In this document: positions 1-64,000 of the stretch, piece after piece | Layout of the letters: every line of letters starts with the position of its first letter | Numbering within the stretch: the first letter of the stretch is position 1 | Assembly: GCA_017428155.1 (NCBI GenBank) | Contig: JAFRRJ010000052.1 | Span: 1 to 64,000 of the forward strand | Source: Clostridiales bacterium | GTDB taxonomy: Bacteria; Bacillota; Clostridia; Saccharofermentanales; Saccharofermentanaceae | DNA: 64,000 nt | Direction of reading: 5' to 3' | The notes under the pieces: generated by a model | The model's input: only the letters and a program-made list of their open reading frames with translations | What the model was told of the DNA's origin: nothing | The model's database searches: none | Position numbers and translations under genes: made by a program

Positions 1-146
1 CTAATTACTTTAATAAAAACTCAATTCTTAGAATTGAAAAAGGTCCGTTTTACTTCAAGTTTTGCATTCTATTCAATTTTCAAGATCCGCGCTTTCCTTT
101 GATTTCCAGGCACATTTTTGTCGTGCCTCCGTCAAAGTGCTTGTAA
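1..146 (-). other. Probable leader of an rRNA operon lying beyond the left edge
   Basis: Read leftward, this stretch follows a strong promoter and contains CTTGAAAATTGAATAG (about 70-85). That is the antitermination-type motif commonly found in leaders and 16S-23S spacers of Firmicutes rRNA operons. A 7-bp inverted repeat with a 3-nt loop (21-37) lies closer to the edge. No protein-coding frame fits. The likely downstream gene is 16S rRNA, but no rRNA sequence is inside the window, so a different stable RNA is possible. Confidence 0.5.
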
Positions 147-175
147 AGGATATACCACAGCGTGACATATGTCAA
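147..175 (-). promoter_or_regulatory. Strong sigma-A promoter, leftward
   Basis: On the minus strand the -35 is TTGACA (170-175), the spacer is 17 bp and the -10 is TATCCT (147-152). It points away from dacF toward the left edge and drives the rRNA-like leader. Confidence 0.7.
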
Positions 176-273
176 GGAGTTTTTTCGAGCTTTTGAAATA
201 TTTTTTTAAAGTCTTCAAAGCCTTTATTCAATTAAATTTCAGATACAGCCTCCGGATATGAAGCCGGTGACGG

Positions 274-296
274 AAAGAGGCGGTAAAACCCGCCTC
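274..296 (-). terminator. Terminator hairpin after dacF
   Basis: Minus-strand stem GAGGCGG/CCGCCTC (290-296 with 277-283), loop of 6 nt, followed by TTTCC. It lies 12 nt past the dacF stop. The short U-run makes it a modest intrinsic terminator, and it separates the rpmH-dacF cluster from the rRNA-type promoter. Confidence 0.55.
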
Positions 297-307
297 CATA
301 TATATAC

Positions 308-1741
308 TTATTTTTTCCTCGCCTGAAGCTTCTTTGCTCTTATCTCCGCCGACTTCTTGATGCGGTTGATCCTGACCCAGAGCACTATATTCAATATTAT
401 TATAAGGAGCATAAAGCCGCCTATTACCGCAGATATCACGGGGTTGCTCTTAACAAAGAGCTCGAGAGGTGTTCCGGTCTCCTCTTCCGGCTCGTCCGGG
501 ACTTCCTCTTCAACAGGTGTCGGAGTTGGCGTCTCAACGACAGGCTCATAGCCATAAGGCTCGTCACCGGGATTAACAAGAGGGTCGAACTGCGGCTGCT
601 CATTTGAAGGAGCATTAACATACTTATAGTCTCCCGTCGTTCCGTATACCCTTGTGACAGGATCTGCCTCCCAGCATGCGAGATTGCCGTATGCCGTTAC
701 TGAAGCAAGATACATAGTCGTATAGAAGTAATAGTCCTGAGGGATACCGCAGATGGATATCATGAGATCATGACCGTTCTCATTGACAGTGTAGATAGTA
801 AGTCCCTTGCCGGCCTGTGATGTAGTACCGGTCTTTCCTCCGATAACGGCGGAAAGATGCGAGTCTGTGCCGTTGGCCGTCTTTGACGCAAGCCACGGAT
901 CGTATAAGAGATAGTTCGAATTCTTAACGTAGTCCCATGCATCAGCCTTATGTCTGTTGGTTGCCGCGAAAACATGTGACGGGGCACTTATGAGCGTCCT
1001 GAAATCTTCAAGTTCTGATGCGGCAGCCATGATCAGCGTAAGATCATATGCTGTCGTGTAGTGATCGTTGTCGGGAAGTCCGCACGCGTTAACAAAGTGA
1101 GTGCCCTTGCATCCGAGCTTGCTCGCGCGGAGATTCATGAGCACCGCAAAGGCGTCAAGCTTGCGCATCGAGAGAATACGGTCCTGCGTATCACTTAATG
1201 TATCAAGGATATACTGCGCATTGACGCCGTCGCTGTTAAGCGCGGTGCCGCCGGCAGGATACTTCTCAAAGAATGCCTCAACGCAGCCTTCGCCCAATAC
1301 ATTTGCAGCATCGTTTCCCGACGGAAGCATGAGACCGTATAAGAGTTCGCTTACCCTTACCTTCTCGCCTTCAAGGACTCCCATGAGCGACGAATCGCTT
1401 CCGAGTCCCGCAAGAGCGCTCGCACTTACGGTGAGCTTGGCTGAGGTATCGAGATACTCAAGGCTCAGCATGCATGTCATTATCTTGGTCATGGAGGCCG
1501 GATAGATACGGTCCTCCGGATTCATGCTCAGGACTATATAACCCGTGGTCTTGTCGTATACGCAGTAAGACGCGCAGTGAACGTCGCTTAATGCCGGAAC
1601 GGCAATATCGGGCTGTCCCACATCGGCATTTACCTTATTTGCCGGCAGCGCGAAAAAAGCCGCCGAACAAACAAGTATGACTGCAGCGGTAAACGCTGCA
1701 GCCGTCCTTGATAATGATCTTATTACTTTACTGATATTCAT
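308..1741 (-). CDS. dacF: D-alanyl-D-alanine carboxypeptidase (DacF/DacA-type, PBP5 family)
   Basis: This 477-residue serine carboxypeptidase removes the terminal D-Ala from peptidoglycan pentapeptides outside the membrane. Residues 13-35 form a signal peptide or N-terminal anchor. The S11-family motifs are all present: SxxK at S83-K86, SGN at 141-143 and KTG at 303-305. A Pro/Glu-rich linker (about 400-435) leads to a C-terminal membrane helix (about 440-462) and a basic tail. A true membrane span here is unusual, because most PBP5 relatives use an amphipathic anchor. The ATG overlaps the gyrA stop (ATGA), so translation is probably coupled and a wall enzyme is made from the gyrA message. 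The exact paralogue name is uncertain. Confidence 0.93.
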   Translation of the reverse strand: MNISKVIRSLSRTAAAFTAAVILVCSAAFFALPANKVNADVGQPDIAVPALSDVHCASYCVYDKTTGYIVLSMNPEDRIYPASMTKIMTCMLSLEYLDTSAKLTVSASALAGLGSDSSLMGVLEGEKVRVSELLYGLMLPSGNDAANVLGEGCVEAFFEKYPAGGTALNSDGVNAQYILDTLSDTQDRILSMRKLDAFAVLMNLRASKLGCKGTHFVNACGLPDNDHYTTAYDLTLIMAAASELEDFRTLISAPSHVFAATNRHKADAWDYVKNSNYLLYDPWLASKTANGTDSHLSAVIGGKTGTTSQAGKGLTIYTVNENGHDLMISICGIPQDYYFYTTMYLASVTAYGNLACWEADPVTRVYGTTGDYKYVNAPSNEQPQFDPLVNPGDEPYGYEPVVETPTPTPVEEEVPDEPEEETGTPLELFVKSNPVISAVIGGFMLLIIILNIVLWVRINRIKKSAEIRAKKLQARKK

Positions 1742-4458
1742 CAGAAATCTTCGTCTCCATTGTCGTCATCGTCAGCCTCTTCCGAAGCAGCGATGCCTTC
1801 TTCTTCAATCTCTGAAGCCAATGTGTCAGCTAACTCCTGAACCTTCGAAGCATTGGGGCTTAAGCCTTCCTCCGGAATCTCAACAGCTTCCGGCGCTTCA
1901 GTATCTTCAGCAGGTCCGACACCTTCGATCACTTCGCCTTCCTCAGGTTCCTCCTCCCTGTCTGTCAAAGCGAAGTCAACAACAAGTGCCTTGTTGGACT
2001 TCATGAGCTTGACACCTGAAGTAGCTCTTGAGAGCGTAGGGATCTCATTGGCTCTTACTCTGATGATGACGCCCTGGCTCGTGATGATGAGGAGGTCATC
2101 GTCATCAGTAACCGATACTGTACCGCAAAGTCTTCCCGTCTTCTCGGAAACTTTGTAAGTAATGATACCCTTACCGCCTCTGGACTGAACACGGTAATCG
2201 TCGATCCTGGATCTCTTGCCGTAACCCTTCTCGGAGATAACGAGGATCTCACGTGCGGGATCTACAGGCTCCATGCCGACGACTTCGTCGTCATCTGCAA
2301 GCTTCATTGCACGTACGCCTGTAGCACCACGGCCCATGTCACGCGCATCGTCGGAATTGAATCTGACGGACTTGCCTGCAGCAGAAACAACGATGACTTC
2401 CTGTCCTGCCTTGGTGAGCTGGACAGCAACAACGCTGTCTCCTTCCCGGATCTTTGTGGCGATAAGGCCGTTCCTGTTGATATTCGCATACTTATCGATA
2501 GATGTCTTCTTGATAACACCGTACTTCGTAACCGTTGTGAGGTAGAGGTCGGGTTCTTCGAAGCTGTCGATCGGGATAATGTTCCTTATGGTCTCGCCGT
2601 CATTAAGATTCAGGAGGTTAACAAGAGCAGTACCCCTTGCCGAACGTGATGTCGTCTCAGGGATCTTATAACCCTTTATCTTGAACACACGGCCTGTATT
2701 GGTGAAGCACAGGAGGAACTTGTGTGTGGTAGTCGTGATGATCTTCTCGACATAGTCCTCTTCTCTTGTGGACTGGCCGGAGATTCCCCTTCCGCCTCTG
2801 TGCTGTGCCTTGTAGCTGTCGACTCTCTGACGCTTGATATAGCCGAAATGTGTGAGAGTTACAACGATATTCTCCTCAGCGATCAGTGACTCGTCATCGA
2901 TATCCTCGAACGAACCGTTGATGATCTCGGAAACTCTCGGAGTAGCAAACTTGTTCTTGATCTCAGTCATCTCGGTCTTGATGATGTCATCGAGGAGAGT
3001 CTTGTCGGAAAGGACCCTGTGGAAGTATTCGATCTCCTCAGTCAAAGCCTTGATCTCTGCTTCGAGCTTTTCTCTCTCAAGACCTGTGAGACGTCCGAGT
3101 CTCATATCAACGATATGCTGCGCCTGCTTGTCCGAAAGACCGAATCTCTCGCACATACGGACCTTTGCCTCAGCCTCTGTACGTGAAGATCTGATGATCG
3201 CGATGATCTCATCGATGTAATCCATAGCGATGAGGAGACCTTCGTCGATGTGCTTCTTGGCCTCATCCTTCTCGAGATCGTACTGGGTACGGCGTGTAAC
3301 AACATCTTCCTGATGCTGAATGTAGTAATAGAGAGCTTCCTTAAGTCCTACGAGCTTAGGCTCGAGTTTGCCGTCTGCGTCGGGTACAAGTGCAAGCATG
3401 TTAGCGCAGCATGCATCCTGGAGAGAGCAGTTCTTGTAGAGCTGGTTCAGAACAACGTCAGCGTTGGCATCCTTCTTAAGCTCGATAACGATACGGACCT
3501 GCTCGTTACGGTCGGATTCATCTCTTAATCCGGAGATGCCCTCGACCTTCTTCTCCTTAACGAGGTCAGCCATACGCTCGATAAGTCTTGCCTTGTTGAC
3601 CGCATAAGGAATATCGTGAACGATGATCCTTGTCTTGCCTGCGTGATCCTCGATCTCGGCATGAGCACGTACTACGATACGGCCCTTACCGGTGAGATAT
3701 GCTTCTCTGATGCCCGATGTTCCGAGGATAGCGCCTCCTGTCGGAAAATCAGGTCCCTTAACGACTGTCATGAGCTCATCGACTGTAACATCAGGATTAT
3801 TCATCATCATGATGCAGCCGTCGATAACTTCACCGAGATTGTGGGGCGGGATGTTGGTTGCCATACCTACGGCAATACCTACCGCGCCGTTAACCAGGAA
3901 GTTCGGGAAACGTGAAGGAAGCGATACAGGCTCCATCTCGTGCTCATCGAAGTTGGGACGGAAATCAACCGTGTTCTTGTTGATGTCTCTCATCATCTCC
4001 AGAGCGATCTTCTCAAGTCTTGCCTCCGTATAACGGTAAGCTGCCGGCGGGTCACCGTCCAGGGAACCGAAGTTGCCGTGGCCGTCGACCAGCGGATGTC
4101 TCAGTGAGAAGTCCTGTGCAAGTCTTACGAGAGCATCGTAAACAGATGCGTCACCGTGGGGATGGAAACGTCCGAGAACGTCACCGATCGTGGTAGCGCA
4201 CTTACGGTAAGGCTTCTCAGGTGTGAAGCCCTGTGTGAACATTGAATATAAGATTCTTCTGTGAACCGGCTTAAGTCCGTCTCTGATATCCGGAAGAGCA
4301 CGGTCGGAGATAACCGACATCGCGTAGTCGATGAAGGACTTCTTCATCTCCCCGTCTAAGTCAACCGGAACTATAGTGGTCTGTTCTGACTTGAATACCT
4401 CGTCCATCTCGGCTTCCTGTTGAAGCCTGGCCTGTTTCTTGTCGTCGCTGTCTGCCAT
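1741..4458 (-). CDS. gyrA: DNA gyrase subunit A
   Basis: GyrA (905 aa) is the breakage-reunion subunit of gyrase and introduces negative supercoils together with GyrB, which is not in this window. The catalytic tyrosine is Y143 in RYTEARL. The quinolone-determining region is HPHGDASVYD (99-108), so the position matching E. coli Ser83 is Ala104. A GyrA box (QHRGGRG, about 552-558) marks the C-terminal DNA-wrapping domain and separates it from ParC. The protein ends in an acidic tail of about 70 residues (about 835-905), longer than most GyrA. The ATG at 4458 follows a GCGGAGGCG ribosome site. It is the penultimate gene of the rpmH-to-dacF cluster and also has its own promoter just upstream. 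Confidence 0.97.
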   Translation of the reverse strand: MADSDDKKQARLQQEAEMDEVFKSEQTTIVPVDLDGEMKKSFIDYAMSVISDRALPDIRDGLKPVHRRILYSMFTQGFTPEKPYRKCATTIGDVLGRFHPHGDASVYDALVRLAQDFSLRHPLVDGHGNFGSLDGDPPAAYRYTEARLEKIALEMMRDINKNTVDFRPNFDEHEMEPVSLPSRFPNFLVNGAVGIAVGMATNIPPHNLGEVIDGCIMMMNNPDVTVDELMTVVKGPDFPTGGAILGTSGIREAYLTGKGRIVVRAHAEIEDHAGKTRIIVHDIPYAVNKARLIERMADLVKEKKVEGISGLRDESDRNEQVRIVIELKKDANADVVLNQLYKNCSLQDACCANMLALVPDADGKLEPKLVGLKEALYYYIQHQEDVVTRRTQYDLEKDEAKKHIDEGLLIAMDYIDEIIAIIRSSRTEAEAKVRMCERFGLSDKQAQHIVDMRLGRLTGLEREKLEAEIKALTEEIEYFHRVLSDKTLLDDIIKTEMTEIKNKFATPRVSEIINGSFEDIDDESLIAEENIVVTLTHFGYIKRQRVDSYKAQHRGGRGISGQSTREEDYVEKIITTTTHKFLLCFTNTGRVFKIKGYKIPETTSRSARGTALVNLLNLNDGETIRNIIPIDSFEEPDLYLTTVTKYGVIKKTSIDKYANINRNGLIATKIREGDSVVAVQLTKAGQEVIVVSAAGKSVRFNSDDARDMGRGATGVRAMKLADDDEVVGMEPVDPAREILVISEKGYGKRSRIDDYRVQSRGGKGIITYKVSEKTGRLCGTVSVTDDDDLLIITSQGVIIRVRANEIPTLSRATSGVKLMKSNKALVVDFALTDREEEPEEGEVIEGVGPAEDTEAPEAVEIPEEGLSPNASKVQELADTLASEIEEEGIAASEEADDDDNGDEDF

Positions 4459-4540
4459 TTGTCGCCTCCGCGCGCGAAAACCTTATTCCGCGGGTTATTT
4501 AGAATACTTGTTCAATAGATATATTTCTACAAACTAAAAT

Positions 4541-4549
4541 ATTATACCA
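4541..4549 (-). promoter_or_regulatory. Extended -10 promoter for gyrA
   Basis: Minus strand TGGTATAAT: a TATAAT -10 (4541-4546) with the TGn extension (TG at 4548-4549). No good -35 is visible, which is normal for extended -10 promoters. It lies about 83 bp before the gyrA start in a GC-alternating and AT-rich gap (4459-4605). Confidence 0.55.
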
Positions 4550-4605
4550 TAACTATACGCACACGCGCGCATAATATTATAATATATGACACAAATGTCC
4601 CATTA

Positions 4606-5472
4606 TCAGACTATGGGGGTTTTGGAAGGTGTGCCCGCTTTTCTGGGAAACCTTGCGGGAGTAGGGCGTATCTTGCGGACGACGATTATTGTCCTCTCCA
4701 TATCAGTTCCGGGAAGTTTGAATGTATCAGTCTTTTCGATCGTTCCGCCTAAAAGGGCAATTGCCTTGCCGGCCTCAGTCTCCTCTTCTTCGGAGTGAGC
4801 CTTCATAGCAAGGAATACTCCTCCAACCTTAACCAGAGGAAGGCAGTATTCGGCAAGTACGGAAAGTCTGGCTACGGCTCTGGCGGTTACGATGTCATAT
4901 TTCTCTCTGTATTTCTTGTTCCTGCCGGCGTCTTCGGCTCTTGAATGGACCGTGGTGCAGTCCTCAAGACCTAATGCGGTAATTACTTCATCCAGGAACT
5001 TCAGGCGCTTATCAAGCGAATCCATGAGCGTTACGGAAAGCTCCGGGCATGAGATCTTTACAGGAAGACCGGGGAACCCCGCGCCTGTTCCCACGTCTGC
5101 AAATGTAAGCTTGTCCTTATTGGACTTTGCCTCTTCCTCTCTTATGTAGGGGCAGAGTGTAAGCGAATCTATAAAGTGCTTCATGGCGATTCCCTTATCG
5201 TCATCAACAGCGGTAAGGTTCATCACCTTATTCTTTTCTTTAAGCATTGAGGCATAGATCTGGAAAGCATGTATCTCTTCTGCCGACAAAGGGACGCTGA
5301 TCTCTTCAGAATGCGATTCAAGGATAGGGGCAACATCTGTTACCTCTTCATCCTTTTGAGTAACCGTTGTACCTTCGGCGCTTATCTCGACCTTCTTGGG
5401 AAGTCGTTCTCTCAAGCGCTTTATATCTTCTTTTGTAAGAGGTTTTCTTTTGGGGAACAAACCGTCAGCCAT
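4606..5472 (-). CDS. rsmG: 16S rRNA (guanine-N7)-methyltransferase RsmG
   Basis: RsmG (GidB) makes m7G527 in 16S rRNA using S-adenosylmethionine. The SAM-binding motif FADVGTGAGFPGLP and the DSLDKRLKFL segment are typical. I choose the ATG at 5472, 8 nt after AAGGAG, which gives 288 aa; the frame is open further upstream into mnmG but without a better site. The catalytic part begins near residue 70 of this form. The first 65 or so residues are a charged extension absent from most RsmG (usually 200-240 aa). The start overlaps the mnmG stop by 8 nt, the usual mnmG-rsmG pairing. Confidence 0.94.
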   Translation of the reverse strand: MADGLFPKRKPLTKEDIKRLRERLPKKVEISAEGTTVTQKDEEVTDVAPILESHSEEISVPLSAEEIHAFQIYASMLKEKNKVMNLTAVDDDKGIAMKHFIDSLTLCPYIREEEAKSNKDKLTFADVGTGAGFPGLPVKISCPELSVTLMDSLDKRLKFLDEVITALGLEDCTTVHSRAEDAGRNKKYREKYDIVTARAVARLSVLAEYCLPLVKVGGVFLAMKAHSEEEETEAGKAIALLGGTIEKTDTFKLPGTDMERTIIVVRKIRPTPARFPRKAGTPSKTPIV

Positions 5473-7402
5473 TACCATGTCTCCTTCTCTGCTGCTCAAG
5501 ATATACGAGCAGCACCTCACAGTCAGCAGGCGATACGCCTGATATTCTCGAAGCTCTGCCGACATTCTCCGGCTTCATCACGGAAAGCTTCTGTATGGCT
5601 TCGAGCCTTAATCCCTTAATGAGTGAATAATCCGTGTCTTCAGGGATCCTTATCTTCTCGAGGTTTTTGAACTTCTCGATCTTCTCTTTTTCCAAAGACA
5701 GATAGCCTTCGTATTTTATATTTGTCTCGCACGCAAACCTTACATTCGGAGGAAGTTCCCTGCGTGCTTTGTCGACCGGTGCAAGAAGATCATAGGTAAC
5801 GCCGGGGCGCTTGATAAGGTCGGCAAGGCTCTCTCCTGATTTGGGAAGCGTCTGGCCTGCTTTATCGAGCAGGGCACCAAGTTCTTCTGTCGGCGCGACA
5901 TAAGTCGACTTAAGACGCGCAGTTTCCTTTGCAATCGCTTCGACCTTTTTCTCGAACTTCCGGAAAACCTCATCATCGATAAGTCCTATCTCATGACCTA
6001 TAGGAGTAAGCCTCTCGTCGGCATTATCCTGTCTTAGGAACAATCTGTATTCGGCGCGCGAGGTCATCATGCGGTAAGGCTCATTTGTGCCCTTGGTAAC
6101 AAGGTCATCTATGAGAACACCGATATATCCCTGGGATCTGTCGATTATGACCGCGTCTTTGCCGAGGAGCTTCATTGCGGCATTAATTCCTGCAACTATT
6201 CCCTGAGCTGCAGCTTCCTCATAGCCCGAGGAGCCGTTGACCTGTCCTGCGGTGAAAAGCCCGGGAACAACCTTTGATTCAAGGCTTGCCTTTATTGACA
6301 GCGGATCGACGAGATCGTATTCGATCGCATAAGCTGCTCTCTGGATCCTGGCATTGGAAAGACCCGGCAGGGACTTCACCATCTTCTCCTGTATCTCTTC
6401 AGGAAGGCTCGTAGAGAATCCCTGAAGGTACATCTCATTGGTGTGGCGTCCCATAGGTTCGACAAAGATCTGATGTCTCGTCTTGTCCTTGAACCTCATG
6501 AATTTATCTTCTATGGAAGGACAGTATCTGGGACCGATGCCCTTGATCTCGCCTGAATAAAGAGGCGATCTGTCCATGTTGTCTTCTATTACTTTTCTGG
6601 TCTCATCCGTTGTCCAGACAGACCAGCAGGGAATCTGCTCATCAACGGGTGCGGGACGTATCCCTTCCATCTCATTTCTGTAAGAGAAAGGCGGTATATC
6701 GTCTTCACCGTCCTGTCTTGTCATCCGGGAAAAGTCTACCGAATTAGAATTGACTCTTACAGGAGTTCCTGTCTTGAATCTCAGGAGCGGAATCCCCAAG
6801 GAAGCAAGAGATGCGGAAAGACCTGTCGATCTCGGAAGCCCGTCAGGTCCGCTCTCGGTTATGACTTCGCCTCTTATTATGCGCGCCTCCATGTAGGTGC
6901 CTGAGCAGATTACGACGGCTTTTGCCCTGTACACGGCTTTGCCTTCGGTCATGACGCCTGCCGCATTGCCTTCGTCATCTGTAAGAAGACGGGTTATATG
7001 TGACTGCTTTAATGTAAGGTTCGGAAGATTCTCAAGATAATGCTTCATCTCGACCGAATACATCGCTCGGTCTTCCTGAGCTCTGGGCGAATATACCGCA
7101 GGTCCCTTGGAGCGGTTTAGCATACGCATCTGAACCGCGCACTTGTCAGCCATGATTCCCATAATGCCGCCTAAAGCATCTATCTCTCTTACGAGCTGTC
7201 CCTTGGAAGTACCGCCGATAGAGGGATTGCACGGAAGGTTTGCGAGGCTGTCCAAAGATAACGTGAAAAGAATTGTGTTAAGGCCGAGCTTTGCAGCTGC
7301 GTGCGCTGCCTCACATCCGGCATGACCTGCTCCTACTACGGCAACATCGAATGTTCCCGCTTCAAAGCTTCTTTCCAACTCTAAAGCTTCACGGATAGTC
7401 AT
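5465..7402 (-). CDS. mnmG: tRNA uridine-5-carboxymethylaminomethyl synthesis enzyme MnmG (GidA)
   Basis: MnmG is the FAD- and NADH-dependent partner of MnmE in making cmnm5U34 at the wobble position of several tRNAs. The N-terminal dinucleotide-binding motif is GAGHAG (24-29). The conserved block GTSKGQLVREIDALGG, the cysteine motif YCPSIEDK and the C-terminal SLIKGLRLEA/RASRISGVSPAD segments are all in place. The length (645 aa) is normal. Its start lies one nucleotide past the mnmE stop, so the two partners are probably translated together. Confidence 0.97.
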   Translation of the reverse strand: MTIREALELERSFEAGTFDVAVVGAGHAGCEAAHAAAKLGLNTILFTLSLDSLANLPCNPSIGGTSKGQLVREIDALGGIMGIMADKCAVQMRMLNRSKGPAVYSPRAQEDRAMYSVEMKHYLENLPNLTLKQSHITRLLTDDEGNAAGVMTEGKAVYRAKAVVICSGTYMEARIIRGEVITESGPDGLPRSTGLSASLASLGIPLLRFKTGTPVRVNSNSVDFSRMTRQDGEDDIPPFSYRNEMEGIRPAPVDEQIPCWSVWTTDETRKVIEDNMDRSPLYSGEIKGIGPRYCPSIEDKFMRFKDKTRHQIFVEPMGRHTNEMYLQGFSTSLPEEIQEKMVKSLPGLSNARIQRAAYAIEYDLVDPLSIKASLESKVVPGLFTAGQVNGSSGYEEAAAQGIVAGINAAMKLLGKDAVIIDRSQGYIGVLIDDLVTKGTNEPYRMMTSRAEYRLFLRQDNADERLTPIGHEIGLIDDEVFRKFEKKVEAIAKETARLKSTYVAPTEELGALLDKAGQTLPKSGESLADLIKRPGVTYDLLAPVDKARRELPPNVRFACETNIKYEGYLSLEKEKIEKFKNLEKIRIPEDTDYSLIKGLRLEAIQKLSVMKPENVGRASRISGVSPADCEVLLVYLEQQRRRHGNG

Positions 7403-8827
7403 TTATTTACCTATGCAGAATCTGGAGAATATCGTATCCGCAAGCGTAGCGGAAACTGTCTTTCCCGTTACCTCGCCGATCTCGTCAAGGCAGGCTCTTA
7501 ATGCGGATGCGCATACTTCCGTGCCAAGACCGTTGTCTAATGCATCAAGTGCCAGAGAAAGCTTCTTTGAAGCCTTTACGAACTTTGTATAGTGTCTGCT
7601 GTTAGTGATGAGAAGGCCTTCGGAAGCGCCGCCGCCAAGATCGTTATAGTAGTCGATTATCTCATCTTCGAGCTTATCGATATTGAGATCCTCTTCGGCG
7701 CTTATGGATATGAAATCCTTGACGCCCAGTGCTTTAAGCCTTTTCTCGATCTCTTCGTGCTCGGGGTTGTCTCCGGTATCACTTTTCGAGAAGACGGCAA
7801 TAACAGAATCACAATCTTCAATAATATCTTTAACTCCGGAATATGCCTCGGAGGCGTCCATGTCCGGCGGGATCATGTAAAAGATCATGTCAGCACCGCG
7901 GCCTGCCTCGTAAGCTCTTCCGATACCCATCGACTCAATGAGATCATCAGTCTCGCGGATACCGGCCGTATCGATCAGTGTAACCGGGATACCGTTGATA
8001 TTCACCTGGACTTCAATAGTATCTCTCGTGGTTCCGGCAACCTCTGTAACGATCGCCCTGTCAAAACCCGTAAGAGTATTAAGAAGAGTGCTCTTGCCGC
8101 TGTTAGGAAGTCCTAAGAGCGCGACGCGGAGCCTTTCAGATAAGATCCTTCCCTTGCCGTAACCCTTGCAGAGAGCAGTAAGCCTGTCGTGGCAGTCACT
8201 TAAGTTGTCCTTTACTTCCTCGAGCTTGGCATTCTCGGTCTCCTCATCGTCTTCAGTATCAAATTCGGTGAATGTCTCAAGCATTGCCGCCTGATCGTAA
8301 AGATTCTTCTCAATATAGGAGATCTCGTCTGCAAGCTTGCCCGACATAAGACTTCCTGCAGCTTCAAGCTGTCTTTCGGTCTCGGAATTGATAACGTCCA
8401 TGACTGCTTCCGCGGAAGCAAGGCTCATCTTGCCGTTTATGAATGCCCTTCTCGAAAACTCTCCGGGATAAGCCATCCTGATACCCGACATGCCGAGGCA
8501 CTTAAGTATCTCCTGCTTTACCGCACCGGAGCCGTGAGAAGAGATCTCGACCATCTCCTCGCCTGTATAAGAATGCGGTGCTTCAAAATGCGTGAAAATG
8601 ACTTCGTCGACTTTATCGCCGTCTGCCGGATCTTTAACATATCCGAAAGCGCAGGTGTATCCGGGAAGTTCCGATAACTTCTTATAGTCGCCGCTGCTCC
8701 TCAGGATGACGGAGCATTTATCGGCAAGTTTCCCACAACCGTTACCCGAGATACGGATAACAGCTATGCCTGATATACCCGCCGGCGTTGAGCAGGCGCA
8801 GATAGGTTCGTCATCGTACGAATACAT
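7403..8827 (-). CDS. mnmE: tRNA modification GTPase MnmE (TrmE)
   Basis: MnmE is the GTPase half of the MnmE-MnmG wobble-uridine modification complex. Residues 1-120 form the tetrahydrofolate-binding domain, followed by a helical domain with the G domain inserted. The G1 loop is GLPNSGKST (239-247), G3 is DTAG (286-289) and G4 is SKSD, where NKxD is usual, so Ser replaces Asn. The C-terminal CIGK (471-474) carries the conserved cysteine of the family. The length (474 aa) is normal. It sits directly upstream of mnmG. Confidence 0.96.
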   Translation of the reverse strand: MYSYDDEPICACSTPAGISGIAVIRISGNGCGKLADKCSVILRSSGDYKKLSELPGYTCAFGYVKDPADGDKVDEVIFTHFEAPHSYTGEEMVEISSHGSGAVKQEILKCLGMSGIRMAYPGEFSRRAFINGKMSLASAEAVMDVINSETERQLEAAGSLMSGKLADEISYIEKNLYDQAAMLETFTEFDTEDDEETENAKLEEVKDNLSDCHDRLTALCKGYGKGRILSERLRVALLGLPNSGKSTLLNTLTGFDRAIVTEVAGTTRDTIEVQVNINGIPVTLIDTAGIRETDDLIESMGIGRAYEAGRGADMIFYMIPPDMDASEAYSGVKDIIEDCDSVIAVFSKSDTGDNPEHEEIEKRLKALGVKDFISISAEEDLNIDKLEDEIIDYYNDLGGGASEGLLITNSRHYTKFVKASKKLSLALDALDNGLGTEVCASALRACLDEIGEVTGKTVSATLADTIFSRFCIGK

Positions 8828-8857
8828 TTAAAGATATCGGTTTATGTAATGAGCGTA

Positions 8858-9574
8858 TTACTTCTTGTCTTCAGGAGTTACAACTACACATCTGTTGGGC
8901 TCAACACCCTCTGAATGTGTGGTTACACCCTTTACTTCCTGAAGGTAGGAGTGAACGATCCTTCTCTCAGCGGGGCTCATAGCCTCCATAACAACCTTGC
9001 GGCCGGAACGTCTTACTCTGGATACAGCCTTGTCAGCGAGGCCCTTTATAACCTGCTCTCTGTGCTTTCTGTATCCGCCTACGTCAAGATATACGTGAAC
9101 TCTCTGCTCGCTGTGCTTATTGGCAATGAGGTTTGTCATGTAAGAGATAGCCTCAAGTGTCTCGCCGTGACGGCCGATAGCAGCACCGCAGTCAGAACCT
9201 GTAACAGAGATGAAGATAGTATCGTCTTCTCTGTATGAATCCATATTGCCGTGAATGCCGATGCCGGAAAGAACTTCTGCAACAAAGTTTGCTGCTGCAT
9301 CTTCAGCTTCGCTTACTGCGTCGCCTTCAAAGCTCTCGTCATCGCCATAATATGTGTCATCAGAAGCCTCTGCCTTTTCTGCAGGAGCTGCCTCATCAGA
9401 ATTAACCGTAACCTTTACCTCAGCGTCCTTTCTTCCCAATCCGAGGAAACCGCCTTCGGTACCTTCATCAACAACCTCGATGGTTGCCTCTTCCTTTGTA
9501 CAACCGAGCTCGGAAAGAGCTGCCTCAATTGCTTCATCAACTGTCTTACCTGTTTTGATTACCGTCTTTTCCAT
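8858..9574 (-). CDS. khpB: RNA-binding protein KhpB/Jag (SpoIIIJ-associated)
   Basis: This 238-residue protein has the three-part Jag layout: an N-terminal Jag_N domain (about 1-52, with EGGFLGLGRKDAEVKV), an acidic linker (about 60-95), a KH domain (IGRHGETLEAI) and a C-terminal R3H domain (SPAERRIVHSYL). Homologues (KhpB/EloR) bind RNA and affect cell elongation and division. It lies 30 nt upstream of mnmE and 27 nt downstream of yidC, the standard arrangement. The start follows AAGGAGG with a 10-nt gap. Confidence 0.93.
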   Translation of the reverse strand: MEKTVIKTGKTVDEAIEAALSELGCTKEEATIEVVDEGTEGGFLGLGRKDAEVKVTVNSDEAAPAEKAEASDDTYYGDDESFEGDAVSEAEDAAANFVAEVLSGIGIHGNMDSYREDDTIFISVTGSDCGAAIGRHGETLEAISYMTNLIANKHSEQRVHVYLDVGGYRKHREQVIKGLADKAVSRVRRSGRKVVMEAMSPAERRIVHSYLQEVKGVTTHSEGVEPNRCVVVTPEDKK

Positions 9575-9601
9575 ATATTCAAGGCCTCCTTCGAGCCAAT
9601 A

Positions 9602-10711
9602 TTAATTCTTCTTTTTCTTGCCGTTCTTCCCGGAATCAGCATCAACTTCCGCATCAACGCCTGCAAGCTTAGTCTTGCCGCTCTTCTTGAATACGGCATC
9701 CTTCTTCGCCTCTATCTCAGCCTTCTTTAATTCATAAGGCTTCGTGAAAAGATAGTATACGATGACGCTTGTGATGATCGTCATGACACCTGATACGATC
9801 CAGTAAAGACCCATTGCAGCGGGCATCGTAAAAGTTGTGACGAGCATCATGACAGGCATGAGCCAGTTCATCATCTTCATGGTGCTCTGGGTATAGTCTT
9901 CAACAGTAGTCTTGTTGCCCTCGCCTGTCTGACCTGCTCTTGCGGGATTCATCTTGGCGCGCTTCTTTGCTTCCTCTTCTTCCTTATAACCGGGCTTCAT
10001 CCACTTTGTCATCTGCGTTGTGAGGATGCTTGTTGCCAGAACAAGAATCGGGATAATGAGCATGGGAAGATATGTACGGGGATCTTTTGCGATCTCCCAG
10101 GGCTTCCATGCGGGAGTAACAGTAAGATCCAGACCCAGGAAGTGGAGATCGATCATCTGGTCAAGTCTGATGAATCCCTGCTTTATACACTCGTTAAGGA
10201 ACTGTGCATTCTCATTAAGAGCCTTGATAAGACCGATGTGGATATCGGGAGTGATCCTTCCGCCGAATATTCCGCCTTCGCCGAATCTCTCGCCGAGGCT
10301 GATCATTGCGGAGATATTCTCCTTGCTTACCTGCGAAAGATACATCAAAGGTCCGCTGACGATACGGTAGATAGGCCAGATAAAGAATAACTGCAGAAGC
10401 GGAAGAAGGCATCCTGAAAGACCGCCTGCGCCGTTCTCCTTCTGCATCTTCATAAATGCTTCCTGGTAACCTTCCTTATCATCTCCGTAGATACGCTGAA
10501 GTTCTGCCGTCTTGCCGCTTAAAGCCTGCATCTTGAGCATTGACTTCTGTGATCTGATGTTAAGAGGGATAAGAGCTCCTCTGATAATTATGGTAAGGAA
10601 GATAATAGCCAAACCGTAATTACCGAAGAACTGGAACAAAACTCTCGTAAGCCAGCCGAACAGAGTGTACAGCGGGTCGAGAATTGATAACTGAACTATA
10701 ATGTCTCCCAT
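9602..10711 (-). CDS. yidC: Membrane protein insertase YidC/Oxa1 family
   Basis: YidC (369 aa) inserts proteins into the cytoplasmic membrane, alone or with SecYEG. It is the short Gram-positive type: five hydrophobic segments, no large extracytoplasmic domain, and the conserved hydrophilic-groove arginine in IIIRGALIPLNI. The C-terminal tail is very basic (NGKKKKN), as expected for ribosome contact. There is no N-terminal lipobox cysteine, unlike B. subtilis SpoIIIJ. It follows yidD by 37 nt in the rpmH operon. Confidence 0.95.
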   Translation of the reverse strand: MGDIIVQLSILDPLYTLFGWLTRVLFQFFGNYGLAIIFLTIIIRGALIPLNIRSQKSMLKMQALSGKTAELQRIYGDDKEGYQEAFMKMQKENGAGGLSGCLLPLLQLFFIWPIYRIVSGPLMYLSQVSKENISAMISLGERFGEGGIFGGRITPDIHIGLIKALNENAQFLNECIKQGFIRLDQMIDLHFLGLDLTVTPAWKPWEIAKDPRTYLPMLIIPILVLATSILTTQMTKWMKPGYKEEEEAKKRAKMNPARAGQTGEGNKTTVEDYTQSTMKMMNWLMPVMMLVTTFTMPAAMGLYWIVSGVMTIITSVIVYYLFTKPYELKKAEIEAKKDAVFKKSGKTKLAGVDAEVDADSGKNGKKKKN

Positions 10712-10748
10712 TATTTGTCTCCGGTTCTAGTAGAAAATAACCTTTTGC

Positions 10749-10961
10749 TTACCTGACGGGATCATACCCGCCCTTAGAGAAGGGATTGCACCGCAATAAC
10801 CGCCATATTCCCATCAATCCGCCTTTAAGAGCACCATACTTCGTTACTGCATCGATCATGTACTGTGAGCATGTCGGCATATACTTGCAATGCGGTGCCA
10901 TATTAGGGGAAATATTCCTCTGATACCATCGGATCATTCTGATAATGGCTTTTGAAATCAT
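10749..10961 (-). CDS. yidD: Membrane protein insertion efficiency factor YidD
   Basis: A 70-residue protein with the family signature [20 protein letters not shown] and [19 protein letters not shown]. YidD assists YidC-dependent insertion at the inner face of the membrane. Its ATG overlaps the rnpA stop (ATGA), so the two are probably coupled. Confidence 0.96.
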
Positions 10962-11335
10962 GTGGAACTACCTTCCAATAGATCGAGCCTTGCCAGACAC
11001 TTCCCCATATCCGTGCTGAGTTCGTGAAAAGCGGGAATTCCTCCCTTGGCCTTTAAAGTGAAAACGTAATCATATCCTTCGGGGAGCCTGTCTTCCAGTT
11101 GCCTGTAAGATTCCCTCATTAATCTTCTTGCGTGATTTCTTCCGACTGCGCCAAGCTCTTTCTTGTTTGCACAAAAGCCTGTACGTCTTACTGCCGGATC
11201 TACTTTATAGCCGCTTTGAGTGGTTCCCTCGCGTCTTTTAAGCACGTGAACCGACAGGTATCTGCCGGTTGCGAATTTTCCGTACCGGTAAACCCTGTTG
11301 AATTCAAAATTGAATCTGAGCGCTACCGATTTCAA
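10958..11335 (-). CDS. rnpA: Ribonuclease P protein component
   Basis: RnpA (125 aa) binds the RNase P RNA and helps mature the 5' ends of tRNAs. The signature [13 protein letters not shown] (the RNR-type motif) is clear, and [20 protein letters not shown] fits the N-terminal half. It lies 28 nt downstream of rpmH and overlaps yidD by 4 nt. The RNase P RNA gene is not in this window. Confidence 0.95.
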
Positions 11336-11363
11336 AGCGAAAATGCGATTGGGATCTAATTAA

Positions 11364-11501
11364 TTAGACCGCAATTCTCTTTCTGCCCTTAGCTCTTCTT
11401 GCTGCAAGAACCTTGCGGCCGTTAGCAGTCTCCATTCTGGCTCTGAAGCCATGAACCTTAGCTCTCTGTCTTTTCTTAGGCTGAAAAGTCATTTTTGCCA
11501 T
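11364..11501 (-). CDS. rpmH: Large ribosomal subunit protein bL34
   Basis: Translating the minus strand from the ATG at 11501 gives a 45-residue basic protein with the bL34 core ([19 protein letters not shown] and [14 protein letters not shown]). GGAGG lies 9 nt before the start. A second ATG, three codons in, is a possible alternative; many bL34 proteins begin with MKRTFQP. It is the first gene after a consensus promoter and heads the rpmH-rnpA-yidD-yidC cluster. Confidence 0.96.
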
Positions 11502-11594
11502 AATATAAATCCTCCAAGATGTTGTTTTCTTTCAGTTGCACACCCGCGTTTCTGGCGGCAGCGCATAGTAAGACAATCTTAATATAACCTGAAA

Positions 11595-11623
11595 ATTATA
11601 TTAGGGCTAAAGGGTATTGTCAA
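11595..11623 (-). promoter_or_regulatory. Perfect sigma-A promoter of the rpmH operon
   Basis: Minus strand TTGACA (11618-11623), 17-bp spacer, TATAAT (11595-11600): exact consensus in both boxes. Transcription should start near 11588, giving a leader of about 87 nt before rpmH. Its strength fits the demand for ribosomal protein and RNase P. Confidence 0.85.
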
Positions 11624-11652
11624 GCAAAAAAGGCTTACAGTTAACGCTTATA

Positions 11653-13152
11653 TCAGCACTTTCCGAAGAGATATTCGATGAACTTCACGTAATCGGCATA
11701 TCCCTTGGTGCCGATCGAGTACGCAAAGCCTATATAGTAATCGTGCTCTTCATCAAGACCTAACTTCTTTTCCGCTTCATCAGTGAGCTTTAAAGCTACC
11801 GGAACGGGCTCGTCGGATTCTTCCGCGCCCATCTTGAACAGATCCTGGAATGAGATTCCCTGCCTGCTTTTTGTCTTCTCAGCATCAGTCATCTCATAGT
11901 AGTAGAAGTCATCTGATGTGAAGTTATCCATGTTTACGAGATCATTCATATCCATGAAGTAATCCGTGGTGGAATAACCCCAGACGACATCATCTCTCAT
12001 GATGACATAGTCGAATGTGCCTGTTACGATCTGTGATCTGAAGGCTACCTCAAGATATTTCTCCTCATATTCGGATACACTGCCGTATCCTAATTCGGTA
12101 TCGATAAGCTCGGCAGTCTTTTTCTTACCGTAGCCGCCCCACTCCAGGAAGCCCTTCGTCGCGTAATCCCTGCCCTCATCCGTCACGGTGCAGTTGATAA
12201 GACCGCCGCCTAATACACGCATGCTGCTCTTGTAGATATCATGTGAATACCAGCATACGGCTCCGACAAAAAGAATGACGAGTACCGTTCCGGGCAGATA
12301 GTACTGGCAAAGATATATGGCCTTCTGCTTTCCGTTCAGTTCTCTGAGCTTGGCTTTCTCAGTCCTGATGAATCTTGTAAATCTGTTGCCTGACTTGTCT
12401 TCAACCTTGTCAGGTGTCTCAAGATTCTTCTCGAGAGCCTTAACATCCTTCTTTGCTCCCGCAAGAGAGATATTGCCTGCGGCATCGAGCTCGGGATTTG
12501 TCTCAACGGATTCCTTAAGAGCCTTAAGTTCATCGGCACGCGCCTTCTCGAGCTTGTCGAACTGCTTGATGAAAACAAGGCACATAAAGTATGTGATCGT
12601 GGTCGATGTAAATGCATAGACCAGAGGGAACCACTGTGCGTACCAGAGGCAAGCGACGATGGAACCTAAGAAAAGCAATCCTATAAGTGACAGCGGAATG
12701 ATCTTGACTATCGCAAGGATCAATGCAGCCTTGAATACTTCAAGAGTCTTCATCTTATATCTTGCGATGACAGGGAATATAGCCATAGTCATGAGGAACA
12801 GGGCAATGCTGAAAGCGATGATGCCGATCTTGTAAGCAAGTCCTGTATTTGCCCATCCGTTATATGTGATCCAGCGCCAGTCAAGTATTATCAAAGCTAT
12901 TCCGACAAGAAGGATCAGCCAGACTGCGGTTGCCTGCTTGAAATTTTTCGCGAAGGCCGTAAAGAAAGGCTTGATTACGCCTGTGCCCTCACCTCTTATT
13001 ATCTTCATCGCAACATAGTACTTGGCTGAGTATGCCGCGCCGAAAGTAAATATCGGTATGCTGCAGATTATAAAGAGCAGATGCACGATGATAAGGTCTG
13101 CGATCGTGCTCAATAAGTTCATTACCGGACTGTCAGGCTTTAAAAAGTTCAT
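11653..13152 (-). CDS. DUF624/YesL-type membrane protein with an added extracytoplasmic domain
   Basis: The first 200 residues have five or six hydrophobic segments and look like the YesL/DUF624 family that accompanies CUT1 sugar transporters. This protein is 499 aa, about twice the usual YesL length. After a charged cytoplasmic stretch (about 205-275) comes another membrane helix (about 283-303) and then about 195 residues that should lie outside the cell. That last part has blocks such as VTGTFDYVIMRDDVVWG that resemble a periplasmic-binding fold, which is a weak impression. It follows the permease operon but is separated from it by a terminator. The function is unknown; a role in sugar uptake or sensing is inferred from position only. 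Confidence 0.7.
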   Translation of the reverse strand: MNFLKPDSPVMNLLSTIADLIIVHLLFIICSIPIFTFGAAYSAKYYVAMKIIRGEGTGVIKPFFTAFAKNFKQATAVWLILLVGIALIILDWRWITYNGWANTGLAYKIGIIAFSIALFLMTMAIFPVIARYKMKTLEVFKAALILAIVKIIPLSLIGLLFLGSIVACLWYAQWFPLVYAFTSTTITYFMCLVFIKQFDKLEKARADELKALKESVETNPELDAAGNISLAGAKKDVKALEKNLETPDKVEDKSGNRFTRFIRTEKAKLRELNGKQKAIYLCQYYLPGTVLVILFVGAVCWYSHDIYKSSMRVLGGGLINCTVTDEGRDYATKGFLEWGGYGKKKTAELIDTELGYGSVSEYEEKYLEVAFRSQIVTGTFDYVIMRDDVVWGYSTTDYFMDMNDLVNMDNFTSDDFYYYEMTDAEKTKSRQGISFQDLFKMGAEESDEPVPVALKLTDEAEKKLGLDEEHDYYIGFAYSIGTKGYADYVKFIEYLFGKC

Positions 13153-13297
13153 TTATATATTTCCTAAATAAATTAATCTCGATTATTATCCGCCTTTGAC
13201 CGAAAACAATATCTCCGGGCAAAGCCTATACATTCTACAACAAATTATCCCTTATTGCCTTTACATTCACCAAAACCGTTATAAAGGGCTTTTATGT

Positions 13298-13331
13298 AAA
13301 AGCTGCCCTGATCCTGCAAGATCAAGGCAGC
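13298..13331 (-). terminator. Intrinsic terminator of the sugar ABC transporter operon
   Basis: Minus-strand stem of 12 bp (GCTGCCTTGATC with GATCAGGGCAGC, one wobble pair), loop TTGCAG, then TTTTAC. It lies 30 nt past the stop of the second permease gene and before the DUF624 gene. Confidence 0.85.
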
Positions 13332-13360
13332 CGGTTATACATTCAATTCTGAACGATAAA

Positions 13361-14290
13361 TTATTCCTTAACGCCGCCGATCGTGAGACCTGTAACGAAG
13401 TATCTCTGAAGGAACGGATAGAGGGCAATGATAGGTGCCATTGTCGCAATGGATGCGGCAGATCTAACCGTGATAGGCGTGATCGTCTTAGCGGAAGCAG
13501 CAGTCATCTGAGCACCGGATGTAACACCTGTAGTTGCGGATACGGAGTCAAGCAACTTCATAAGCTCGTACTGCAATGTTGTGAACTCAGGATTGAATCT
13601 GTTATACAGCATTGCGTCGAACCAGGAGTTCCAGTGATAGACTGCAACGAACAGCGCGATCGTAGCATAAACCGGTTTACAGAGAGGAGTAACGATACTC
13701 CAGAATACTCTCATGTAACCTGCACCTTCGAGCTGTGCTGCTTCTTCCAATGAATCCGGAATACCCTGCATGTAAGTTCTCATAACCATTACGTTGAAAG
13801 CGCTTACGAGGCCGGGGATAACATAAACCCAGAATGAGGATGTCAGGTGGAGATATCTGTAGAGGATCAATACCGGGATCATACCACCGGAAGCATACAT
13901 CGTGATGATCCAGAAAAGGGATACACCAGACTTGAAAAGGAACTTCTTGCGGCTCAGGATAAATGAGAGCAAGGCGTTTGCTGCCAGGGAAGTAAGAGTA
14001 CCGATAACGGTTCTCAGAACAGTGATCTTAGCACCGACACGGATGCCGGGTCTTTCGAATAAGATCTCTTCGTAGCTTCTTATTGACCACTTACGGGGCA
14101 AGAGATAGATTCCGCCTCTTACAGCGTCATTACCTTCATTGAAGGAATAAGCTAATGTATTAAGAACAGGGTACAAAGTCACAACTGCGAACAATACAAG
14201 GATGATCGTATTGACAATCGTGAAGATGAGATCCTCTGTTGCCATTCTCTTTTTGTGCTTAATTCTTACTAATTCAACTTCTTCTGCCAT
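13361..14290 (-). CDS. Carbohydrate ABC transporter permease (LplC/YtcP-like, CUT1)
   Basis: A 309-residue inner-membrane subunit with six hydrophobic segments and the binding-protein-dependent permease motif EEAAQLEGAGYMRVFWSIVTP (EAA loop), which docks the ATPase. It ends in TGLTIGGVKE, the usual LplC-type end. It is paired with the LplB-like permease 18 nt upstream. The substrate is not readable from the sequence; the neighbouring esterase-GH43 gene suggests xylan- or arabinan-derived oligosaccharides. Confidence 0.9.
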   Translation of the reverse strand: MAEEVELVRIKHKKRMATEDLIFTIVNTIILVLFAVVTLYPVLNTLAYSFNEGNDAVRGGIYLLPRKWSIRSYEEILFERPGIRVGAKITVLRTVIGTLTSLAANALLSFILSRKKFLFKSGVSLFWIITMYASGGMIPVLILYRYLHLTSSFWVYVIPGLVSAFNVMVMRTYMQGIPDSLEEAAQLEGAGYMRVFWSIVTPLCKPVYATIALFVAVYHWNSWFDAMLYNRFNPEFTTLQYELMKLLDSVSATTGVTSGAQMTAASAKTITPITVRSAASIATMAPIIALYPFLQRYFVTGLTIGGVKE

Positions 14291-14308
14291 GAATAGTTCC
14301 CCCTTTCC

Positions 14309-15283
14309 TTAGAACAGACGCTCGTCGCCCTTCTTCTTGGCGATGTAGTTAGATACTACGATGAATGACATAGATACGACTGTCTTGAAAATACCGGCAG
14401 CGGTACCTAATGAGTAGTCTAAGTTACGAGCATCAAGTGCCCAGTCGAGGACATAGATGTCGATTGTTCTGGCTACGTTCTGTACAAGACCGTTACCGAG
14501 CAGGTATTGCAATTCGAATCCGGCATTGAGAACGTTACCCATGTTCATCAGCAAGAGGATCATGATGGTAGGACGGAGACCCGGAAGAGTTACATAACGC
14601 ATCTTCTGGAAACGTCCTGCGCCGTCGATTGAAGCTGATTCATAAAGACAAGGATCGATAGAAGTGATTGCCGCAAGATAGATGATCGCATTCCAGCCTG
14701 TCTCTTTCCAGAGGTGGCTGCATGTGACGATACCCCAGAACAGTTTTGGATCACCAAGGAATGCATAAGGGGACTTTAAGATGCCAAACTTTACAAGGAG
14801 CTCGTTGATAATACCGGTAGAAGTAAGCGCGTCGTGAACGATCGCAACAACGATGATCCATGAAAGGAAGTGCGGCAAGTATGAAATTGTTTGAATAGAT
14901 TTCTTAAAGTATTTATTCTTAACTTCGTTTAAGAGTATGGCGAACGCAATTGCAACGACTGTGCTGAATACGAGATTAAGCACACCCATGGCAAATGTGT
15001 TTCTTATTACCATAAGGAATTTTTTATCGCTGAACAGGAATTTGAATTTGCCTAAGCCGACCCACTTGGATCCTGTAATACCCTTGGCGTATATGAAGTT
15101 CTGGAATGCGATTATCCAGCCTGCAAGAGGAAGATAATAGAAAATGATTCCGTAAACGATATAAGCCGCCGCGATTGCAACCAGAATCCACTGTCTTTTA
15201 AATTCTTTGACAGTGAGCTTAGGCTTGTTAAGATCAATGTCTTTTTCTTTTTTCTTCAATCTTTTTGAAGTCGAAATTTCCAT
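14309..15283 (-). CDS. Carbohydrate ABC transporter permease (LplB/YtdP-like, CUT1)
   Basis: This 324-residue permease has a basic cytoplasmic N-terminus, six membrane segments and an EAA loop (ESASIDGAGRFQKMRYVTLPGL). The ending YIAKKKGDERLF is typical of LplB-type permeases. With the downstream permease it would form the heterodimeric channel. No ATPase gene lies in the operon. The ATG follows an AGGAG site just after the intercistronic hairpin. Confidence 0.9.
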   Translation of the reverse strand: MEISTSKRLKKKEKDIDLNKPKLTVKEFKRQWILVAIAAAYIVYGIIFYYLPLAGWIIAFQNFIYAKGITGSKWVGLGKFKFLFSDKKFLMVIRNTFAMGVLNLVFSTVVAIAFAILLNEVKNKYFKKSIQTISYLPHFLSWIIVVAIVHDALTSTGIINELLVKFGILKSPYAFLGDPKLFWGIVTCSHLWKETGWNAIIYLAAITSIDPCLYESASIDGAGRFQKMRYVTLPGLRPTIMILLLMNMGNVLNAGFELQYLLGNGLVQNVARTIDIYVLDWALDARNLDYSLGTAAGIFKTVVSMSFIVVSNYIAKKKGDERLF

Positions 15284-15307
15284 GTTTAGCCACTCCTGTT
15301 AAGAGTA

Positions 15308-15341
15308 GCGGCGACCATAGATTAGTTGCCATGGTCGCCGC
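15308..15341 (-). other. Intercistronic GC-rich hairpin between binding protein and permease genes
   Basis: Perfect 11-bp stem (GCGGCGACCAT with ATGGTCGCCGC) and a 12-nt loop, lying in the 89-nt gap between the binding-protein stop and the permease start. No U-run follows, so it is more likely a 3'-end-stabilising or partial-termination element. That would keep binding-protein mRNA above permease mRNA. Confidence 0.7.
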
Positions 15342-15372
15342 CACACGATTAGTTAATTACCCTTTGTAGAGA

Positions 15373-17133
15373 TTAAGCAGGTGTCCAACCGAAGGACTTA
15401 GCTGTCTCAAGTCTCTTGTTAACTTCTGCCTGAGCCTCATCGAGGAATGCCTGAGGATTGCACTCAGCATATGCAGCCTGATAAGAGTCCCAATCAGATT
15501 CGAAGTTCTTGCTCATAACAACTGTAGGGAGCCAATAGTGCTTGCACTCACCCATGTTCTTCCAAGCGATACCGCCTTCAGTATCGGAAGAAATGTTGTT
15601 AGACCATGACCAGAGAGGATACCAAGGAGCGTTTACAACGATCTCGGAACCGAGGAACTCGGAGTATGTACCAACACCGTAAGCCTCGAATGTCTTTCTA
15701 AGAGGAGCTGCGAGACCTTCGATGAACTCTGAAGGCTGCTCGTCAGGCATCATACGGTTGATACCATCCTTGCTCATACCTCTCCACTGAGGGCAGTATG
15801 AGTATTCGCAAGAGTGCTTAGCCTTGTAGCTGTCGCTCTTCCAGTTCTCTCTCATCTCTTCTGTTCTGTAGAAGAGGCCGTTCTCGTCTACGAGATAGTC
15901 AGTACCTTCAATACCCCAGAAACGGAGGTTGTGAATGTCCTGATCAAGGAGTGCGCTCAGGAATGCGAATGCGAGATCCGGATCAGAGCAGCTTGTTGTG
16001 ACGCCGCAACCAGAAGACTGGTTGAGCTCGTCGTCATAAGAGTGCCACTGCTGAGGCTGACCAGCCTTAGCAACGAGGCCGAGAGGTACGTAATCGCAAC
16101 CGATCTCATCAAGACGGAAGTCGTTTCCATCCTTATCCTGGAGAGGAGAAGAGAAAGGTCCCATGAGGTTGTATGCGAAGTCCCAATACTGATCGCAGAG
16201 ACCAAGAACACGACCTGTAGAAAGCTTAGCGATATACTCATCGTATGTCTGTGTAGCGAAGTCAGGATCGATGTGACCTGCGTTGAACTCTTCATTCAGC
16301 TTCTTGAAGTACATCTTAGCTGTAGCTGTTGTGTTGTAGTCAACAACCTTAGGATTCTCCATGCCTGCGTCGATGTTAACGATGCAGCAACCATCGTTCG
16401 GATAACCGTCGAGGAACATAGGAGCGTTCTCTAAGCAATAATACTTCCAGTCTTCGCAAAGACATGTATAAGGGATAACCGGAGTTCCGTCAGGAAGCTC
16501 AGGATTTGCCTCAGCATACTTTACGAGGAGATCGAAGTACTGATCTAATGTCTCGATCTTAGGATAGTTAGCCCACTCAAGGACACGAACCTGAATCCAG
16601 AAAGCCTCACCATTGTGGCCTGTAGCTGTGTTGTGGTCATAAGAGTTGCCGAAAACGTTAGCCCAGTAAATGTGGCCGTCGTCCATACGGAACTTATCCC
16701 ACTCTTCAGCTGTATACATTTCCTTAAGGTTGGGATACTTCTCAAGATATTCATCCCAAGCTACGAGCAAGCCGTTCTCATAGAGAGTAACGCAGCCGTC
16801 GCCACCATCAATAAGGTCAGGCAGCTTACCTGATGCGATGATGGAGCCGATAGCTTCGCCTGCGTTCTGACCTGTGAGCCATGTTTCCTTAACACGGACA
16901 CCTGTCTTCTCAGCGATGATCTCCATGATTTCGTTTCCTGCGTCCTTCTCTTTACCAGCCATAGCAGCGAACATTGTGAAATCAACGATTTCCTTAGGGC
17001 CATCTGTCTCAGTGCCGGTTGTAGGTGTGCCGGGTTCCTGGGACTCTGTAGGCTTGTTCTGCTGACAAGCTGTGAGAGCTGACAACGCCATCATTGATGC
17101 GAGGACCAATGCAACGAGTTTCTTTGTCTTCAT
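15373..17133 (-). CDS. Extracellular sugar-binding lipoprotein (LplA-like solute-binding protein)
   Basis: A 586-residue lipoprotein with a type II signal: basic start, hydrophobic stretch and lipobox LTAC with C23 as the lipid-attached residue. The long mature domain, rich in Trp and Tyr, resembles the large LplA/YtcQ-type binding proteins that serve LplB/LplC permeases. A Thr/Pro/Glu-rich spacer (about 27-48) sits between anchor and domain. It is the first gene of the ABC operon behind a TATAAT promoter with AraC-type repeats. The ligand is probably an oligosaccharide; this is inferred. Confidence 0.92.
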   Translation of the reverse strand: MKTKKLVALVLASMMALSALTACQQNKPTESQEPGTPTTGTETDGPKEIVDFTMFAAMAGKEKDAGNEIMEIIAEKTGVRVKETWLTGQNAGEAIGSIIASGKLPDLIDGGDGCVTLYENGLLVAWDEYLEKYPNLKEMYTAEEWDKFRMDDGHIYWANVFGNSYDHNTATGHNGEAFWIQVRVLEWANYPKIETLDQYFDLLVKYAEANPELPDGTPVIPYTCLCEDWKYYCLENAPMFLDGYPNDGCCIVNIDAGMENPKVVDYNTTATAKMYFKKLNEEFNAGHIDPDFATQTYDEYIAKLSTGRVLGLCDQYWDFAYNLMGPFSSPLQDKDGNDFRLDEIGCDYVPLGLVAKAGQPQQWHSYDDELNQSSGCGVTTSCSDPDLAFAFLSALLDQDIHNLRFWGIEGTDYLVDENGLFYRTEEMRENWKSDSYKAKHSCEYSYCPQWRGMSKDGINRMMPDEQPSEFIEGLAAPLRKTFEAYGVGTYSEFLGSEIVVNAPWYPLWSWSNNISSDTEGGIAWKNMGECKHYWLPTVVMSKNFESDWDSYQAAYAECNPQAFLDEAQAEVNKRLETAKSFGWTPA

Positions 17134-17185
17134 TTTAGACCTCCCGAAATAAATTCTCGCTTGTTATCGAGTAATAAGCACCTAG

Positions 17186-17214
17186 ATTATAGAGTTGCCC
17201 AATTTTTGCCACAA
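17186..17214 (-). promoter_or_regulatory. Promoter of the sugar ABC transporter operon
   Basis: Minus strand -35 TTGTGG (17209-17214), 17-bp spacer, -10 TATAAT (17186-17191). The poor -35 next to a good -10 is what one expects of an activator-dependent promoter. Confidence 0.7.
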
Positions 17215-17215
17215 C

Positions 17216-17249
17216 CTGATAAATTCTCGCTAAACAACTGATAAATTCT
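17216..17249. promoter_or_regulatory. Two direct repeats, likely operator of the YesN-type regulator
   Basis: CTGATAAATTCT occurs at 17216-17227 and again at 17238-17249, exactly 22 bp apart (two helical turns). The nearer copy is 1 bp upstream of the -35 of the binding-protein promoter. A related copy, ATAAATTCTCGC, lies in the 5' leader at 17149-17160. Tandem direct repeats of this spacing abutting the -35 are the classic target of AraC-family activators. The gene for such a regulator lies about 80 bp away. Confidence 0.6.
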
Positions 17250-17329
17250 ACATAAATGTAACGGATTTAACATATACAACAGAGAGCGGGAGGGTTTTTT
17301 GTGCATATTGCACAATAAAAATATCTTGA

Positions 17330-18928
17330 TTACGACTCTCTGTTTGTTTTCCGGTATTTTGAGGGGGTACAGCCCATGATCTCAATAAACTTGCGGATAA
17401 AGTAGTCGCTGTCCTTATATCCGACGTCTTCGGCTATACGGTTGATCTTCTTGTCTGTATTGATGATCTGCTTTGCAGCTTCCTTGATCCTGTAATTTGT
17501 CAGGTAATTCTTGAAAGAGGTCCCGTACTTTTTGCTGAAGACCTGTCCGAGATACGAGCTGTTGATGTGATATTTATCACCGAGATATTTAAGACTTATG
17601 TTGTCTGCATAGTTTTCCCTGATCTCCGCTTCGACCACGGCAAGAATACCGTGCGAGATGCTTTTTCGAAGTTCGGAAAGATAAGCTGCATATTCAAGCG
17701 CGAATTTCTTTAAGTGCTGATGGCTGCCCCGTAAAAATGCATCATCAGATGTCTGGGCGGAAATATACTGGATGATCTCCTCCTGGTTAACGGAGTCGTC
17801 AAGTTCGCTTGCAAGATGAATGAGCTGAAACAGCAGATAGTTGATGTTAAGGTCAAATGCCCTGTTGTTGCCTTCCCTGTCTTTCAGCTCATCGAAAAGC
17901 TTCTCTATTCCTTTCTCTATCAGCTGCGGATCATTCTTTACGATAGAACTGATGATCTCATCGATCGTGTTCTTGCAAAGGACGATATTGCTGTGCGAGG
18001 TCTGTGTCTCTTCATAGAAATAGAGTTTTTTCCTGTTATGGAATCCTGCGATACTCTTGAGTCTCCTGCAGGAATTAAACGACTTTGAAAGGGATGATAT
18101 GTCCGGAACAAGTTTGCCGCAGAACATTCTTATAGGTTTTATAATAAGCACTTCAAGTTTTCTTATAAATGCATTGAGGAATTCCTCCTCTGTCATGTCA
18201 CGCATGGCAGCCATATTCTCACTGTAGATAAATCCTACGCTGTTGCTGTCTTCTTCTACCGTGATATCAAGTGTAAAGTGATCAGCATATTCCTTTAGGA
18301 TCTCCCTGCACGAATTGAAGATGGATCTTTGAATAGCACTGGAATCGTAGTCCTCTGAATCCCCTTCGATCAGTTCCGCTTCACTTCTGACCGGCTCGAT
18401 ATAGATAAACCTGAGGTTGCCGGACAGCTGAAGCTGTCTGTTCGCGAACTCGATATCCTCATTGTTGAACTTGCCTCTTATAAGGTGTCTTATGACTCTT
18501 GCCAGATATGCATCCTCCATCTTCTCCCTGTCTTTTCTGAGAGTTATGGACTCGCGGTTGAGATTTGACACTTTGCGGAGTACGGATATCAGTTCCTCTT
18601 CTATGACCGGCTTAAGGATATAGTCAAGGCAGCCGTTTCTTATCGCTCTCTGAGTATAGGCAAAATCATCGTAACCCGTGAGCAGAACAAATTCAGCATC
18701 TGATATCTTCTCTTTCTTAACTGTCTCAAGAAGTTCAAGACCGGTCATCTCCGGCATCTTGATATCAGAGATTATGAGGTCAACTCTGTTCTCCCTTAAA
18801 TACTTCAATGCTTCCTTGCCGTTATGGCAGACTGCGGCGATCTCGAATCCGCCGCTCTCCCAGTCGATAATGACCTGAAGGCCCTGTAGGATATAAGGTT
18901 CGTCGTCAACAAGCATTACTTTAAGCAT
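17330..18928 (-). CDS. AraC-type response regulator (YesN-like)
   Basis: This 532-residue regulator has an N-terminal receiver domain (phosphoacceptor D55 in SDIKMPEMTG, with the acidic pair in LVDDE), a long middle region (about 130-420) and a C-terminal AraC helix-turn-helix (last 100 residues, with NISLKYLGDKYHINSSYLGQVFSKKYG). I place the start at the ATG at 18928 behind GAGGTGG; upstream frame is open but lies inside the kinase gene. Its start is 8 nt past the kinase stop. It probably activates the neighbouring ABC operon and perhaps the esterase-GH43 gene. Confidence 0.9.
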   Translation of the reverse strand: MLKVMLVDDEPYILQGLQVIIDWESGGFEIAAVCHNGKEALKYLRENRVDLIISDIKMPEMTGLELLETVKKEKISDAEFVLLTGYDDFAYTQRAIRNGCLDYILKPVIEEELISVLRKVSNLNRESITLRKDREKMEDAYLARVIRHLIRGKFNNEDIEFANRQLQLSGNLRFIYIEPVRSEAELIEGDSEDYDSSAIQRSIFNSCREILKEYADHFTLDITVEEDSNSVGFIYSENMAAMRDMTEEEFLNAFIRKLEVLIIKPIRMFCGKLVPDISSLSKSFNSCRRLKSIAGFHNRKKLYFYEETQTSHSNIVLCKNTIDEIISSIVKNDPQLIEKGIEKLFDELKDREGNNRAFDLNINYLLFQLIHLASELDDSVNQEEIIQYISAQTSDDAFLRGSHQHLKKFALEYAAYLSELRKSISHGILAVVEAEIRENYADNISLKYLGDKYHINSSYLGQVFSKKYGTSFKNYLTNYRIKEAAKQIINTDKKINRIAEDVGYKDSDYFIRKFIEIMGCTPSKYRKTNRES

Positions 18929-18936
18929 ATTCCACC

Positions 18937-20703
18937 TCAATCTGCTGTAGTGATCATATCTGCAGGTATCCTTATGATGACACTCATTCCGATACCCTTT
19001 TCGCTGTCTATGGTAAACTTTGCCTTGTCCCTGAACATCATCTTTATACGTAGACATGCATTCAGGATGCCGACATGTTTTGCCTTTTTGATTGTATCAA
19101 TGGTAACATTGTTCATTCTCTGCTGGAGAAGATCCGCCTCAGCTTCAGCCATTCCGTCACCGGTATCCTCGACCTCGATCACGAGTTCGTCCCCGTCCTT
19201 ATATGCCCTTACAAATATCCAGCCCTGTGTCGACTTGGATTCGATTCCGTGGACGCAGGCGTTCTCAACAAAAGTAACCAGCGTAAGCTTCGGGATAAGG
19301 AACTTCTTGCAGTCATCACTGATCTCGATGTTAAAGGATATCCTGTCACCGAATCTGTAGCTTTGCAGCTGAAGATAAGCCTCGATAAACTCCTCTTCCT
19401 CTTCTATCGTAACCGCATCCTCATGCCACTCAACATTCTGTCTTTCCATGACAGCAAGTCTTTGTACCATCTCCGCCGTCTCCGTCTCGCCCTTAAGGAT
19501 GCTGTGCATTCTTATGCTCTCTAACGCATTGAACAGGAAGTGAGGATTGATCTGGCTCTGGAGTGCCAGAAGTTCCGCGTTCTTACGCGCGAGATCAGAC
19601 TCCTGCTCGCGGAGCTTGTCTTTATAGATCGTCCGGGTAAGTTCCTCGTTGATCTCGACGATCCTGTTGTAGTTATGCATGAGGGACGAGATCTCATCGG
19701 ATCCCTTAATCTCTTTTATCGGCTGAAGGATATCATTCCCTCCTTCACCGAACGCTTTTCCGAGAATACTGATTCTGTCGGTGATCGATCTTTCCAGAAG
19801 CTTCATGATGAGGATCGGGATAACGAGTGTGACGATAAACAGGAGCAGTGTTACGAGCATGTTATTCTTCATTACGTCGGTAATGGTCAAGCCTTCAGTA
19901 ATGGCGTAGATCGTGAATGTGGCGCCGTACATCAGGACTTTCCTCTCAGTAACATACGGCTCATTTGCAACCTTTTCCATGAGCTTCTGATAATCATTGG
20001 TACTGTCCTGGCTCGGATAGATCAGATAGTCATCACAACAGATAAACATCGTGCAGTTGACCGGGATATCGGCAAGCTCTCCGGTGATCCTCCAGCTCCT
20101 GTGCTCGATCGTTACGATCTTCTCGATAGGAGATTTGGTGTTGGTCATCCTTCTGACGTAGACAAAACGCTTCTGGTCAAAAGTCCTTAAGACAGGATCG
20201 TAATCGTAATACGCATAAACACCCTGATTCTCACCGCTTGCTATGAACTTCTGATACCAGATCTCATTCTCGGCATCCGACAGATGGTGGAAATAGTTGC
20301 CGTTGATGATGGACTTGTTGTCGCAGTAGATAATGATCCTGTCGCGGTTATAGTCGGTCAGTGTCGAGAAGAAAGAATTGGAGATCGTGTTTACGTAATT
20401 CTTATAGTAGTTGGACGGCTTATCATACAGCGTATTCATGAAAGTGTTGAGGTTCTTGTTAAGGTCGATCGACGACGCAACCGCCGTATCGTACGCAAGG
20501 AGGTTCTCGATGTAGTTCGAATATGCATCGATAGCTGTCTCTCTATAGTAGGACTGGTTCTTAAGTTCAGTCTGGTATATGGATCTTATAAGAAAGAAAT
20601 CAGTCGTGAGAATAGGAAGGATCACGCCGAAGACGTACATCAAAAGGAATTTCTTATTAAGTTTTAATCTGCCGAAAAAGCTTCCCCTGACGCGATCAAA
20701 CAT
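18937..20703 (-). CDS. Sensor histidine kinase (YesM-like)
   Basis: A 588-residue sensor: membrane helix (about 19-40), a large extracytoplasmic domain (about 41-278, Tyr/Asn-rich, of the dCache kind), a second helix (about 280-302), HAMP, then a His_kinase domain with QSQINPHFLFNALE (histidine near 395) and a HATPase domain (VENACVHGIE and EDTGDGMAE). This is the YesM family that pairs with AraC-type regulators and senses carbohydrates or binding proteins. It is co-transcribed with the regulator gene. Confidence 0.92.
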   Translation of the reverse strand: MFDRVRGSFFGRLKLNKKFLLMYVFGVILPILTTDFFLIRSIYQTELKNQSYYRETAIDAYSNYIENLLAYDTAVASSIDLNKNLNTFMNTLYDKPSNYYKNYVNTISNSFFSTLTDYNRDRIIIYCDNKSIINGNYFHHLSDAENEIWYQKFIASGENQGVYAYYDYDPVLRTFDQKRFVYVRRMTNTKSPIEKIVTIEHRSWRITGELADIPVNCTMFICCDDYLIYPSQDSTNDYQKLMEKVANEPYVTERKVLMYGATFTIYAITEGLTITDVMKNNMLVTLLLFIVTLVIPILIMKLLERSITDRISILGKAFGEGGNDILQPIKEIKGSDEISSLMHNYNRIVEINEELTRTIYKDKLREQESDLARKNAELLALQSQINPHFLFNALESIRMHSILKGETETAEMVQRLAVMERQNVEWHEDAVTIEEEEEFIEAYLQLQSYRFGDRISFNIEISDDCKKFLIPKLTLVTFVENACVHGIESKSTQGWIFVRAYKDGDELVIEVEDTGDGMAEAEADLLQQRMNNVTIDTIKKAKHVGILNACLRIKMMFRDKAKFTIDSEKGIGMSVIIRIPADMITTAD

Positions 20704-20766
20704 ATTCCTCCGGCCTCATGATGAGTTCTGTTCATCGAAAAAAGATACCTTGCATTTGCAATACAT

Positions 20767-20794
20767 ATTATAGAAAATCGCATGTCCTTTGCAA
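20767..20794 (-). promoter_or_regulatory. Promoter of the YesM/YesN-like two-component operon
   Basis: Minus strand TTGCAA (20789-20794), 16-bp spacer, TATAAT (20767-20772), about 65 bp before the kinase start. The kinase ribosome site is GGAGGA. Confidence 0.65.
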
Positions 20795-20848
20795 ACGTGC
20801 CCGGCTCAATCTGTTGAATTAGTCGGGTTTTATCTGTAATTTATCCCG

Positions 20849-20877
20849 TTGAATTAAATGCTTCGATTATCTAACAT
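20849..20877 (+). promoter_or_regulatory. Possible promoter of the esterase-GH43 gene
   Basis: TTGAAT (20849-20854), 17-bp spacer, TAACAT (20872-20877), 37 bp before the ATG. A 9-bp direct repeat GTTGAATTA occurs at 20813-20821 and 20848-20856 (35 bp apart), the second overlapping the -35. It is a possible regulator site but unlike the repeats at the transporter promoter. Confidence 0.4.
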
Positions 20878-20913
20878 TTATTGTAAATATATTATTTTTT
20901 TGAGGTGTCCCCT

Positions 20914-23886
20914 ATGTTAAAGATCGTAAGGACCGAGAACGGGCTTGTGAGAGGCTTGCCGGGCAATAATACACGCATCACGGCTTTCAAAGGCATTCCG
21001 TTCGCCCAGCCCCCGGTAGGTGAAAACCGCTGGAGAGCTCCCCTTCCCTGCACCGACTGGGAAGGTATCTACGATGCTTACAGGTTCGCGCCTATCTCCG
21101 TACAGGATCAGCCCGGTGTCGGAACAGACATATACTGCCGCGAATGGCATGTTGATCCGGATATCGAGATCAGCGAGGACTGCCTCTACCTGAATGTATG
21201 GACAAATGCCAAGAGTGCGGATGAGAAACTCCCTGTTCTCGTATGGTTTTTCGGCGGCGGCTTCCAGTGGGGCTATACCGCGGAAATGGAATTCAACGGT
21301 GAAAACCTTGCAAAAAGGGGCATCGTTGTAGTTACAGTCAATTACAGGCTGGGTGCTATAGGTTTCCTTTCACACCCTGACCTGTTTGAGGAATCTCCCG
21401 AGGCTCCCGCCAACTTCGGCCTGCTGGATCAACAGGCCGGACTTAAGTGGGTAAGAAGGAACATCGCCGCATTCGGCGGTGATCCCGATAACATCACTAT
21501 TGCCGGTCAGTCAGCAGGCGGCGGGAGCGTTCTCAATCACCTTACGGCAAAGTCCAGCATCGGGCTTTACAGCAAGGCGGTTATCTTATCGGGAATCATC
21601 TCCTTTCCTTACATAAAAGATTTTGTCATGACTCCGAGAACGAGGGAAGACGCATGCTCCTACGGCGTGAAATTTTTCGCAAAGCTCGGCGTAAAGACAG
21701 TTGAGGAAGCAAGAAAGCTCGATGCTTCGTATATCCGTGAGGTCTACGCGAAGTTCAGAGAAGAGGAAAACTTCTTCTTCACACCCATGATCGACAATGT
21801 CTTCATGGATGACGAGCCCTATAAGCTCTTCCTTCAGGGAAAGCATGCTCATGTTCCCATGATGTCAGGCAACACCTTCGATGAGTTCCCGAGCTTTATC
21901 CCTGCTGATTCACAGGAAGACTTCGAAGCCAAGGCAAGGGCCATCTTCAAAGATAAGACGGACGAATTCCTCTCTTTCCCCGAAGCTAATAAACATAACG
22001 GCAATCTCTATGCACCTGTCCGTGCGATCGAATGTGCTGTCAAAGCGGCTTTCACGCGCAATGACAAGCCCGGCTACTACTACAGCTTCGAGCCCGATAT
22101 CCCCGGATGGGACGACCCGGGCACATTCCACTCAGTAGACCTCTGGTTCTTCTTCGATAATCTCGACAAGTGCTGGAGACCCATGACGGGCAGGCACTTC
22201 GATATCGCAAGACAGATGAGCACTTACTTCGTTAACTTCATCAAGAAGGGCGATCCTAACGGTGACGATGCCGACGGAACACCATTGCCTGTCTGGAAGC
22301 CTTTTACACCCAACTCGAAGAACGAGATGCACTTCACTTCCGAAGGCGCGAAAACATCCGTCCAGGAGGATTCCTCCGAGTCAGATTTCCTGTCTTTCAT
22401 GACAAAGCACATCGAAGAAACTACAGTTGGATCAGACGTTATAAAAGAAGATTCTTCCGGACCCAAGGTCTCGCTTTATGAGGTTCCCGCAAAGCAGGCA
22501 TTCAACCCCTACCTCCCCAACTGGGAATTCATCCCTGACGGAGAGCCCTACGTATTCAATAACAGGGTATATATCTACGGTTCACACGATTTCTTCGGCG
22601 GCGAGTATTTCTGCCCGGGCGATTATATGTCATGGTCTGCTCCGGTAAATGATCTCGGCGACTGGACATGTGACGGCGTTATCTTTAAGAGAACTGACGA
22701 TCCTGCCAACGGCAATAACAGAGGCTGCCTTTATGCGCCTGACATTACAGTCGGACCTGACGGCAGATACTATCTGTACTATGCGCTCGACAATGACTGC
22801 GTTGTTTCGGTCGCTGTATCTGACACACCTTCCGGCAGGTTCAAATTCATAGGCAATGTCCATTATGAGGACGGAACTCTTCTCGGCAGAAGAGCAGGCG
22901 AAGAGCAGCAGTTCGATCCCGGTGTCATTACTATAGGTGATACGACATATCTTTATACCGGCTTCTGCGGACAGACTGACGCTTCACGTCACGGATGCAT
23001 GGTTACGGTTCTTGATAAGGATATGCTGACGGTCAGAAGAGCTCCGGAATTCGTTATACCTTCCACACAGTACAGCAAGGGCACGGAATATGAAGGCCAC
23101 GCTTTCTTCGAAGCTCCTTCCATCAGGGAAAGGAACGGCATCTTCTACCTCATCTACTCTTCACAGGTAATGCACGAGCTCTGCTACGCTTATTCTTCAG
23201 ATCCTCTTGGGCCTTTCAAGTACGGCGGTGTCATAGTAAGCAACTGCGATATCGGTATTGATACTTATAAACCGGCTGATAAGCCTGCTGCTTTTGGTGC
23301 CAACAACCACGGCAGCATCGTTGAGATCGGTGACGAGTGGTACATCTTCTATCACAGGCAGACCAACAACGACTGGTATTCACGTCAGGGCTGCGCTGAG
23401 AAGATCAGCTTTACCGAAGGCGGCATGATCCCTCAGGTCGAGATCACTTCCTGCGGCCTTAACGGCGGTCCTTTGAAGGACGATACGGAATATCCCGCAC
23501 ACATCGCATGCAACATTTTCGATAACAACAACAAAATGTATGTCGGCGAGATGCACTCGGCAAATATCACCATGGATATCAGCGAAGGCCCCGAGGGACG
23601 TTCACATATAAGGCAGATCTCAGACGGCACCACCGTTGGCTTTAAGTACTTTGACCTTAAAGGCATCAAAGGCTTAAAGATCACGACGAGGGGATACGGC
23701 AAAGGCGAGTTCGAGATAAGGACTTCCATTGACGGTGATATCTTAGGAAAGATAAGTGTGGATTTCTGCACGGCATGGACAGAAGGCACGGCAGAATTTA
23801 CCGTTCCTGACGGGGTATATCCGCTCTATCTTACATTTACGGGAGTTGGCAATCCTTCATTGCTCAGCTTTGAATTCTTACATTGA
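20914..23886 (+). CDS. Bifunctional carboxylesterase - GH43 glycosidase fusion
   Basis: One 990-residue protein joins three parts. Residues 1-505 are a type B carboxylesterase: oxyanion loop FFGGGF (112-117), nucleophile S200 in GQSAGG (family norm GESAGG), acid near D323, histidine H406. Residues about 525-860 are a family 43 glycosidase with expected base D542 (IPDGEP), pKa modulator D610 (YAPDI) and acid E733 (FFEAPSI). Residues about 862-990 resemble a CBM6-type beta-sandwich. There is no signal peptide, so it should act in the cytoplasm on imported, esterified arabino- or xylo-oligosaccharides. Start: ATG 8 nt after GAGG; a GTG at 20905 lies inside that site. It is divergent from the YesM/YesN genes. 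Confidence 0.88.
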   Translation: MLKIVRTENGLVRGLPGNNTRITAFKGIPFAQPPVGENRWRAPLPCTDWEGIYDAYRFAPISVQDQPGVGTDIYCREWHVDPDIEISEDCLYLNVWTNAKSADEKLPVLVWFFGGGFQWGYTAEMEFNGENLAKRGIVVVTVNYRLGAIGFLSHPDLFEESPEAPANFGLLDQQAGLKWVRRNIAAFGGDPDNITIAGQSAGGGSVLNHLTAKSSIGLYSKAVILSGIISFPYIKDFVMTPRTREDACSYGVKFFAKLGVKTVEEARKLDASYIREVYAKFREEENFFFTPMIDNVFMDDEPYKLFLQGKHAHVPMMSGNTFDEFPSFIPADSQEDFEAKARAIFKDKTDEFLSFPEANKHNGNLYAPVRAIECAVKAAFTRNDKPGYYYSFEPDIPGWDDPGTFHSVDLWFFFDNLDKCWRPMTGRHFDIARQMSTYFVNFIKKGDPNGDDADGTPLPVWKPFTPNSKNEMHFTSEGAKTSVQEDSSESDFLSFMTKHIEETTVGSDVIKEDSSGPKVSLYEVPAKQAFNPYLPNWEFIPDGEPYVFNNRVYIYGSHDFFGGEYFCPGDYMSWSAPVNDLGDWTCDGVIFKRTDDPANGNNRGCLYAPDITVGPDGRYYLYYALDNDCVVSVAVSDTPSGRFKFIGNVHYEDGTLLGRRAGEEQQFDPGVITIGDTTYLYTGFCGQTDASRHGCMVTVLDKDMLTVRRAPEFVIPSTQYSKGTEYEGHAFFEAPSIRERNGIFYLIYSSQVMHELCYAYSSDPLGPFKYGGVIVSNCDIGIDTYKPADKPAAFGANNHGSIVEIGDEWYIFYHRQTNNDWYSRQGCAEKISFTEGGMIPQVEITSCGLNGGPLKDDTEYPAHIACNIFDNNNKMYVGEMHSANITMDISEGPEGRSHIRQISDGTTVGFKYFDLKGIKGLKITTRGYGKGEFEIRTSIDGDILGKISVDFCTAWTEGTAEFTVPDGVYPLYLTFTGVGNPSLLSFEFLH

Positions 23887-23926
23887 TATGCAACGCTTTG
23901 AACGTTTTTACTTATCTATTGCCTGA

Positions 23927-23960
23927 AACTTGACAAGGCCGAGGGGGGCTTTGTCAAGTT
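23927..23960. terminator. Long hairpin between convergent genes
   Basis: Stem of 14 bp (AACTTGACAAGGCC with GGCTTTGTCAAGTT, one wobble), loop GAGGGG, placed between the ends of the esterase-GH43 gene and the converging kinase gene. Neither side has a U-run, so it may act as a bidirectional block or an mRNA 3'-end stabiliser rather than a classical terminator. Confidence 0.55.
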
Positions 23961-23976
23961 CTCGGGTGGTAGATCT

Positions 23977-25221
23977 CTAGATCTCAACAGTAATAACGAT
24001 CCCTTTATCCTTTGAAGCGGCATTGATCCTGCCGCCGTGGGATTCCGTGATGCCCTTGGCTATCGACAGACCGATTCCGTATCCGCCGGTCTCCGAATTT
24101 CTTGAGCTGTCGGCTCTGTAGAAACGGTCGAACATGTGCTTTATGACATCTGCCGGGACGGGTTCTTTTGTATCGTTATATACTTCGAAAACAGTTTTCG
24201 AGCCCTGCTTATGAAGAGAAGCCCTTATATTGCCGCCTTCAGGTGAATACTTTACGGCATTGTCCATAAGGATAGATACGAGCTCTTCAATAGCCCTCTG
24301 ATCGCCGTTATATGAGAGCCCGCCCGTAATCTCCGAAGTGATCGTCTTGCCTGATGATCTTGCAAGTCCCTTAAAGGATTCGACTTCTTCTGCTATACAG
24401 TCAGACAGCGGGAAATCGATCATTGCCATCTTCTGCTTTGAACCTTCCCCGGTCTTAGCAAGATAGATAAGCCTTCCTGTCAGGCCGGTAAGCCTCTCGG
24501 TCTGCTTTCTGATATCAGCGATCCATTCATTATCGGCATTCTCCATCTCGAGAACGTCACAGTCGGCATTGATAACGGCAAGAGGGGTCTTGAGTTCATG
24601 CCCGGCGTCGGTAATGAATCTTTTCTGCTTCTCATACGCTTCTGCCGCGGGCTTTACGACCGCTTTTGATGTTGCTGCTATGAGCGCGAAAACAATGAGA
24701 AGGCCGATGAGCGATATGAAGATGCTTATCCAGAGAAAGGATCTCGCGTTATTAAGGCTCCTTCCGCAGTCATAGAAAACGATAAGCATGGAATCTCCGA
24801 GATCCGCTATCCTGAATCTGTAATCGCCTTCAAAACCTTCCAGTTTCCCCTGTTTGAAGACCTTCTCTGCAAGTTCCCCTGCTTCAGAAACATCTACTGC
24901 AGCGATCATTCCGGTGTTTGTAGCAATCATTGAACCGTCATAAGATATCCTGATCGTGAAATATCTCGCCTCAAACTTCAGTTCCGGAGATCTCTTATCT
25001 CGCCTTCCGCCAAACGGATCAGTGAACGGGTCGTTGGACAATGGCGACAGCCTCTCAGGAAATGCGCCCCCGCCTTCAACGAGCATATCAATGATGTTGT
25101 CAGCTTCCCGTGTGACATTCCTGAAGTTGAATATATTAATCAATCCGATAAGGACAGCCAGCACGGCCGTGACTGAGAGCATCGAGATGATGATGAACTT
25201 TCTTCTGAGCCGGCTTATCAT
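23977..25221 (-). CDS. Two-component sensor histidine kinase (OmpR-partner type)
   Basis: A 414-residue kinase: membrane helix 10-32, an extracytoplasmic sensor domain of about 130 residues, second helix about 162-184, then DHp domain with H208 in DAGHELKTPL and a HATPase domain (MDNAVKYSPEGG; GGYGIGLSIAKGI). The linker after the second helix is too short for a clear HAMP domain. The start overlaps the response regulator stop by 4 nt. The signal is unknown. Confidence 0.92.
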   Translation of the reverse strand: MISRLRRKFIIISMLSVTAVLAVLIGLINIFNFRNVTREADNIIDMLVEGGGAFPERLSPLSNDPFTDPFGGRRDKRSPELKFEARYFTIRISYDGSMIATNTGMIAAVDVSEAGELAEKVFKQGKLEGFEGDYRFRIADLGDSMLIVFYDCGRSLNNARSFLWISIFISLIGLLIVFALIAATSKAVVKPAAEAYEKQKRFITDAGHELKTPLAVINADCDVLEMENADNEWIADIRKQTERLTGLTGRLIYLAKTGEGSKQKMAMIDFPLSDCIAEEVESFKGLARSSGKTITSEITGGLSYNGDQRAIEELVSILMDNAVKYSPEGGNIRASLHKQGSKTVFEVYNDTKEPVPADVIKHMFDRFYRADSSRNSETGGYGIGLSIAKGITESHGGRINAASKDKGIVITVEI

Positions 25222-25892
25222 TTGATCTCCTCCAGGGTATATCCGGCATTGCGCACAGCCTTGATCTGAACGTCAGATTCCAAGGCAGCAAGCTTTTTCC
25301 TCAGATACGATATATATGTCCACGCAGTGCTTATATCGGCCTCCGAATCAAGACCCCAGATCTTATCCATGAACTTCTCGGTTGATATAAGTATCCCCGG
25401 GTTCATCATAAGCATCTCCATCATCTGGAATTCCTTGCCTGCAAGTCTGTACTTGCCTTTAGGAGATGAAAGCTCAAAGCTTCCCCTGTCAAGAGAGAGG
25501 TTGCCGAACCTCAGCACATTATCGGCAGATGATGAAGACTGTCTTGTAAGGACCCTGATCCTTGCAAGGAGTTCTTTGGTGGCGAAAGGTTTGGTCAGAT
25601 AATCGTTGGCACCGGAATCAAGTCCTTCGACTTTATCGTCTGTCTCGGATCTTGCAGTAAGCATGATCACCGGTACTTTATTGCCTTTGGTCCTGATCTC
25701 CTTAAGAGCGGAGATACCGTCCTGCTTTGGCATCATGATATCCATGATCACCAGATCGTATTCTGTGGCCATGGCGTAAAGCACTGCCTCTTCACCGTCG
25801 AAAACACAGTCAACGGAATAATTGTTCCCGGTCAGAATAGCCTTTAAGGCTTTGGATAATGACTTCTCGTCTTCTGCAAGGAGGATCCTCAT
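25218..25892 (-). CDS. OmpR/PhoB-type response regulator
   Basis: A 224-residue regulator with a receiver domain (D51 in IMDIMMPKQDG, K in TKPFATKE) and a winged-helix DNA-binding domain (AGKEFQMMEMLMMNPGILIS; WTYISYLRKKLAALESD). It is the partner of the kinase it overlaps. The upstream region (25893-26400) is AT-rich and holds no good consensus promoter. Confidence 0.93.
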   Translation of the reverse strand: MRILLAEDEKSLSKALKAILTGNNYSVDCVFDGEEAVLYAMATEYDLVIMDIMMPKQDGISALKEIRTKGNKVPVIMLTARSETDDKVEGLDSGANDYLTKPFATKELLARIRVLTRQSSSSADNVLRFGNLSLDRGSFELSSPKGKYRLAGKEFQMMEMLMMNPGILISTEKFMDKIWGLDSEADISTAWTYISYLRKKLAALESDVQIKAVRNAGYTLEEIK

Positions 25893-26052
25893 GCCGTATT
25901 CCTTTCCTATCCAGCTTTCCCCTAAATATTATCACTGTTTGATGTGTTAATGACGGGTTCATAAATCGGCCGAAATTTTAAGTAAGTTTTAACTCTGTGA
26001 ACTAAGATTAATCTGTCAAACTTAAATGTAGTTTAAAATCTGAGGGGCATTC

Positions 26053-26160
26053 ATGGAAATCAGTGCAAAAAACCATACTAAAATTCAGTGGAAAATTAAC
26101 GCAATCAGGGGCAAATATTATATTCATTGGAAAATTGTCCTGCTTTTGCACAATCTTTAG
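26053..26160 (+). CDS. Possible small basic protein, 35 aa
   Basis: ATG at 26053 follows GAGGGG with a 5-nt gap and opens 35 codons to TAG at 26158. The product is basic with a hydrophobic end (WKIVLLLHNL) and matches nothing I know. It could be chance; AT-rich spacers often contain frames this short. The decent ribosome site is the only support. Confidence 0.2.
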   Translation: MEISAKNHTKIQWKINAIRGKYYIHWKIVLLLHNL

Positions 26161-26368
26161 ATTTTTTGTATAGAATTAACCGCCGGTATGGTTTATGATA
26201 TCTGCCGTAAACGCAGTTCTTTTCGTTAATATAACGGTAAAAAGCTTAATATTCTTTTTAAATTACGTTTAAACATCATTAAACTAAGGTTGTTGAAATA
26301 TCGGAACTAATAAACTATACTTCAAATATCAACAAAGACATTTTTCTATTCCTATTATCCCCATATTT

Positions 26369-26394
26369 GCGGCCACCCTTCCCGGGGTGGTCGC
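26369..26394 (-). terminator. Hairpin after the histidine phosphatase gene
   Basis: Ten-bp stem (GCGACCACCC with GGGTGGCCGC, one wobble) and a 6-nt loop, 6 nt past the stop codon. It is followed by AAATAT rather than a U-run, so the termination role is likely but not certain. Confidence 0.55.
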
Positions 26395-26400
26395 TCTAAT

Positions 26401-26949
26401 TTATAAGAGTTTTATTAGCCTGCAGTTCTCGATTCCCTCGGCCCAGAAATCCTTGAGCGGAGTATGTCTTACCTGTCCTATCAAAGCGGAGTTCATTGCA
26501 CCGTGTCCCATGATCAGTATATCTTTGCCTTCCCTCACCTGCGGATAGGCAGTCTCGGTCAGAAAACTGCCTGTTCTTGCAATAAGTTCTTCAAGGCTCT
26601 CTGCCCCGCCCTGCGCTATATAATCCTCAGGTTCAAAGAACAGCGTTCTTACAGGGCACTCAGGCTTCTCGAAAACATTTTCGATGCCTTCGTAGATACC
26701 GAATCCCATCTCGGTAAGCCTGTCATCATATATCACGGGGACATTTCTTCCCTCAAGGACAAGAGCTGCCGTCTCTCTGGCTCTGGACAGAGGAGAACAG
26801 TAGCAGACATCAAAATTAATACCCAGGTACTTTTCCCTTGCATCCTTTGCCATCTGCCTTCCGGCGTCATTTAAGGGAATATCCGTTTTACCCTGAAGCT
26901 TATGCCTCATGTTCCAGTCAGTTTTACCGTGTCTCATTATGTAAAGCAT
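26401..26949 (-). CDS. Histidine phosphatase family protein
   Basis: A 182-residue phosphoglycerate-mutase-like phosphatase. The catalytic RHG motif is at 6-8 (H7 is the phospho-acceptor), with R in SPLSRARETA and the second histidine in MGHGAMNSAL. The substrate is not predictable; relatives include CobC and many sugar or nucleotide phosphatases. It is a single gene flanked by AT-rich spacers. Confidence 0.88.
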   Translation of the reverse strand: MLYIMRHGKTDWNMRHKLQGKTDIPLNDAGRQMAKDAREKYLGINFDVCYCSPLSRARETAALVLEGRNVPVIYDDRLTEMGFGIYEGIENVFEKPECPVRTLFFEPEDYIAQGGAESLEELIARTGSFLTETAYPQVREGKDILIMGHGAMNSALIGQVRHTPLKDFWAEGIENCRLIKLL

Positions 26950-27093
26950 GTTATAGTAGAATCCTTATAATATTTCAGGGGATATTTTGCCATAACTTGC
27001 ATTACTTAATCAAATCTTAATGCTTTAGAGCATTTTATGTTAATGTTTATTTCTTTAAAATGGCATTATCTCAAACAGTGTGAGGGGGACAAC

Positions 27094-27792
27094 ATGTATA
27101 ACATTCTTATTTGCGATGACGAGGCGGATATCGTTAATGCTTTGAAGATCTATCTCCAGAATCCGGATTACAGGTTATTTGAGGCGCATAACGGTATAGA
27201 GGCAATCGAGGTCGTTAATAAGGAGGATATCCATCTCATTCTGCTTGATATCATGATGCCGCAAATGGACGGGATAACAGCGATGTCAAAGATCAGGGAG
27301 AAGTTCAATATGCCGATAATCCTTCTGACTGCCAAGTCGGAGGACCAGGACAAGATACTCGGACTTAACATAGGGGCTGATGATTATATCACCAAGCCCT
27401 TTAACCCCCTGGAAGTTGCCGCAAGAGTCGGCTCACAGATAAGACGCTACACCAAACTCGGTTCCGGCAATATCGCAAAAGGCACCCTCACAGTTGACGG
27501 GATCGAGCTTAATAACGACTCCAAGACGGTTACGGTCGATGACGCCGTAGTAAGCTTAACACCCAAGGAGTTTGAGATATTAAGACTCCTTATGGAACAT
27601 CCGGGAAAGGTTTTCGCGCCCAGGGAAATATATTACAAAGTATGGGGCGAGGATGCACTCTCGGCAGGAGACAATACTGTCGCAGTTCATATAAGACATT
27701 TGAGAGAGAAGATCGAGATCACACCCAATGATCCGAGATACATCAAGGTCGTATTCGGTCAGGGCTATAAGATCGAAAAAGGGAGAAATTAA
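27094..27792 (+). CDS. OmpR-type response regulator (VanR-like)
   Basis: Starting at the ATG at 27094, 10 nt after GAGGGGG, the protein is 232 aa. The frame stays open upstream but without a ribosome site. The receiver domain carries D52 (LLDIMMPQMDG) and K in TKPFNPLE; the winged helix (LTPKEFEILRLLMEHPGKVF; VAVHIRHLREKIE) closes the protein. The kinase follows immediately, with the stop and next ATG adjoining. Confidence 0.93.
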   Translation: MYNILICDDEADIVNALKIYLQNPDYRLFEAHNGIEAIEVVNKEDIHLILLDIMMPQMDGITAMSKIREKFNMPIILLTAKSEDQDKILGLNIGADDYITKPFNPLEVAARVGSQIRRYTKLGSGNIAKGTLTVDGIELNNDSKTVTVDDAVVSLTPKEFEILRLLMEHPGKVFAPREIYYKVWGEDALSAGDNTVAVHIRHLREKIEITPNDPRYIKVVFGQGYKIEKGRN

Positions 27793-29715
27793 ATGGAAGA
27801 AAAGACTAAGAAAAAATCCGGTTTCTTAAGGACAGTCGCAGGCAAGACTTTGCTCTTCATAGTGATCAATCTGTCCGGAATACTGTTGTGCTTATCCATT
27901 CTCGGCTTTGCATTTTCAGTTTCAACCGATCTGTATCACAGAACACCTGAAGAATATATGACAGAACAGGGCGAGTATAATATGAGATACTCGGTAATAG
28001 GCTATGCCAATTCCCTCATAACCGATCCGTATTTTTCCACATCTGTCCCTTTTCAGGTAGTGGATAAATTCAACTATCCGCTACTCGAATCACAAGCCTA
28101 TACGACTCTTGCTGAAGAATCGGAAAAGAACGGGGTTAAAGTTCCTGTAACCGCCGTTATCGATGCCAACCTCATCTATGACAGAAACGGCAATATAAAA
28201 GGATTTGGCGAGACCACACCTTTTACCCGCGATGATTCTTTAAAGCAAGTCAGGATAAAAGTCTACGCTGATCTGAAGGAATTCTCCGGCATGACTAACT
28301 TCGATATCAATGCGCTCTATGTTTTCTATTCTGTTCGTAATTACTTTATACCCGCAGCGGTCATATGTTTCTTCGTTGCTCTTTCCTCTTTTATCGCCCT
28401 CATGTGTGTTGCAGGTAAGAGACCCGGCTCTGAAGAAATAGTTCTCGGACCTCTGGGCAAGTTTCCTTTTGACGTTATGGCTGTATTATACGTCATTGCC
28501 GTTTCAATTGGCGTGGCTATCTCCGAGCAAAGCTCATCGATTGGAATGGAGCTCGTATCATACTCGATCTTTACTGTGCTCCTCGCCAATATCTTCTTAG
28601 GCCTTTGCGTAAGTTTTGCAGCAAGAGTCAAGCTCCGTATGCTCATTAAGGGGTCTTTGATCTATAAGATCTGGAAACTCACCTGTAAATTCTTTAAGTT
28701 GATCTGGAAAGGCATCACGGCAATTCCGCTTATCTGGGCAACTGTCATTGGAGTAGTCGTATTATCAGTGATCGAGTTCTTCTATCTGGCCGTTGCCAGA
28801 TATGACGGGGAATCCCTTTTCGGCGGCTGGTTCGCAGAAAAACTTATCCTCGTACCTTTTATTTTCTATATCGCATATATCTTGAAAAAGCTTGCTAAAT
28901 CCGGCGAGAAGATCGCTCAGGGTGATATCACATACCGTGCCCCCACAAAGGGTCTCTGGGGTGATTTTAAAAAGCATGCTGAAAATCTTAACGCAGTTTC
29001 CGATTCCGTTACGATCGCAGTTGAGGAAAGACTTAAATCAGAGCGCATGAAGACTGAGCTTATTACCAATGTCTCTCATGACATAAAGACCCCTCTCACC
29101 TCAATAATCAATTATGCAAATCTGATCGGTACAACAGACCCGTCTGACCCCAAGCTTGGCGAATATTCGGAGGTAATCGTGAGACAGTCAGAGAAGCTGA
29201 AACGACTTATCGAAGATCTCGTTGAAGCATCCAAAGCTTCGACCGGCAATCTCGAGATAGTGCCCTCTCCTCTTGATTGCTGTACTTTTGTTTCTCAAAC
29301 AGCCGGCGAGTTCAAAGAAAAGCTCGATTCAGCTAATCTGACTCTTATAACAAACGTTCCTGATGAGCAGGTCATGATCATGGCCGACGGCAGACACATG
29401 ATGCGTGTATACGACAACCTCATGAACAATATCTGCAAGTATTCTATGCCCGGAACAAGAGTCTATATATCTCTTAATGTCGTAAGCGGGCAGGCCGTAA
29501 CAGTATTCAAGAATACTTCCAGTGCTGAGCTTAACATCAGTCCTGAAGAACTTGTTGAGCGCTTCGTAAGAGGTGACCAGTCACGCAATACCGAAGGAAA
29601 CGGCTTAGGCCTTTCCATTGCCCAGAGCATGACAGAGCTTCAGGGCGGCAAATTCAAAGTAGAGATCGACGGCGATCTGTTCAAGGTGACGCTGTCGTTC
29701 CCTGTTATACAATAA
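27793..29715 (+). CDS. Multi-span membrane sensor histidine kinase
   Basis: This 640-residue kinase has an unusually large membrane part: helix 18-45, an extracytoplasmic domain (about 46-182), helices near 185-207, 226-246, 253-275, 310-333 and 348-366, then a HAMP-like segment (about 366-412). The kinase core has H429 in NVSHDIKTPL, and a HATPase domain with DNLMNNICKYS and GNGLGLSIAQSM. VanS- and cell-envelope-type sensors share this core, but the membrane part is not one I recognise. It is the partner of the regulator directly upstream. Confidence 0.9.
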   Translation: MEEKTKKKSGFLRTVAGKTLLFIVINLSGILLCLSILGFAFSVSTDLYHRTPEEYMTEQGEYNMRYSVIGYANSLITDPYFSTSVPFQVVDKFNYPLLESQAYTTLAEESEKNGVKVPVTAVIDANLIYDRNGNIKGFGETTPFTRDDSLKQVRIKVYADLKEFSGMTNFDINALYVFYSVRNYFIPAAVICFFVALSSFIALMCVAGKRPGSEEIVLGPLGKFPFDVMAVLYVIAVSIGVAISEQSSSIGMELVSYSIFTVLLANIFLGLCVSFAARVKLRMLIKGSLIYKIWKLTCKFFKLIWKGITAIPLIWATVIGVVVLSVIEFFYLAVARYDGESLFGGWFAEKLILVPFIFYIAYILKKLAKSGEKIAQGDITYRAPTKGLWGDFKKHAENLNAVSDSVTIAVEERLKSERMKTELITNVSHDIKTPLTSIINYANLIGTTDPSDPKLGEYSEVIVRQSEKLKRLIEDLVEASKASTGNLEIVPSPLDCCTFVSQTAGEFKEKLDSANLTLITNVPDEQVMIMADGRHMMRVYDNLMNNICKYSMPGTRVYISLNVVSGQAVTVFKNTSSAELNISPEELVERFVRGDQSRNTEGNGLGLSIAQSMTELQGGKFKVEIDGDLFKVTLSFPVIQ

Positions 29716-29727
29716 TAGCTTTGCAAA

Positions 29728-29766
29728 AATAGCGGGAAGCAGATAAGCTTCCCGTTATTTTTTGTT
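29728..29766. terminator. Bidirectional intrinsic terminator
   Basis: Thirteen-bp stem (29728-29740 with 29747-29759, one wobble) with loop AGATAA. A T-run follows on the plus strand and another on the minus strand. It ends both the sensor kinase gene and the converging hydrolase gene; the plus-strand T-run overlaps the stop codon of the hydrolase. Confidence 0.85.
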
Positions 29767-30900
29767 TATGTTCGATGCTATCAGCTTCGCGCCGTCTTCG
29801 AGTTTTTCCTTGACTACATTGTCCTTCAAAGCGTTGAAATTTATAAAGAACATCTTTACCAGAGTCCTTACCATCTCACCTGAGCCGTTCTTGATCTTCG
29901 TCATACGGTCGATCATGGCCTTGGTTCCCTTTATCCCTATCTTTGTCATCTCGCTTATGTTCTCGCATCCCGATGCCTCGAAAACAGAGAACAGCTCATC
30001 AACAAATATCTTGCGTTCCTCAAAGCTCATATTATCAAGCCATGAAGTCATAGTCTCATCGAAAAGATCGCTAAGCCTGTCCGTAAAGTCCAGCGTATCG
30101 AACTCTTTGCCTTCAAGCTCCCACGACAGCGGATTATGCTGCATAATGCCGAGCTCATTGCTCTTTACAACCACAGGTTCGACAGTGCTTGTTAGAAGCC
30201 TTCCGACAATCGATGTCTGAGGGATATACTTCTCTACTTTCTTCCGGACTCTCTTGAAATGCTCTGTCACCATCGTCTCTGCATTAAAGCCCGGTCCGTC
30301 AAAACTGTATATCGTTTTCACTTTATCGTAAAGCTCCGGTGCGGAAGCTACCGCATAGATTGCAAGGTGACCTCCTTTGGAATGGCCTCCAAGACGGACA
30401 TTCTCAGTCCTGCCGTCCATAACGTCAAGGAAATACCGGACAGCCTCATCCTCGGCAGGAACAGTCATGTAGCTTAAGTTAAAGTCTTCCTTCCATCCTA
30501 CGATCTTATCGTCCGTTCCTCTGTATGATATGAATACGGTATCATCGGATGTATCGATCTCGACTGCCGCAAACTGGATCTCCCTTGATATATCAGTGTC
30601 ATCCACGTAATTTAACAGATAAGCGTCCTTAAAGCGGTCAGACTCCGCAAGTGCTTTTAAAAGAGCAGGAGCAAAGTTGATAAATGACTTATCACTCGCA
30701 AGCTCTTCTTCAGAATGGATCTGAAAGAACTTATCTGATGCCTGTTTCATCGTTATCATGCCCTTCCCTTTGGAAGGAACGACATCTGAGAAGTCAACAT
30801 AAGATAAGCTCGACAGCAAAAGCGCGTCGATGCTGTTAAACGGATCCTGCGCAAGGGTCAGATCCCCGCGCCATGCAAGATAATCAAGTAAGTTTCCCAT
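29755..30900 (-). CDS. DUF2974 (Mbeg1-like) alpha/beta hydrolase
   Basis: From the ATG at 30900 the product is 381 aa. It has the lipase-like nucleophile elbow GGHSKGG (serine about 174), and preceding blocks (FISYRGTDDKIVGWKEDFNLSY) that match the Mbeg1-like/DUF2974 family common in gut Firmicutes. Its substrate is unknown. The frame opens 12 codons earlier, but that ATG lies within the promoter. The chosen ATG falls where transcription should begin, so the mRNA looks leaderless. No ribosome site precedes either ATG. Confidence 0.82.
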   Translation of the reverse strand: MGNLLDYLAWRGDLTLAQDPFNSIDALLLSSLSYVDFSDVVPSKGKGMITMKQASDKFFQIHSEEELASDKSFINFAPALLKALAESDRFKDAYLLNYVDDTDISREIQFAAVEIDTSDDTVFISYRGTDDKIVGWKEDFNLSYMTVPAEDEAVRYFLDVMDGRTENVRLGGHSKGGHLAIYAVASAPELYDKVKTIYSFDGPGFNAETMVTEHFKRVRKKVEKYIPQTSIVGRLLTSTVEPVVVKSNELGIMQHNPLSWELEGKEFDTLDFTDRLSDLFDETMTSWLDNMSFEERKIFVDELFSVFEASGCENISEMTKIGIKGTKAMIDRMTKIKNGSGEMVRTLVKMFFINFNALKDNVVKEKLEDGAKLIASNINKK

Positions 30901-30906
30901 ATTTAT

Positions 30907-30936
30907 ATTATAGACCCGTTCTATTCTGTTTGTCAT
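30907..30936 (-). promoter_or_regulatory. Promoter of the DUF2974 hydrolase gene, next to the start codon
   Basis: Minus strand -35 ATGACA (30931-30936), 18-bp spacer, -10 TATAAT (30907-30912). Only six bases separate the -10 from the ATG at 30900, so the first transcribed base should be at or next to the A of the ATG. Confidence 0.65.
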
Positions 30937-30962
30937 AGAGAAACGAAGTTTGCTTGTACTAA

Positions 30963-30998
30963 CACAAAAGAGGTTGCCATAAAAGGCAACCTCTTGTG
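30963..30998 (-). terminator. Terminator of the S10-spc operon after secY
   Basis: Minus-strand stem CACAAGAGGTTGCC with GGCAACCTCTTTTGTG, loop TTTTAT, with a T-run on the 3' side of the stem. It lies about 22 nt past the secY stop and marks the end of the ribosomal protein operon. Confidence 0.85.
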
Positions 30999-31019
30999 AT
31001 TTTAATCTTTAGCAGTTAA

Positions 31020-32363
31020 TTATCTTCTGCCTGTCTTGATCGTAAGATCTTCAAGGAATCCCTTAGGGCTTCTGACTTCAAGTTCACCTTCAACCTGAAC
31101 GATGAGATCATTTGCAACACCTGTAAGGATCAATACTGAAGTACCTGCAAACCATACATTCTCGAATCCTGTAAGGATACCGATAACTGTAGGAACGATG
31201 CAGACGAGGACAAGGAAGATAGCCTCCATCCAGTTCAGTCTGTAAGCTGTCAGCTTGATGAAATCAGTTGTAGGCTTACCTGATCTGATACCGTTGATCA
31301 TACCGCCGTTCTTATTGATGTTGTTCGCAATCTCAACAGGATGGAAATTGATCGCTGTATAGAAGAATGTGAACGCGATAATAAGAATGAAGTAAATAAC
31401 GTAGTAATAAACGCTGCCGGAAAATTCCGTCTTAAGCCAGAGCGCAAACTTGTTCTGTGTATCGTTCATGAACAAGGTTACGATGATGGAAGGAATTGCC
31501 AAAAGCGACATTGCGAAGATAACAGGCATAACACCGGACATATTAACCTTGAGCGGAATATAGTCTCTGTTACCACCACGCTGCTGTCTGCCGATAACCT
31601 TCTTTGAGTACTGCACGGGAATTCTTCTCTCTGCGTTCTGAACGTAGAGAACGAATACGATGATTGCAATCGATACGAGTGCAACAACTACGAATACAAG
31701 AATTCCGACGATTGTTCCAAGAACAGCATTCTCGATCGAACCGCTGATATCAACACACTTCATATAGAGTGTCTTTACCATGTCCGGAAGACGGGTAACG
31801 ATACCTGCGAAGATGATCATTGATACGCCGTTGCCGATACCCTTATCGTTGATCTTCTCACCTAAGAAGACGACGATAGCGGCACCTGCTGTGAATGAAA
31901 CAACAACTACGCCGGCATTGAGCCAAATAGGAAGGCTGCTGTTAAGAGCCGAACGTGTTGAGTAGCAGAACAGGCAGGACTGGACTAAAGCCAGACCGAT
32001 TGCCGAATAACGCGTGATCCTGTCCATCTTCTTTCTTCCGGACTCACCTTCTTTGGACATATCTTCCAAAGCAGGGATAACGACAGTCAAAAGCTGGATG
32101 ATGATCGATGCGTTGATATAAGGGGAAACACCCATGGACAGGATGGAAGCATGAGCAAGTCCGCCTCCTGAGATAATGTCCATGATGCTGCCGAGCTGAC
32201 CCCACTGACGGATCAAAGTCGTGAACTTCTCACCATCCATTCCCGGAACGGGTACGAGACCGCCGAGCATGAAGATCCCCAGGATCATGAAGGTATAGAG
32301 CAGTCTTTTACGTATAGACTCTACACGAAAAGCGTTAACTGCAGTATCAAAAATACCATTCAT
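31020..32363 (-). CDS. secY: Preprotein translocase subunit SecY
   Basis: SecY (447 aa) is the channel subunit of the Sec translocon in the cytoplasmic membrane. Ten hydrophobic segments can be traced, with the conserved start (ESIRKRLLYTFMILGIFMLG), the plug region, and cytoplasmic loops such as ERRIPVQYSKKVIGRQQRGG that contact SecA and the ribosome. It is the last gene of the operon here; adk, map, infA and the alpha operon do not follow as in many Firmicutes. Confidence 0.97.
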   Translation of the reverse strand: MNGIFDTAVNAFRVESIRKRLLYTFMILGIFMLGGLVPVPGMDGEKFTTLIRQWGQLGSIMDIISGGGLAHASILSMGVSPYINASIIIQLLTVVIPALEDMSKEGESGRKKMDRITRYSAIGLALVQSCLFCYSTRSALNSSLPIWLNAGVVVVSFTAGAAIVVFLGEKINDKGIGNGVSMIIFAGIVTRLPDMVKTLYMKCVDISGSIENAVLGTIVGILVFVVVALVSIAIIVFVLYVQNAERRIPVQYSKKVIGRQQRGGNRDYIPLKVNMSGVMPVIFAMSLLAIPSIIVTLFMNDTQNKFALWLKTEFSGSVYYYVIYFILIIAFTFFYTAINFHPVEIANNINKNGGMINGIRSGKPTTDFIKLTAYRLNWMEAIFLVLVCIVPTVIGILTGFENVWFAGTSVLILTGVANDLIVQVEGELEVRSPKGFLEDLTIKTGRR

Positions 32364-32368
32364 GCCTA

Positions 32369-32812
32369 TTAACCCTCCGTAGCCGTGCCTCCGGCCTTCT
32401 CAATCTTCTCCTTAGCAGAAGCTGTGAACTTTGCTGCTGTTACATCGAGCTTCTTTGTGAGCTCACCGTTGCCGAGAATCTTGACGCCGTCATTGTTCTT
32501 AGGAAGAGTGATGATGCCCTTCTCAGAAAGAGCCTTAGCATCAACTGCTGTTCCGTTATCGAAAACCTCAAGATCTCCGATATTTACTTCAATGTAAGCA
32601 GGAGCAAATCTCTTGTTGTTGAAGCCTCTCTTAGGGAGACGTCTGTAAAGAGGCATCTGGCCTCCTTCAAATCCGGGTCTTACGCCGCCGCCTGAACGGG
32701 CATTCTGACCCTTGTGACCACGGCCGGCTGTCTTGCCGTTGCCGGATCCGGGACCTCTGCCCTTACGATATGCTTTTGCGTTGCCTGCGGAAGTCATTTC
32801 ATTGAGCTTCAT
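32369..32812 (-). CDS. rplO: Large ribosomal subunit protein uL15
   Basis: A 147-residue uL15 with the basic Gly-rich N-terminal arm ([20 protein letters not shown]) and the core [19 protein letters not shown]. The stop lies 5 nt before the secY start, the standard pairing. Confidence 0.97.
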
Positions 32813-32828
32813 TGCTGTGGCACCTCCA

Positions 32829-33008
32829 TTAATTCTCTACTACGGCTACGTAGTTAACTGCAGCCTTGATCATGCCGCGTGTAGCCTCGTTGTCAGCCTT
32901 CTCAACAGTCTGACCGATCTTCTTCAAGCCCAAAGCTCTGACTGTAGCCTTCTCGGACTTTCTTGCCTTGTTTATGCTTTTGACAAGCTTAATCTTGATG
33001 TTAGCCAT
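32829..33008 (-). CDS. rpmD: Large ribosomal subunit protein uL30
   Basis: Translating from the ATG at 33008 gives a 59-residue protein with the uL30 pattern: [11 protein letters not shown], then [19 protein letters not shown], ending VNYVAVVEN. Its normal place between rpsE and rplO supports the call. A ribosome site (AAGGAGG) precedes the start. Confidence 0.95.
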
Positions 33009-33023
33009 TTTGAGCGGGCCTCC

Positions 33024-33542
33024 TTACTTGATCTCGTCAACAGACTTACCGCGAAGTCTTGCAACTTCTTCTACGGACTTCAAGGTCTTAAGACCTTCGA
33101 TAGTAGCGTTGACCATGTTATTAGGATTGTTGGATCCGATAGACTTTGTACGGATATCTGTGATACCTGCGAGCTCGCATACGGAACGTACAGGGCCGCC
33201 TGCGATAACACCGGTACCTGCTGCAGCCGGCTTCATAACGATATGAGCAGCAGCGAATTCACCGATTGTCTCGTGAGGGATAGTACCGTTAACGATAGAT
33301 ACATCAACGATGTTCTTCTTAGCCTCTTCGATACCCTTTCTGATAGCGTCCGGAACCTCGGCGGACTTGCCGATGCCCTTACCTACACGGCCCTTTCTGT
33401 CACCGATAACTACGAGAGCAGCAAATCTCATGTTCTTACCGCCCTTAACAGTCTTGGAAACACGGCCGATGTGGATAACGCGCTCTTCGAACTCTTTATC
33501 CTTCTTTTCTTCTCTTGAAATGTTCTTAGACTCTAAAGCCAT
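33024..33542 (-). CDS. rpsE: Small ribosomal subunit protein uS5
   Basis: A 172-residue uS5 with the S5 N-terminal domain ([22 protein letters not shown]) and the C-terminal [19 protein letters not shown] block. It helps translational accuracy at the 30S decoding region. The gene order is normal. Confidence 0.97.
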
Positions 33543-33560
33543 CTAATTTGCTCCTCCCGA

Positions 33561-33929
33561 TTAGAATGAGAGACCGGCTTCTCTTGCCGCCTCTGCCAAA
33601 GCCTGTACTCTTCCGTGATAGATATATCCGCCACGGTCAAATACCACTTCCTTGATATCCTTGGCAATAGCGCGCTCGCCGATAAGCTTGCCTACTGCTT
33701 TTGCTGCCTCAACGTTGCTGCCAACGGATACGGAGCCCTTGATCTCCTTGTCGAGTGTGGAAGCACTGACAAGAGTAACTCCCTGAGTATCATCGATGAT
33801 CTGAGCGTAAATGTGGCTGTTGCTTCTATATACGCAAAGACGAGGGCACTCTGTCGTTCCGGAAATCTTCTTTCTTACACGAACATGCTTTCTCTTGCGA
33901 ATTTCGTTTTTATCAATTCTACCAATCAT
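33561..33929 (-). CDS. rplR: Large ribosomal subunit protein uL18
   Basis: A 122-residue uL18 with the basic N-terminus ([14 protein letters not shown]), the [19 protein letters not shown] core and the ending [20 protein letters not shown]. It binds 5S rRNA together with uL5 and bL25. Confidence 0.97.
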
Positions 33930-33952
33930 GTTGAATATACCCCCTTTGCGCC

Positions 33953-34492
33953 TTACTTCTTAGCTCCGGTCTTACCTTCCTTGATGATAAGGTGCTCGCC
34001 GGCATACTTAATACCCTTGCCCTTATAAACATCAGGAACTCTAAGAGAACGGATCTTTGCTGCAGTCTCACCGACAAGCTGCTTATCAGCGCCCTGTACG
34101 ATGACCTGGTTATCTTTAACATCGATTGTGATGCCTTCGGGTTCAACCATCTCGATAGGATGTGAATAACCAAGGTTGAATACAACCTTGTTGCCCTGCT
34201 TTGTAGCTCTGTAACCTACACCGTTGATCTCCAATGTCTTTGTGAAACCATCGTGTACGCCGGTTACCATATTCTGAATGAGCGCTCTTGTAAGGCCGTG
34301 GAGTGAACGATGATTCTTATCATCGGAAGGACGTGTAACTGTGATCTGTCCATCCTCCAGCTTTACTGTGATGTCCGGATGAACATCAAGTGAGAGCTCT
34401 GCTTTGCCGCCCTTAACCGTTACGTGCTGACCGTCGATCTTAACATCAACGCCTGCAGGAACGACTATGGGCATTCTGCCGATTCTTGACAT
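33953..34492 (-). CDS. rplF: Large ribosomal subunit protein uL6
   Basis: A 179-residue uL6, two similar alpha/beta domains, with the start [16 protein letters not shown] and the C-terminal signature [16 protein letters not shown]. It lies near the factor-binding site of the 50S subunit. Confidence 0.97.
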
Positions 34493-34606
34493 ATAATTTT
34501 CCTCCTGCTCTTAAGATTTAACCTCCGCTCCGGTATGTCGCCTAAACGGGGCTTTTCAGAGATGTATAAACTTTTAAGAAGATCTCCTTTGGAGACCTTC
34601 CCAAAA

Positions 34607-35002
34607 TTACCAAATATAAGCGAGAACTTCGCCGCCGACACCGAGCTTTCTAGCCTGCTTATCAGTCATAACACCCTTGGATGTAGAGATGATAGCAACG
34701 CCTAAGCCGTTAAGTACGCGGGGCAGATTCTCTTTGTCCGCATAAGTACGAAGACCGGGCTTGGAGATTCTCTTGATACCTGTAATAACGGGCTTTCTGC
34801 CGGAGTACTTGAGAGTGATTCTGATAATACCCTGAGTATTTCCCTCGAGCGTCTCGAACTTCTCAATATATCCTTCATCAAGGAGAATCTGAGCAATTGC
34901 CTTCTTCATATTGGACTGGGGAACGTCAACTGTGGCGTGTCCTGCAGTACCGGCATTGCGGATTCTTGTAAGCATATCTGCGATTGCATCTGTAATCTGC
35001 AT
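34607..35002 (-). CDS. rpsH: Small ribosomal subunit protein uS8
   Basis: A 131-residue uS8: start [34 protein letters not shown] and [26 protein letters not shown]. In E. coli S8 represses the spc operon at rplE; no matching site was checked here. A 114-nt gap separates it from rplF. Confidence 0.97.
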
Positions 35003-35054
35003 AATTCTTCCTCCTGTTTATTATGGACAGTTCTAATTCTTAAGAAAGAAACTG

Positions 35055-35240
35055 TTACCAGCTTGCCTTTCTTACGCCCGGGATCTCACCCTTGTATGCC
35101 ATATCACGGAAGCAGAGACGGCAGATGCCGTACTTACGGATATACGCATGAGGTCTTCCGCAAAGCTTGCAGCGGTTGTGCTGCTGAGTGGAAAACTTGG
35201 GTGTCTTCTGAGACTTAAGAATCATTGACTTCTTTGCCAT
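35055..35240 (-). CDS. rpsZ: Small ribosomal subunit protein uS14, zinc type
   Basis: A 61-residue uS14 of the short zinc-binding form. Two CxxC pairs ([20 protein letters not shown]) bind the metal. This form is usual in Gram-positive bacteria. It sits between rplE and rpsH. Confidence 0.97.
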
Positions 35241-35258
35241 GTGTTATTCTCCTCCAAA

Positions 35259-35798
35259 TTACTTGCGGAAAGGCATGCCCATGAGCTTTAAGAGCTCGAA
35301 TGCCTCTTCGTCTGTTCCGGCAGTAGTAACAATGATGATGTCCATACCGCGAATCTTGTCGATCTTATCGTAGTCGATTTCAGGGAACATAAGCTGCTCC
35401 TTGATACCCATCGCATAGTTGCCGTGTCCGTCGAAGGAATTGGGATTGATTCCGCGGAAGTCACGTACACGGGGAAGAGCAAGGCTGATGAGCTTATCGA
35501 GGAAGTAATACATATTATCGCCTCTCAAAGTAACCTTGCATCCGATCTTCATGCCCTCTCTGAGCTTGAAGGCTGCGATTGACTTTGTGGATACCGTAGC
35601 TACAGGCTTCTGACCTGCAATGATGCCCATGTCGCGCATTGCGCTCTCAAGAGCCTTCGGGTTATCCTTAACTTCACCTACACCCATGTTGAGGACGATC
35701 TTGTCGACCTTCGGGATCTGCATAGGTGAGCTGTACTTGAACTTCTCCTGAAGTGCGGGTGCTACTTCGGAAATGTACTTATCCTTTAATCTGGTCAT
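35259..35798 (-). CDS. rplE: Large ribosomal subunit protein uL5
   Basis: A 179-residue uL5 with [17 protein letters not shown] and the [21 protein letters not shown] end. It binds 5S rRNA and touches the P-site tRNA. Confidence 0.97.
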
Positions 35799-35801
35799 TG
35801 A

Positions 35802-36155
35802 TTATTCCCCCTTCTTAGCCTTAGAAACCGTATCGATGACCTCGCCGGATCTCTTAGCGATCCTGGACTTTGAGCCGTCCTCGTTAATACGGTAACCTAC
35901 TCTTGTGGGCTTGCCTGACTTGGGGTCAATGAGCATAACGTTAGATGCATCGATAGAACCTTCGCGCTCAACAATTCCTGAAGGAGCGGTCTGGCTTCTA
36001 GCCTTCTGATGCTTCTTGACCATGTTTACGCCTTCTACGTAAACTCTGCCCTTCTTCTCATCTACCATGAGAACCTTACCTGTTGCGCCCTTGTCCTTGC
36101 CGGAAATGACAATGACCTGGTCGTCTTTCTTTACATGAACACTACTCTTAGCCAT
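35802..36155 (-). CDS. rplX: Large ribosomal subunit protein uL24
   Basis: A 117-residue uL24 with the KOW motif near residues 10-30 (VHVKKDDQVIVISGKDKGATGK) and the GVNMVKKHQKA block. It is an early assembly protein of the 50S subunit. Confidence 0.97.
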   Translation of the reverse strand: MAKSSVHVKKDDQVIVISGKDKGATGKVLMVDEKKGRVYVEGVNMVKKHQKARSQTAPSGIVEREGSIDASNVMLIDPKSGKPTRVGYRINEDGSKSRIAKRSGEVIDTVSKAKKGE

Positions 36156-36169
36156 GTGTCTATTCCTCC

Positions 36170-36538
36170 TTAAAGAACTTCCGGTGCAAGAGACAAGATC
36201 TTCATGTAGTCCTTATCTCTTAACTCTCTTGCTATTGGTCCAAAGATACGTGTTCCACGGGGATTCTTGTCTTCCTTGATGATGACAGCCGCATTCTCGT
36301 CGAACTTGATATATGAACCGTCGTTACGTCTTACGCCCTGCTTGGAACGTACGACAACTGCTTTAACTACGTCGCCCTTCTTGACCATGCCGCCGGGAGC
36401 AGCGCTCTTTACGGAGCAAACGATAACATCACCGATGTTGGCATATTTACGCCATGAGCCGCCCAAAACTTTGATGCAGAGAAGCTCTTTTGCTCCGGTA
36501 TTGTCGGCAGATCTGAGTCTGGATTCAACCTGAATCAT
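36170..36538 (-). CDS. rplN: Large ribosomal subunit protein uL14
   Basis: A 122-residue uL14: start [19 protein letters not shown], the [20 protein letters not shown] segment and the end [16 protein letters not shown]-like (here [16 protein letters not shown]). It binds near the 30S interface and the RsfS site. Confidence 0.97.
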
Positions 36539-36562
36539 CTGATATATCCTCCTTTAATCGCC

Positions 36563-36820
36563 TTACTTAGCCTTCTCAACGACACTTACCAGTCTCCAAC
36601 GCTTATCCTTGGAAAGAGGGCGTGTCTCCATAACCTCAACCTTATCGCCGATATGAGCTTCATTGTTCTCATCGTGAGCCTTAAGCTTGTAGGTTCTCTT
36701 CATGATCTTTCCGTAAAGAGGGTGCTTAACGTGCTCTACGACGGAAACTGTGATCGTCTTCTCCATCTTGTCAGATGTAACGAGACCGACTCTGGTTTTT
36801 CTTAAATTTCTCTCAGCCAT
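36563..36820 (-). CDS. rpsQ: Small ribosomal subunit protein uS17
   Basis: An 85-residue uS17 with [19 protein letters not shown] and [20 protein letters not shown], both family signatures. The gene order and spacing (15 nt after rpmC) are normal. Confidence 0.97.
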
Positions 36821-36834
36821 TTGCCGTCTCCTCC

Positions 36835-37035
36835 TTACTTATTAGCAGCGAGCTGCTTCTCGCGCTGAATTGTCATTACTCTTGCGATATCACGCTTAAC
36901 CTGGGCAATCTGTGCAGGATTGTCGAGCTGGTTTGTAGCGTGCTGGAATCTGAGCTTGAAAAGTTCTTCCTTTAAAGAGGCGAGCTCAGAAGAAAGTTCT
37001 TCGTCAGACATCTTGCGGATTTCTTCAACCTTCAT
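36835..37035 (-). CDS. rpmC: Large ribosomal subunit protein uL29
   Basis: A 66-residue helical uL29 with [20 protein letters not shown], the family core, and [14 protein letters not shown]. It lies at the tunnel exit, where SRP and trigger factor dock. It overlaps rplP by 11 nt. Confidence 0.97.
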
Positions 37036-37456
37036 TTGTGCTTTCCTCCTTTACCTTTGCGATAAACTTTGTCTTGCAAGGGAGCTTATGTCCTGCAAGT
37101 CTCATTGCTTCTCTTGCCTGCTCTTCAGTAACACCTGCGATCTCGAAAAGAACTCTTCCGGGTCTTACTACAGCGCACCAGTACTCGTTTGCTGCCTTAC
37201 CTGAACCCATTCGGACCTGTGCAGGCTTTTTTGATACCGGCTTATCAGGGAAGATCTTGATCCATACCTTACCGCCACGCTTTACGTATCTGTTGATAGC
37301 GACACGGGCAGCTTCGATCTGATTTGACTTTATCCAGCAGGGTTCGAGTGCTACGAGACCGTAATCACCGTAAGCTACGAAGTTGCCGCGGTGAGCCTGG
37401 CCCTTCATGCGGCCTCTCTGCTGCTTTCTATACTTTGTTCTCTTAGGAAGTAACAT
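37025..37456 (-). CDS. rplP: Large ribosomal subunit protein uL16
   Basis: A 143-residue uL16: [20 protein letters not shown] at the start and [20 protein letters not shown] toward the end. It helps form the A-site region of the 50S subunit. It overlaps rpsC by 1 nt and rpmC by 11 nt, so the three are tightly coupled. Confidence 0.97.
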
Positions 37457-38205
37457 TAAGCTTTTCCTCCTTCAGACTTCTTTGACTGGCTCTTCTGGCC
37501 GAATACCTCACCCTTGTAGATCCAGACTTTAACGCCGATGATACCGTATGTTGTCTTTGCTTCTGCAAAACCGTAGTCGATATCAGCACGGAGTGTCTGA
37601 AGCGGGATGGTGCCCTCGTGATATGTCTCGGATCTTGCGATCTCGGCACCGCCCAGACGGCCGGAGCACTTTGTCTTGATTCCGAGAACGCCGGGCTGCT
37701 TCATAGCCATCTGCATTGCTCTCTTCATAGCTCTTCTGAAGCTTGCACGGTTCTCGAGCTGGGAAGCGATGTTCTGAGCTACGAGGAGTGCGTCTGTATC
37801 ACTGTTCTTGATTACTTCGATATCAACAGTGAATACTCTCTTCTTATCCTTGGCAACGTTCTTGTTGAATTCCTTCTCAAGAGCGTCCTTAAGAGCCATT
37901 CTGCCTGAACCCTTGTCTCCGCCTACGAGCGAAGGACGGGCTGTCTTAACGATAACGTTGATTCTGTCTGTGCCCTTACGGTCGATGATGACCTTGGATA
38001 CGCCGGCAACATTTGTGCGGCTCTCATCTACGGGCTTCTTGGCATTGCCTCTTGCGATAGGCTCGATAGCCTTCATTACGAACTCACGGATCTTCTGATC
38101 TTCGACAAGACAATCGGAAAAGGTGTTCTTGTCGGCATACCAGTGTGAGCTCCAGTCATCGATAACGCCTACTCTAAGTCCATTCGGGTTAACTTTCTGA
38201 CCCAT
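37456..38205 (-). CDS. rpsC: Small ribosomal subunit protein uS3
   Basis: A 249-residue uS3 with the start [13 protein letters not shown], a KH domain ([21 protein letters not shown], GxxG region) and the C-terminal [12 protein letters not shown]. The mRNA entry-site protein. The C-terminal Lys/Ser-rich tail is a little longer than in some relatives. Confidence 0.97.
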
Positions 38206-38217
38206 GCTTAAACCTCC

Positions 38218-38694
38218 TTATACCCTTTCCTTGAGAACTACAGTAACGTGACTTGTTCTCTTCTTGATCGAACTAGCCGAACCTCTTGCTCTGGGAATAT
38301 ATCTCTTGAGCACGGGGCCGGGATTGGAAATGCACTCAGCAACATAGAGCTTGTCTCTTGAAAGATCGAAGTTGTTTACTGCATTAGCTTCAGCAGACTT
38401 CAAAACCTTTGCGATAACAGGAGATGCTGCCTTGGGAGTGTATGTGAGGATAGCATAAGCATCATCTAAAGACTTACCCTTGATGAGGTTAGCAACCACT
38501 CTTACCTTACGGGGAGCGATTCTGATGTACTTAGCTGTAGCTGTTCCTCTGTCTCTTCCCATTCCGAGAAGCTTTCTCTGCTTCTTTGTAGGAGTGGGGA
38601 GCTTATTTGAAGACTTGGAAGGTGCCGCATAAGCTTCGAGGATCTTCTCGCGGTTCTTCTCAATATTGTCTCTGCTTAAAATAATCTTTTCCAC
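38218..38694 (-). CDS. rplV: Large ribosomal subunit protein uL22 with N-terminal extension
   Basis: The uL22 core (ATAKYIRIAPRKVRVVANLI to the end SHVTVVLKERV) is clear. The best start is GTG at 38694, 8 nt after AAGGAGG and just past the rpsS stop, giving 158 aa. That is about 45 residues longer than usual uL22 (near 110 aa); the extra part is a basic N-terminal extension (residues about 1-48, with KLPTPTKKQRKLLG). No ATG in frame occurs between the rpsS stop and the core except within MGRD (about residue 45). A start there would give a normal-length protein but lacks a strong ribosome site. Confidence 0.93.
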   Translation of the reverse strand: MEKIILSRDNIEKNREKILEAYAAPSKSSNKLPTPTKKQRKLLGMGRDRGTATAKYIRIAPRKVRVVANLIKGKSLDDAYAILTYTPKAASPVIAKVLKSAEANAVNNFDLSRDKLYVAECISNPGPVLKRYIPRARGSASSIKKRTSHVTVVLKERV

Positions 38695-38707
38695 AGAAAT
38701 TTCCTCC

Positions 38708-38989
38708 TTATGAGTTAGAAGCGGACTTCTCGTTGCTTGTGTGGCCGCCGAACTTACGTGTAGGTGCGAACTCGCCAAGCTTATGTCCTACCATATCCTC
38801 GGTAACATATACCGGAACATGCTTATGACCGTCATAAACTGCAATTGTGTGGCCGACGAATTCAGGGAAGATCGTTGATGCTCTAGACCATGTCTGGATG
38901 ATCTTCTTGTCGTTAGCATCATTCAATGCCTGGACCTTCTTCATGAGAGCGTCCTGAACGTAATAGCCCTTTTTGGTTGATCTACTCAT
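38708..38989 (-). CDS. rpsS: Small ribosomal subunit protein uS19
   Basis: A 93-residue uS19 with [35 protein letters not shown] and the end [17 protein letters not shown]. It forms part of the 30S head. The stop lies 13 nt before the rplV GTG start. Confidence 0.97.
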
Positions 38990-39001
38990 TGAACTGCCTC
39001 C

Positions 39002-39832
39002 TTATGCCTTTCTCGACTTAACAATATACTTGCTGGACTGCTTCTTCTTATTACGTGTCTTCTTACCCAATGTAGGAACACCCCAAGGTGTAACAGGGCC
39101 GGGAAGACCGATAGGAGACTTACCTTCACCACCGCCGTGAGGGTGATCGTTAGGGTTCATTACGACACCTCTTACAGAAGGTCTTACACCGGCATGTCTT
39201 GACTTACCGGCCTTACCGAGCTTAACGTTCTCGTGCTCGGCATTTCCGATAGAACCGATCATTGCACGGCACTTCTCGGGAACCATACGAACCTCACCGG
39301 AAGGAAGACGGATCTGTGCATAGCCGTTCTCCTTAGCCATGAGCTGAGCGGAAGCACCTGCTGTTCTTACGAGCTGTGCGCCCTTACCGGGATTCATCTC
39401 CACGCAGCAGATAACTGTACCTACCGGGATAGAAGAAATAGGAAGTACGTTGCCGTTGAGGATATCCGCATCCGGACCGCTCTCAACCTTGTGACCTACC
39501 TTGAGGCCCTCGGGAGCGAGGATGTAGGACTTAACACCGTCAACATACTGAATAAGTGCTAAGTAAGCTGTTCTGTTAGGATCATACTCGATTGCCTTGA
39601 CAGTAGCAGGGATACCAACTCTGTCACGCTTCCAATCGATATTTCTGAGCTTGGTACGGTTACCGCCGCCGATATGGCGAACCGTGATGCGGCCATAAGA
39701 GTTGCGGCCGCCTGTCTTCTTCCTAGCTGTGAGAAGGCTCTTCTCCGGGGCCTTCTTTGTGATAACGGAATAGTCAGCTATGGCCATTCCACGAACTGCG
39801 GGAGAAGTAGGTTTAAATGTTTTAACTGCCAT
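39002..39832 (-). CDS. rplB: Large ribosomal subunit protein uL2
   Basis: A 276-residue uL2 with [20 protein letters not shown], the conserved [16 protein letters not shown] segment (peptidyl-transferase-associated histidine region) and the [17 protein letters not shown] tail. Confidence 0.97.
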
Positions 39833-39855
39833 TTTAATTTCTCTCCTTGATTACA

Positions 39856-40209
39856 TTACTGACCAAAACCGAATTCTTCGATTGATGTCTTGTTCTTTGT
39901 GCCGGTCTTAACAGCCTTGCCGCCCTTGCCGAGGTATGTACCCTCAACAGAATCGGTAGCGATAGTAACAACAGCCTTCTTATAGCCTGCTGTCTTACCG
40001 GGCTTGCCTCTAAGTCTCTTTGTCTTGCCGTCGAAGTTAGCAACATTAACGGAAAGAACCTTTACACCGAAGAGCTTCTCAGCTGCAGCCTTGATCTCGG
40101 GCTTTTCAGCGTCGGGTGCAACTACGAATGTGTACTTGCCGTCTTCTGTGATAGCCATCGTCTTCTCTGTGATGATGGGCTTAATGATTACATCATAGGG
40201 TGACTTCAT
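39856..40209 (-). CDS. rplW: Large ribosomal subunit protein uL23
   Basis: A 117-residue uL23: VIIKPIITEKTMAI at the start, FGVKVLSVNVANFDGKTKRL in the core. It sits at the tunnel exit and docks trigger factor and SRP. The start overlaps the rplD stop by 1 nt. Confidence 0.97.
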   Translation of the reverse strand: MKSPYDVIIKPIITEKTMAITEDGKYTFVVAPDAEKPEIKAAAEKLFGVKVLSVNVANFDGKTKRLRGKPGKTAGYKKAVVTIATDSVEGTYLGKGGKAVKTGTKNKTSIEEFGFGQ

Positions 40210-40832
40210 TACTTGTACACCTCCTCGATCTTCTCAACTGCAGCCTTAGTAGCTACAAAGCTGTCATACTTGAGGATGTCCATAACATTGATCGTGTTGA
40301 CCAAAGCTGTCTTAACATCCTTGATATTTCTTGCGGAAAGCTCAGCATTTCTGTTAACGCCCTCGAGAACGATAAGGGAAGAATCGCCTGCACCGATAGC
40401 CTTAAGAGCCTTTGCAACTGCAGATGTCTTAACTTCGTCAAGATCCATGTTCTCGATAACGATCATCTTCTGGTCAGCAACCTTGGAAGAAAGAGCAGAC
40501 TTCAAAGCAAGTCTCTTTACCTTCTTGGGAACTGTGTAGCTGTATGATCTGGGGTTGGGTCCAAAGATGATGCCGCCGCCGACATACTGTGCGGAACGCT
40601 CTGAACCATGACGTGCTCTACCTGTACCCTTCTGTCTGTAAGGTCTCTTACCGCCGCCGGATACTTCGCTTCTTGTCTTTGTCTTCTGTGTGCCCTGTCT
40701 TCTGTTTGCAAGCTGATTTCTAACAACTGTAGACATTGCAACTTCGTTGGGCTCGATGCCGAAAATCTCATCGGAAAGCTCGATGGAACCCGTAACGGCA
40801 CCTGTTAGATCTTTAATATCAATTTTAGCCAT
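40209..40832 (-). CDS. rplD: Large ribosomal subunit protein uL4
   Basis: A 207-residue uL4 with the tunnel loop (TRSEVSGGGKRPYRQKGTGR and SPNPRSYSY-like GPNPRSYSYTVPKKVKRLAL). In E. coli L4 also represses the S10 operon by binding its leader; the leader seen here upstream of rpsJ makes a similar control possible but unproven. Confidence 0.97.
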   Translation of the reverse strand: MAKIDIKDLTGAVTGSIELSDEIFGIEPNEVAMSTVVRNQLANRRQGTQKTKTRSEVSGGGKRPYRQKGTGRARHGSERSAQYVGGGIIFGPNPRSYSYTVPKKVKRLALKSALSSKVADQKMIVIENMDLDEVKTSAVAKALKAIGAGDSSLIVLEGVNRNAELSARNIKDVKTALVNTINVMDILKYDSFVATKAAVEKIEEVYK

Positions 40833-40849
40833 TATTCTGTTCCTCCGTC

Positions 40850-41476
40850 TTATGCCTTAACAGTATTCTGTACTGTTACGATGCCGCCCTTAGGTCCGGG
40901 AATAGCTCCTCTGATTACGAGGATTCCTCTCTCGCCGTCAACCATGACAACGCTAAGGTTCTGTACTGTGCAGTTAACTGCGCCCATATGTCCAGGCATC
41001 TTCTTACCGGGTACAACTCTACCTGGTGTGGAAGTAGCGCCCATGGAACCGACTCTTCTGTGATACATGGAGCCGTGACCTGAAGGACCACCCTTCTGTC
41101 CGTGACGCTTGATGTTGCCCTGGAATCCCTTACCCTTGGATACGCCTGATACGTCAACCTTGTCGCCTACTGCGAACATATCAGATACTTTGATCTCCTG
41201 GCCGAGGCTGTACTCCTCGTCGGGTGTGAACTCGCGGATAATTCTCTTAGGCTCAACGTCAGCCTTCTTGAACTGTCCTGCGTCAGGCTTGTTTACAAGC
41301 TTTGCTCTGATGGATCCTGTGCCTACTTTGCAGGCCTTGTATCCGTCAGTCTCAACCGTCTTGTTCTGGAGCACATACATAGGCTCGCAGCTTATAACGG
41401 TTGCCGGAATAACGTTGCCGTTCTCATCGAACAACTGAGTCATGCCGGACTTTCTGCCAATGATGAATTTCGTCAT
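40850..41476 (-). CDS. rplC: Large ribosomal subunit protein uL3
   Basis: A 208-residue uL3 with KFIIGRKSGMTQLFDENGNV at the start and the central GTSKGKGFQG-like GVSKGKGFQGNIKRHGQKGG loop that reaches toward the peptidyl-transferase centre. It follows rpsJ after a 112-nt gap. Confidence 0.97.
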   Translation of the reverse strand: MTKFIIGRKSGMTQLFDENGNVIPATVISCEPMYVLQNKTVETDGYKACKVGTGSIRAKLVNKPDAGQFKKADVEPKRIIREFTPDEEYSLGQEIKVSDMFAVGDKVDVSGVSKGKGFQGNIKRHGQKGGPSGHGSMYHRRVGSMGATSTPGRVVPGKKMPGHMGAVNCTVQNLSVVMVDGERGILVIRGAIPGPKGGIVTVQNTVKA

Positions 41477-41588
41477 AAAGTTTTTTCCTCCTATTTAGGT
41501 TATTGGTTCAACGGTTTTACCGGAGAACGTGACCTCGGTCCTCAAGGCTTGGCAATCCTCAAAAACCGATTTAAGCCGTCAGGTGTTC

Positions 41589-41906
41589 TTACTTGATATC
41601 AACCTTGATAGAAACGCCTGCAGGCATGTCAAGCTTGCCAATGTCTTCCATCGTCTGAGAGGACGGTGTGTAGACGTCGATGATCCTCTTGTGAGTTCTC
41701 TGCTCAAACTGCTCACGTGAATCCTTGTTTACGTGAGGTGAACGGAGAATTGTAACTACCTCTTTCTCTGTAGGGAGCGGGATAGGACCTGAAAAGCTTG
41801 CATCGTCACGTGTAAGTGCGTCTACGATGAGCTTTGCGCTCTCGTCGAGGATCTTGTGATCATAAGCTCTGAGCTTAATTCTTACGATTGTTGTCTTTGC
41901 TGCCAT
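41589..41906 (-). CDS. rpsJ: Small ribosomal subunit protein uS10
   Basis: From the ATG at 41906 (AAGGAGG 9 nt upstream) the product is 105 aa with the family pattern KTTIVRIKLRAYDHKILDES and GPIPLPTEKEVVTILRSPHV. The frame is open upstream but those codons lie in the leader. uS10 also acts as NusE in antitermination. It is the first gene of the operon. Confidence 0.97.
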   Translation of the reverse strand: MAAKTTIVRIKLRAYDHKILDESAKLIVDALTRDDASFSGPIPLPTEKEVVTILRSPHVNKDSREQFEQRTHKRIIDVYTPSSQTMEDIGKLDMPAGVSIKVDIK

Positions 41907-42229
41907 GTTTGGTGGCCTCCTTACTATAAGCTGTATTTCTTTTATCTCAACCCTGTCGGGAGTGTCCTGGCTTTCCATTCAAAAACCCAGACTATCCAGT
42001 TACCACCTCCGGGCGGCACTTTGGTTCTCTGGGCAGTACGGTACTGCGTCGAACTCTCCGGACTTAAGGTCCCGAGACGGCATCGGATCGTATCCTCTGC
42101 CTTCGGCTCCTTCGAAGTTCCCCGCCTCGTGACATCAGCGCAGCTGCGCATCACCTCGCGGCAATCTCCGTTATCAAAGCCTTATCACCCGCATTTCAGG
42201 ACATAATACGCCCTGAACAGACGCGTGCG
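41907..42229 (-). ncRNA. Structured leader of the S10 operon, about 320 nt
   Basis: This non-coding stretch lies between the promoter and rpsJ. Minus-strand hairpins include GCGCAGCTGCGC, GGAC-CTTAA-GTCC and GCAGTAC/GTACTGC, and CCC-GACA-GGG (about 60 nt before rpsJ). Its GC content is higher than that of other spacers here. It is probably a regulatory 5' leader (L4- or other r-protein-responsive); the fold and ligand are inferred, not shown. Confidence 0.6.
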
Positions 42230-42235
42230 GAAAGT

Positions 42236-42264
42236 ATTCTACTATCTTGTTTTGGGTTTTGCAA
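42236..42264 (-). promoter_or_regulatory. Promoter of the S10-spc operon
   Basis: Minus strand TTGCAA (42259-42264), 17-bp spacer, TAGAAT (42236-42241). The predicted start is near 42229. The promoter sits 58 bp past the hslO stop, in an A/T-rich stretch. Confidence 0.75.
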
Positions 42265-42321
42265 GCATTTTTTTACGATTTTGCCCCGTATTTTCGCATA
42301 TTTTCAGGGCAGAGCCTTTTT

Positions 42322-43227
42322 TCACTCTTTTATGAGTTCCGAAGGCTCGAAAACATACTTGCTGTTGCAGAATCTGCATACGGTCTCGACAGGTTTGCCG
42401 TCCCTCGTTATCTCTTCAAGATCGCTCCTGCCCAGCGCAGCAAGACCCGAAAGCATCCTCTCCCTGCTGCAGTTGCACTTGAATTCGACTTCCTTGCCGT
42501 CAAGATACTTAAGATCGGGGTCACCCATGAAAAGGTCGATTATCTGGGCAGGCGTAAAGCCTTCCTTGAAAAGGAAAGATATCTCCGGAAAGCCCGAAGC
42601 CCTCTTCTCAAGATAGGATATCTCGTTTTCGCCTGCTCCGGGAAGAAGCTGGATCATGAGTCCGCCCGCTTCGCTGACCTCACCGTGTTCTATAAGGACA
42701 CCTAATGATACGATCGATTTCGTCTGTTCGGATTTTGCCAGATAATATGCAAAATCCTCGGCGATCTCGCCTGATACGAGTTCTGATACGCCGACATAAG
42801 GTTCTTTGAGTCCTATATCCCTTATGACAGTAAGGCTTCCCTTGCCGACAGCCGCGCCGACATTGATCTTGCCGGGCTTGTGATACTCAGTCGGGATCAC
42901 GGGTTCTAACGGATAGGCTCTGACCTTGAATCCGAAATCGGTAACACATGTCATGCCTTCAAGAGGTCCGTCCCCTCTTATTACAGTGGTCTGTGTATCC
43001 TTCTCGTTCTTCATGGATTCGGATATCAGGATAGAACCTGTCATGAACCTGCCGAGTGCCGCAGTGGCGGCAGGTGACGTCTGATGCATCTGTCTTGCCG
43101 TCTCGGCAACAGCTGTTGTCCTTACGCAAAGACACTTAACAAGACCGCCGAGGCCTTCAGCTCTTACAATGTGGTCTTTTCTTAAGTCTTCGGGCGCACC
43201 CGGAACATAATATGCATTATCAGACAT
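42322..43227 (-). CDS. hslO: Redox-regulated chaperone Hsp33
   Basis: Hsp33 (301 aa) is a cytoplasmic holdase switched on by oxidative unfolding. The C-terminal zinc switch is complete: CNC (about 261-263) and CRFC (about 287-290). The N-terminal domain has LRKDHIVRAEGLGGLVKCL and the GPLEGMTCVTDFGFKVR block. It ends the six-gene ftsEX operon, 20 nt after the methyltransferase. Confidence 0.95.
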   Translation of the reverse strand: MSDNAYYVPGAPEDLRKDHIVRAEGLGGLVKCLCVRTTAVAETARQMHQTSPAATAALGRFMTGSILISESMKNEKDTQTTVIRGDGPLEGMTCVTDFGFKVRAYPLEPVIPTEYHKPGKINVGAAVGKGSLTVIRDIGLKEPYVGVSELVSGEIAEDFAYYLAKSEQTKSIVSLGVLIEHGEVSEAGGLMIQLLPGAGENEISYLEKRASGFPEISFLFKEGFTPAQIIDLFMGDPDLKYLDGKEVEFKCNCSRERMLSGLAALGRSDLEEITRDGKPVETVCRFCNSKYVFEPSELIKE

Positions 43228-43247
43228 GATTCTTTCCTTATATATAA

Positions 43248-43991
43248 TTATTTACCGAATACATAAAAGATCCGTTCGTCGTCTCTTCCGGGTTCTTCCC
43301 TGTTAAGCTCACCGAACATGGCGATCTTTTTAAGTCCTGCCTTTGCTGCCATAGCCTCAAGCTCGTAAGGAGAATGAAATCTGGCAGTAAGTTCACCGTC
43401 GTATCTTTCATACAGATCATCTTCGCCGAGCTCGAAAAGTGTCAGTTCGGCATGATTGATCTTCTCCTTCTTATCGTAGTGGTTGACCCACAGGAGCGTA
43501 AAATCCTCGTAATCTTCGAAGAATACGTTATCTCCCAAAGTCTCTTCAAAATGATGCCCGGTCGTCGCATCGAAGATGAAGACGCCGCCTTCTTCCAGAA
43601 GCTCTGCCACCCTGATAAACATTTTCTCAAGAGCACCGGGATCGGTTATGTGTCCCACCGTATCCATAGTGGATATAAAGCATCCGCACGAAGGTCCGTC
43701 ATATCCGGTTATGTCGCAGCAGATCCATGTGACAGAACCGGTCTCATCACCGGAGGATGCAATCGCGAGCATGTCGGGGGACAGATCGACTCCCGTAATT
43801 TTCAGGCCTTGAGATGCAAGATAATTTGTTACTGTGCCCGTCCCGCAGCCAAGATCCGTAATGTCAGGATCCTTGATGCTGCAGAAATCCTTTATCAGTC
43901 CAAATATATAAGGACCCCAGGAGGCACTGTCACCGTTTAACTGAAGATCGTCGTAATGTCCCGCGAGTATATCGTAAAAACTGTCGTCCAT
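43248..43991 (-). CDS. Class I SAM-dependent methyltransferase
   Basis: A 247-residue Rossmann-fold methyltransferase: ITDLGCGTGTVTNYLA (motif I) and ITGVDLSPDML (acidic end of strand 2). The start FYDILAGHYDDL is seen in many small-molecule methyltransferases of Firmicutes. The substrate is unknown. It is 6 nt past the M23 peptidase gene and 20 nt before hslO. Confidence 0.88.
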   Translation of the reverse strand: MDDSFYDILAGHYDDLQLNGDSASWGPYIFGLIKDFCSIKDPDITDLGCGTGTVTNYLASQGLKITGVDLSPDMLAIASSGDETGSVTWICCDITGYDGPSCGCFISTMDTVGHITDPGALEKMFIRVAELLEEGGVFIFDATTGHHFEETLGDNVFFEDYEDFTLLWVNHYDKKEKINHAELTLFELGEDDLYERYDGELTARFHSPYELEAMAAKAGLKKIAMFGELNREEPGRDDERIFYVFGK

Positions 43992-43997
43992 AAGGTA

Positions 43998-45284
43998 TTA
44001 CGGCAGGTAATTCAGAGGATTCTTTCTGTCGCCGTTAAGACGTACCTCAAAGTGGAGGTGAGCGCCTGTCGATGTGCCGGTGCTTCCGACTTCACCTATT
44101 GACTGGCCGGCATTTACCCACTGACCCTCGCTTACATAGATATCTCTTGCATGTCCGTAAAGAGTGGAATATCCGTTGCCGTGATCGATTATGCAGTAAT
44201 TGCCGTAACCGGATCCGCCCTTGTTGCAGCCTTCGTAAGGTTCGGTTACGTAAATGACCGTTCCTGAAGCTGCGGCCATGATCTTATCGCCGTATCCCGC
44301 TCCGATATCGATTCCGGAGTGGAACTTCGTGGTGCCGTACACGGGGTGTACTCTGTTGCCGAAGTACGAAGTGATCGATGTGCAGTACGTGGGCCAGCTG
44401 AAAGCTACGCCGCCCGTAGTCTTGGAGCCGCCTCTGGCAGGATGCTCCTTTGCGTACTTGTCCTGAAGTTCTTTTACCTTCTTATCAAGTGATGCGGCAT
44501 ATTCCTCAAGCTCGTCTTCCTTTGCCTCCCATTCATCAAGGGATGTATTGACGTCATCAAGAGTAGCCTCCGTAGTTCCGATAAGCGCTTCGAGCTCATC
44601 TAACTGCTTCTTCTTCTCATCTGCAATTGCCTGCATGTCTTCAGCATACTGAAGCTTGATCTGTGCCTGAAGTTCGGCATCGTCCAGAGCGATCTGGAGC
44701 ATATCGATTGCCTGAGCATCACTGTCGGCAATAAGAGTTATAAGTTCCATGTTGGTAAAGAAACCGGCAATGCTGTCAGATTCCAGAAGGACTTCGAGCG
44801 TTGACTTGTTCTGATACTCGAACATGATGGTTATTCTGTCGGTAAACAGCTGCTGCTGATATTCAAGATTCTCCTGAGCCTCAATGAACTCGTCCAGAGC
44901 CTTGGCCTTCTCTTCAAGCGCTGCCTGAAGCTGGCCGTAAATGATCTCATACTGGGCACGCTGCTCTTCACTGGCTGCATTAAGCTTTGCAAGTTCACCC
45001 TGGAGATCATCTCTCTGATCTTCAAGCTGTGAGATCTTTTCGGAAGCGGCTTTGGCCTGGTTCTTTGCATCGTCTCTTTTCTTTTTAGCGTCTTCGATAT
45101 CCTTCTTGGTTACTTCGTTAACGATGTAGGGAACTCCGCCCAAAGCGAAAACACGCTCGGAAGACAGCCACGAACTGGAAGCCGTGGATATAACGCAGAA
45201 CAATGCCGCAACCGCGATCATGCCGAGCGCTCTTAAGATCTTCATACCCTTTCTGTCAGTTCTCGAATTATCAGTAGTCTTCAT
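43998..45284 (-). CDS. M23 peptidoglycan endopeptidase with coiled coil (EnvC/CwlO-like)
   Basis: Start: ATG at 45284, 6 nt after GAGG (428 aa; a GTG four codons earlier lies inside the ribosome site). A membrane or signal segment (about 20-40) is followed by a long coiled coil (about 55-280) and a C-terminal LytM domain. The zinc motifs HSGID and HLHFE are intact, so this protein should cut peptidoglycan itself, unlike the degenerate EnvC of E. coli. It lies 8 nt inside the end of ftsX. By analogy with FtsEX-CwlO/PcsB, FtsEX should gate it through the coiled coil. Confidence 0.9.
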   Translation of the reverse strand: MKTTDNSRTDRKGMKILRALGMIAVAALFCVISTASSSWLSSERVFALGGVPYIVNEVTKKDIEDAKKKRDDAKNQAKAASEKISQLEDQRDDLQGELAKLNAASEEQRAQYEIIYGQLQAALEEKAKALDEFIEAQENLEYQQQLFTDRITIMFEYQNKSTLEVLLESDSIAGFFTNMELITLIADSDAQAIDMLQIALDDAELQAQIKLQYAEDMQAIADEKKKQLDELEALIGTTEATLDDVNTSLDEWEAKEDELEEYAASLDKKVKELQDKYAKEHPARGGSKTTGGVAFSWPTYCTSITSYFGNRVHPVYGTTKFHSGIDIGAGYGDKIMAAASGTVIYVTEPYEGCNKGGSGYGNYCIIDHGNGYSTLYGHARDIYVSEGQWVNAGQSIGEVGSTGTSTGAHLHFEVRLNGDRKNPLNYLP

Positions 45285-45292
45285 GATTCGCC

Positions 45293-46189
45293 TCACACTT
45301 TTACGTATTTGCGTACCGAGATGCCGCTTCCTACAGCACCTATTATCAATCCCATTACAACAAGTATCACGAGCTCATGCCACATGATCGATCTTGTTCC
45401 TGCAAGAGCATAAAAGCTTGAAGGATCGATCGAAGCCATGGCCTTGAAATAGATCTGACGGTATACGAGGATCGTTACAGCCCATGAGCATACAGCACTG
45501 AAAAGACCAACGATCGCACCTTCCGTTATATAAGGAAGTCTTATGTAATTATTTGTTGCACCTACGAACTTCATGATCTCGATCTCAGATGCCCTTGAGT
45601 AGACCGAGATCCTTACCATGTTGGATATGATGAACAGCGCGATTACGAACAATACGATAAACGCTGCAAAAGTCGTGATGTTTACGATCCTCGATGCCCT
45701 GGTAAGGAAAGTCATGACATTGCTTTCCTGGGCGACCTTGGATACGCCGGTATATGTGGCAACCTCGCCGCATACCTGGTCTGCAAGTGAAGGATCGGTA
45801 AGGCGGAGGCTGAAAGTATAAGGCAGATACATATTGTAATCGAAGTCATCCAGAATCGAGGATGAGGATCCGAGATTAGCCTTGAAGCTCTGGTAGTTCT
45901 GCTCAGGTGATGCCATAGTGTAATCGAGAACACTGGGATTCTCGTTAAGGCGCTGTGTTACAAAGTCCAGTTCCTCCTGTGAACACTGAAGGTTCATGTA
46001 GACTTCGATCGGAGGTCTCTGGGAAAGTTTTGTCATGATCCTTCTCGCGTTGATCGAGAAGATATAGAATGCACCCATTATAAGGAGCATCAGCATGATC
46101 GTTGTAATCGAGGCTATAGTAACGAGCGGATGCCTGATTATTCCGCGGAAGCCTTCCCTTATTGAATTAATAAAAGCTCTTCCGGTCAT
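45293..46189 (-). CDS. ftsX: Cell division ABC protein FtsX
   Basis: A 298-residue FtsX with the four-helix layout: helix about 22-44, an extracytoplasmic domain (about 45-165), three C-terminal helices (about 170-195, 220-245, 265-290). FtsX with FtsE transmits ATP-driven motion to a wall hydrolase, here the M23 protein encoded next. It overlaps ftsE by 1 nt. Confidence 0.95.
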   Translation of the reverse strand: MTGRAFINSIREGFRGIIRHPLVTIASITTIMLMLLIMGAFYIFSINARRIMTKLSQRPPIEVYMNLQCSQEELDFVTQRLNENPSVLDYTMASPEQNYQSFKANLGSSSSILDDFDYNMYLPYTFSLRLTDPSLADQVCGEVATYTGVSKVAQESNVMTFLTRASRIVNITTFAAFIVLFVIALFIISNMVRISVYSRASEIEIMKFVGATNNYIRLPYITEGAIVGLFSAVCSWAVTILVYRQIYFKAMASIDPSSFYALAGTRSIMWHELVILVVMGLIIGAVGSGISVRKYVKV

Positions 46190-47538
46190 TATTCATCATC
46201 CTCCGGGAATATATCTATATCACTGCCCGGTTTGAAGTCGGTCCTTCTGACCTTTTTCTTCTTATCGAGCTTTTCCTTGCGTTTTGCTTCCTTCTGGGCC
46301 ATCTTGTCCTCGCGCTGTCTGCGCTTCTGCTCGCGCTTGAATTCCTTTGCCTGATCTATAGCTTCCTCATTCGGGAATGCGAGTCCGTCATCTGAAGTAA
46401 GATCAGGATCAGCCATAACCTGTGCTGAAGGTGTGCTCTCATAAGCTTCCTTCGGAATAACCGGAGCAGCTTTGACCTCATCGCCGAAAGCAACCGGCTC
46501 TTCCTTGGGGATATTGATCTCAATGATCTCCGGCTCTTCAGGAATGACTTCCTCTTCAACGGGAACCTCAGTCACATGGTTGATAACCTGATCAGGGATC
46601 TCTGCCTCTTCCTCATCGAAAGAGTCATGCTCAGGCTGAAATGCCTCTTCGGCAGGAATCTCTGAAGGTACCGTGATCTTCTTATCGTCACCGAAAACAA
46701 ATCCCTTTACGGGCGAAGTTGCCTTTGTGGATATATAGTCGGGATCATCAAAATTATCACTGTATTCCTCATCGTCACCGAAGGCTACAAGTCCTGAACC
46801 GCCGTATGCATCCGTTCTTGAAGGTTGGGAAACATGGTGTTCGTGCTCCGTCTGGTCGCCCCTGTAGCTGCTGGACTTCTCGTCTCTTGTGATAAGTCCT
46901 TCCTCGATCTCGATTACTCTCTGCTTCATGCGGTCAACCATAGTGCTGTCATGAGTACAGATGATTACCGTGGTTCCGCCGTTTCTGTTGATCTCAAGGA
47001 GCATTGCCATTATGGCTTCGGATGTCTCAGGATCGAGGTTACCCGTAGGCTCGTCTGCAACTATCAGGCTCGGGTTGTTGACCATGGCCCTTGCGATGGC
47101 AACTCTCTGCTGCTCACCGCCTGAAAGCTCCTGCGGGTAGCAGTCTGCCTTGTCTTTAAGTCCTACAACGGATAAACAGATCTGAACCGTATTCATGAGA
47201 CTCTGCTTCGGAACACCGATGATCTCACCTGCAAATGCGACATTCTCTGCGACTGTCTTCGTCTCAATGAGACGGAAGTCCTGATAGATCATGCCGATCT
47301 TACGGCGCAAAACAGGTACGAGCGCACGGCTCATATGCGAAATATCGAAGTTATCGATTGTAACTTTGCCTGATGTGGGTCTTTCCTCGCAAGTGATGCA
47401 CTTGAGGAGTGTTGATTTTCCTGATCCCGATTTACCGATTATGAAGACGAATTCACCGTCTTCTATCGTGAAATTGACGCCTCTTAAAGCCTCAACCCCC
47501 GATTTGTATGTTTTCTCAACGTTTATAAAATCTATCAA
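46189..47538 (-). CDS. ftsE: Cell division ATP-binding protein FtsE with long C-terminal extension
   Basis: Residues 1-220 are a normal FtsE: Walker A GKSGSGKST (34-42), signature LSGGEQQR, Walker B LIVADEPTGNLD and the H-loop ICTHD. The usual protein ends near 228 aa; this one continues to 449. The extension (about 225-449) is Glu/Asp/Pro-rich and ends in a Lys/Arg/Glu-rich helix (about 402-440, KEFKREQKRRQREDKMAQK), probably a coiled coil. No domain I know is visible in it. It follows the CdaR-type gene by 6 nt and overlaps ftsX by 1 nt. Confidence 0.93.
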   Translation of the reverse strand: MIDFINVEKTYKSGVEALRGVNFTIEDGEFVFIIGKSGSGKSTLLKCITCEERPTSGKVTIDNFDISHMSRALVPVLRRKIGMIYQDFRLIETKTVAENVAFAGEIIGVPKQSLMNTVQICLSVVGLKDKADCYPQELSGGEQQRVAIARAMVNNPSLIVADEPTGNLDPETSEAIMAMLLEINRNGGTTVIICTHDSTMVDRMKQRVIEIEEGLITRDEKSSSYRGDQTEHEHHVSQPSRTDAYGGSGLVAFGDDEEYSDNFDDPDYISTKATSPVKGFVFGDDKKITVPSEIPAEEAFQPEHDSFDEEEAEIPDQVINHVTEVPVEEEVIPEEPEIIEINIPKEEPVAFGDEVKAAPVIPKEAYESTPSAQVMADPDLTSDDGLAFPNEEAIDQAKEFKREQKRRQREDKMAQKEAKRKEKLDKKKKVRRTDFKPGSDIDIFPEDDE

Positions 47539-47544
47539 TGTGAA

Positions 47545-48651
47545 TTACCTGATCTTTTTATCGTTAGTATCGTTAAGATAGTCGATATAGGTCCTTACCA
47601 TAGTCGCCATCTTAAAGAGTACAGCGTCATCAAATTTCCTTAAGTCAAGACCGGTCTTGGTCTTCACCTTTTCGAGTCTGTATACAAGAGTATTTCTGTG
47701 AACGAATAATTCTCTGGAAGTCTCTGAACCGTTCAGGTCATTAGCAAAGAATGTATCGATCGTTGTTCTGGTCTCCTCGTCAAGCTGCTTGAAAGCCTCA
47801 TTCGGGAAAACCTCTCTTATGAACATCTCACAGAGGGGCTTAGGAAGCTGATATATAAGTCTTCCGAGGCCCAGCTTGTCATATCTTGAGAGATCGGATT
47901 CGCCGTCGAAGATCTTGCTTACTTTGAGTGCAGTCATTGCATCGGAGTAAGACTTGCTTATATCCATGAATGTTGCAACCACTGAACCTACGGCAACCTT
48001 TGCCTTGCATCCTTCGGATGTGAGGCAGGCCAGAACGGACTGTGATGTCTCTTCAATAAAGCTGTCCCTTGACTCCTCATTTACCTGGGATTCAAGAGCA
48101 TCGATAATTACGATGGCCGTTGTGTCATCCATGGAGATGACAGTGGCAAACTCGGAATCAGTATAGAGATTCTGCAATATCTCGAATGCTTCCGAACTCT
48201 GCTCCGAAGAAGTCCTTACGACAAGAACAAGTCTCGGATCATTACAGTCGATCTTGTATCCTCTTGCGATCATCGGGATCTCATTACGGATCTCATTATC
48301 AAGAAGAACGTTACGGATGAAGATGGCCTTCTCCGCATCTGTTCCCTTCTCCTTAATAAGTGTCTTCATCCACTCGGCAACGAGCTGCAAAGAGATCTTT
48401 GCATCCGGCTCGGTATTCTCGATATAGAGGATATACTTGAGCTGCTCGCCGATGAACACCTTGAGATATGTTCTGTCAGCCGTGGAAGCGAAAAGGTTGT
48501 CTGATGAGATGACCGCTCTGAAAGAAGGATCTGTCTCTTCTTCTCCGATGTCATTAGTAGCAGCCAGGATCTTGCCTGCTGTATCAATAACTCCGCAGTT
48601 AGACGGAATGATCGCTTTTACCTGACGCATACATTTCTTTATCTCTTCCAT
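47545..48651 (-). CDS. CdaR/PucR-type transcriptional regulator
   Basis: A 368-residue protein whose C-terminal 65 residues are an HTH_30 domain (NLNGSETSRELFVHRNTLVYRLEKVKTKTG) of the CdaR/PucR type. The middle (about 130-290) has a GGDEF-like CdaR fold, and the N-terminus (about 15-110) looks PAS- or GAF-like. The inducer is unknown. As the first gene of the operon (promoter at 48702-48730), it may control ftsEX and the hydrolase; this is an inference from position. Confidence 0.85.
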   Translation of the reverse strand: MEEIKKCMRQVKAIIPSNCGVIDTAGKILAATNDIGEEETDPSFRAVISSDNLFASTADRTYLKVFIGEQLKYILYIENTEPDAKISLQLVAEWMKTLIKEKGTDAEKAIFIRNVLLDNEIRNEIPMIARGYKIDCNDPRLVLVVRTSSEQSSEAFEILQNLYTDSEFATVISMDDTTAIVIIDALESQVNEESRDSFIEETSQSVLACLTSEGCKAKVAVGSVVATFMDISKSYSDAMTALKVSKIFDGESDLSRYDKLGLGRLIYQLPKPLCEMFIREVFPNEAFKQLDEETRTTIDTFFANDLNGSETSRELFVHRNTLVYRLEKVKTKTGLDLRKFDDAVLFKMATMVRTYIDYLNDTNDKKIR

Positions 48652-48701
48652 GGTCCATACCTCTTTAAGAAATAATAAGAACGCCTAAAACGCTACACTA
48701 A

Positions 48702-48730
48702 ATAATATTATTTTTCTTTAAAAGGTGCAA
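48702..48730 (-). promoter_or_regulatory. Promoter of the CdaR-ftsEX-M23 operon
   Basis: Minus strand TTGCAC (48725-48730), 17-bp spacer, TATTAT (48702-48707), about 50 bp before the first gene. Confidence 0.65.
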
Positions 48731-48760
48731 GGAAACACCGTTTTTTGTCTCACTATTGCC

Positions 48761-48800
48761 ATAAAAAGAAGCCGTGGACTCCGTATCCGGAATCCACGGC
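48761..48800 (-). terminator. Intrinsic terminator of the MsmX/UgpC-type ATPase gene
   Basis: Minus-strand stem of 13 bp (GCCGTGGATTCCG with CGGAGTCCACGGC, one wobble), loop GATA, then TTCTTTTTAT. It lies about 32 nt past the stop codon. Confidence 0.9.
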
Positions 48801-48832
48801 CCTGTATTGAGGTTCTAAAGTCAGTTACCTGA

Positions 48833-49948
48833 TTATGAAATGATGCTCTGCTCAGTATCCTTATCGAAGAGGTGAATACGGTTAGAGTCAACTGCGAGGT
48901 CTACAACCTGGCCAACTGCGGACTGGGATGTTGTAGGGTCAACGCGGCATGTGAGCGGGAGTGAGCCGTTAACTGTGACATAGAGATATGTCTCGGCACC
49001 GAGCATTTCGACGACGTCTACGTCAGCCGTGAATGCAGACTCAGGGTGATCAGTAACGTATGTAATATCGTCTGTGATAGCCTCAGGTCTAACACCGAAG
49101 ATAACTTCCTGACCATCGCGCTCCATAACTTCCTCAACTGCATATCTCTCAGGGAGCTTGATCGTAACGTTCTCGAAAGAAACGAATACGTCAGAACCCT
49201 CAACGTTGATAACTGCGTTGATGAAGTTCATAGGAGGCATTCCGATGAAGCCTGCTACGAATGTGTTAACCGGGTTGTCATAGAGCTCCGTAGGAGAGTC
49301 AACCTGCTGAATGAAACCATCCTTCATGACTACGATTCTGGTACCCATGGTCATAGCCTCTGTCTGGTCGTGTGTAACGTAAACGAATGTTGTCTTAAGT
49401 CTGTGGTGGAGCTTTGTGATCTCAACACGCATCTGTACACGGAGCTTAGCGTCCAAGTTGGAGAGAGGCTCGTCCATGAGGAAGACCTTAGGGTCACGTA
49501 CGATAGCACGGCCTAAAGCAACTCTCTGACGCTGACCACCGGAGAGAGCCTTCGGCTTTCTGTCAAGGAGGTGCTCGATCTCGAGGATCTTAGCTGCTTC
49601 CTGTACACGGCGGTTGATCTCGTCCTTAGGCATCTTTCTGAGCTTAAGAGCGAATGCCATGTTGTCACGAACTGACATGTGAGGATAGAGAGCGTAGTTC
49701 TGGAAAACCATCGCGATGTCTCTGTCCTTAGGGAGAACGTCGTTTACGCAACGATCGTCAATGTAAATCTCACCTTCTGAAATATCTTCAAGGCCTGCGA
49801 GCATACGAAGTGTTGTAGACTTACCGCATCCTGAAGGTCCTACGAGGATAACGAATTCCTTATCTGCAACGTCAAGATTAAAATCTGAAACTGCAACTAC
49901 GCCGCCCTCATACTTTTTGTAAACGTGCTGGAAAGATAAACTTGCCAT
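48833..49948 (-). CDS. Sugar ABC transporter ATP-binding protein (MsmX/UgpC type)
   Basis: A 371-residue ATPase: Walker [10 protein letters not shown] (37-45), signature LSGGQRQR, Walker [14 protein letters not shown]-loop VTHD, then an OB-type C-terminal domain (about 240-360). This is the CUT1 class, including the multi-purpose MsmX of B. subtilis. It stands alone, with its own promoter and terminator and no permease nearby, and fits a shared ATPase that serves several sugar transporters. Confidence 0.93.
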
Positions 49949-49988
49949 ATCTTATAACCTCCAAATTTGCCCATACCTGTACACGGGC

Positions 49989-50013
49989 TTGATAACTATG
50001 AGAATAGTATCAA
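49989..50013. promoter_or_regulatory. Extended -10 promoter of the ATPase gene, overlapped by an inverted repeat
   Basis: Minus strand TGATACTAT (50004-50012) is an extended -10 (TACTAT, with TGn), with a weak -35 TAGTAA (50027-50032) 17 bp upstream. An inverted repeat of about 10 bp per arm with one bulge (TTGATAACTAT to ATAGTATCAA, 49989-50013) covers the -10. Such a site could bind a repressor. Confidence 0.5.
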
Positions 50014-50328
50014 ACAGCCTATTTGTTTACTATATGACACATTCCCCAAAAAAAGTTTCAGTATTTTGGCATAGTAATTTGCTCCACTTGGTAAATATGT
50101 CAAATAGACTTAATCTGCTTTGTAGGTGTTGTATAAAAAAGAGCGGCAAATTTACTGATTTGGCGATTTTTTTATTGTTTTCGCCATTGTGCAATATATC
50201 TTGAACAGCCGTTGAAAATCAGTTTTTATATTACTATTTAGTTACTTAACGCGTCTTTTCGAATCTCATCAGCCGTCAATGCGCTAATATACTTTACGGT
50301 TCATGAATTATAAATATGTAATTATTTA
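50014..50328. other. AT-rich intergenic region with a terminator-like hairpin
   Basis: This spacer separates the divergent ATPase gene and argC. Apart from the promoters at its ends, it has a hairpin at 50144-50165 (CGGCAAAT with ATTTGGCG, one mismatch) followed on the plus strand by ATTTTTTT (50166-50173). On the minus strand CTCTTTTTT follows. No gene precedes it on either strand, so it may end a small RNA. No open frame looks real. Confidence 0.4.
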
Positions 50329-50329
50329 G

Positions 50330-50363
50330 TTGACTTTTGAATTTTTATGCATTATATTGCATA
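50330..50363 (+). promoter_or_regulatory. argC promoter with overlapping ARG-box-like operator
   Basis: TTGACT (50330-50335), 17-bp spacer, TATATT (50353-50358). An 18-bp near-palindrome, TATGCATTATATTGCATA (50346-50363), covers the -10. It has the size, AT-rich centre and position of an ARG box. ArgR bound there with arginine would shut off the promoter. argR is not in this window. Confidence 0.75.
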
Positions 50364-50413
50364 AACTAACACTGGAGTATGATGAACGAATGCTCCGATC
50401 GGAGGCTAAGATA

Positions 50414-51490
50414 ATGTCATTGGATGAATCTGTAAAGTACGTATCGATTATTGGTGCCACAGGATATGTGGGCGCAGAACTCGTCAGGGGTTTTGCAGGC
50501 CACCCCGTCTTCAGATTCCGACATCTCACAAGCCAGACCTTTGCAGGCAAGCCTTATTCGGATATCTATCCGGAATTCAGGGGAATTGCCGATATCGTCT
50601 GCGAAGACCTTCCCTATGCCGAAGTAGCAAAAGACTCCGATCTTGTTATCACAGCTCTTCCGCACGGAATCTCGGCAAAGATAGTTCCCGAGCTCCTTTC
50701 ACAGGGCTGCAAGGTCATAGATCACAGCGGTGATTTCAGATACAAGGATCTTGCAACATATGAATCATCCTATAAACTCACACACCCGAATCCGGAACTG
50801 CTCTCAGAAGCCGTATACGGTCTTCCCGAGTTCTACAGGGATCAACTTAAGGTTGCAAAGCTCGTTGCAAATCCCGGATGCTACCCCACATGCTCTCTTA
50901 TAGCTCTTGCACCTTTCCTTAAAGAACATCTTATTGATGAGGATTCCATCATCATCGATGCAACATCAGGTGTCAGCGGCGCGGGAAGAAAAGCGGATCT
51001 CGCATATGCATTCTGCGAGCTTGACGAATCCTTCAAGCCTTACGGAGCTGTAGGACACCGTCATACAACAGAGATCTCGGAGCAGTGTTCCTTCCTTGCA
51101 GGAAAAAATCCCGGTGATATCAAGGTTACATTCACACCTCATCTCGCGCCTTTCAAGCGCGGAATGCTCGCCAGCATTTATGCAAAGCCCTCCGGAGCTT
51201 TTAAGAATGTATCTTCAGATAAGATCAATGCTATATATAATGATTTTTATAAAGATGAGACTTTCGTAAGAGTGCTTCCCGGAAAGACTCTGCCGGATGT
51301 TAAGGCAGTAGCCTGCTCTAACTATATAGATGTTAACGGCGTTTTCGATCCCGACACCGGAATAATAAAGCTTTTCACAGCCCAGGATAACCTTGGCAAG
51401 GGCGCAGCACTTCAGGCAATACAGTCGGCTAATGTAATGTTCGGTCTTCCGGAGACGGCAGGACTTAAAAATATCGTAAGAGGTATCTGA
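50414..51490 (+). CDS. argC: N-acetyl-gamma-glutamyl-phosphate reductase
   Basis: ArgC (358 aa from the ATG at 50414, 8 nt after GGAGG) reduces N-acetylglutamyl phosphate with NADPH, the third step of arginine synthesis. The nucleotide motif [10 protein letters not shown] is near residue 12, and the active cysteine lies in [10 protein letters not shown]. The frame is open upstream to 50330, but that part overlaps the promoter. It is the first gene of the arginine operon. Confidence 0.96.
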
Positions 51491-51491
51491 T

Positions 51492-52436
51492 ATGGCAGGA
51501 CAGAAAGAAAAACCCGTGATCACGGGTGACATGAAGAATAACGTTGACAGAGCTTCGATCCTTATTGAGGCACTTCCTTTTATCAGGAAGATGCGCGGTC
51601 AGACATTCGTCATCAAGTACGGCGGAAATGCTATGGTCAACGAAGAGCTCAAGCAGTCTGTCATGGACGATATCACGCTCCTTAAATATATCGGAATAAA
51701 CCCCGTCATAGTTCACGGCGGCGGACCTGATATCAGCGATATGCTGAACAAGGTCAACAAGGAATCACACTTTGTTAACGGCCTCAGATATACGGATGCA
51801 GAGACCATGGGCTATGCCCAGATGGTATTGATCGGCAAGACCAACAAGGATATCGTATCCACACTCTGCGGCAAGGGCGCAAGAGCTATCGGTATCTCAG
51901 GCATTGACGGAAACCTCATTGAGGCTGAGAAGATGACTGAAGACGCTGACGGCAATCCTGTTGATATCGGTTATGTCGGCAAGATCAAAAAGATCAACAC
52001 CAAAGTAATAGCAATGCTCGCAAACGACGAGTACATCCCTGTCATCGCCCCGATCGGAGTTGGCAAAAACGGTGAAAGCTACAACATCAATGCAGACACA
52101 GTCGCGGCTGAAGTTGCGGTTGCACTGGGCGCATCAAAGCTCATTACCCTGACCGACGTTGGCGGCGTGTTAAGAAAGCTCGATGACGGCTCGGATTATA
52201 TTATCCCCGTCCTTGACGAGAAAGATATCAAGGATCTCGTCAATGAAGGGATCATCAGCGGCGGCATGATCCCGAAGATCGAAGGATGCCTTGATACGGT
52301 GCGCCGCGGTGTCGGCCGTGCACACATTATCGACGGAAGGATACCTCACTCGATAATCCTTGAGACATTCACAAAGAACGGTATCGGAACAATGATAGTA
52401 AAGGAGAAGAAAGAACATTATGAGTATAGAAAATGA
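51492..52436 (+). CDS. argB: Acetylglutamate kinase
   Basis: ArgB (314 aa) phosphorylates N-acetylglutamate. Visible motifs are [10 protein letters not shown] (lysine binding phosphate), [10 protein letters not shown] and GGMIPKIEG. Its ATG lies one nucleotide past the argC stop; its end overlaps argD by 17 nt. The N-terminal extension typical of arginine-inhibited hexameric kinases is partly present (about 25 residues), so feedback inhibition is possible. Confidence 0.96.
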
Positions 52437-53790
52437 TCTCAGCCTGATTCAGGATTTTGATAAGAACTATTGCCTTCAGGTATTCAATCTCCTTCCCGTT
52501 GCATTTGTAAAGGGAAAGGGATGCTATCTCTACGATACCGAAGGAAGAAAGTATCTGGACATGATCGGCGGCATCGCAGTTAACTGTCTGGGCTACGGAC
52601 ATCCGAAGCTTACATCTGCTGTCTGCACACAGGCAAAGAACATAATCCATGCCTGCAACTACTATTACATTCCCCAGAAGGCTGAGCTCGCTTACAGGCT
52701 CTGCCGCGTAAGCTTTGCGGATAAAGTATTCTTCTGCAATTCGGGAGCTGAGGCAAATGAGGCTGCGATAAAGCTTGCCAGAAGCTATTTCTACTATAAG
52801 GATATAAACAAGTATGAGATCATCACGGCAGACATGAGCTTCCACGGAAGGACCATGGGTACTGTCGCTGCAACAGGCCAGGCCAAGTTCCAGAGACCTT
52901 TTGAGCCTAACCTTCCCGGCTTCGTTCACGTTCCTTATAACGATATCGATGCCATGATCGAAGCTGTTAACCCCAAGACTGCAGCTATTATGCTCGAGCT
53001 CGTCCAGGGTGAGAGCGGTGTTCATCCGGCTGATCTTGAATACATCCAGCAGATCAAAAAGCTCTGCGTCGAAAAGGGCATTATCCTTATTTTCGATGAG
53101 GTCCAGACAGGCGTAGGACGTACAGGCAAAATGTTCTGCTATCAGAACTACGGCGTACAGCCTGATATCATGACTCTCGCCAAGGGTCTGGGCGGCGGAG
53201 TTCCTATCGGAGCAATGCTCACCACTGATGAGATAGCAACAGGCATGAAGCCCGGAGATCACGGTTCGACATTCGGCGGCAATCCACTGGCATGCGCTGC
53301 AGGAAATGCCGTTATGGAGGCAATCGAAGAAGAAAACATCATCGACAATGTTAAAGAAGTCAGCGATGAGATCTTCGACAAACTCGGAAAACTCAGGGCA
53401 AAATACAACTGCATCCGTTCGGTAAGAGGAAAGGGCCTTCTTATCGGCATCGAATTCGATGATACTATCACCGCACAGGGAATGCGTGAGCAGCTCTTCT
53501 CAATGGGTATCCTGGTAAGTGCTATCGGCAAATCCACGATAAGGCTTGCACCTCCGCTCATTATCACCAAGGCCCAGGCCGGACAGTTCATAAAGGCTCT
53601 CGATAAGATCTTGAAAAATGTTCAGGGACCCAAGTCTGTTTTAGGCAAGATCAAAGATGCAATCCCTTCCAAAAAGCAGATCAAGGAAAGCGCTTCAGCC
53701 GTTGGAAATGCCAAGATCGACAAACTTGACACACTGGGGCTTACAAATGAAAAACCGTCAGATAAAGCAATAACCGATAACGACGACTGA
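52420..53790 (+). CDS. argD: Acetylornithine aminotransferase with C-terminal extension
   Basis: A class III PLP aminotransferase (456 aa). The PLP lysine is K255 in TLAKGLGGG, and [13 protein letters not shown] and [15 protein letters not shown] are conserved. The gene overlaps argB by 17 nt. Residues about 400-456 form a Lys/Asp-rich tail ([20 protein letters not shown]) not seen in the usual enzyme of about 400 aa. Context makes ArgD more likely than related 4-aminobutyrate or ornithine transaminases. Confidence 0.93.
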
Positions 53791-53821
53791 CAATTCTTTA
53801 ATCTTTTAAGGAGAAATAAAA

Positions 53822-54745
53822 ATGAAGCATTATATAGATTTTCACAGAGATGTAAGTTTTGAGGACCTGGATTATCTCCTCGACACAGCCATTGACCTCA
53901 AGGCAAAGACCAAGGCCGGAATCGAGCATCATCTCTTAAAGGGCAAGACTCTTGCGATGATCTTCACAAAGTCATCCACGAGAACAAGAGTATCCTTTGA
54001 GGTAGGCATGTATCAGCTTGGCGGCATGGCACTGTTCTTAAGCAATAACGACATCCAGATCGGCAGAGGCGAGACGATCTACGATACAGCAAATGTATTG
54101 TCCGGAATGGTAGACGGCATCATGATAAGAACATTCAAGCATCAGGATGTCCAGGATCTCGCAGATTACGGAAAGATCCCCGTAATCAACGGTCTGACCG
54201 ATGACCAGCACCCTACACAGGTCTTAGCTGACCTTCTTACCATCAAGGAACACAAGGGTGCACTTAAGGGTCTTAAGATGGCTTATCTTGGTGACGGCAA
54301 CAACATGGCAAATTCACTCCTTCACGCATGCGCTAAGGCAGGAATGGACATTTCCGTCGCAAGCCCCAAAGATTACACATGTCCTGACAAGTATGTTCTT
54401 GAGGCTAAGGAAGATGCGAAGGTCACCGGCTCAAAGATTGTTATGACAGAAGATCCTTTTGAAGCTGCTGAGGGTGCTGACGTTATCTATACAGACACAT
54501 GGACATCTATGGGTCAGGAAGCCGAGAAAGCCAAGAGAGTTGAGATCTTCAAGAATTATCAGGTCAACTCCAAGATCATGGGAGTTGCTCACAAGGATGC
54601 GATCTTCATGCACTGCCTCCCTGCATACAGAGGCTATGAAGTAACTGAGGATGTTATCGACGGACCTCAGAGTGTGGTTTTCGATGAGGCAGAGAACAGA
54701 CTCCATGCACACAAGGCAATCCTTGTTAACTGCTTCCTTAACTGA
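53822..54745 (+). CDS. argF: Ornithine carbamoyltransferase
   Basis: ArgF (307 aa) makes citrulline from ornithine and carbamoyl phosphate. The phosphate-binding motif is KSSTRTRVSFE, the ornithine loop is HCLPAYRG, and DDQHPTQVLADLLT is conserved. The 31-nt gap after argD holds a ribosome site (AAGGAGAAA). The next genes of the pathway, argG and argH, are not here. Confidence 0.97.
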   Translation: MKHYIDFHRDVSFEDLDYLLDTAIDLKAKTKAGIEHHLLKGKTLAMIFTKSSTRTRVSFEVGMYQLGGMALFLSNNDIQIGRGETIYDTANVLSGMVDGIMIRTFKHQDVQDLADYGKIPVINGLTDDQHPTQVLADLLTIKEHKGALKGLKMAYLGDGNNMANSLLHACAKAGMDISVASPKDYTCPDKYVLEAKEDAKVTGSKIVMTEDPFEAAEGADVIYTDTWTSMGQEAEKAKRVEIFKNYQVNSKIMGVAHKDAIFMHCLPAYRGYEVTEDVIDGPQSVVFDEAENRLHAHKAILVNCFLN

Positions 54746-55281
54746 TGAAGAATATTCCGGTAATAAGAACAGCAAGCGTCATTGACGCACCTGAAGTATC
54801 GCGCCTCTTAAGAAGCGCGATGCTTACTTATTGCGCAGATTCCGGTATATCGTCTTCCCTTCTCGAAGCCATGACCGAGAGTGTCGACAGCGTAGCGGAC
54901 AGAATACTCCGCCAGACATGCCTTATTGCGCTCCTCGACGGAAAGATAATCGGCACGGTCTGCATCAAGACGGTAAATAATCCTTTGGTATACAGCTTCT
55001 CGGATAAGACATATGATTTCTTAAGGTCTTCCTGCTGCGGCAGTTATATCTCGAGATTCGCAGTTGCGGAGAGCTACAGGAAGACAGGCATCGGAATTGA
55101 CCTCATCACAAGGGCCATGGACTATGCGAGAGCATCAGGAAGCGACATGGTGCTCCTTCATTCTGCTGCAAGCAATGACAGAATGGTGGATTTCTACGCC
55201 AAGCGTGGATTCGATCTTATTGATTCAGAGAATTCAAGAGGCTATATGCGCGGGCTCTTTGCCAATAAACTGGTCAAATAG
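54745..55281 (+). CDS. GNAT-family N-acetyltransferase at the end of the arginine operon
   Basis: A 178-residue GNAT protein with the acetyl-CoA pyrophosphate loop YRKTGIGIDLI and the following helix. Its ATG overlaps the argF stop by 1 nt, so it is coupled to arginine synthesis. The operon has no argJ or argA, so this could be an N-acetylglutamate synthase; the sequence alone cannot show the substrate. The 3' end overlaps ispE by 8 nt on the other strand. Confidence 0.82.
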   Translation: MKNIPVIRTASVIDAPEVSRLLRSAMLTYCADSGISSSLLEAMTESVDSVADRILRQTCLIALLDGKIIGTVCIKTVNNPLVYSFSDKTYDFLRSSCCGSYISRFAVAESYRKTGIGIDLITRAMDYARASGSDMVLLHSAASNDRMVDFYAKRGFDLIDSENSRGYMRGLFANKLVK

Positions 55282-56224
55282 TATCTGAAGAAAAGACGTC
55301 ACAGTCAGAAAACCTCTCATCGTTCCTGATCTGCTCATATGCCCGGTCTCTGGCATTTCCGTCTTCATACATCGCGAAAACAGCACTTCCCGAACCGGTC
55401 ATCCTTGAATAGACGGCACCTGTTCCAAGCAGAGCCTCCCTGATATCTGATATCTCAGGAAGCTTTTCAAAAGAAGGCGCTTCAAGATCATTCGTAAGAA
55501 GATCTGCGCCTTTAAGGAATCTTGCAAGCGGATCTCCGCCTTCAGAATTAAGTGAATTGATATATTCAGAATAACGGCCGTGATCAAACGGCGGCAACGG
55601 TCTGCTGTCGATCGCACGAAAGCATTCGGGGGTCGATACGCCCACGGAAGGCTTTACGATAAGCAAAGGGATGCCGGCAAGAGAATCAAGAACTTTGATA
55701 TCCTCGCCCACTCTCTCACATAGACATGTTCCGCCATAAAGGAAGAACGGGACATCAGCACCGACATTTACAGCGAGCTGGTTCAATTCCGATTCTGTGA
55801 AAGGATCTCCGAAGTGTTCCTGAAGGACCATCAGAACAGCTGCTGCATCCGAGCTCCCGCCGCCCATTCCGGATTCGGAAGGGATCCTCTTGGTTAAGAC
55901 CATCTCGATATAAGGAAATGTGCCGTTCTTAAGAACTGACGCATTGGAAACCGAAGGATCTGCTGATGCCTTTTTGCGTAAAGATGAGAAGAATCTGTCC
56001 CTTGCCTTGCGGCAAAGATTCTTTTCAGGATCTATATCATCCCTGCCAATGCACTTGATCTCAAAGCCCTCTTCCCTCTCAGGATAGATATTGACCGTAA
56101 GACTGTCAGAAAGATCAATCTCCTGCATAACCGAATAAAGGCTGTGATAGCCGTTAGGCAGGATTCCGCAAACACGCAAGAACAGATTTATCTTGGCATT
56201 AGCTGTTATCTCATAAGAATCCAT
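55274..56224 (-). CDS. ispE: 4-diphosphocytidyl-2-C-methyl-D-erythritol kinase
   Basis: IspE (316 aa) is the fourth enzyme of the MEP isoprenoid pathway. The GHMP motifs are ANAKINLFLRV (near residue 8), SESGMGGGSSDAAAVL (ATP loop) and the C-terminal MTGSGSAVFAMY. The ATG at 56224 is preceded by GGAG 6 nt away; a TTG four codons earlier is less likely. The convergent arginine operon gene overlaps its 3' end by 8 nt. Confidence 0.95.
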   Translation of the reverse strand: MDSYEITANAKINLFLRVCGILPNGYHSLYSVMQEIDLSDSLTVNIYPEREEGFEIKCIGRDDIDPEKNLCRKARDRFFSSLRKKASADPSVSNASVLKNGTFPYIEMVLTKRIPSESGMGGGSSDAAAVLMVLQEHFGDPFTESELNQLAVNVGADVPFFLYGGTCLCERVGEDIKVLDSLAGIPLLIVKPSVGVSTPECFRAIDSRPLPPFDHGRYSEYINSLNSEGGDPLARFLKGADLLTNDLEAPSFEKLPEISDIREALLGTGAVYSRMTGSGSAVFAMYEDGNARDRAYEQIRNDERFSDCDVFSSDTI

Positions 56225-56283
56225 CAGGATCTCCAATCGTTGCCCCGTCAGTGACGGGAAAAGTGTGTGTTATTGATTTTACA

Positions 56284-56312
56284 ATACAATTAAAATAAAT
56301 AAAAGTTGACAA
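56284..56312 (-). promoter_or_regulatory. Possible ispE promoter
   Basis: Minus strand TTGTCA (56307-56312), 17-bp spacer, TTGTAT (56284-56289), about 60 bp before ispE and just past the veg terminator. Confidence 0.5.
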
Positions 56313-56335
56313 ATGATCAGCGCGGGAAAGGCATA

Positions 56336-56380
56336 TAAAAAGACACCTCAAAACCTGGCAGAACAGGTAACGGGTGTCTT
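56336..56380 (-). terminator. Terminator after the veg gene
   Basis: Minus-strand outer stem AAGACACC with GGTGTCTT, an inner stem ACCTG/CAGGT, followed by TTTTTAT. It lies 26 nt past the stop. Confidence 0.85.
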
Positions 56381-56405
56381 GTTGTTCTTATCCCTGACTT
56401 CAGGC

Positions 56406-56678
56406 TCAGACTGCTACTACGTCTTCCTGTGTCTTCTCCGGCATAATACCGACTCTTACAGTTCTTGTAAGAACATCAATATAGGAGAAGGATACGACAG
56501 ACTGCTTGCCTGCCTCATTGTTGCAGAGCATTGTGAAAACGTTGGGATAGCAGTGCTCGACTGTGCCGATGTAAGTGATGATCCTCTTACGGCCTCCGTT
56601 CGTCTTGCAGACGATGCGCTTGCCGATAAGCTCTTGGAATTTTGCTTTGCACATTTCCAGATCAGAACTGATTATCAT
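56406..56678 (-). CDS. veg: Veg family protein (DUF1021)
   Basis: A 90-residue protein from the ATG at 56678, 8 nt after GGAGG. The core GKRIVCKTNGGRKRIITYIGTVEHCYPNVF and the SYIDVLTRTVRV segment match B. subtilis Veg, which is linked to biofilm control and is read from a very strong promoter. The next gene is ispE, the same neighbourhood as in Bacillus. The exact function is unknown. Confidence 0.9.
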   Translation of the reverse strand: MIISSDLEMCKAKFQELIGKRIVCKTNGGRKRIITYIGTVEHCYPNVFTMLCNNEAGKQSVVSFSYIDVLTRTVRVGIMPEKTQEDVVAV

Positions 56679-56765
56679 AAGTATTTCCTCCACCAGGAAA
56701 TTCATGTTGTGAAATGCTTCAGTAACCTTACAGCAATATTACGGAAATATTTCCAACATGCACCA

Positions 56766-56794
56766 ATGCTAACATTTCCTTGACAACTTGTCAA
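56766..56794 (-). promoter_or_regulatory. veg promoter
   Basis: Minus strand TTGACA (56789-56794), 17-bp spacer, TAGCAT (56766-56771), with CAACTTGTCAACG around the -35 forming a short inverted repeat (TTGACAAGTTGTCAA). A strong promoter is expected for veg. Confidence 0.75.
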
Positions 56795-56895
56795 CGTAGA
56801 ACACAACATTTAGTAAAAAAACCGCAGGTATCCTACAAAATATAGTGGTGAGTCGTTCAAAAGCACAAATCTTACAGTTCAGCTTTCACGCGTGA

Positions 56896-56924
56896 TTGAA
56901 AAGCCTCTCTTTTTACAATACAAT
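56896..56924 (+). promoter_or_regulatory. fhs promoter
   Basis: TTGAAA (56896-56901), 17-bp spacer, TACAAT (56919-56924), about 34 bp before the ribosome site AGGAGAGG. No riboswitch of the tetrahydrofolate type fits between promoter and gene. Confidence 0.75.
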
Positions 56925-56964
56925 CGTATTCATATTCCAAAAATAAAGACAGGAGAGGCCAGAT

Positions 56965-58638
56965 ATGCTTAGTGACATTGAGATAGCTCAGAGTGCAAAG
57001 ATCAACCCCGTAACAAAGGTAGCAGAGCAATTGGGAATCGATACCGACAAGCTCGAATTATACGGAAAATACAAAGCAAAGCTCCCGCTGGAATACGTGG
57101 AGAGTCTTCCCGCTAACCCCGATGTCAAATTGATCCTCGTTACTGCCATGAACCCCACTCCGGCAGGCGAAGGCAAAACAACAGTCAGCATAGGTCTCGC
57201 CCAGGGCTTAAAGCTCATCGGCAAAAAGCCGGTCCTTGCCTTGAGAGAACCCTCTTTAGGTCCTGTCTTCGGCGTTAAGGGCGGCGCCTGCGGAGGCGGA
57301 TATTCACAAGTCGTTCCGATGGAAGACATCAATCTTCACTTTACAGGCGACATTCACGCAATAACAACGGCAAACAATCTTCTTGCCGCCATGATCGACA
57401 ACCACCTTTTCCAGGGCAATGAATTAAGACTCGACAAGGACAGGATCCTCTGGAAGAGATGTCTTGATATGAACGACAGATGCCTCAGAGCGGTAACTGT
57501 CGGTGTCGGCGGCGGAACAAAGGGCGTCACACGTCCCGAGATCTTCCAGATCACGGCTGCATCCGAGATCATGGCTATCCTCTGCCTTGCAAAGGATATG
57601 GATGATCTCAAGACAAGACTCGACAGGATCGCTATAGCTTACGATCTGAACGGCAATCTTGTAACTGCAGGCAAGCTCGGCGCTACAGGCGCTCTTGCAA
57701 CATGCCTCAAGGACGCTATGTGCCCTAACCTCGTTCAGTCTCTTGAAGGCGTTCCCGCATTTGTTCACGGCGGACCTTTTGCAAATATCTCACACGGATG
57801 CAACACATGCATCGCTACCAAGACAGCATTAAAACTCGGTGATATCGTCGTTACCGAAGCAGGATTCGGCGCTGATCTCGGAGCTGAAAAGTTCCTGGAC
57901 ATCAAGTGCAGAGACCTCGGCATCTGGCCTGACCTCGTTGTTATCGTAACAACAGTCAGATCTTTGAAGTACAACGCAGGCATCCCCAAAGACAAGCTCT
58001 CAGAGCCCAATCCCGAAGCTGTAAAGGCCGGTCTTGCAAATGTTCTTAAGCATATCGAAAACATGCAGAACTTCGGCGTTCCGGTCCTCGTCGCATCCAA
58101 CAGATTCCTTTCAGATACCGAAGAGGAACTCGCCATCGTCGAAGAGGCATGCAAAGCTACAGGTGCTGACTTTGCTCCTGCCGAGATCTTTGCAAAGGGC
58201 GGAGAAGGCGGAATCGATCTCGCAAACAAAGCTGTATCGATCCTTGATCAGAACAAGCCCAAGAATCCTGTCTACACATATGAACTTACGGATTCTGTTG
58301 AAGAAAAGATCAGCAAAGTCGCAACCAAGGTTTACGGTGCTTCTGATGTGGATATCCTTCCCGAAGCAGCAGCAAAAATAAAAGAATTCGTTGACAAGGG
58401 CTACGGCAATCTTCCGATCTGCATCGCAAAGACACAGTATTCACTGTCAGATGATCCGAAGAAGCTCGGAAACCCCGCAGGATTCACCCTCACAGTCAGG
58501 GACTGCTTCCTTTCAGCAGGTGCAGGCTATCTCGTTATACTTACAGGCACGATCGTCACGATGCCGGGCCTTCCTCCGCACCCTGCGGCAATGGATATCG
58601 ACATCGACGACAACGGTGTGATCACAGGACTGTTCTGA
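56965..58638 (+). CDS. fhs: Formate-tetrahydrofolate ligase
   Basis: Fhs (557 aa) joins formate to tetrahydrofolate using ATP, giving 10-formyl-THF. In anaerobes it is part of one-carbon and acetogenic or purinolytic metabolism. The ATP loop NPTPAGEGKTTVSIGL (about 60-75) and REPSLGPVFGVKGGACGGGYSQV are unmistakable, and the length is exact for the family. The gene starts behind a good ribosome site and its own promoter. Confidence 0.98.
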   Translation: MLSDIEIAQSAKINPVTKVAEQLGIDTDKLELYGKYKAKLPLEYVESLPANPDVKLILVTAMNPTPAGEGKTTVSIGLAQGLKLIGKKPVLALREPSLGPVFGVKGGACGGGYSQVVPMEDINLHFTGDIHAITTANNLLAAMIDNHLFQGNELRLDKDRILWKRCLDMNDRCLRAVTVGVGGGTKGVTRPEIFQITAASEIMAILCLAKDMDDLKTRLDRIAIAYDLNGNLVTAGKLGATGALATCLKDAMCPNLVQSLEGVPAFVHGGPFANISHGCNTCIATKTALKLGDIVVTEAGFGADLGAEKFLDIKCRDLGIWPDLVVIVTTVRSLKYNAGIPKDKLSEPNPEAVKAGLANVLKHIENMQNFGVPVLVASNRFLSDTEEELAIVEEACKATGADFAPAEIFAKGGEGGIDLANKAVSILDQNKPKNPVYTYELTDSVEEKISKVATKVYGASDVDILPEAAAKIKEFVDKGYGNLPICIAKTQYSLSDDPKKLGNPAGFTLTVRDCFLSAGAGYLVILTGTIVTMPGLPPHPAAMDIDIDDNGVITGLF

Positions 58639-58644
58639 TACCTG

Positions 58645-59886
58645 ATGAAACGGCCTAATCCGACATTTCTGAAAAAAGCCGAGGGGATCAAGACGTACCG
58701 CAAAAAGCGTACGCTCATAATCATACTCGTTTTACTGGTGATCACCTTCGTGGTCGTATTTATCAGCAGCATAGCGTCAGCCCAGGACACATACAAACTT
58801 ATGTTTCCCGGGCTTGTCGGTGCCGCAACGAGCACGACCACCTCTTATTCGGAATATCAAAGGCCGGTACATACAACAACAGAATCGACCACGGAAGTTA
58901 CAACAACGGCAACGACAACCGTTCCCCACGCAGTGCTCGCTGCTACGGCTACTCCGACGCCCGAGCCTTATACGACCGAGTCACAGAACAATTCACCTGA
59001 CCCGTTCTCCGAGTACAATAATTTCAGCTTCAAGCCGATGGGGGTTCAGACAGCCACCTATCAGGAACGTGCAGTTGCCCTTGACGAACTGAAGGAAAAG
59101 GTTACCAAATACCAGAAAAACCATCCTAACATGAGGATCTGCTACGATTTTATCGCCCTTTCCTCCGGTGAACATCTCGGAATTGACGAACTGGATCCGG
59201 TCCTTCCTTCCGGTGCCATGGCTATTCCATTTTCGATCGTTTACTACGATAAGATATCCGGAGTCACGGGGCCTTTGTCCGAGACCGTGACCTACGACGG
59301 CAACTACAGCGGATCACGCAACTCATCTTATATCGCAAAAACCTACACATACGGCAAAGCATTTTATATGCGCACGATCCTGAATTACGCTATTGCAAAA
59401 AACGACAGCATAGCTTTGAACTACCTGATCGAAAAGCTTGGCGGCCTTGATGAGGCCGTGGCTTCTGTAAATGAGATCAGCGGATATATTCCCTACAACG
59501 AAGCCAGGATCTACAAGGATTACCGCGGAAAGGAATTCCGCGCTCCAGGCACGATATCATGCTATGACATGGGCAACTATATATCATATATGTACCACGT
59601 GTTCATCAATGATCCCCAGATAAACCAGCGTCTCTTTAATGATATGGCAGCTAATGAAGTCGAATCGCCTCTCTCGGCAGCTTTCCCTCTTAGCGCAAAG
59701 ATACTTCACGTTCTCGGCCGCAACACGGACCGCAACGCATATCTCGAGTGCGCGATAATAGACTATAAGGAACCGATAGCTCTCGTTATATATGTCGAAG
59801 CATCGTCACCCGATGCCGCCGGCACGGCTATCGCGACATTAGGCGGATATACACAGCAATATATTGAGGCCTGCTACACGCCCTGA
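58645..59886 (+). CDS. Membrane-anchored beta-lactamase-fold protein, catalytic motif degenerate
   Basis: A 413-residue protein: short basic cytoplasmic end, membrane helix 22-45, a Thr/Pro/Ser-rich wall linker (about 60-120), then a domain (about 140-413) resembling class A beta-lactamase-like (beta-lactamase2) serine hydrolases. The position expected for SxxK reads SGAM (189-192), so the lysine is missing and the fold is probably inactive as a hydrolase. KNDSIALNYLIEKLGG resembles the second (SDN-type) region. It starts 6 nt past fhs and so is probably co-transcribed with it. A scaffold or binding role is inferred. Confidence 0.75.
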   Translation: MKRPNPTFLKKAEGIKTYRKKRTLIIILVLLVITFVVVFISSIASAQDTYKLMFPGLVGAATSTTTSYSEYQRPVHTTTESTTEVTTTATTTVPHAVLAATATPTPEPYTTESQNNSPDPFSEYNNFSFKPMGVQTATYQERAVALDELKEKVTKYQKNHPNMRICYDFIALSSGEHLGIDELDPVLPSGAMAIPFSIVYYDKISGVTGPLSETVTYDGNYSGSRNSSYIAKTYTYGKAFYMRTILNYAIAKNDSIALNYLIEKLGGLDEAVASVNEISGYIPYNEARIYKDYRGKEFRAPGTISCYDMGNYISYMYHVFINDPQINQRLFNDMAANEVESPLSAAFPLSAKILHVLGRNTDRNAYLECAIIDYKEPIALVIYVEASSPDAAGTAIATLGGYTQQYIEACYTP

Positions 59887-59888
59887 AG

Positions 59889-59912
59889 CAGCTCCTGTAA
59901 TTGAGGAACTTT
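59889..59912 (+). terminator. Weak terminator-like hairpin
   Basis: A 7-bp stem with one mismatch (AGCTCCT with AGGAACT), then TTTTG. Placed directly after the stop of the beta-lactamase-fold gene. Short and imperfect. Confidence 0.35.
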
Positions 59913-59944
59913 TGTGTTGTTCTGACATTGTCCGCATAATCGAA

Positions 59945-59972
59945 CTGATAATAAAAATATTTATGATATAAT
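59945..59972 (+). promoter_or_regulatory. Promoter of the SRP RNA gene
   Basis: CTGATA (59945-59950), 16-bp spacer, TATAAT (59967-59972). The expected start is near 59979, about 10 nt before the closing helix of the RNA. Confidence 0.6.
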
Positions 59973-59989
59973 GCTTCATGTAATTCAGA

Positions 59990-60138
59990 AGTTCGTCCCG
60001 CGCGGTCTGCCGCCGGCCAAGGTCCCGTGCGATTTCGGGCTGTGAACCCTGTCAGGTCCGGAAGGAAGCAGCAGTAAGCGGTTTACGAAGTGCGCCGCGG
60101 GTCAAGCCTTACCGGCGGCAGTTCGGGCGGGACGGACT
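59990..60138 (+). ncRNA. ffs: Signal recognition particle RNA
   Basis: The conserved SRP core GTCAGGTCCGGAAGGAAGCA (GNRA tetraloop helix 8) is at about 60051-60070. The ends pair: AGTTCGTCCCGC (59990-60001) with GCGGGACGGACT (60127-60138), and CTGCCGCCGG with CCGGCGGCAG inside. The length is about 149 nt, so it is larger than the 4.5S form but lacks room for a full Bacillus-type Alu domain. It scaffolds Ffh for targeting membrane proteins. It lies just upstream of dnaX, as in many Firmicutes. The outer ends are approximate. Confidence 0.95.
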
Positions 60139-60180
60139 GTTTTATTTCTCGGTAATATACTTGGGCTTAAGGAATTTGCT

Positions 60181-62445
60181 ATGGAAGATCATATCGTTCT
60201 CTACAGACAATACAGACCCGTTACTTTCGACGACGTTGTCGGTCAGGAAGCGGCAAAAACTGCATTAAGACAATCTGTAGTCGCAAAAAAGCTCGCTCAT
60301 GCTTATCTTTTCTGCGGCCAGCACGGTACAGGCAAGACGACGATCGCCAAGATCTTTGCCCGTGCGGTCAATTGCGAGCATCCCGTTAACGGCAATCCAT
60401 GCAACGAATGCCCGGCATGCAAGGGCATCCTTGACGGTTCGATCCTGGACGTTACCGAGATGGACGCAGCTTCCAATAACGGTGTCGACGACATAAGGCC
60501 GATCCTTCAGGAAGTTAATTTTGCTCCGACGAGGACCACATATAAGGTTTATATAATCGATGAGGTCCATATGCTCTCCAAGGGCGCGTTCAATGCCCTT
60601 CTCAAGACTATAGAGGAACCTCCGAAGCACGTAATATTCATTTTCGCGACCACGGAATCCGACAAGATCCCTGCGACGATCATCTCAAGATGTCAGAGAT
60701 ACGATTTTAAGAGAATACCTATAGATCTTATAAGCGGAAGATTAAGGGAGGTGTGCGGCAAATCCGGCATCAAGGCTTCTGATGACGCTCTCCGCCTTAT
60801 CGCTTCAAGATCTGACGGAGCTCTGCGTGACGCTCTGTCTCTCCTTGATCAGATCTCCGCTATATCAGGAAGCGACAATGAGATAAGTTCACAGGATGTT
60901 GAGCGTATCACGGGCACGGTAGACAGTTCATTCCTTTTCAAGATGGCTAACTGCCTTATCGATGCAAGATTCGACGAACTCATCGATCTTTGTGAGATCC
61001 TTAACGCTTCGGGAAAGAACCAGGCGCGCTTCACGCTTGACCTCGCCGCTTATTTCAGAGACCTTCTCATAATCAGAGTTAAGGCCGATCCCGTTATCTA
61101 TCTGCCCTATCCCAAAGAGACGATCAAGGATATGTATCAGACGGCCGCCAAGGTCAGCGCTGATACCTTGACCGGATATATCAGCTATCTTTCAAAGGAA
61201 TACGCGGAGCTTAGAAAGTCTCCTGATATTCCCACAAGTTTTGAGCTCATGCTCATGCGTCTTTGCGGAAGAAAATCCGCATTACCCGTGACACCTATCG
61301 TTATTCCCGACTTTGAGAAGAAGCAGGCTGAGGCAGCAGGCTCCATCACATTGGATGATGCAAGGACACCTGAGCCGGTCAGGGATACGAAGGAGGAAGA
61401 GCCCGCTAAGCCTGTCTCTGAAGAAGAGAAGAAAGTAGACGTACCGGAAGAGAAGGAATCTCAGACTAAGTCTTCCTTCACTGCTCCAGAGCCTTACAGA
61501 CCGCAGCCGTCTGCTTCTCCTTCACCATACAGACCACAGCCTTCCGCTGCCCCGTCAGGTCTGTTCTCATTTGCTTCCGGTTCTTCCGGCGTGAAGACAC
61601 AAGATGAGGACAAAGCTTCCGAGGAGACTCCTGTTCCCCAAGTCAGTGAATCTTCCAAGGTAATCGAGGCTCCGGAGATACCTGATCCCGAGGAACCGGC
61701 AGAAGATACCGGTGATGAGATCATCCCTGCTGACGAATCATTCAGTGAACATAATGAACCTACCATCTTCTCTTTCATGCCGAAGGAGACTGAGGCACAG
61801 CTGAGTTTCAATTTTGATGAGCCCTCCGAACCTGAAGAGCCGTCAGGATCTTTCAATTTCACTTCGGAAGATACAGCTCCGGCATCACAGGGAGGAATAT
61901 TCTCAGGTCTTTCATCCTCTTTCTTAAAGGATATCGCAGGTGATATCGACATAAAGGAAGAGAAAGCCGAAGAGCCTCCCAAACCCCGTTCGCAGCTTGC
62001 ACAGCAGGCAGATAAGAGCGGTCTTATCGTAGACGGTCCCGGCATAGCAAGAGATACAGTAAGAACTCCCTCTTTTACGGGTGAGGATGCCGATATTGCG
62101 GTAAGGTGGTCGAGCGTCACTTCTTCTCTTAAGGAAGGCAACGAGAATATCGCATTGATACTTGAGCGTACAAGCCTTAAGAAGAACGGCACGTCTGCTT
62201 ATATCGTTTTCGAGGATACGGACTTAAAGCTCCTGTCAAATCTTAAGAAGTCACAGGCTTTCAGGCAGATATCGGCAGGCATTAAGGATGAATTCGGTGC
62301 CGAGCATCTTTACCTTTGCACTTCCGCGCAGTATACAAAACAGGAGATGAAAGACAGGGCAACAGAGCAGGACAGGAAGCTTGACGACTTGAGTGAGCAC
62401 TCCAGAAGTCTTGGTGTTCCGACTGATATACATTTCGGCGACTGA
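60181..62445 (+). CDS. dnaX: DNA polymerase III subunits gamma/tau
   Basis: DnaX (754 aa) is the ATPase of the clamp loader. Walker A is GQHGTGKTT (46-54), followed by a zinc motif (CNECPAC), DEVH (Walker B) and the TIISRC arginine finger. A long acidic, Pro/Ser-rich linker (about 395-610) with repeated PYRPQPSA units leads to the tau C-terminus (about 640-754). No classical frameshift signal was established, so only the long form is called. The 35 bp spacer after the SRP RNA holds the start region. Confidence 0.96.
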   Translation: MEDHIVLYRQYRPVTFDDVVGQEAAKTALRQSVVAKKLAHAYLFCGQHGTGKTTIAKIFARAVNCEHPVNGNPCNECPACKGILDGSILDVTEMDAASNNGVDDIRPILQEVNFAPTRTTYKVYIIDEVHMLSKGAFNALLKTIEEPPKHVIFIFATTESDKIPATIISRCQRYDFKRIPIDLISGRLREVCGKSGIKASDDALRLIASRSDGALRDALSLLDQISAISGSDNEISSQDVERITGTVDSSFLFKMANCLIDARFDELIDLCEILNASGKNQARFTLDLAAYFRDLLIIRVKADPVIYLPYPKETIKDMYQTAAKVSADTLTGYISYLSKEYAELRKSPDIPTSFELMLMRLCGRKSALPVTPIVIPDFEKKQAEAAGSITLDDARTPEPVRDTKEEEPAKPVSEEEKKVDVPEEKESQTKSSFTAPEPYRPQPSASPSPYRPQPSAAPSGLFSFASGSSGVKTQDEDKASEETPVPQVSESSKVIEAPEIPDPEEPAEDTGDEIIPADESFSEHNEPTIFSFMPKETEAQLSFNFDEPSEPEEPSGSFNFTSEDTAPASQGGIFSGLSSSFLKDIAGDIDIKEEKAEEPPKPRSQLAQQADKSGLIVDGPGIARDTVRTPSFTGEDADIAVRWSSVTSSLKEGNENIALILERTSLKKNGTSAYIVFEDTDLKLLSNLKKSQAFRQISAGIKDEFGAEHLYLCTSAQYTKQEMKDRATEQDRKLDDLSEHSRSLGVPTDIHFGD

Positions 62446-62493
62446 ACATATTAAAGAATTAAACAGCTAGAATAATTTTCGGAGGTTATCAAC

Positions 62494-62832
62494 ATGGCAA
62501 AAGGATTCCGCGGCGGCATGGGAATGGGCGGCAATATGGGTCAGGTAGTGGCTCAGGCTCAGAAGATGCAAAGACAGATCGAGATGGCTCAGGCCGAGAT
62601 CCGCGAGATGGAGTTTACAGGCACTGCCGGAGGCGAACTCGTTAAGGTGGTAGTCGGCGGCAATTACAAGATGAAGTCTATAGAACTTTCCAAGGATATC
62701 GTCGATCCCGAGGACATCGAAGGTCTTCAGGATCTCATTATCGCAGCATCCAACCAGGCTCTTGAACAGATCGAGAAGACCAATCAGGAGCGTATCGGAG
62801 CTATTACCGGCGGCATGAAGATGCCCTTCTGA
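62494..62832 (+). CDS. YbaB/EbfC family nucleoid-associated protein
   Basis: A 112-residue DNA-binding protein with the family core AQKMQRQIEMAQAEIREMEFTG and GGNYKMKSIELSKDIVDPED. A Gly/Met-rich N-terminus (KGFRGGMGMGGNMG) precedes it. It lies between dnaX and recR, the usual order. The ribosome site is GGAGG. Confidence 0.95.
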   Translation: MAKGFRGGMGMGGNMGQVVAQAQKMQRQIEMAQAEIREMEFTGTAGGELVKVVVGGNYKMKSIELSKDIVDPEDIEGLQDLIIAASNQALEQIEKTNQERIGAITGGMKMPF

Positions 62833-62834
62833 TA

Positions 62835-63458
62835 ATGGCGAGATATTCACCTTCAATACAGAATCTTATAGCGCAGCTCAGCAGTCTTCCGGGAATCGGA
62901 GGAAAGTCTGCGCAGCGTTTGGCATTTCACATCCTCGCCATGGACGGCAAGGATGCTGATGCTTTGATATCATCTATTACGGCAGCAAGAGGATCGACAA
63001 AAAGGTGCACATGCTGCCAGAATTTCACTGATTCAGACCCCTGCCCTATCTGCTCTGATCCGTTAAGAGACAAGTCAACGGTGCTTGTTGTCGAGTCACC
63101 CAGAGATGTGTCGACATTCGAGCGCGCACACGAGTATAAGGGACTTTATCATGTGCTTCATGGTGTTTTTAATCCGATGAAGTCCATGAGTATTTCAGAT
63201 ACGACCATACCGGATCTGATCAAGCGTCTTGCAGATCATCCCGAGATAAATGAGGTGATCGTTGCGACCAACCAGACTGCGGAGGGCAATGCCACTGCAC
63301 TCTATCTGTCAAGAATGCTCGGACCTTCGGGCATCAAGGTGTCGCGTCTTGCATCAGGGCTTCCCATGGGTTCTGATATCGAATATGCTGATGATTTAAC
63401 GCTGCTTTCCGCCCTGAAGGGCAGAGTAACGCTTACGGGAGATAAGAATGAGGCTTGA
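62835..63458 (+). CDS. recR: Recombination protein RecR
   Basis: RecR (207 aa) acts with RecO and RecF to load RecA on gapped DNA. It has the helix-hairpin-helix part (LPGIGGKSAQRLAFH), a C4 zinc finger (CTCCQNFTDSDPCPIC, about 57-72) and a Toprim domain (VLVVESPRDVSTFER; ATNQTAEGNATALYL). It starts 2 nt after the preceding stop and overlaps the next gene by 11 nt. Confidence 0.96.
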   Translation: MARYSPSIQNLIAQLSSLPGIGGKSAQRLAFHILAMDGKDADALISSITAARGSTKRCTCCQNFTDSDPCPICSDPLRDKSTVLVVESPRDVSTFERAHEYKGLYHVLHGVFNPMKSMSISDTTIPDLIKRLADHPEINEVIVATNQTAEGNATALYLSRMLGPSGIKVSRLASGLPMGSDIEYADDLTLLSALKGRVTLTGDKNEA

Positions 63459-63690
63459 TAAATATCTTAAGTTATCCAGAGTAATAAAGCGCAGGACTGT
63501 TGCAAATGACGTCTGCCAGGCAGGAAGGGTCACGGTCAACGGCAAGCCTGCAAAGCCTTCAGTTCAGCTCAAGGTCGGTGATATTGTATCGATCCTTTTC
63601 GGAAGCGGAGAAGTAAAGTTCAAGGTTACCTCTCTGCCTGAGACTGTAAGGAAAGACGATGCATCCTCAATGTATGAACTGATCGAATAA
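63448..63690 (+). CDS. rqcP: S4-domain RNA-binding protein (RqcP/YabO-like)
   Basis: An 80-residue S4-domain protein with RLDKYLKLSRVIKRRTVAND and GRVTVNGKPAKPSVQLKVGD. It closely follows B. subtilis YabO/RqcP, which acts with RqcH in alanine tailing of stalled nascent chains. It overlaps recR by 11 nt. The gene symbol rests on similarity and on the following divIC-like gene, as in Bacillus. Confidence 0.85.
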   Translation: MRLDKYLKLSRVIKRRTVANDVCQAGRVTVNGKPAKPSVQLKVGDIVSILFGSGEVKFKVTSLPETVRKDDASSMYELIE

Positions 63691-63740
63691 GATTACTTTA
63701 TGAGAAATCCTTAAAATAATATTACAAGTACTTTAAGTTT

Positions 63741-63771
63741 AACCCCGGGCTGTTGTTTTGCACCCGGGGTT
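63741..63771 (+). other. GC-rich hairpin in the rqcP-divIC spacer
   Basis: Nine-bp perfect stem AACCCCGGG with CCCGGGGTT and a 13-nt loop. No U-run follows. It could weaken read-through or stabilise the recR-rqcP mRNA end. Confidence 0.5.
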
Positions 63772-63815
63772 ATGTAATAGTAACTGTATATATTTATCTT
63801 TAACGGAGGTTTATC

Positions 63816-64000
63816 TTGCGCAAGGTCAGACGCAAAACAGGCGGAATATCATTCCTCACAGCAATGATCTGCATATGCTGTGTTGTCGTCGGCATCTTAT
63901 GCATCACAAGATATGCCAATATCCACAGACAGAAAGAGCGCCTTATGGCGGAGAACAGATCCCTCGTCGCACAGTCTGAAGCACTGTCCGAGAGGCTCAA
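63816..64000 (+). CDS. Septum formation initiator (DivIC/FtsL-like), partial
   Basis: A TTG at 63816, 6 nt after GGAGG, opens a frame that runs past the right edge. The visible 61 residues show a basic cytoplasmic start (RKVRRKTGG), a membrane helix (about 11-31) and the start of a coiled coil with heptad leucines (RHRQKERLMAENRSLVAQSE-like). This is the DivIC/FtsB layout, and divIC follows yabO in many Firmicutes. Only the N-terminus is present, and the TTG start is inferred from the ribosome site. Confidence 0.7.
   Translation, partial: MRKVRRKTGGISFLTAMICICCVVVGILCITRYANIHRQKERLMAENRSLVAQSEALSERL

Follow-up and report, generated by a model that had tools for sequence, protein, structure and literature searches.

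The window, that is, the whole stretch of 64,000 nucleotides analysed here (contig JAFRRJ010000052.1 of a rumen Clostridiales bacterium, assembly GCA_017428155.1), carries a gene whose single polypeptide joins a type-B carboxylesterase to a GH43 domain and a C-terminal domain of CBM6 fold. Our preferred reading, to which we assign a probability of about 0.7, is that the product is an Xsa43H-type bifunctional enzyme located in the cytoplasm, which would act on imported, esterified arabino-xylo-oligosaccharides, first removing their ester groups and then stripping them of arabinose or xylose. The architecture is not new, and a cytosolic two-step enzyme was already implied in 2015 by Xsa43H itself. 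What is new here, as a modest addition, is the set of fused, split and swapped forms in which the two halves occur, together with their arabinose and import context.

Domain architecture of the fusion protein

The gene forms one intact, stop-free frame in which the esterase (PF00135), a disordered linker, the GH43 domain (PF04616) and the CBM6-fold domain follow one another (Table 1), so that the earlier note's view of a single polypeptide combining an esterase, a GH43 domain and a CBM6-like end is borne out. The choice of ATG 20914 as the start is supported by the GAGGTG motif just upstream. A search of NCBIfam gave no GH43 name for the protein, no plasmid-borne copy was found (no plasmid record covered 80% of the fusion query), and a PADLOC search for defence systems returned zero matches.

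Table 1. Coordinates of the fusion gene, its parts and the divergent locus in the window
Feature	Position	Strand	Basis
Fusion gene (esterase, linker, GH43, CBM6), 990 aa	20914..23886	+	Full-length alignment with 51 homologous fusions
Likely ribosome-binding site, GAGGTG	20902..20907	+	Sequence, 6 bases 5′ of ATG 20914
Type-B carboxylesterase domain, aa 1-480; oxyanion G113-G115; predicted triad S200, E324, H406	20914..22353	+	PF00135, alignment with pNB esterase 1qe3, invariance
Variable linker, about aa 481-526; model disordered around aa 510-538	22354..22491	+	Column identity, pLDDT
GH43 domain, aa 527-860; D542 base, D668 probable pKa modulator, E733 acid	22492..23493	+	PF04616, alignment with TerARA 9no3, Foldseek
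CBM6-fold C-terminal domain, aa 861-990	23494..23883	+	Profile match, predicted fold
YesM-type sensor histidine kinase, divergent to fusion	18937..20703	-	PF06580, PF02518; conserved neighbourhood
YesN/AraC-type response regulator	17330..19000	-	PF00072, PF12833
Predicted lipoprotein solute-binding protein	15373..17133	-	N-terminus and position; no Pfam match at 1e-6
Two CUT1/LplB-LplC-type ABC permeases (13361-14290 and 14309-15283)	13361..15283	-	Homologues beside swapped pairs
DUF624 (YesL-type) membrane protein with long C-terminal extension	11653..13152	-	PF04854

The esterase half matches the COesterase profile of Pfam with an E-value of 5.6e-95 (319.7 bits, where the cut-off is 27), and its residues 187-202 carry the serine signature F-[GR]-G-x4-[LIVM]-x-[LIV]-x-G-x-S-[STAG]-G, which we take to be the PROSITE type-B carboxylesterase pattern. 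With the Bacillus subtilis p-nitrobenzyl (pNB) esterase (1qe3) and other type-B carboxylesterases it shares the fold, the oxyanion glycines and a Ser-Glu-His triad, whereas identity to the pNB enzyme is about 30%, and the latter is unfused and has GESAGG where the window protein has GQSAGG. In the 1qe3 alignment, E324 of the fusion is aligned with pNB E310 and is conserved in all 61 ingroup esterases, while position 323 is occupied by S, N, K or E in others. This rules out D323, which had been put forward as the catalytic acid; S200 and H406, proposed along with it, stand, and the predicted triad is therefore S200, E324 and H406.

The GQSAGG context of the nucleophile had also been taken as a possible sign of altered specificity. 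This motif is invariant in the 52 fusions, and GQSAG[GA] is present in all 63 type-B esterases of the tree set, outgroups included, as well as in the host's own paralogue. Because it is universal in the esterase set examined, the motif says nothing of altered specificity; GQSAG is the normal nucleophile motif of the clostridial esterases concerned. Two genomes from a family other than the host's also have a type-B esterase domain, 38% identical to that of the window, embedded in open reading frames some 2,700 residues long (G275:C10:18800-20296 and G389:C9:185807-187306).

Across the fusions, column identity is 33% in the linker versus 64-82% in the domains. In the full-length predicted model (mean pLDDT 83, pTM 0.56) the domains are mostly confident and the pLDDT is about 30 at residues 510-538, a picture that fits two independent catalytic units joined by a flexible tether.

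On the GH43 side, the Glyco_hydro_43 profile matches residues 579-838 (E 3e-25), and the closest solved GH43-CBM6 protein is TerARA (PDB 9no3), a termite metagenome arabinofuranosidase/xylosidase that is 45% identical over that half (Foldseek E 2.7e-53 for the GH43 half) but whose solved chain, unlike the window fusion, is without an esterase domain. D542, D668 and E733 are invariant in 68 of 68 GH43 sequences and are aligned with Xsa43E and TerARA. The earlier note had named D542, D610 and E733 as the GH43 residues; the first and the last are retained, whereas D610 is rejected as the modulator, since both 8hcj and Xsa43E, a xylosidase/arabinofuranosidase, have Gln at the aligned position but keep D668. 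The Asp that modulates the pKa in GH43 enzymes typically sits in an FDPG motif, and for both of these reasons the modulator is most likely D668, which lies within that motif.

Of 25 family members, 24 match CBM_6 (PF03422) over the C-terminal 134 residues, with a best E of 7e-07; the match of the window copy itself (E 2e-4, 22.1 bits) lies under the Pfam cut-off of 28.9 bits. Predicted alone, the domain reaches a mean pLDDT of 89.5 and resembles CsCBM6-3 (VIA Z about 17, 1.7 Å over 118 residues) and the C-terminal domain of TerARA (Z 19.7). Its role may be structural, or it may hold oligosaccharides. At the other end of the protein, inspection by eye of the N-terminal region revealed nothing resembling a signal peptide, in agreement with the earlier note, and the protein is presumably cytoplasmic.

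Distribution of the fusion

The fusion is widespread in gut bacteria. A near-whole match in one frame was obtained in 56 of the 115 genomes of the host's family, and one-frame fusions also occur in Lachnospiraceae, in Butyrivibrio isolates and in isolates YAD3003 and AB4001; the sources of the homologues include rumen and herbivore gut. Both domains are intact and the catalytic residues are invariant across the 52 fusions. The same fusion is thus found in related genomes, where the earlier note had suggested looking for it, and its recurrence in independent genomes, isolates included, rules out an assembly error joining two genes, which that note had raised. That is, although the host assembly is a 67-contig draft, an assembly or frameshift artefact is hardly conceivable.

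Two irregular cases were observed. In one draft genome (L125 and L076) a stop near residues 93-118 interrupts the fusion gene (4480-4780 in L125), reflecting either a sequencing error or a decaying gene. In the draft genome G079, the fusion is represented by two fragments at contig ends (L017 and L133) that overlap over about 470 residues, and here either a second copy or mixed strains may be involved.

Gene neighbourhood

The divergent locus encoding the YesM and YesN proteins, the solute-binding protein, the permeases and the DUF624 protein (Table 1) is kept in the window's clade, and the solute-binding protein gene is conserved beside fusions and swapped pairs. Of the two permeases, the one at 14309-15283 matches PF00528, and the one at 13361-14290, with no Pfam match at 1e-6, was assigned by sequence and position. 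YesL-type proteins are typically only about 200 aa long, whereas the DUF624 protein has 499 aa, with a charged linker and a further membrane segment in addition to its C-terminal extension. Directly downstream of the fusion lies a second two-component system (23977-25892, minus strand), which is present in some close relatives; in those without it, a phosphoglycerate-mutase-like gene follows the fusion instead. Many draft contigs of the genus (G073:C4, G071:C10, G063:C17, G020:C5 and others) begin about 20.9 kb upstream of the fusion gene, immediately past gyrA; this pattern suggests strong synteny and the presence at this point of a repeat, for instance an rRNA operon.

In the sister groups and around the swapped pairs, the neighbours are a GH51 arabinofuranosidase, an FGGY kinase and the L-ribulose-5-phosphate 4-epimerase AraD, in some cases with GH39 as well. 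GH51 flanks fused, split and swapped pairs in the relatives, many of which also have AraD and the FGGY kinase, and in three loci (L054, L056 and L110) GH51 and YesM-type genes are both present. The window copy is without GH51 or AraD neighbours; single searches located the host's GH51 and AraD on other contigs and a GH10 enzyme also elsewhere. For several Lachnospiraceae and Butyrivibrio fusions, no GH51 or AraD was found in the stretch fetched. Given the arabinose neighbours of the relatives and the GH51, AraD and GH10 genes elsewhere in the host, arabinose-bearing xylo-oligosaccharides are the likely substrate.

Fused, split and swapped arrangements

In one arrangement of separate genes among the relatives, the esterase gene comes first and the GH43 gene follows at gaps of -20 to +72 bp. 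The swapped order, with the GH43-CBM6 gene first and the esterase 1-24 bp behind it, occurs in the window genome's own genus, where the tight pairs (L116, L117, L118, L121 and L126-L129) adjoin GH51 and often LplBC or AraD/FGGY. In more distant Clostridia both genes are present but further apart. When fusions were left out of the class sample, the GH43 was also found in 13 of the 16 genomes having the esterase, against 1.1 expected, a count that scores the two best candidates per genome and ignores shared ancestry.

Phylogenetically, the swapped pairs form one clade, and L078 and L084 represent one return to separate genes within the fusion group. In the esterase tree the Butyrivibrio fusions group with the swapped-order esterases; however, keeping all fusions in a single group is not rejected (p-AU 0.209), and the GH43 tree minus one long-branch row joins the Butyrivibrio fusions with the other fusions, with a support of only 15. 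The Butyrivibrio fusions may, from their placement in the esterase tree, stem from a separate fusion event.

Comparison with known proteins

Xsa43H (Bpr_I0301) of Butyrivibrio proteoclasticus B316, a 107.9-kDa protein with no signal peptide, was described as 'xylosidase/arabinofuranosidase and esterase', with two catalytic domains noted, and was detected in the cytosolic proteome in 2015 (PMC5217386). Its counterpart in B. hungatei MB2003 is xsa43F (bhn_I0164), of 925 aa (PMC5716241). Both have the composition of the window fusion, that is, an esterase (called 'CE10') plus GH43 and no signal peptide (PMC5217386, PMC5716241). The Butyrivibrio-type fusions L100 and L177 are likewise 925 aa long and adjoin a divergent GH43-CBM6 gene, as in the Xsa43H and xsa43F genomes. 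The window fusion was aligned end to end with the Butyrivibrio fusions, although these differ in having a shorter esterase half, a shorter linker and other neighbours, Xsa43H and xsa43F themselves being compared by description. The GH43 half of Xsa43H is 65% identical to Clostridium stercorarium XylA, a dual xylosidase/arabinofuranosidase (PMC5217386), and it is through this half that XylA, whose GH43 is described as unfused to an esterase, is likened to the window protein. Also likened by description is Xyn10D (Bpr_I1083) of B. proteoclasticus, a cytosolic two-domain glycosidase-esterase of the same niche, which differs in combining 'CE10' with GH10 where the window has GH43 (PMC5217386). When the literature was searched for an assayed fusion of a type-B esterase with GH43, Xsa43H and xsa43F were the only proteins of that architecture to emerge, and no published assay was found for the window protein or for the esterase half of any close relative.

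Proposed function

The earlier note had proposed that the enzyme processes imported, still-esterified oligosaccharides in two steps inside the cell. This proposal is well supported by the lack of a signal peptide, the divergent importer locus, the arabinose-catabolic neighbours in relatives and the cytosolic Xsa43H (PMC5217386), whereas we infer the natural ester, which step comes first, the nature of the imported substrate and any kinetic gain from fusion. Short esterified arabino-xylo-oligosaccharides would be made outside the cell and taken up through the adjacent ABC system, with YesMN as its regulator. The serine esterase at the N-terminus would take off the acyl groups, which are probably either hydroxycinnamoyl at O-5 of arabinose or acetyl borne by xylose, and the GH43-CBM6 half would next hydrolyse the exposed terminal alpha-L-arabinofuranosyl and/or beta-xylosyl residue. 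Because the halves appear to be independent folds on a flexible tether, they would be coupled through co-localisation and 1:1 dosage and not through a shared active site. Against this explanation stand the position of the window copy, away from GH51 and AraD, and the promiscuity of type-B carboxylesterases. A further point against it is that the ester substrate predicted for Xsa43H is triacylglycerols (PMC5217386).

In a sharper version of the same explanation, the esterase would be specifically a feruloyl/p-coumaroyl esterase that frees arabinose O-5 for a GH43 arabinofuranosidase, the two acting in obligate order on one side chain. In grasses, ferulate is ester-linked to O-5 of arabinose, and this version agrees with the GH51, AraD and FGGY kinase neighbours of many relatives, with the arabinofuranosidase/xylosidase type of the GH43 half and with the rumen and herbivore-gut homologues. 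However, no sequence feature examined within PF00135 tells feruloyl and acetyl esterases apart, and no genes for hydroxycinnamates were noticed in the neighbourhood. We consider this version possible, at somewhat less than even odds. The literature consulted on feruloyl esterase activity among type-B carboxylesterases offered nothing attributable to PF00135.

A tentative alternative, to which we give rather less credence, is that the esterase acts as an acetyl esterase on acetylated xylo-oligosaccharides, paired with a GH43 half that is chiefly a beta-xylosidase. Xylan is commonly esterified with acetate, both XylA and TerARA combine xylosidase and arabinofuranosidase activity, and GH39 and a beta-helix gene (possibly GH120) accompany some relatives, but the commonest co-located genes, GH51 and AraD, are arabinose-specific. 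It is because of these arabinose neighbours that we slightly favour feruloyl over acetyl as the ester.

A broader idea is that the esterase lineage fused to or paired with GH43 constitutes an undescribed class of cytosolic esterases whose substrates are 5-O-feruloyl-arabinosyl or acetyl arabino-xylo-oligosaccharides, and that it joined this GH43 partner on more than one occasion, in fused and in swapped form, because the ester must go before the glycosidase can act; we regard this as speculative and rather unlikely. Decidedly improbable is a general detoxifying or housekeeping carboxylesterase fused to GH43 through chance operon read-through. Such esterases are indeed promiscuous, and since the separate genes lie only a few bases apart or overlap by as little, a frameshift or a lost stop codon would be enough to fuse them. 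Against this reading, however, several families retain the pair, whether fused, adjacent or swapped, next to sugar genes, and the catalytic residues are invariant in both halves.

As to the significance of the bifunctional cytoplasmic enzyme that we prefer, ruminants are known to be hampered in digesting grass fibre by its esterified side chains, and a conserved esterase-glycosidase acting after import would place part of the de-esterification within the cells of gut Clostridia. Related genomes supply fused, split and swapped versions with which to test what the enzyme pair gains from fusion.
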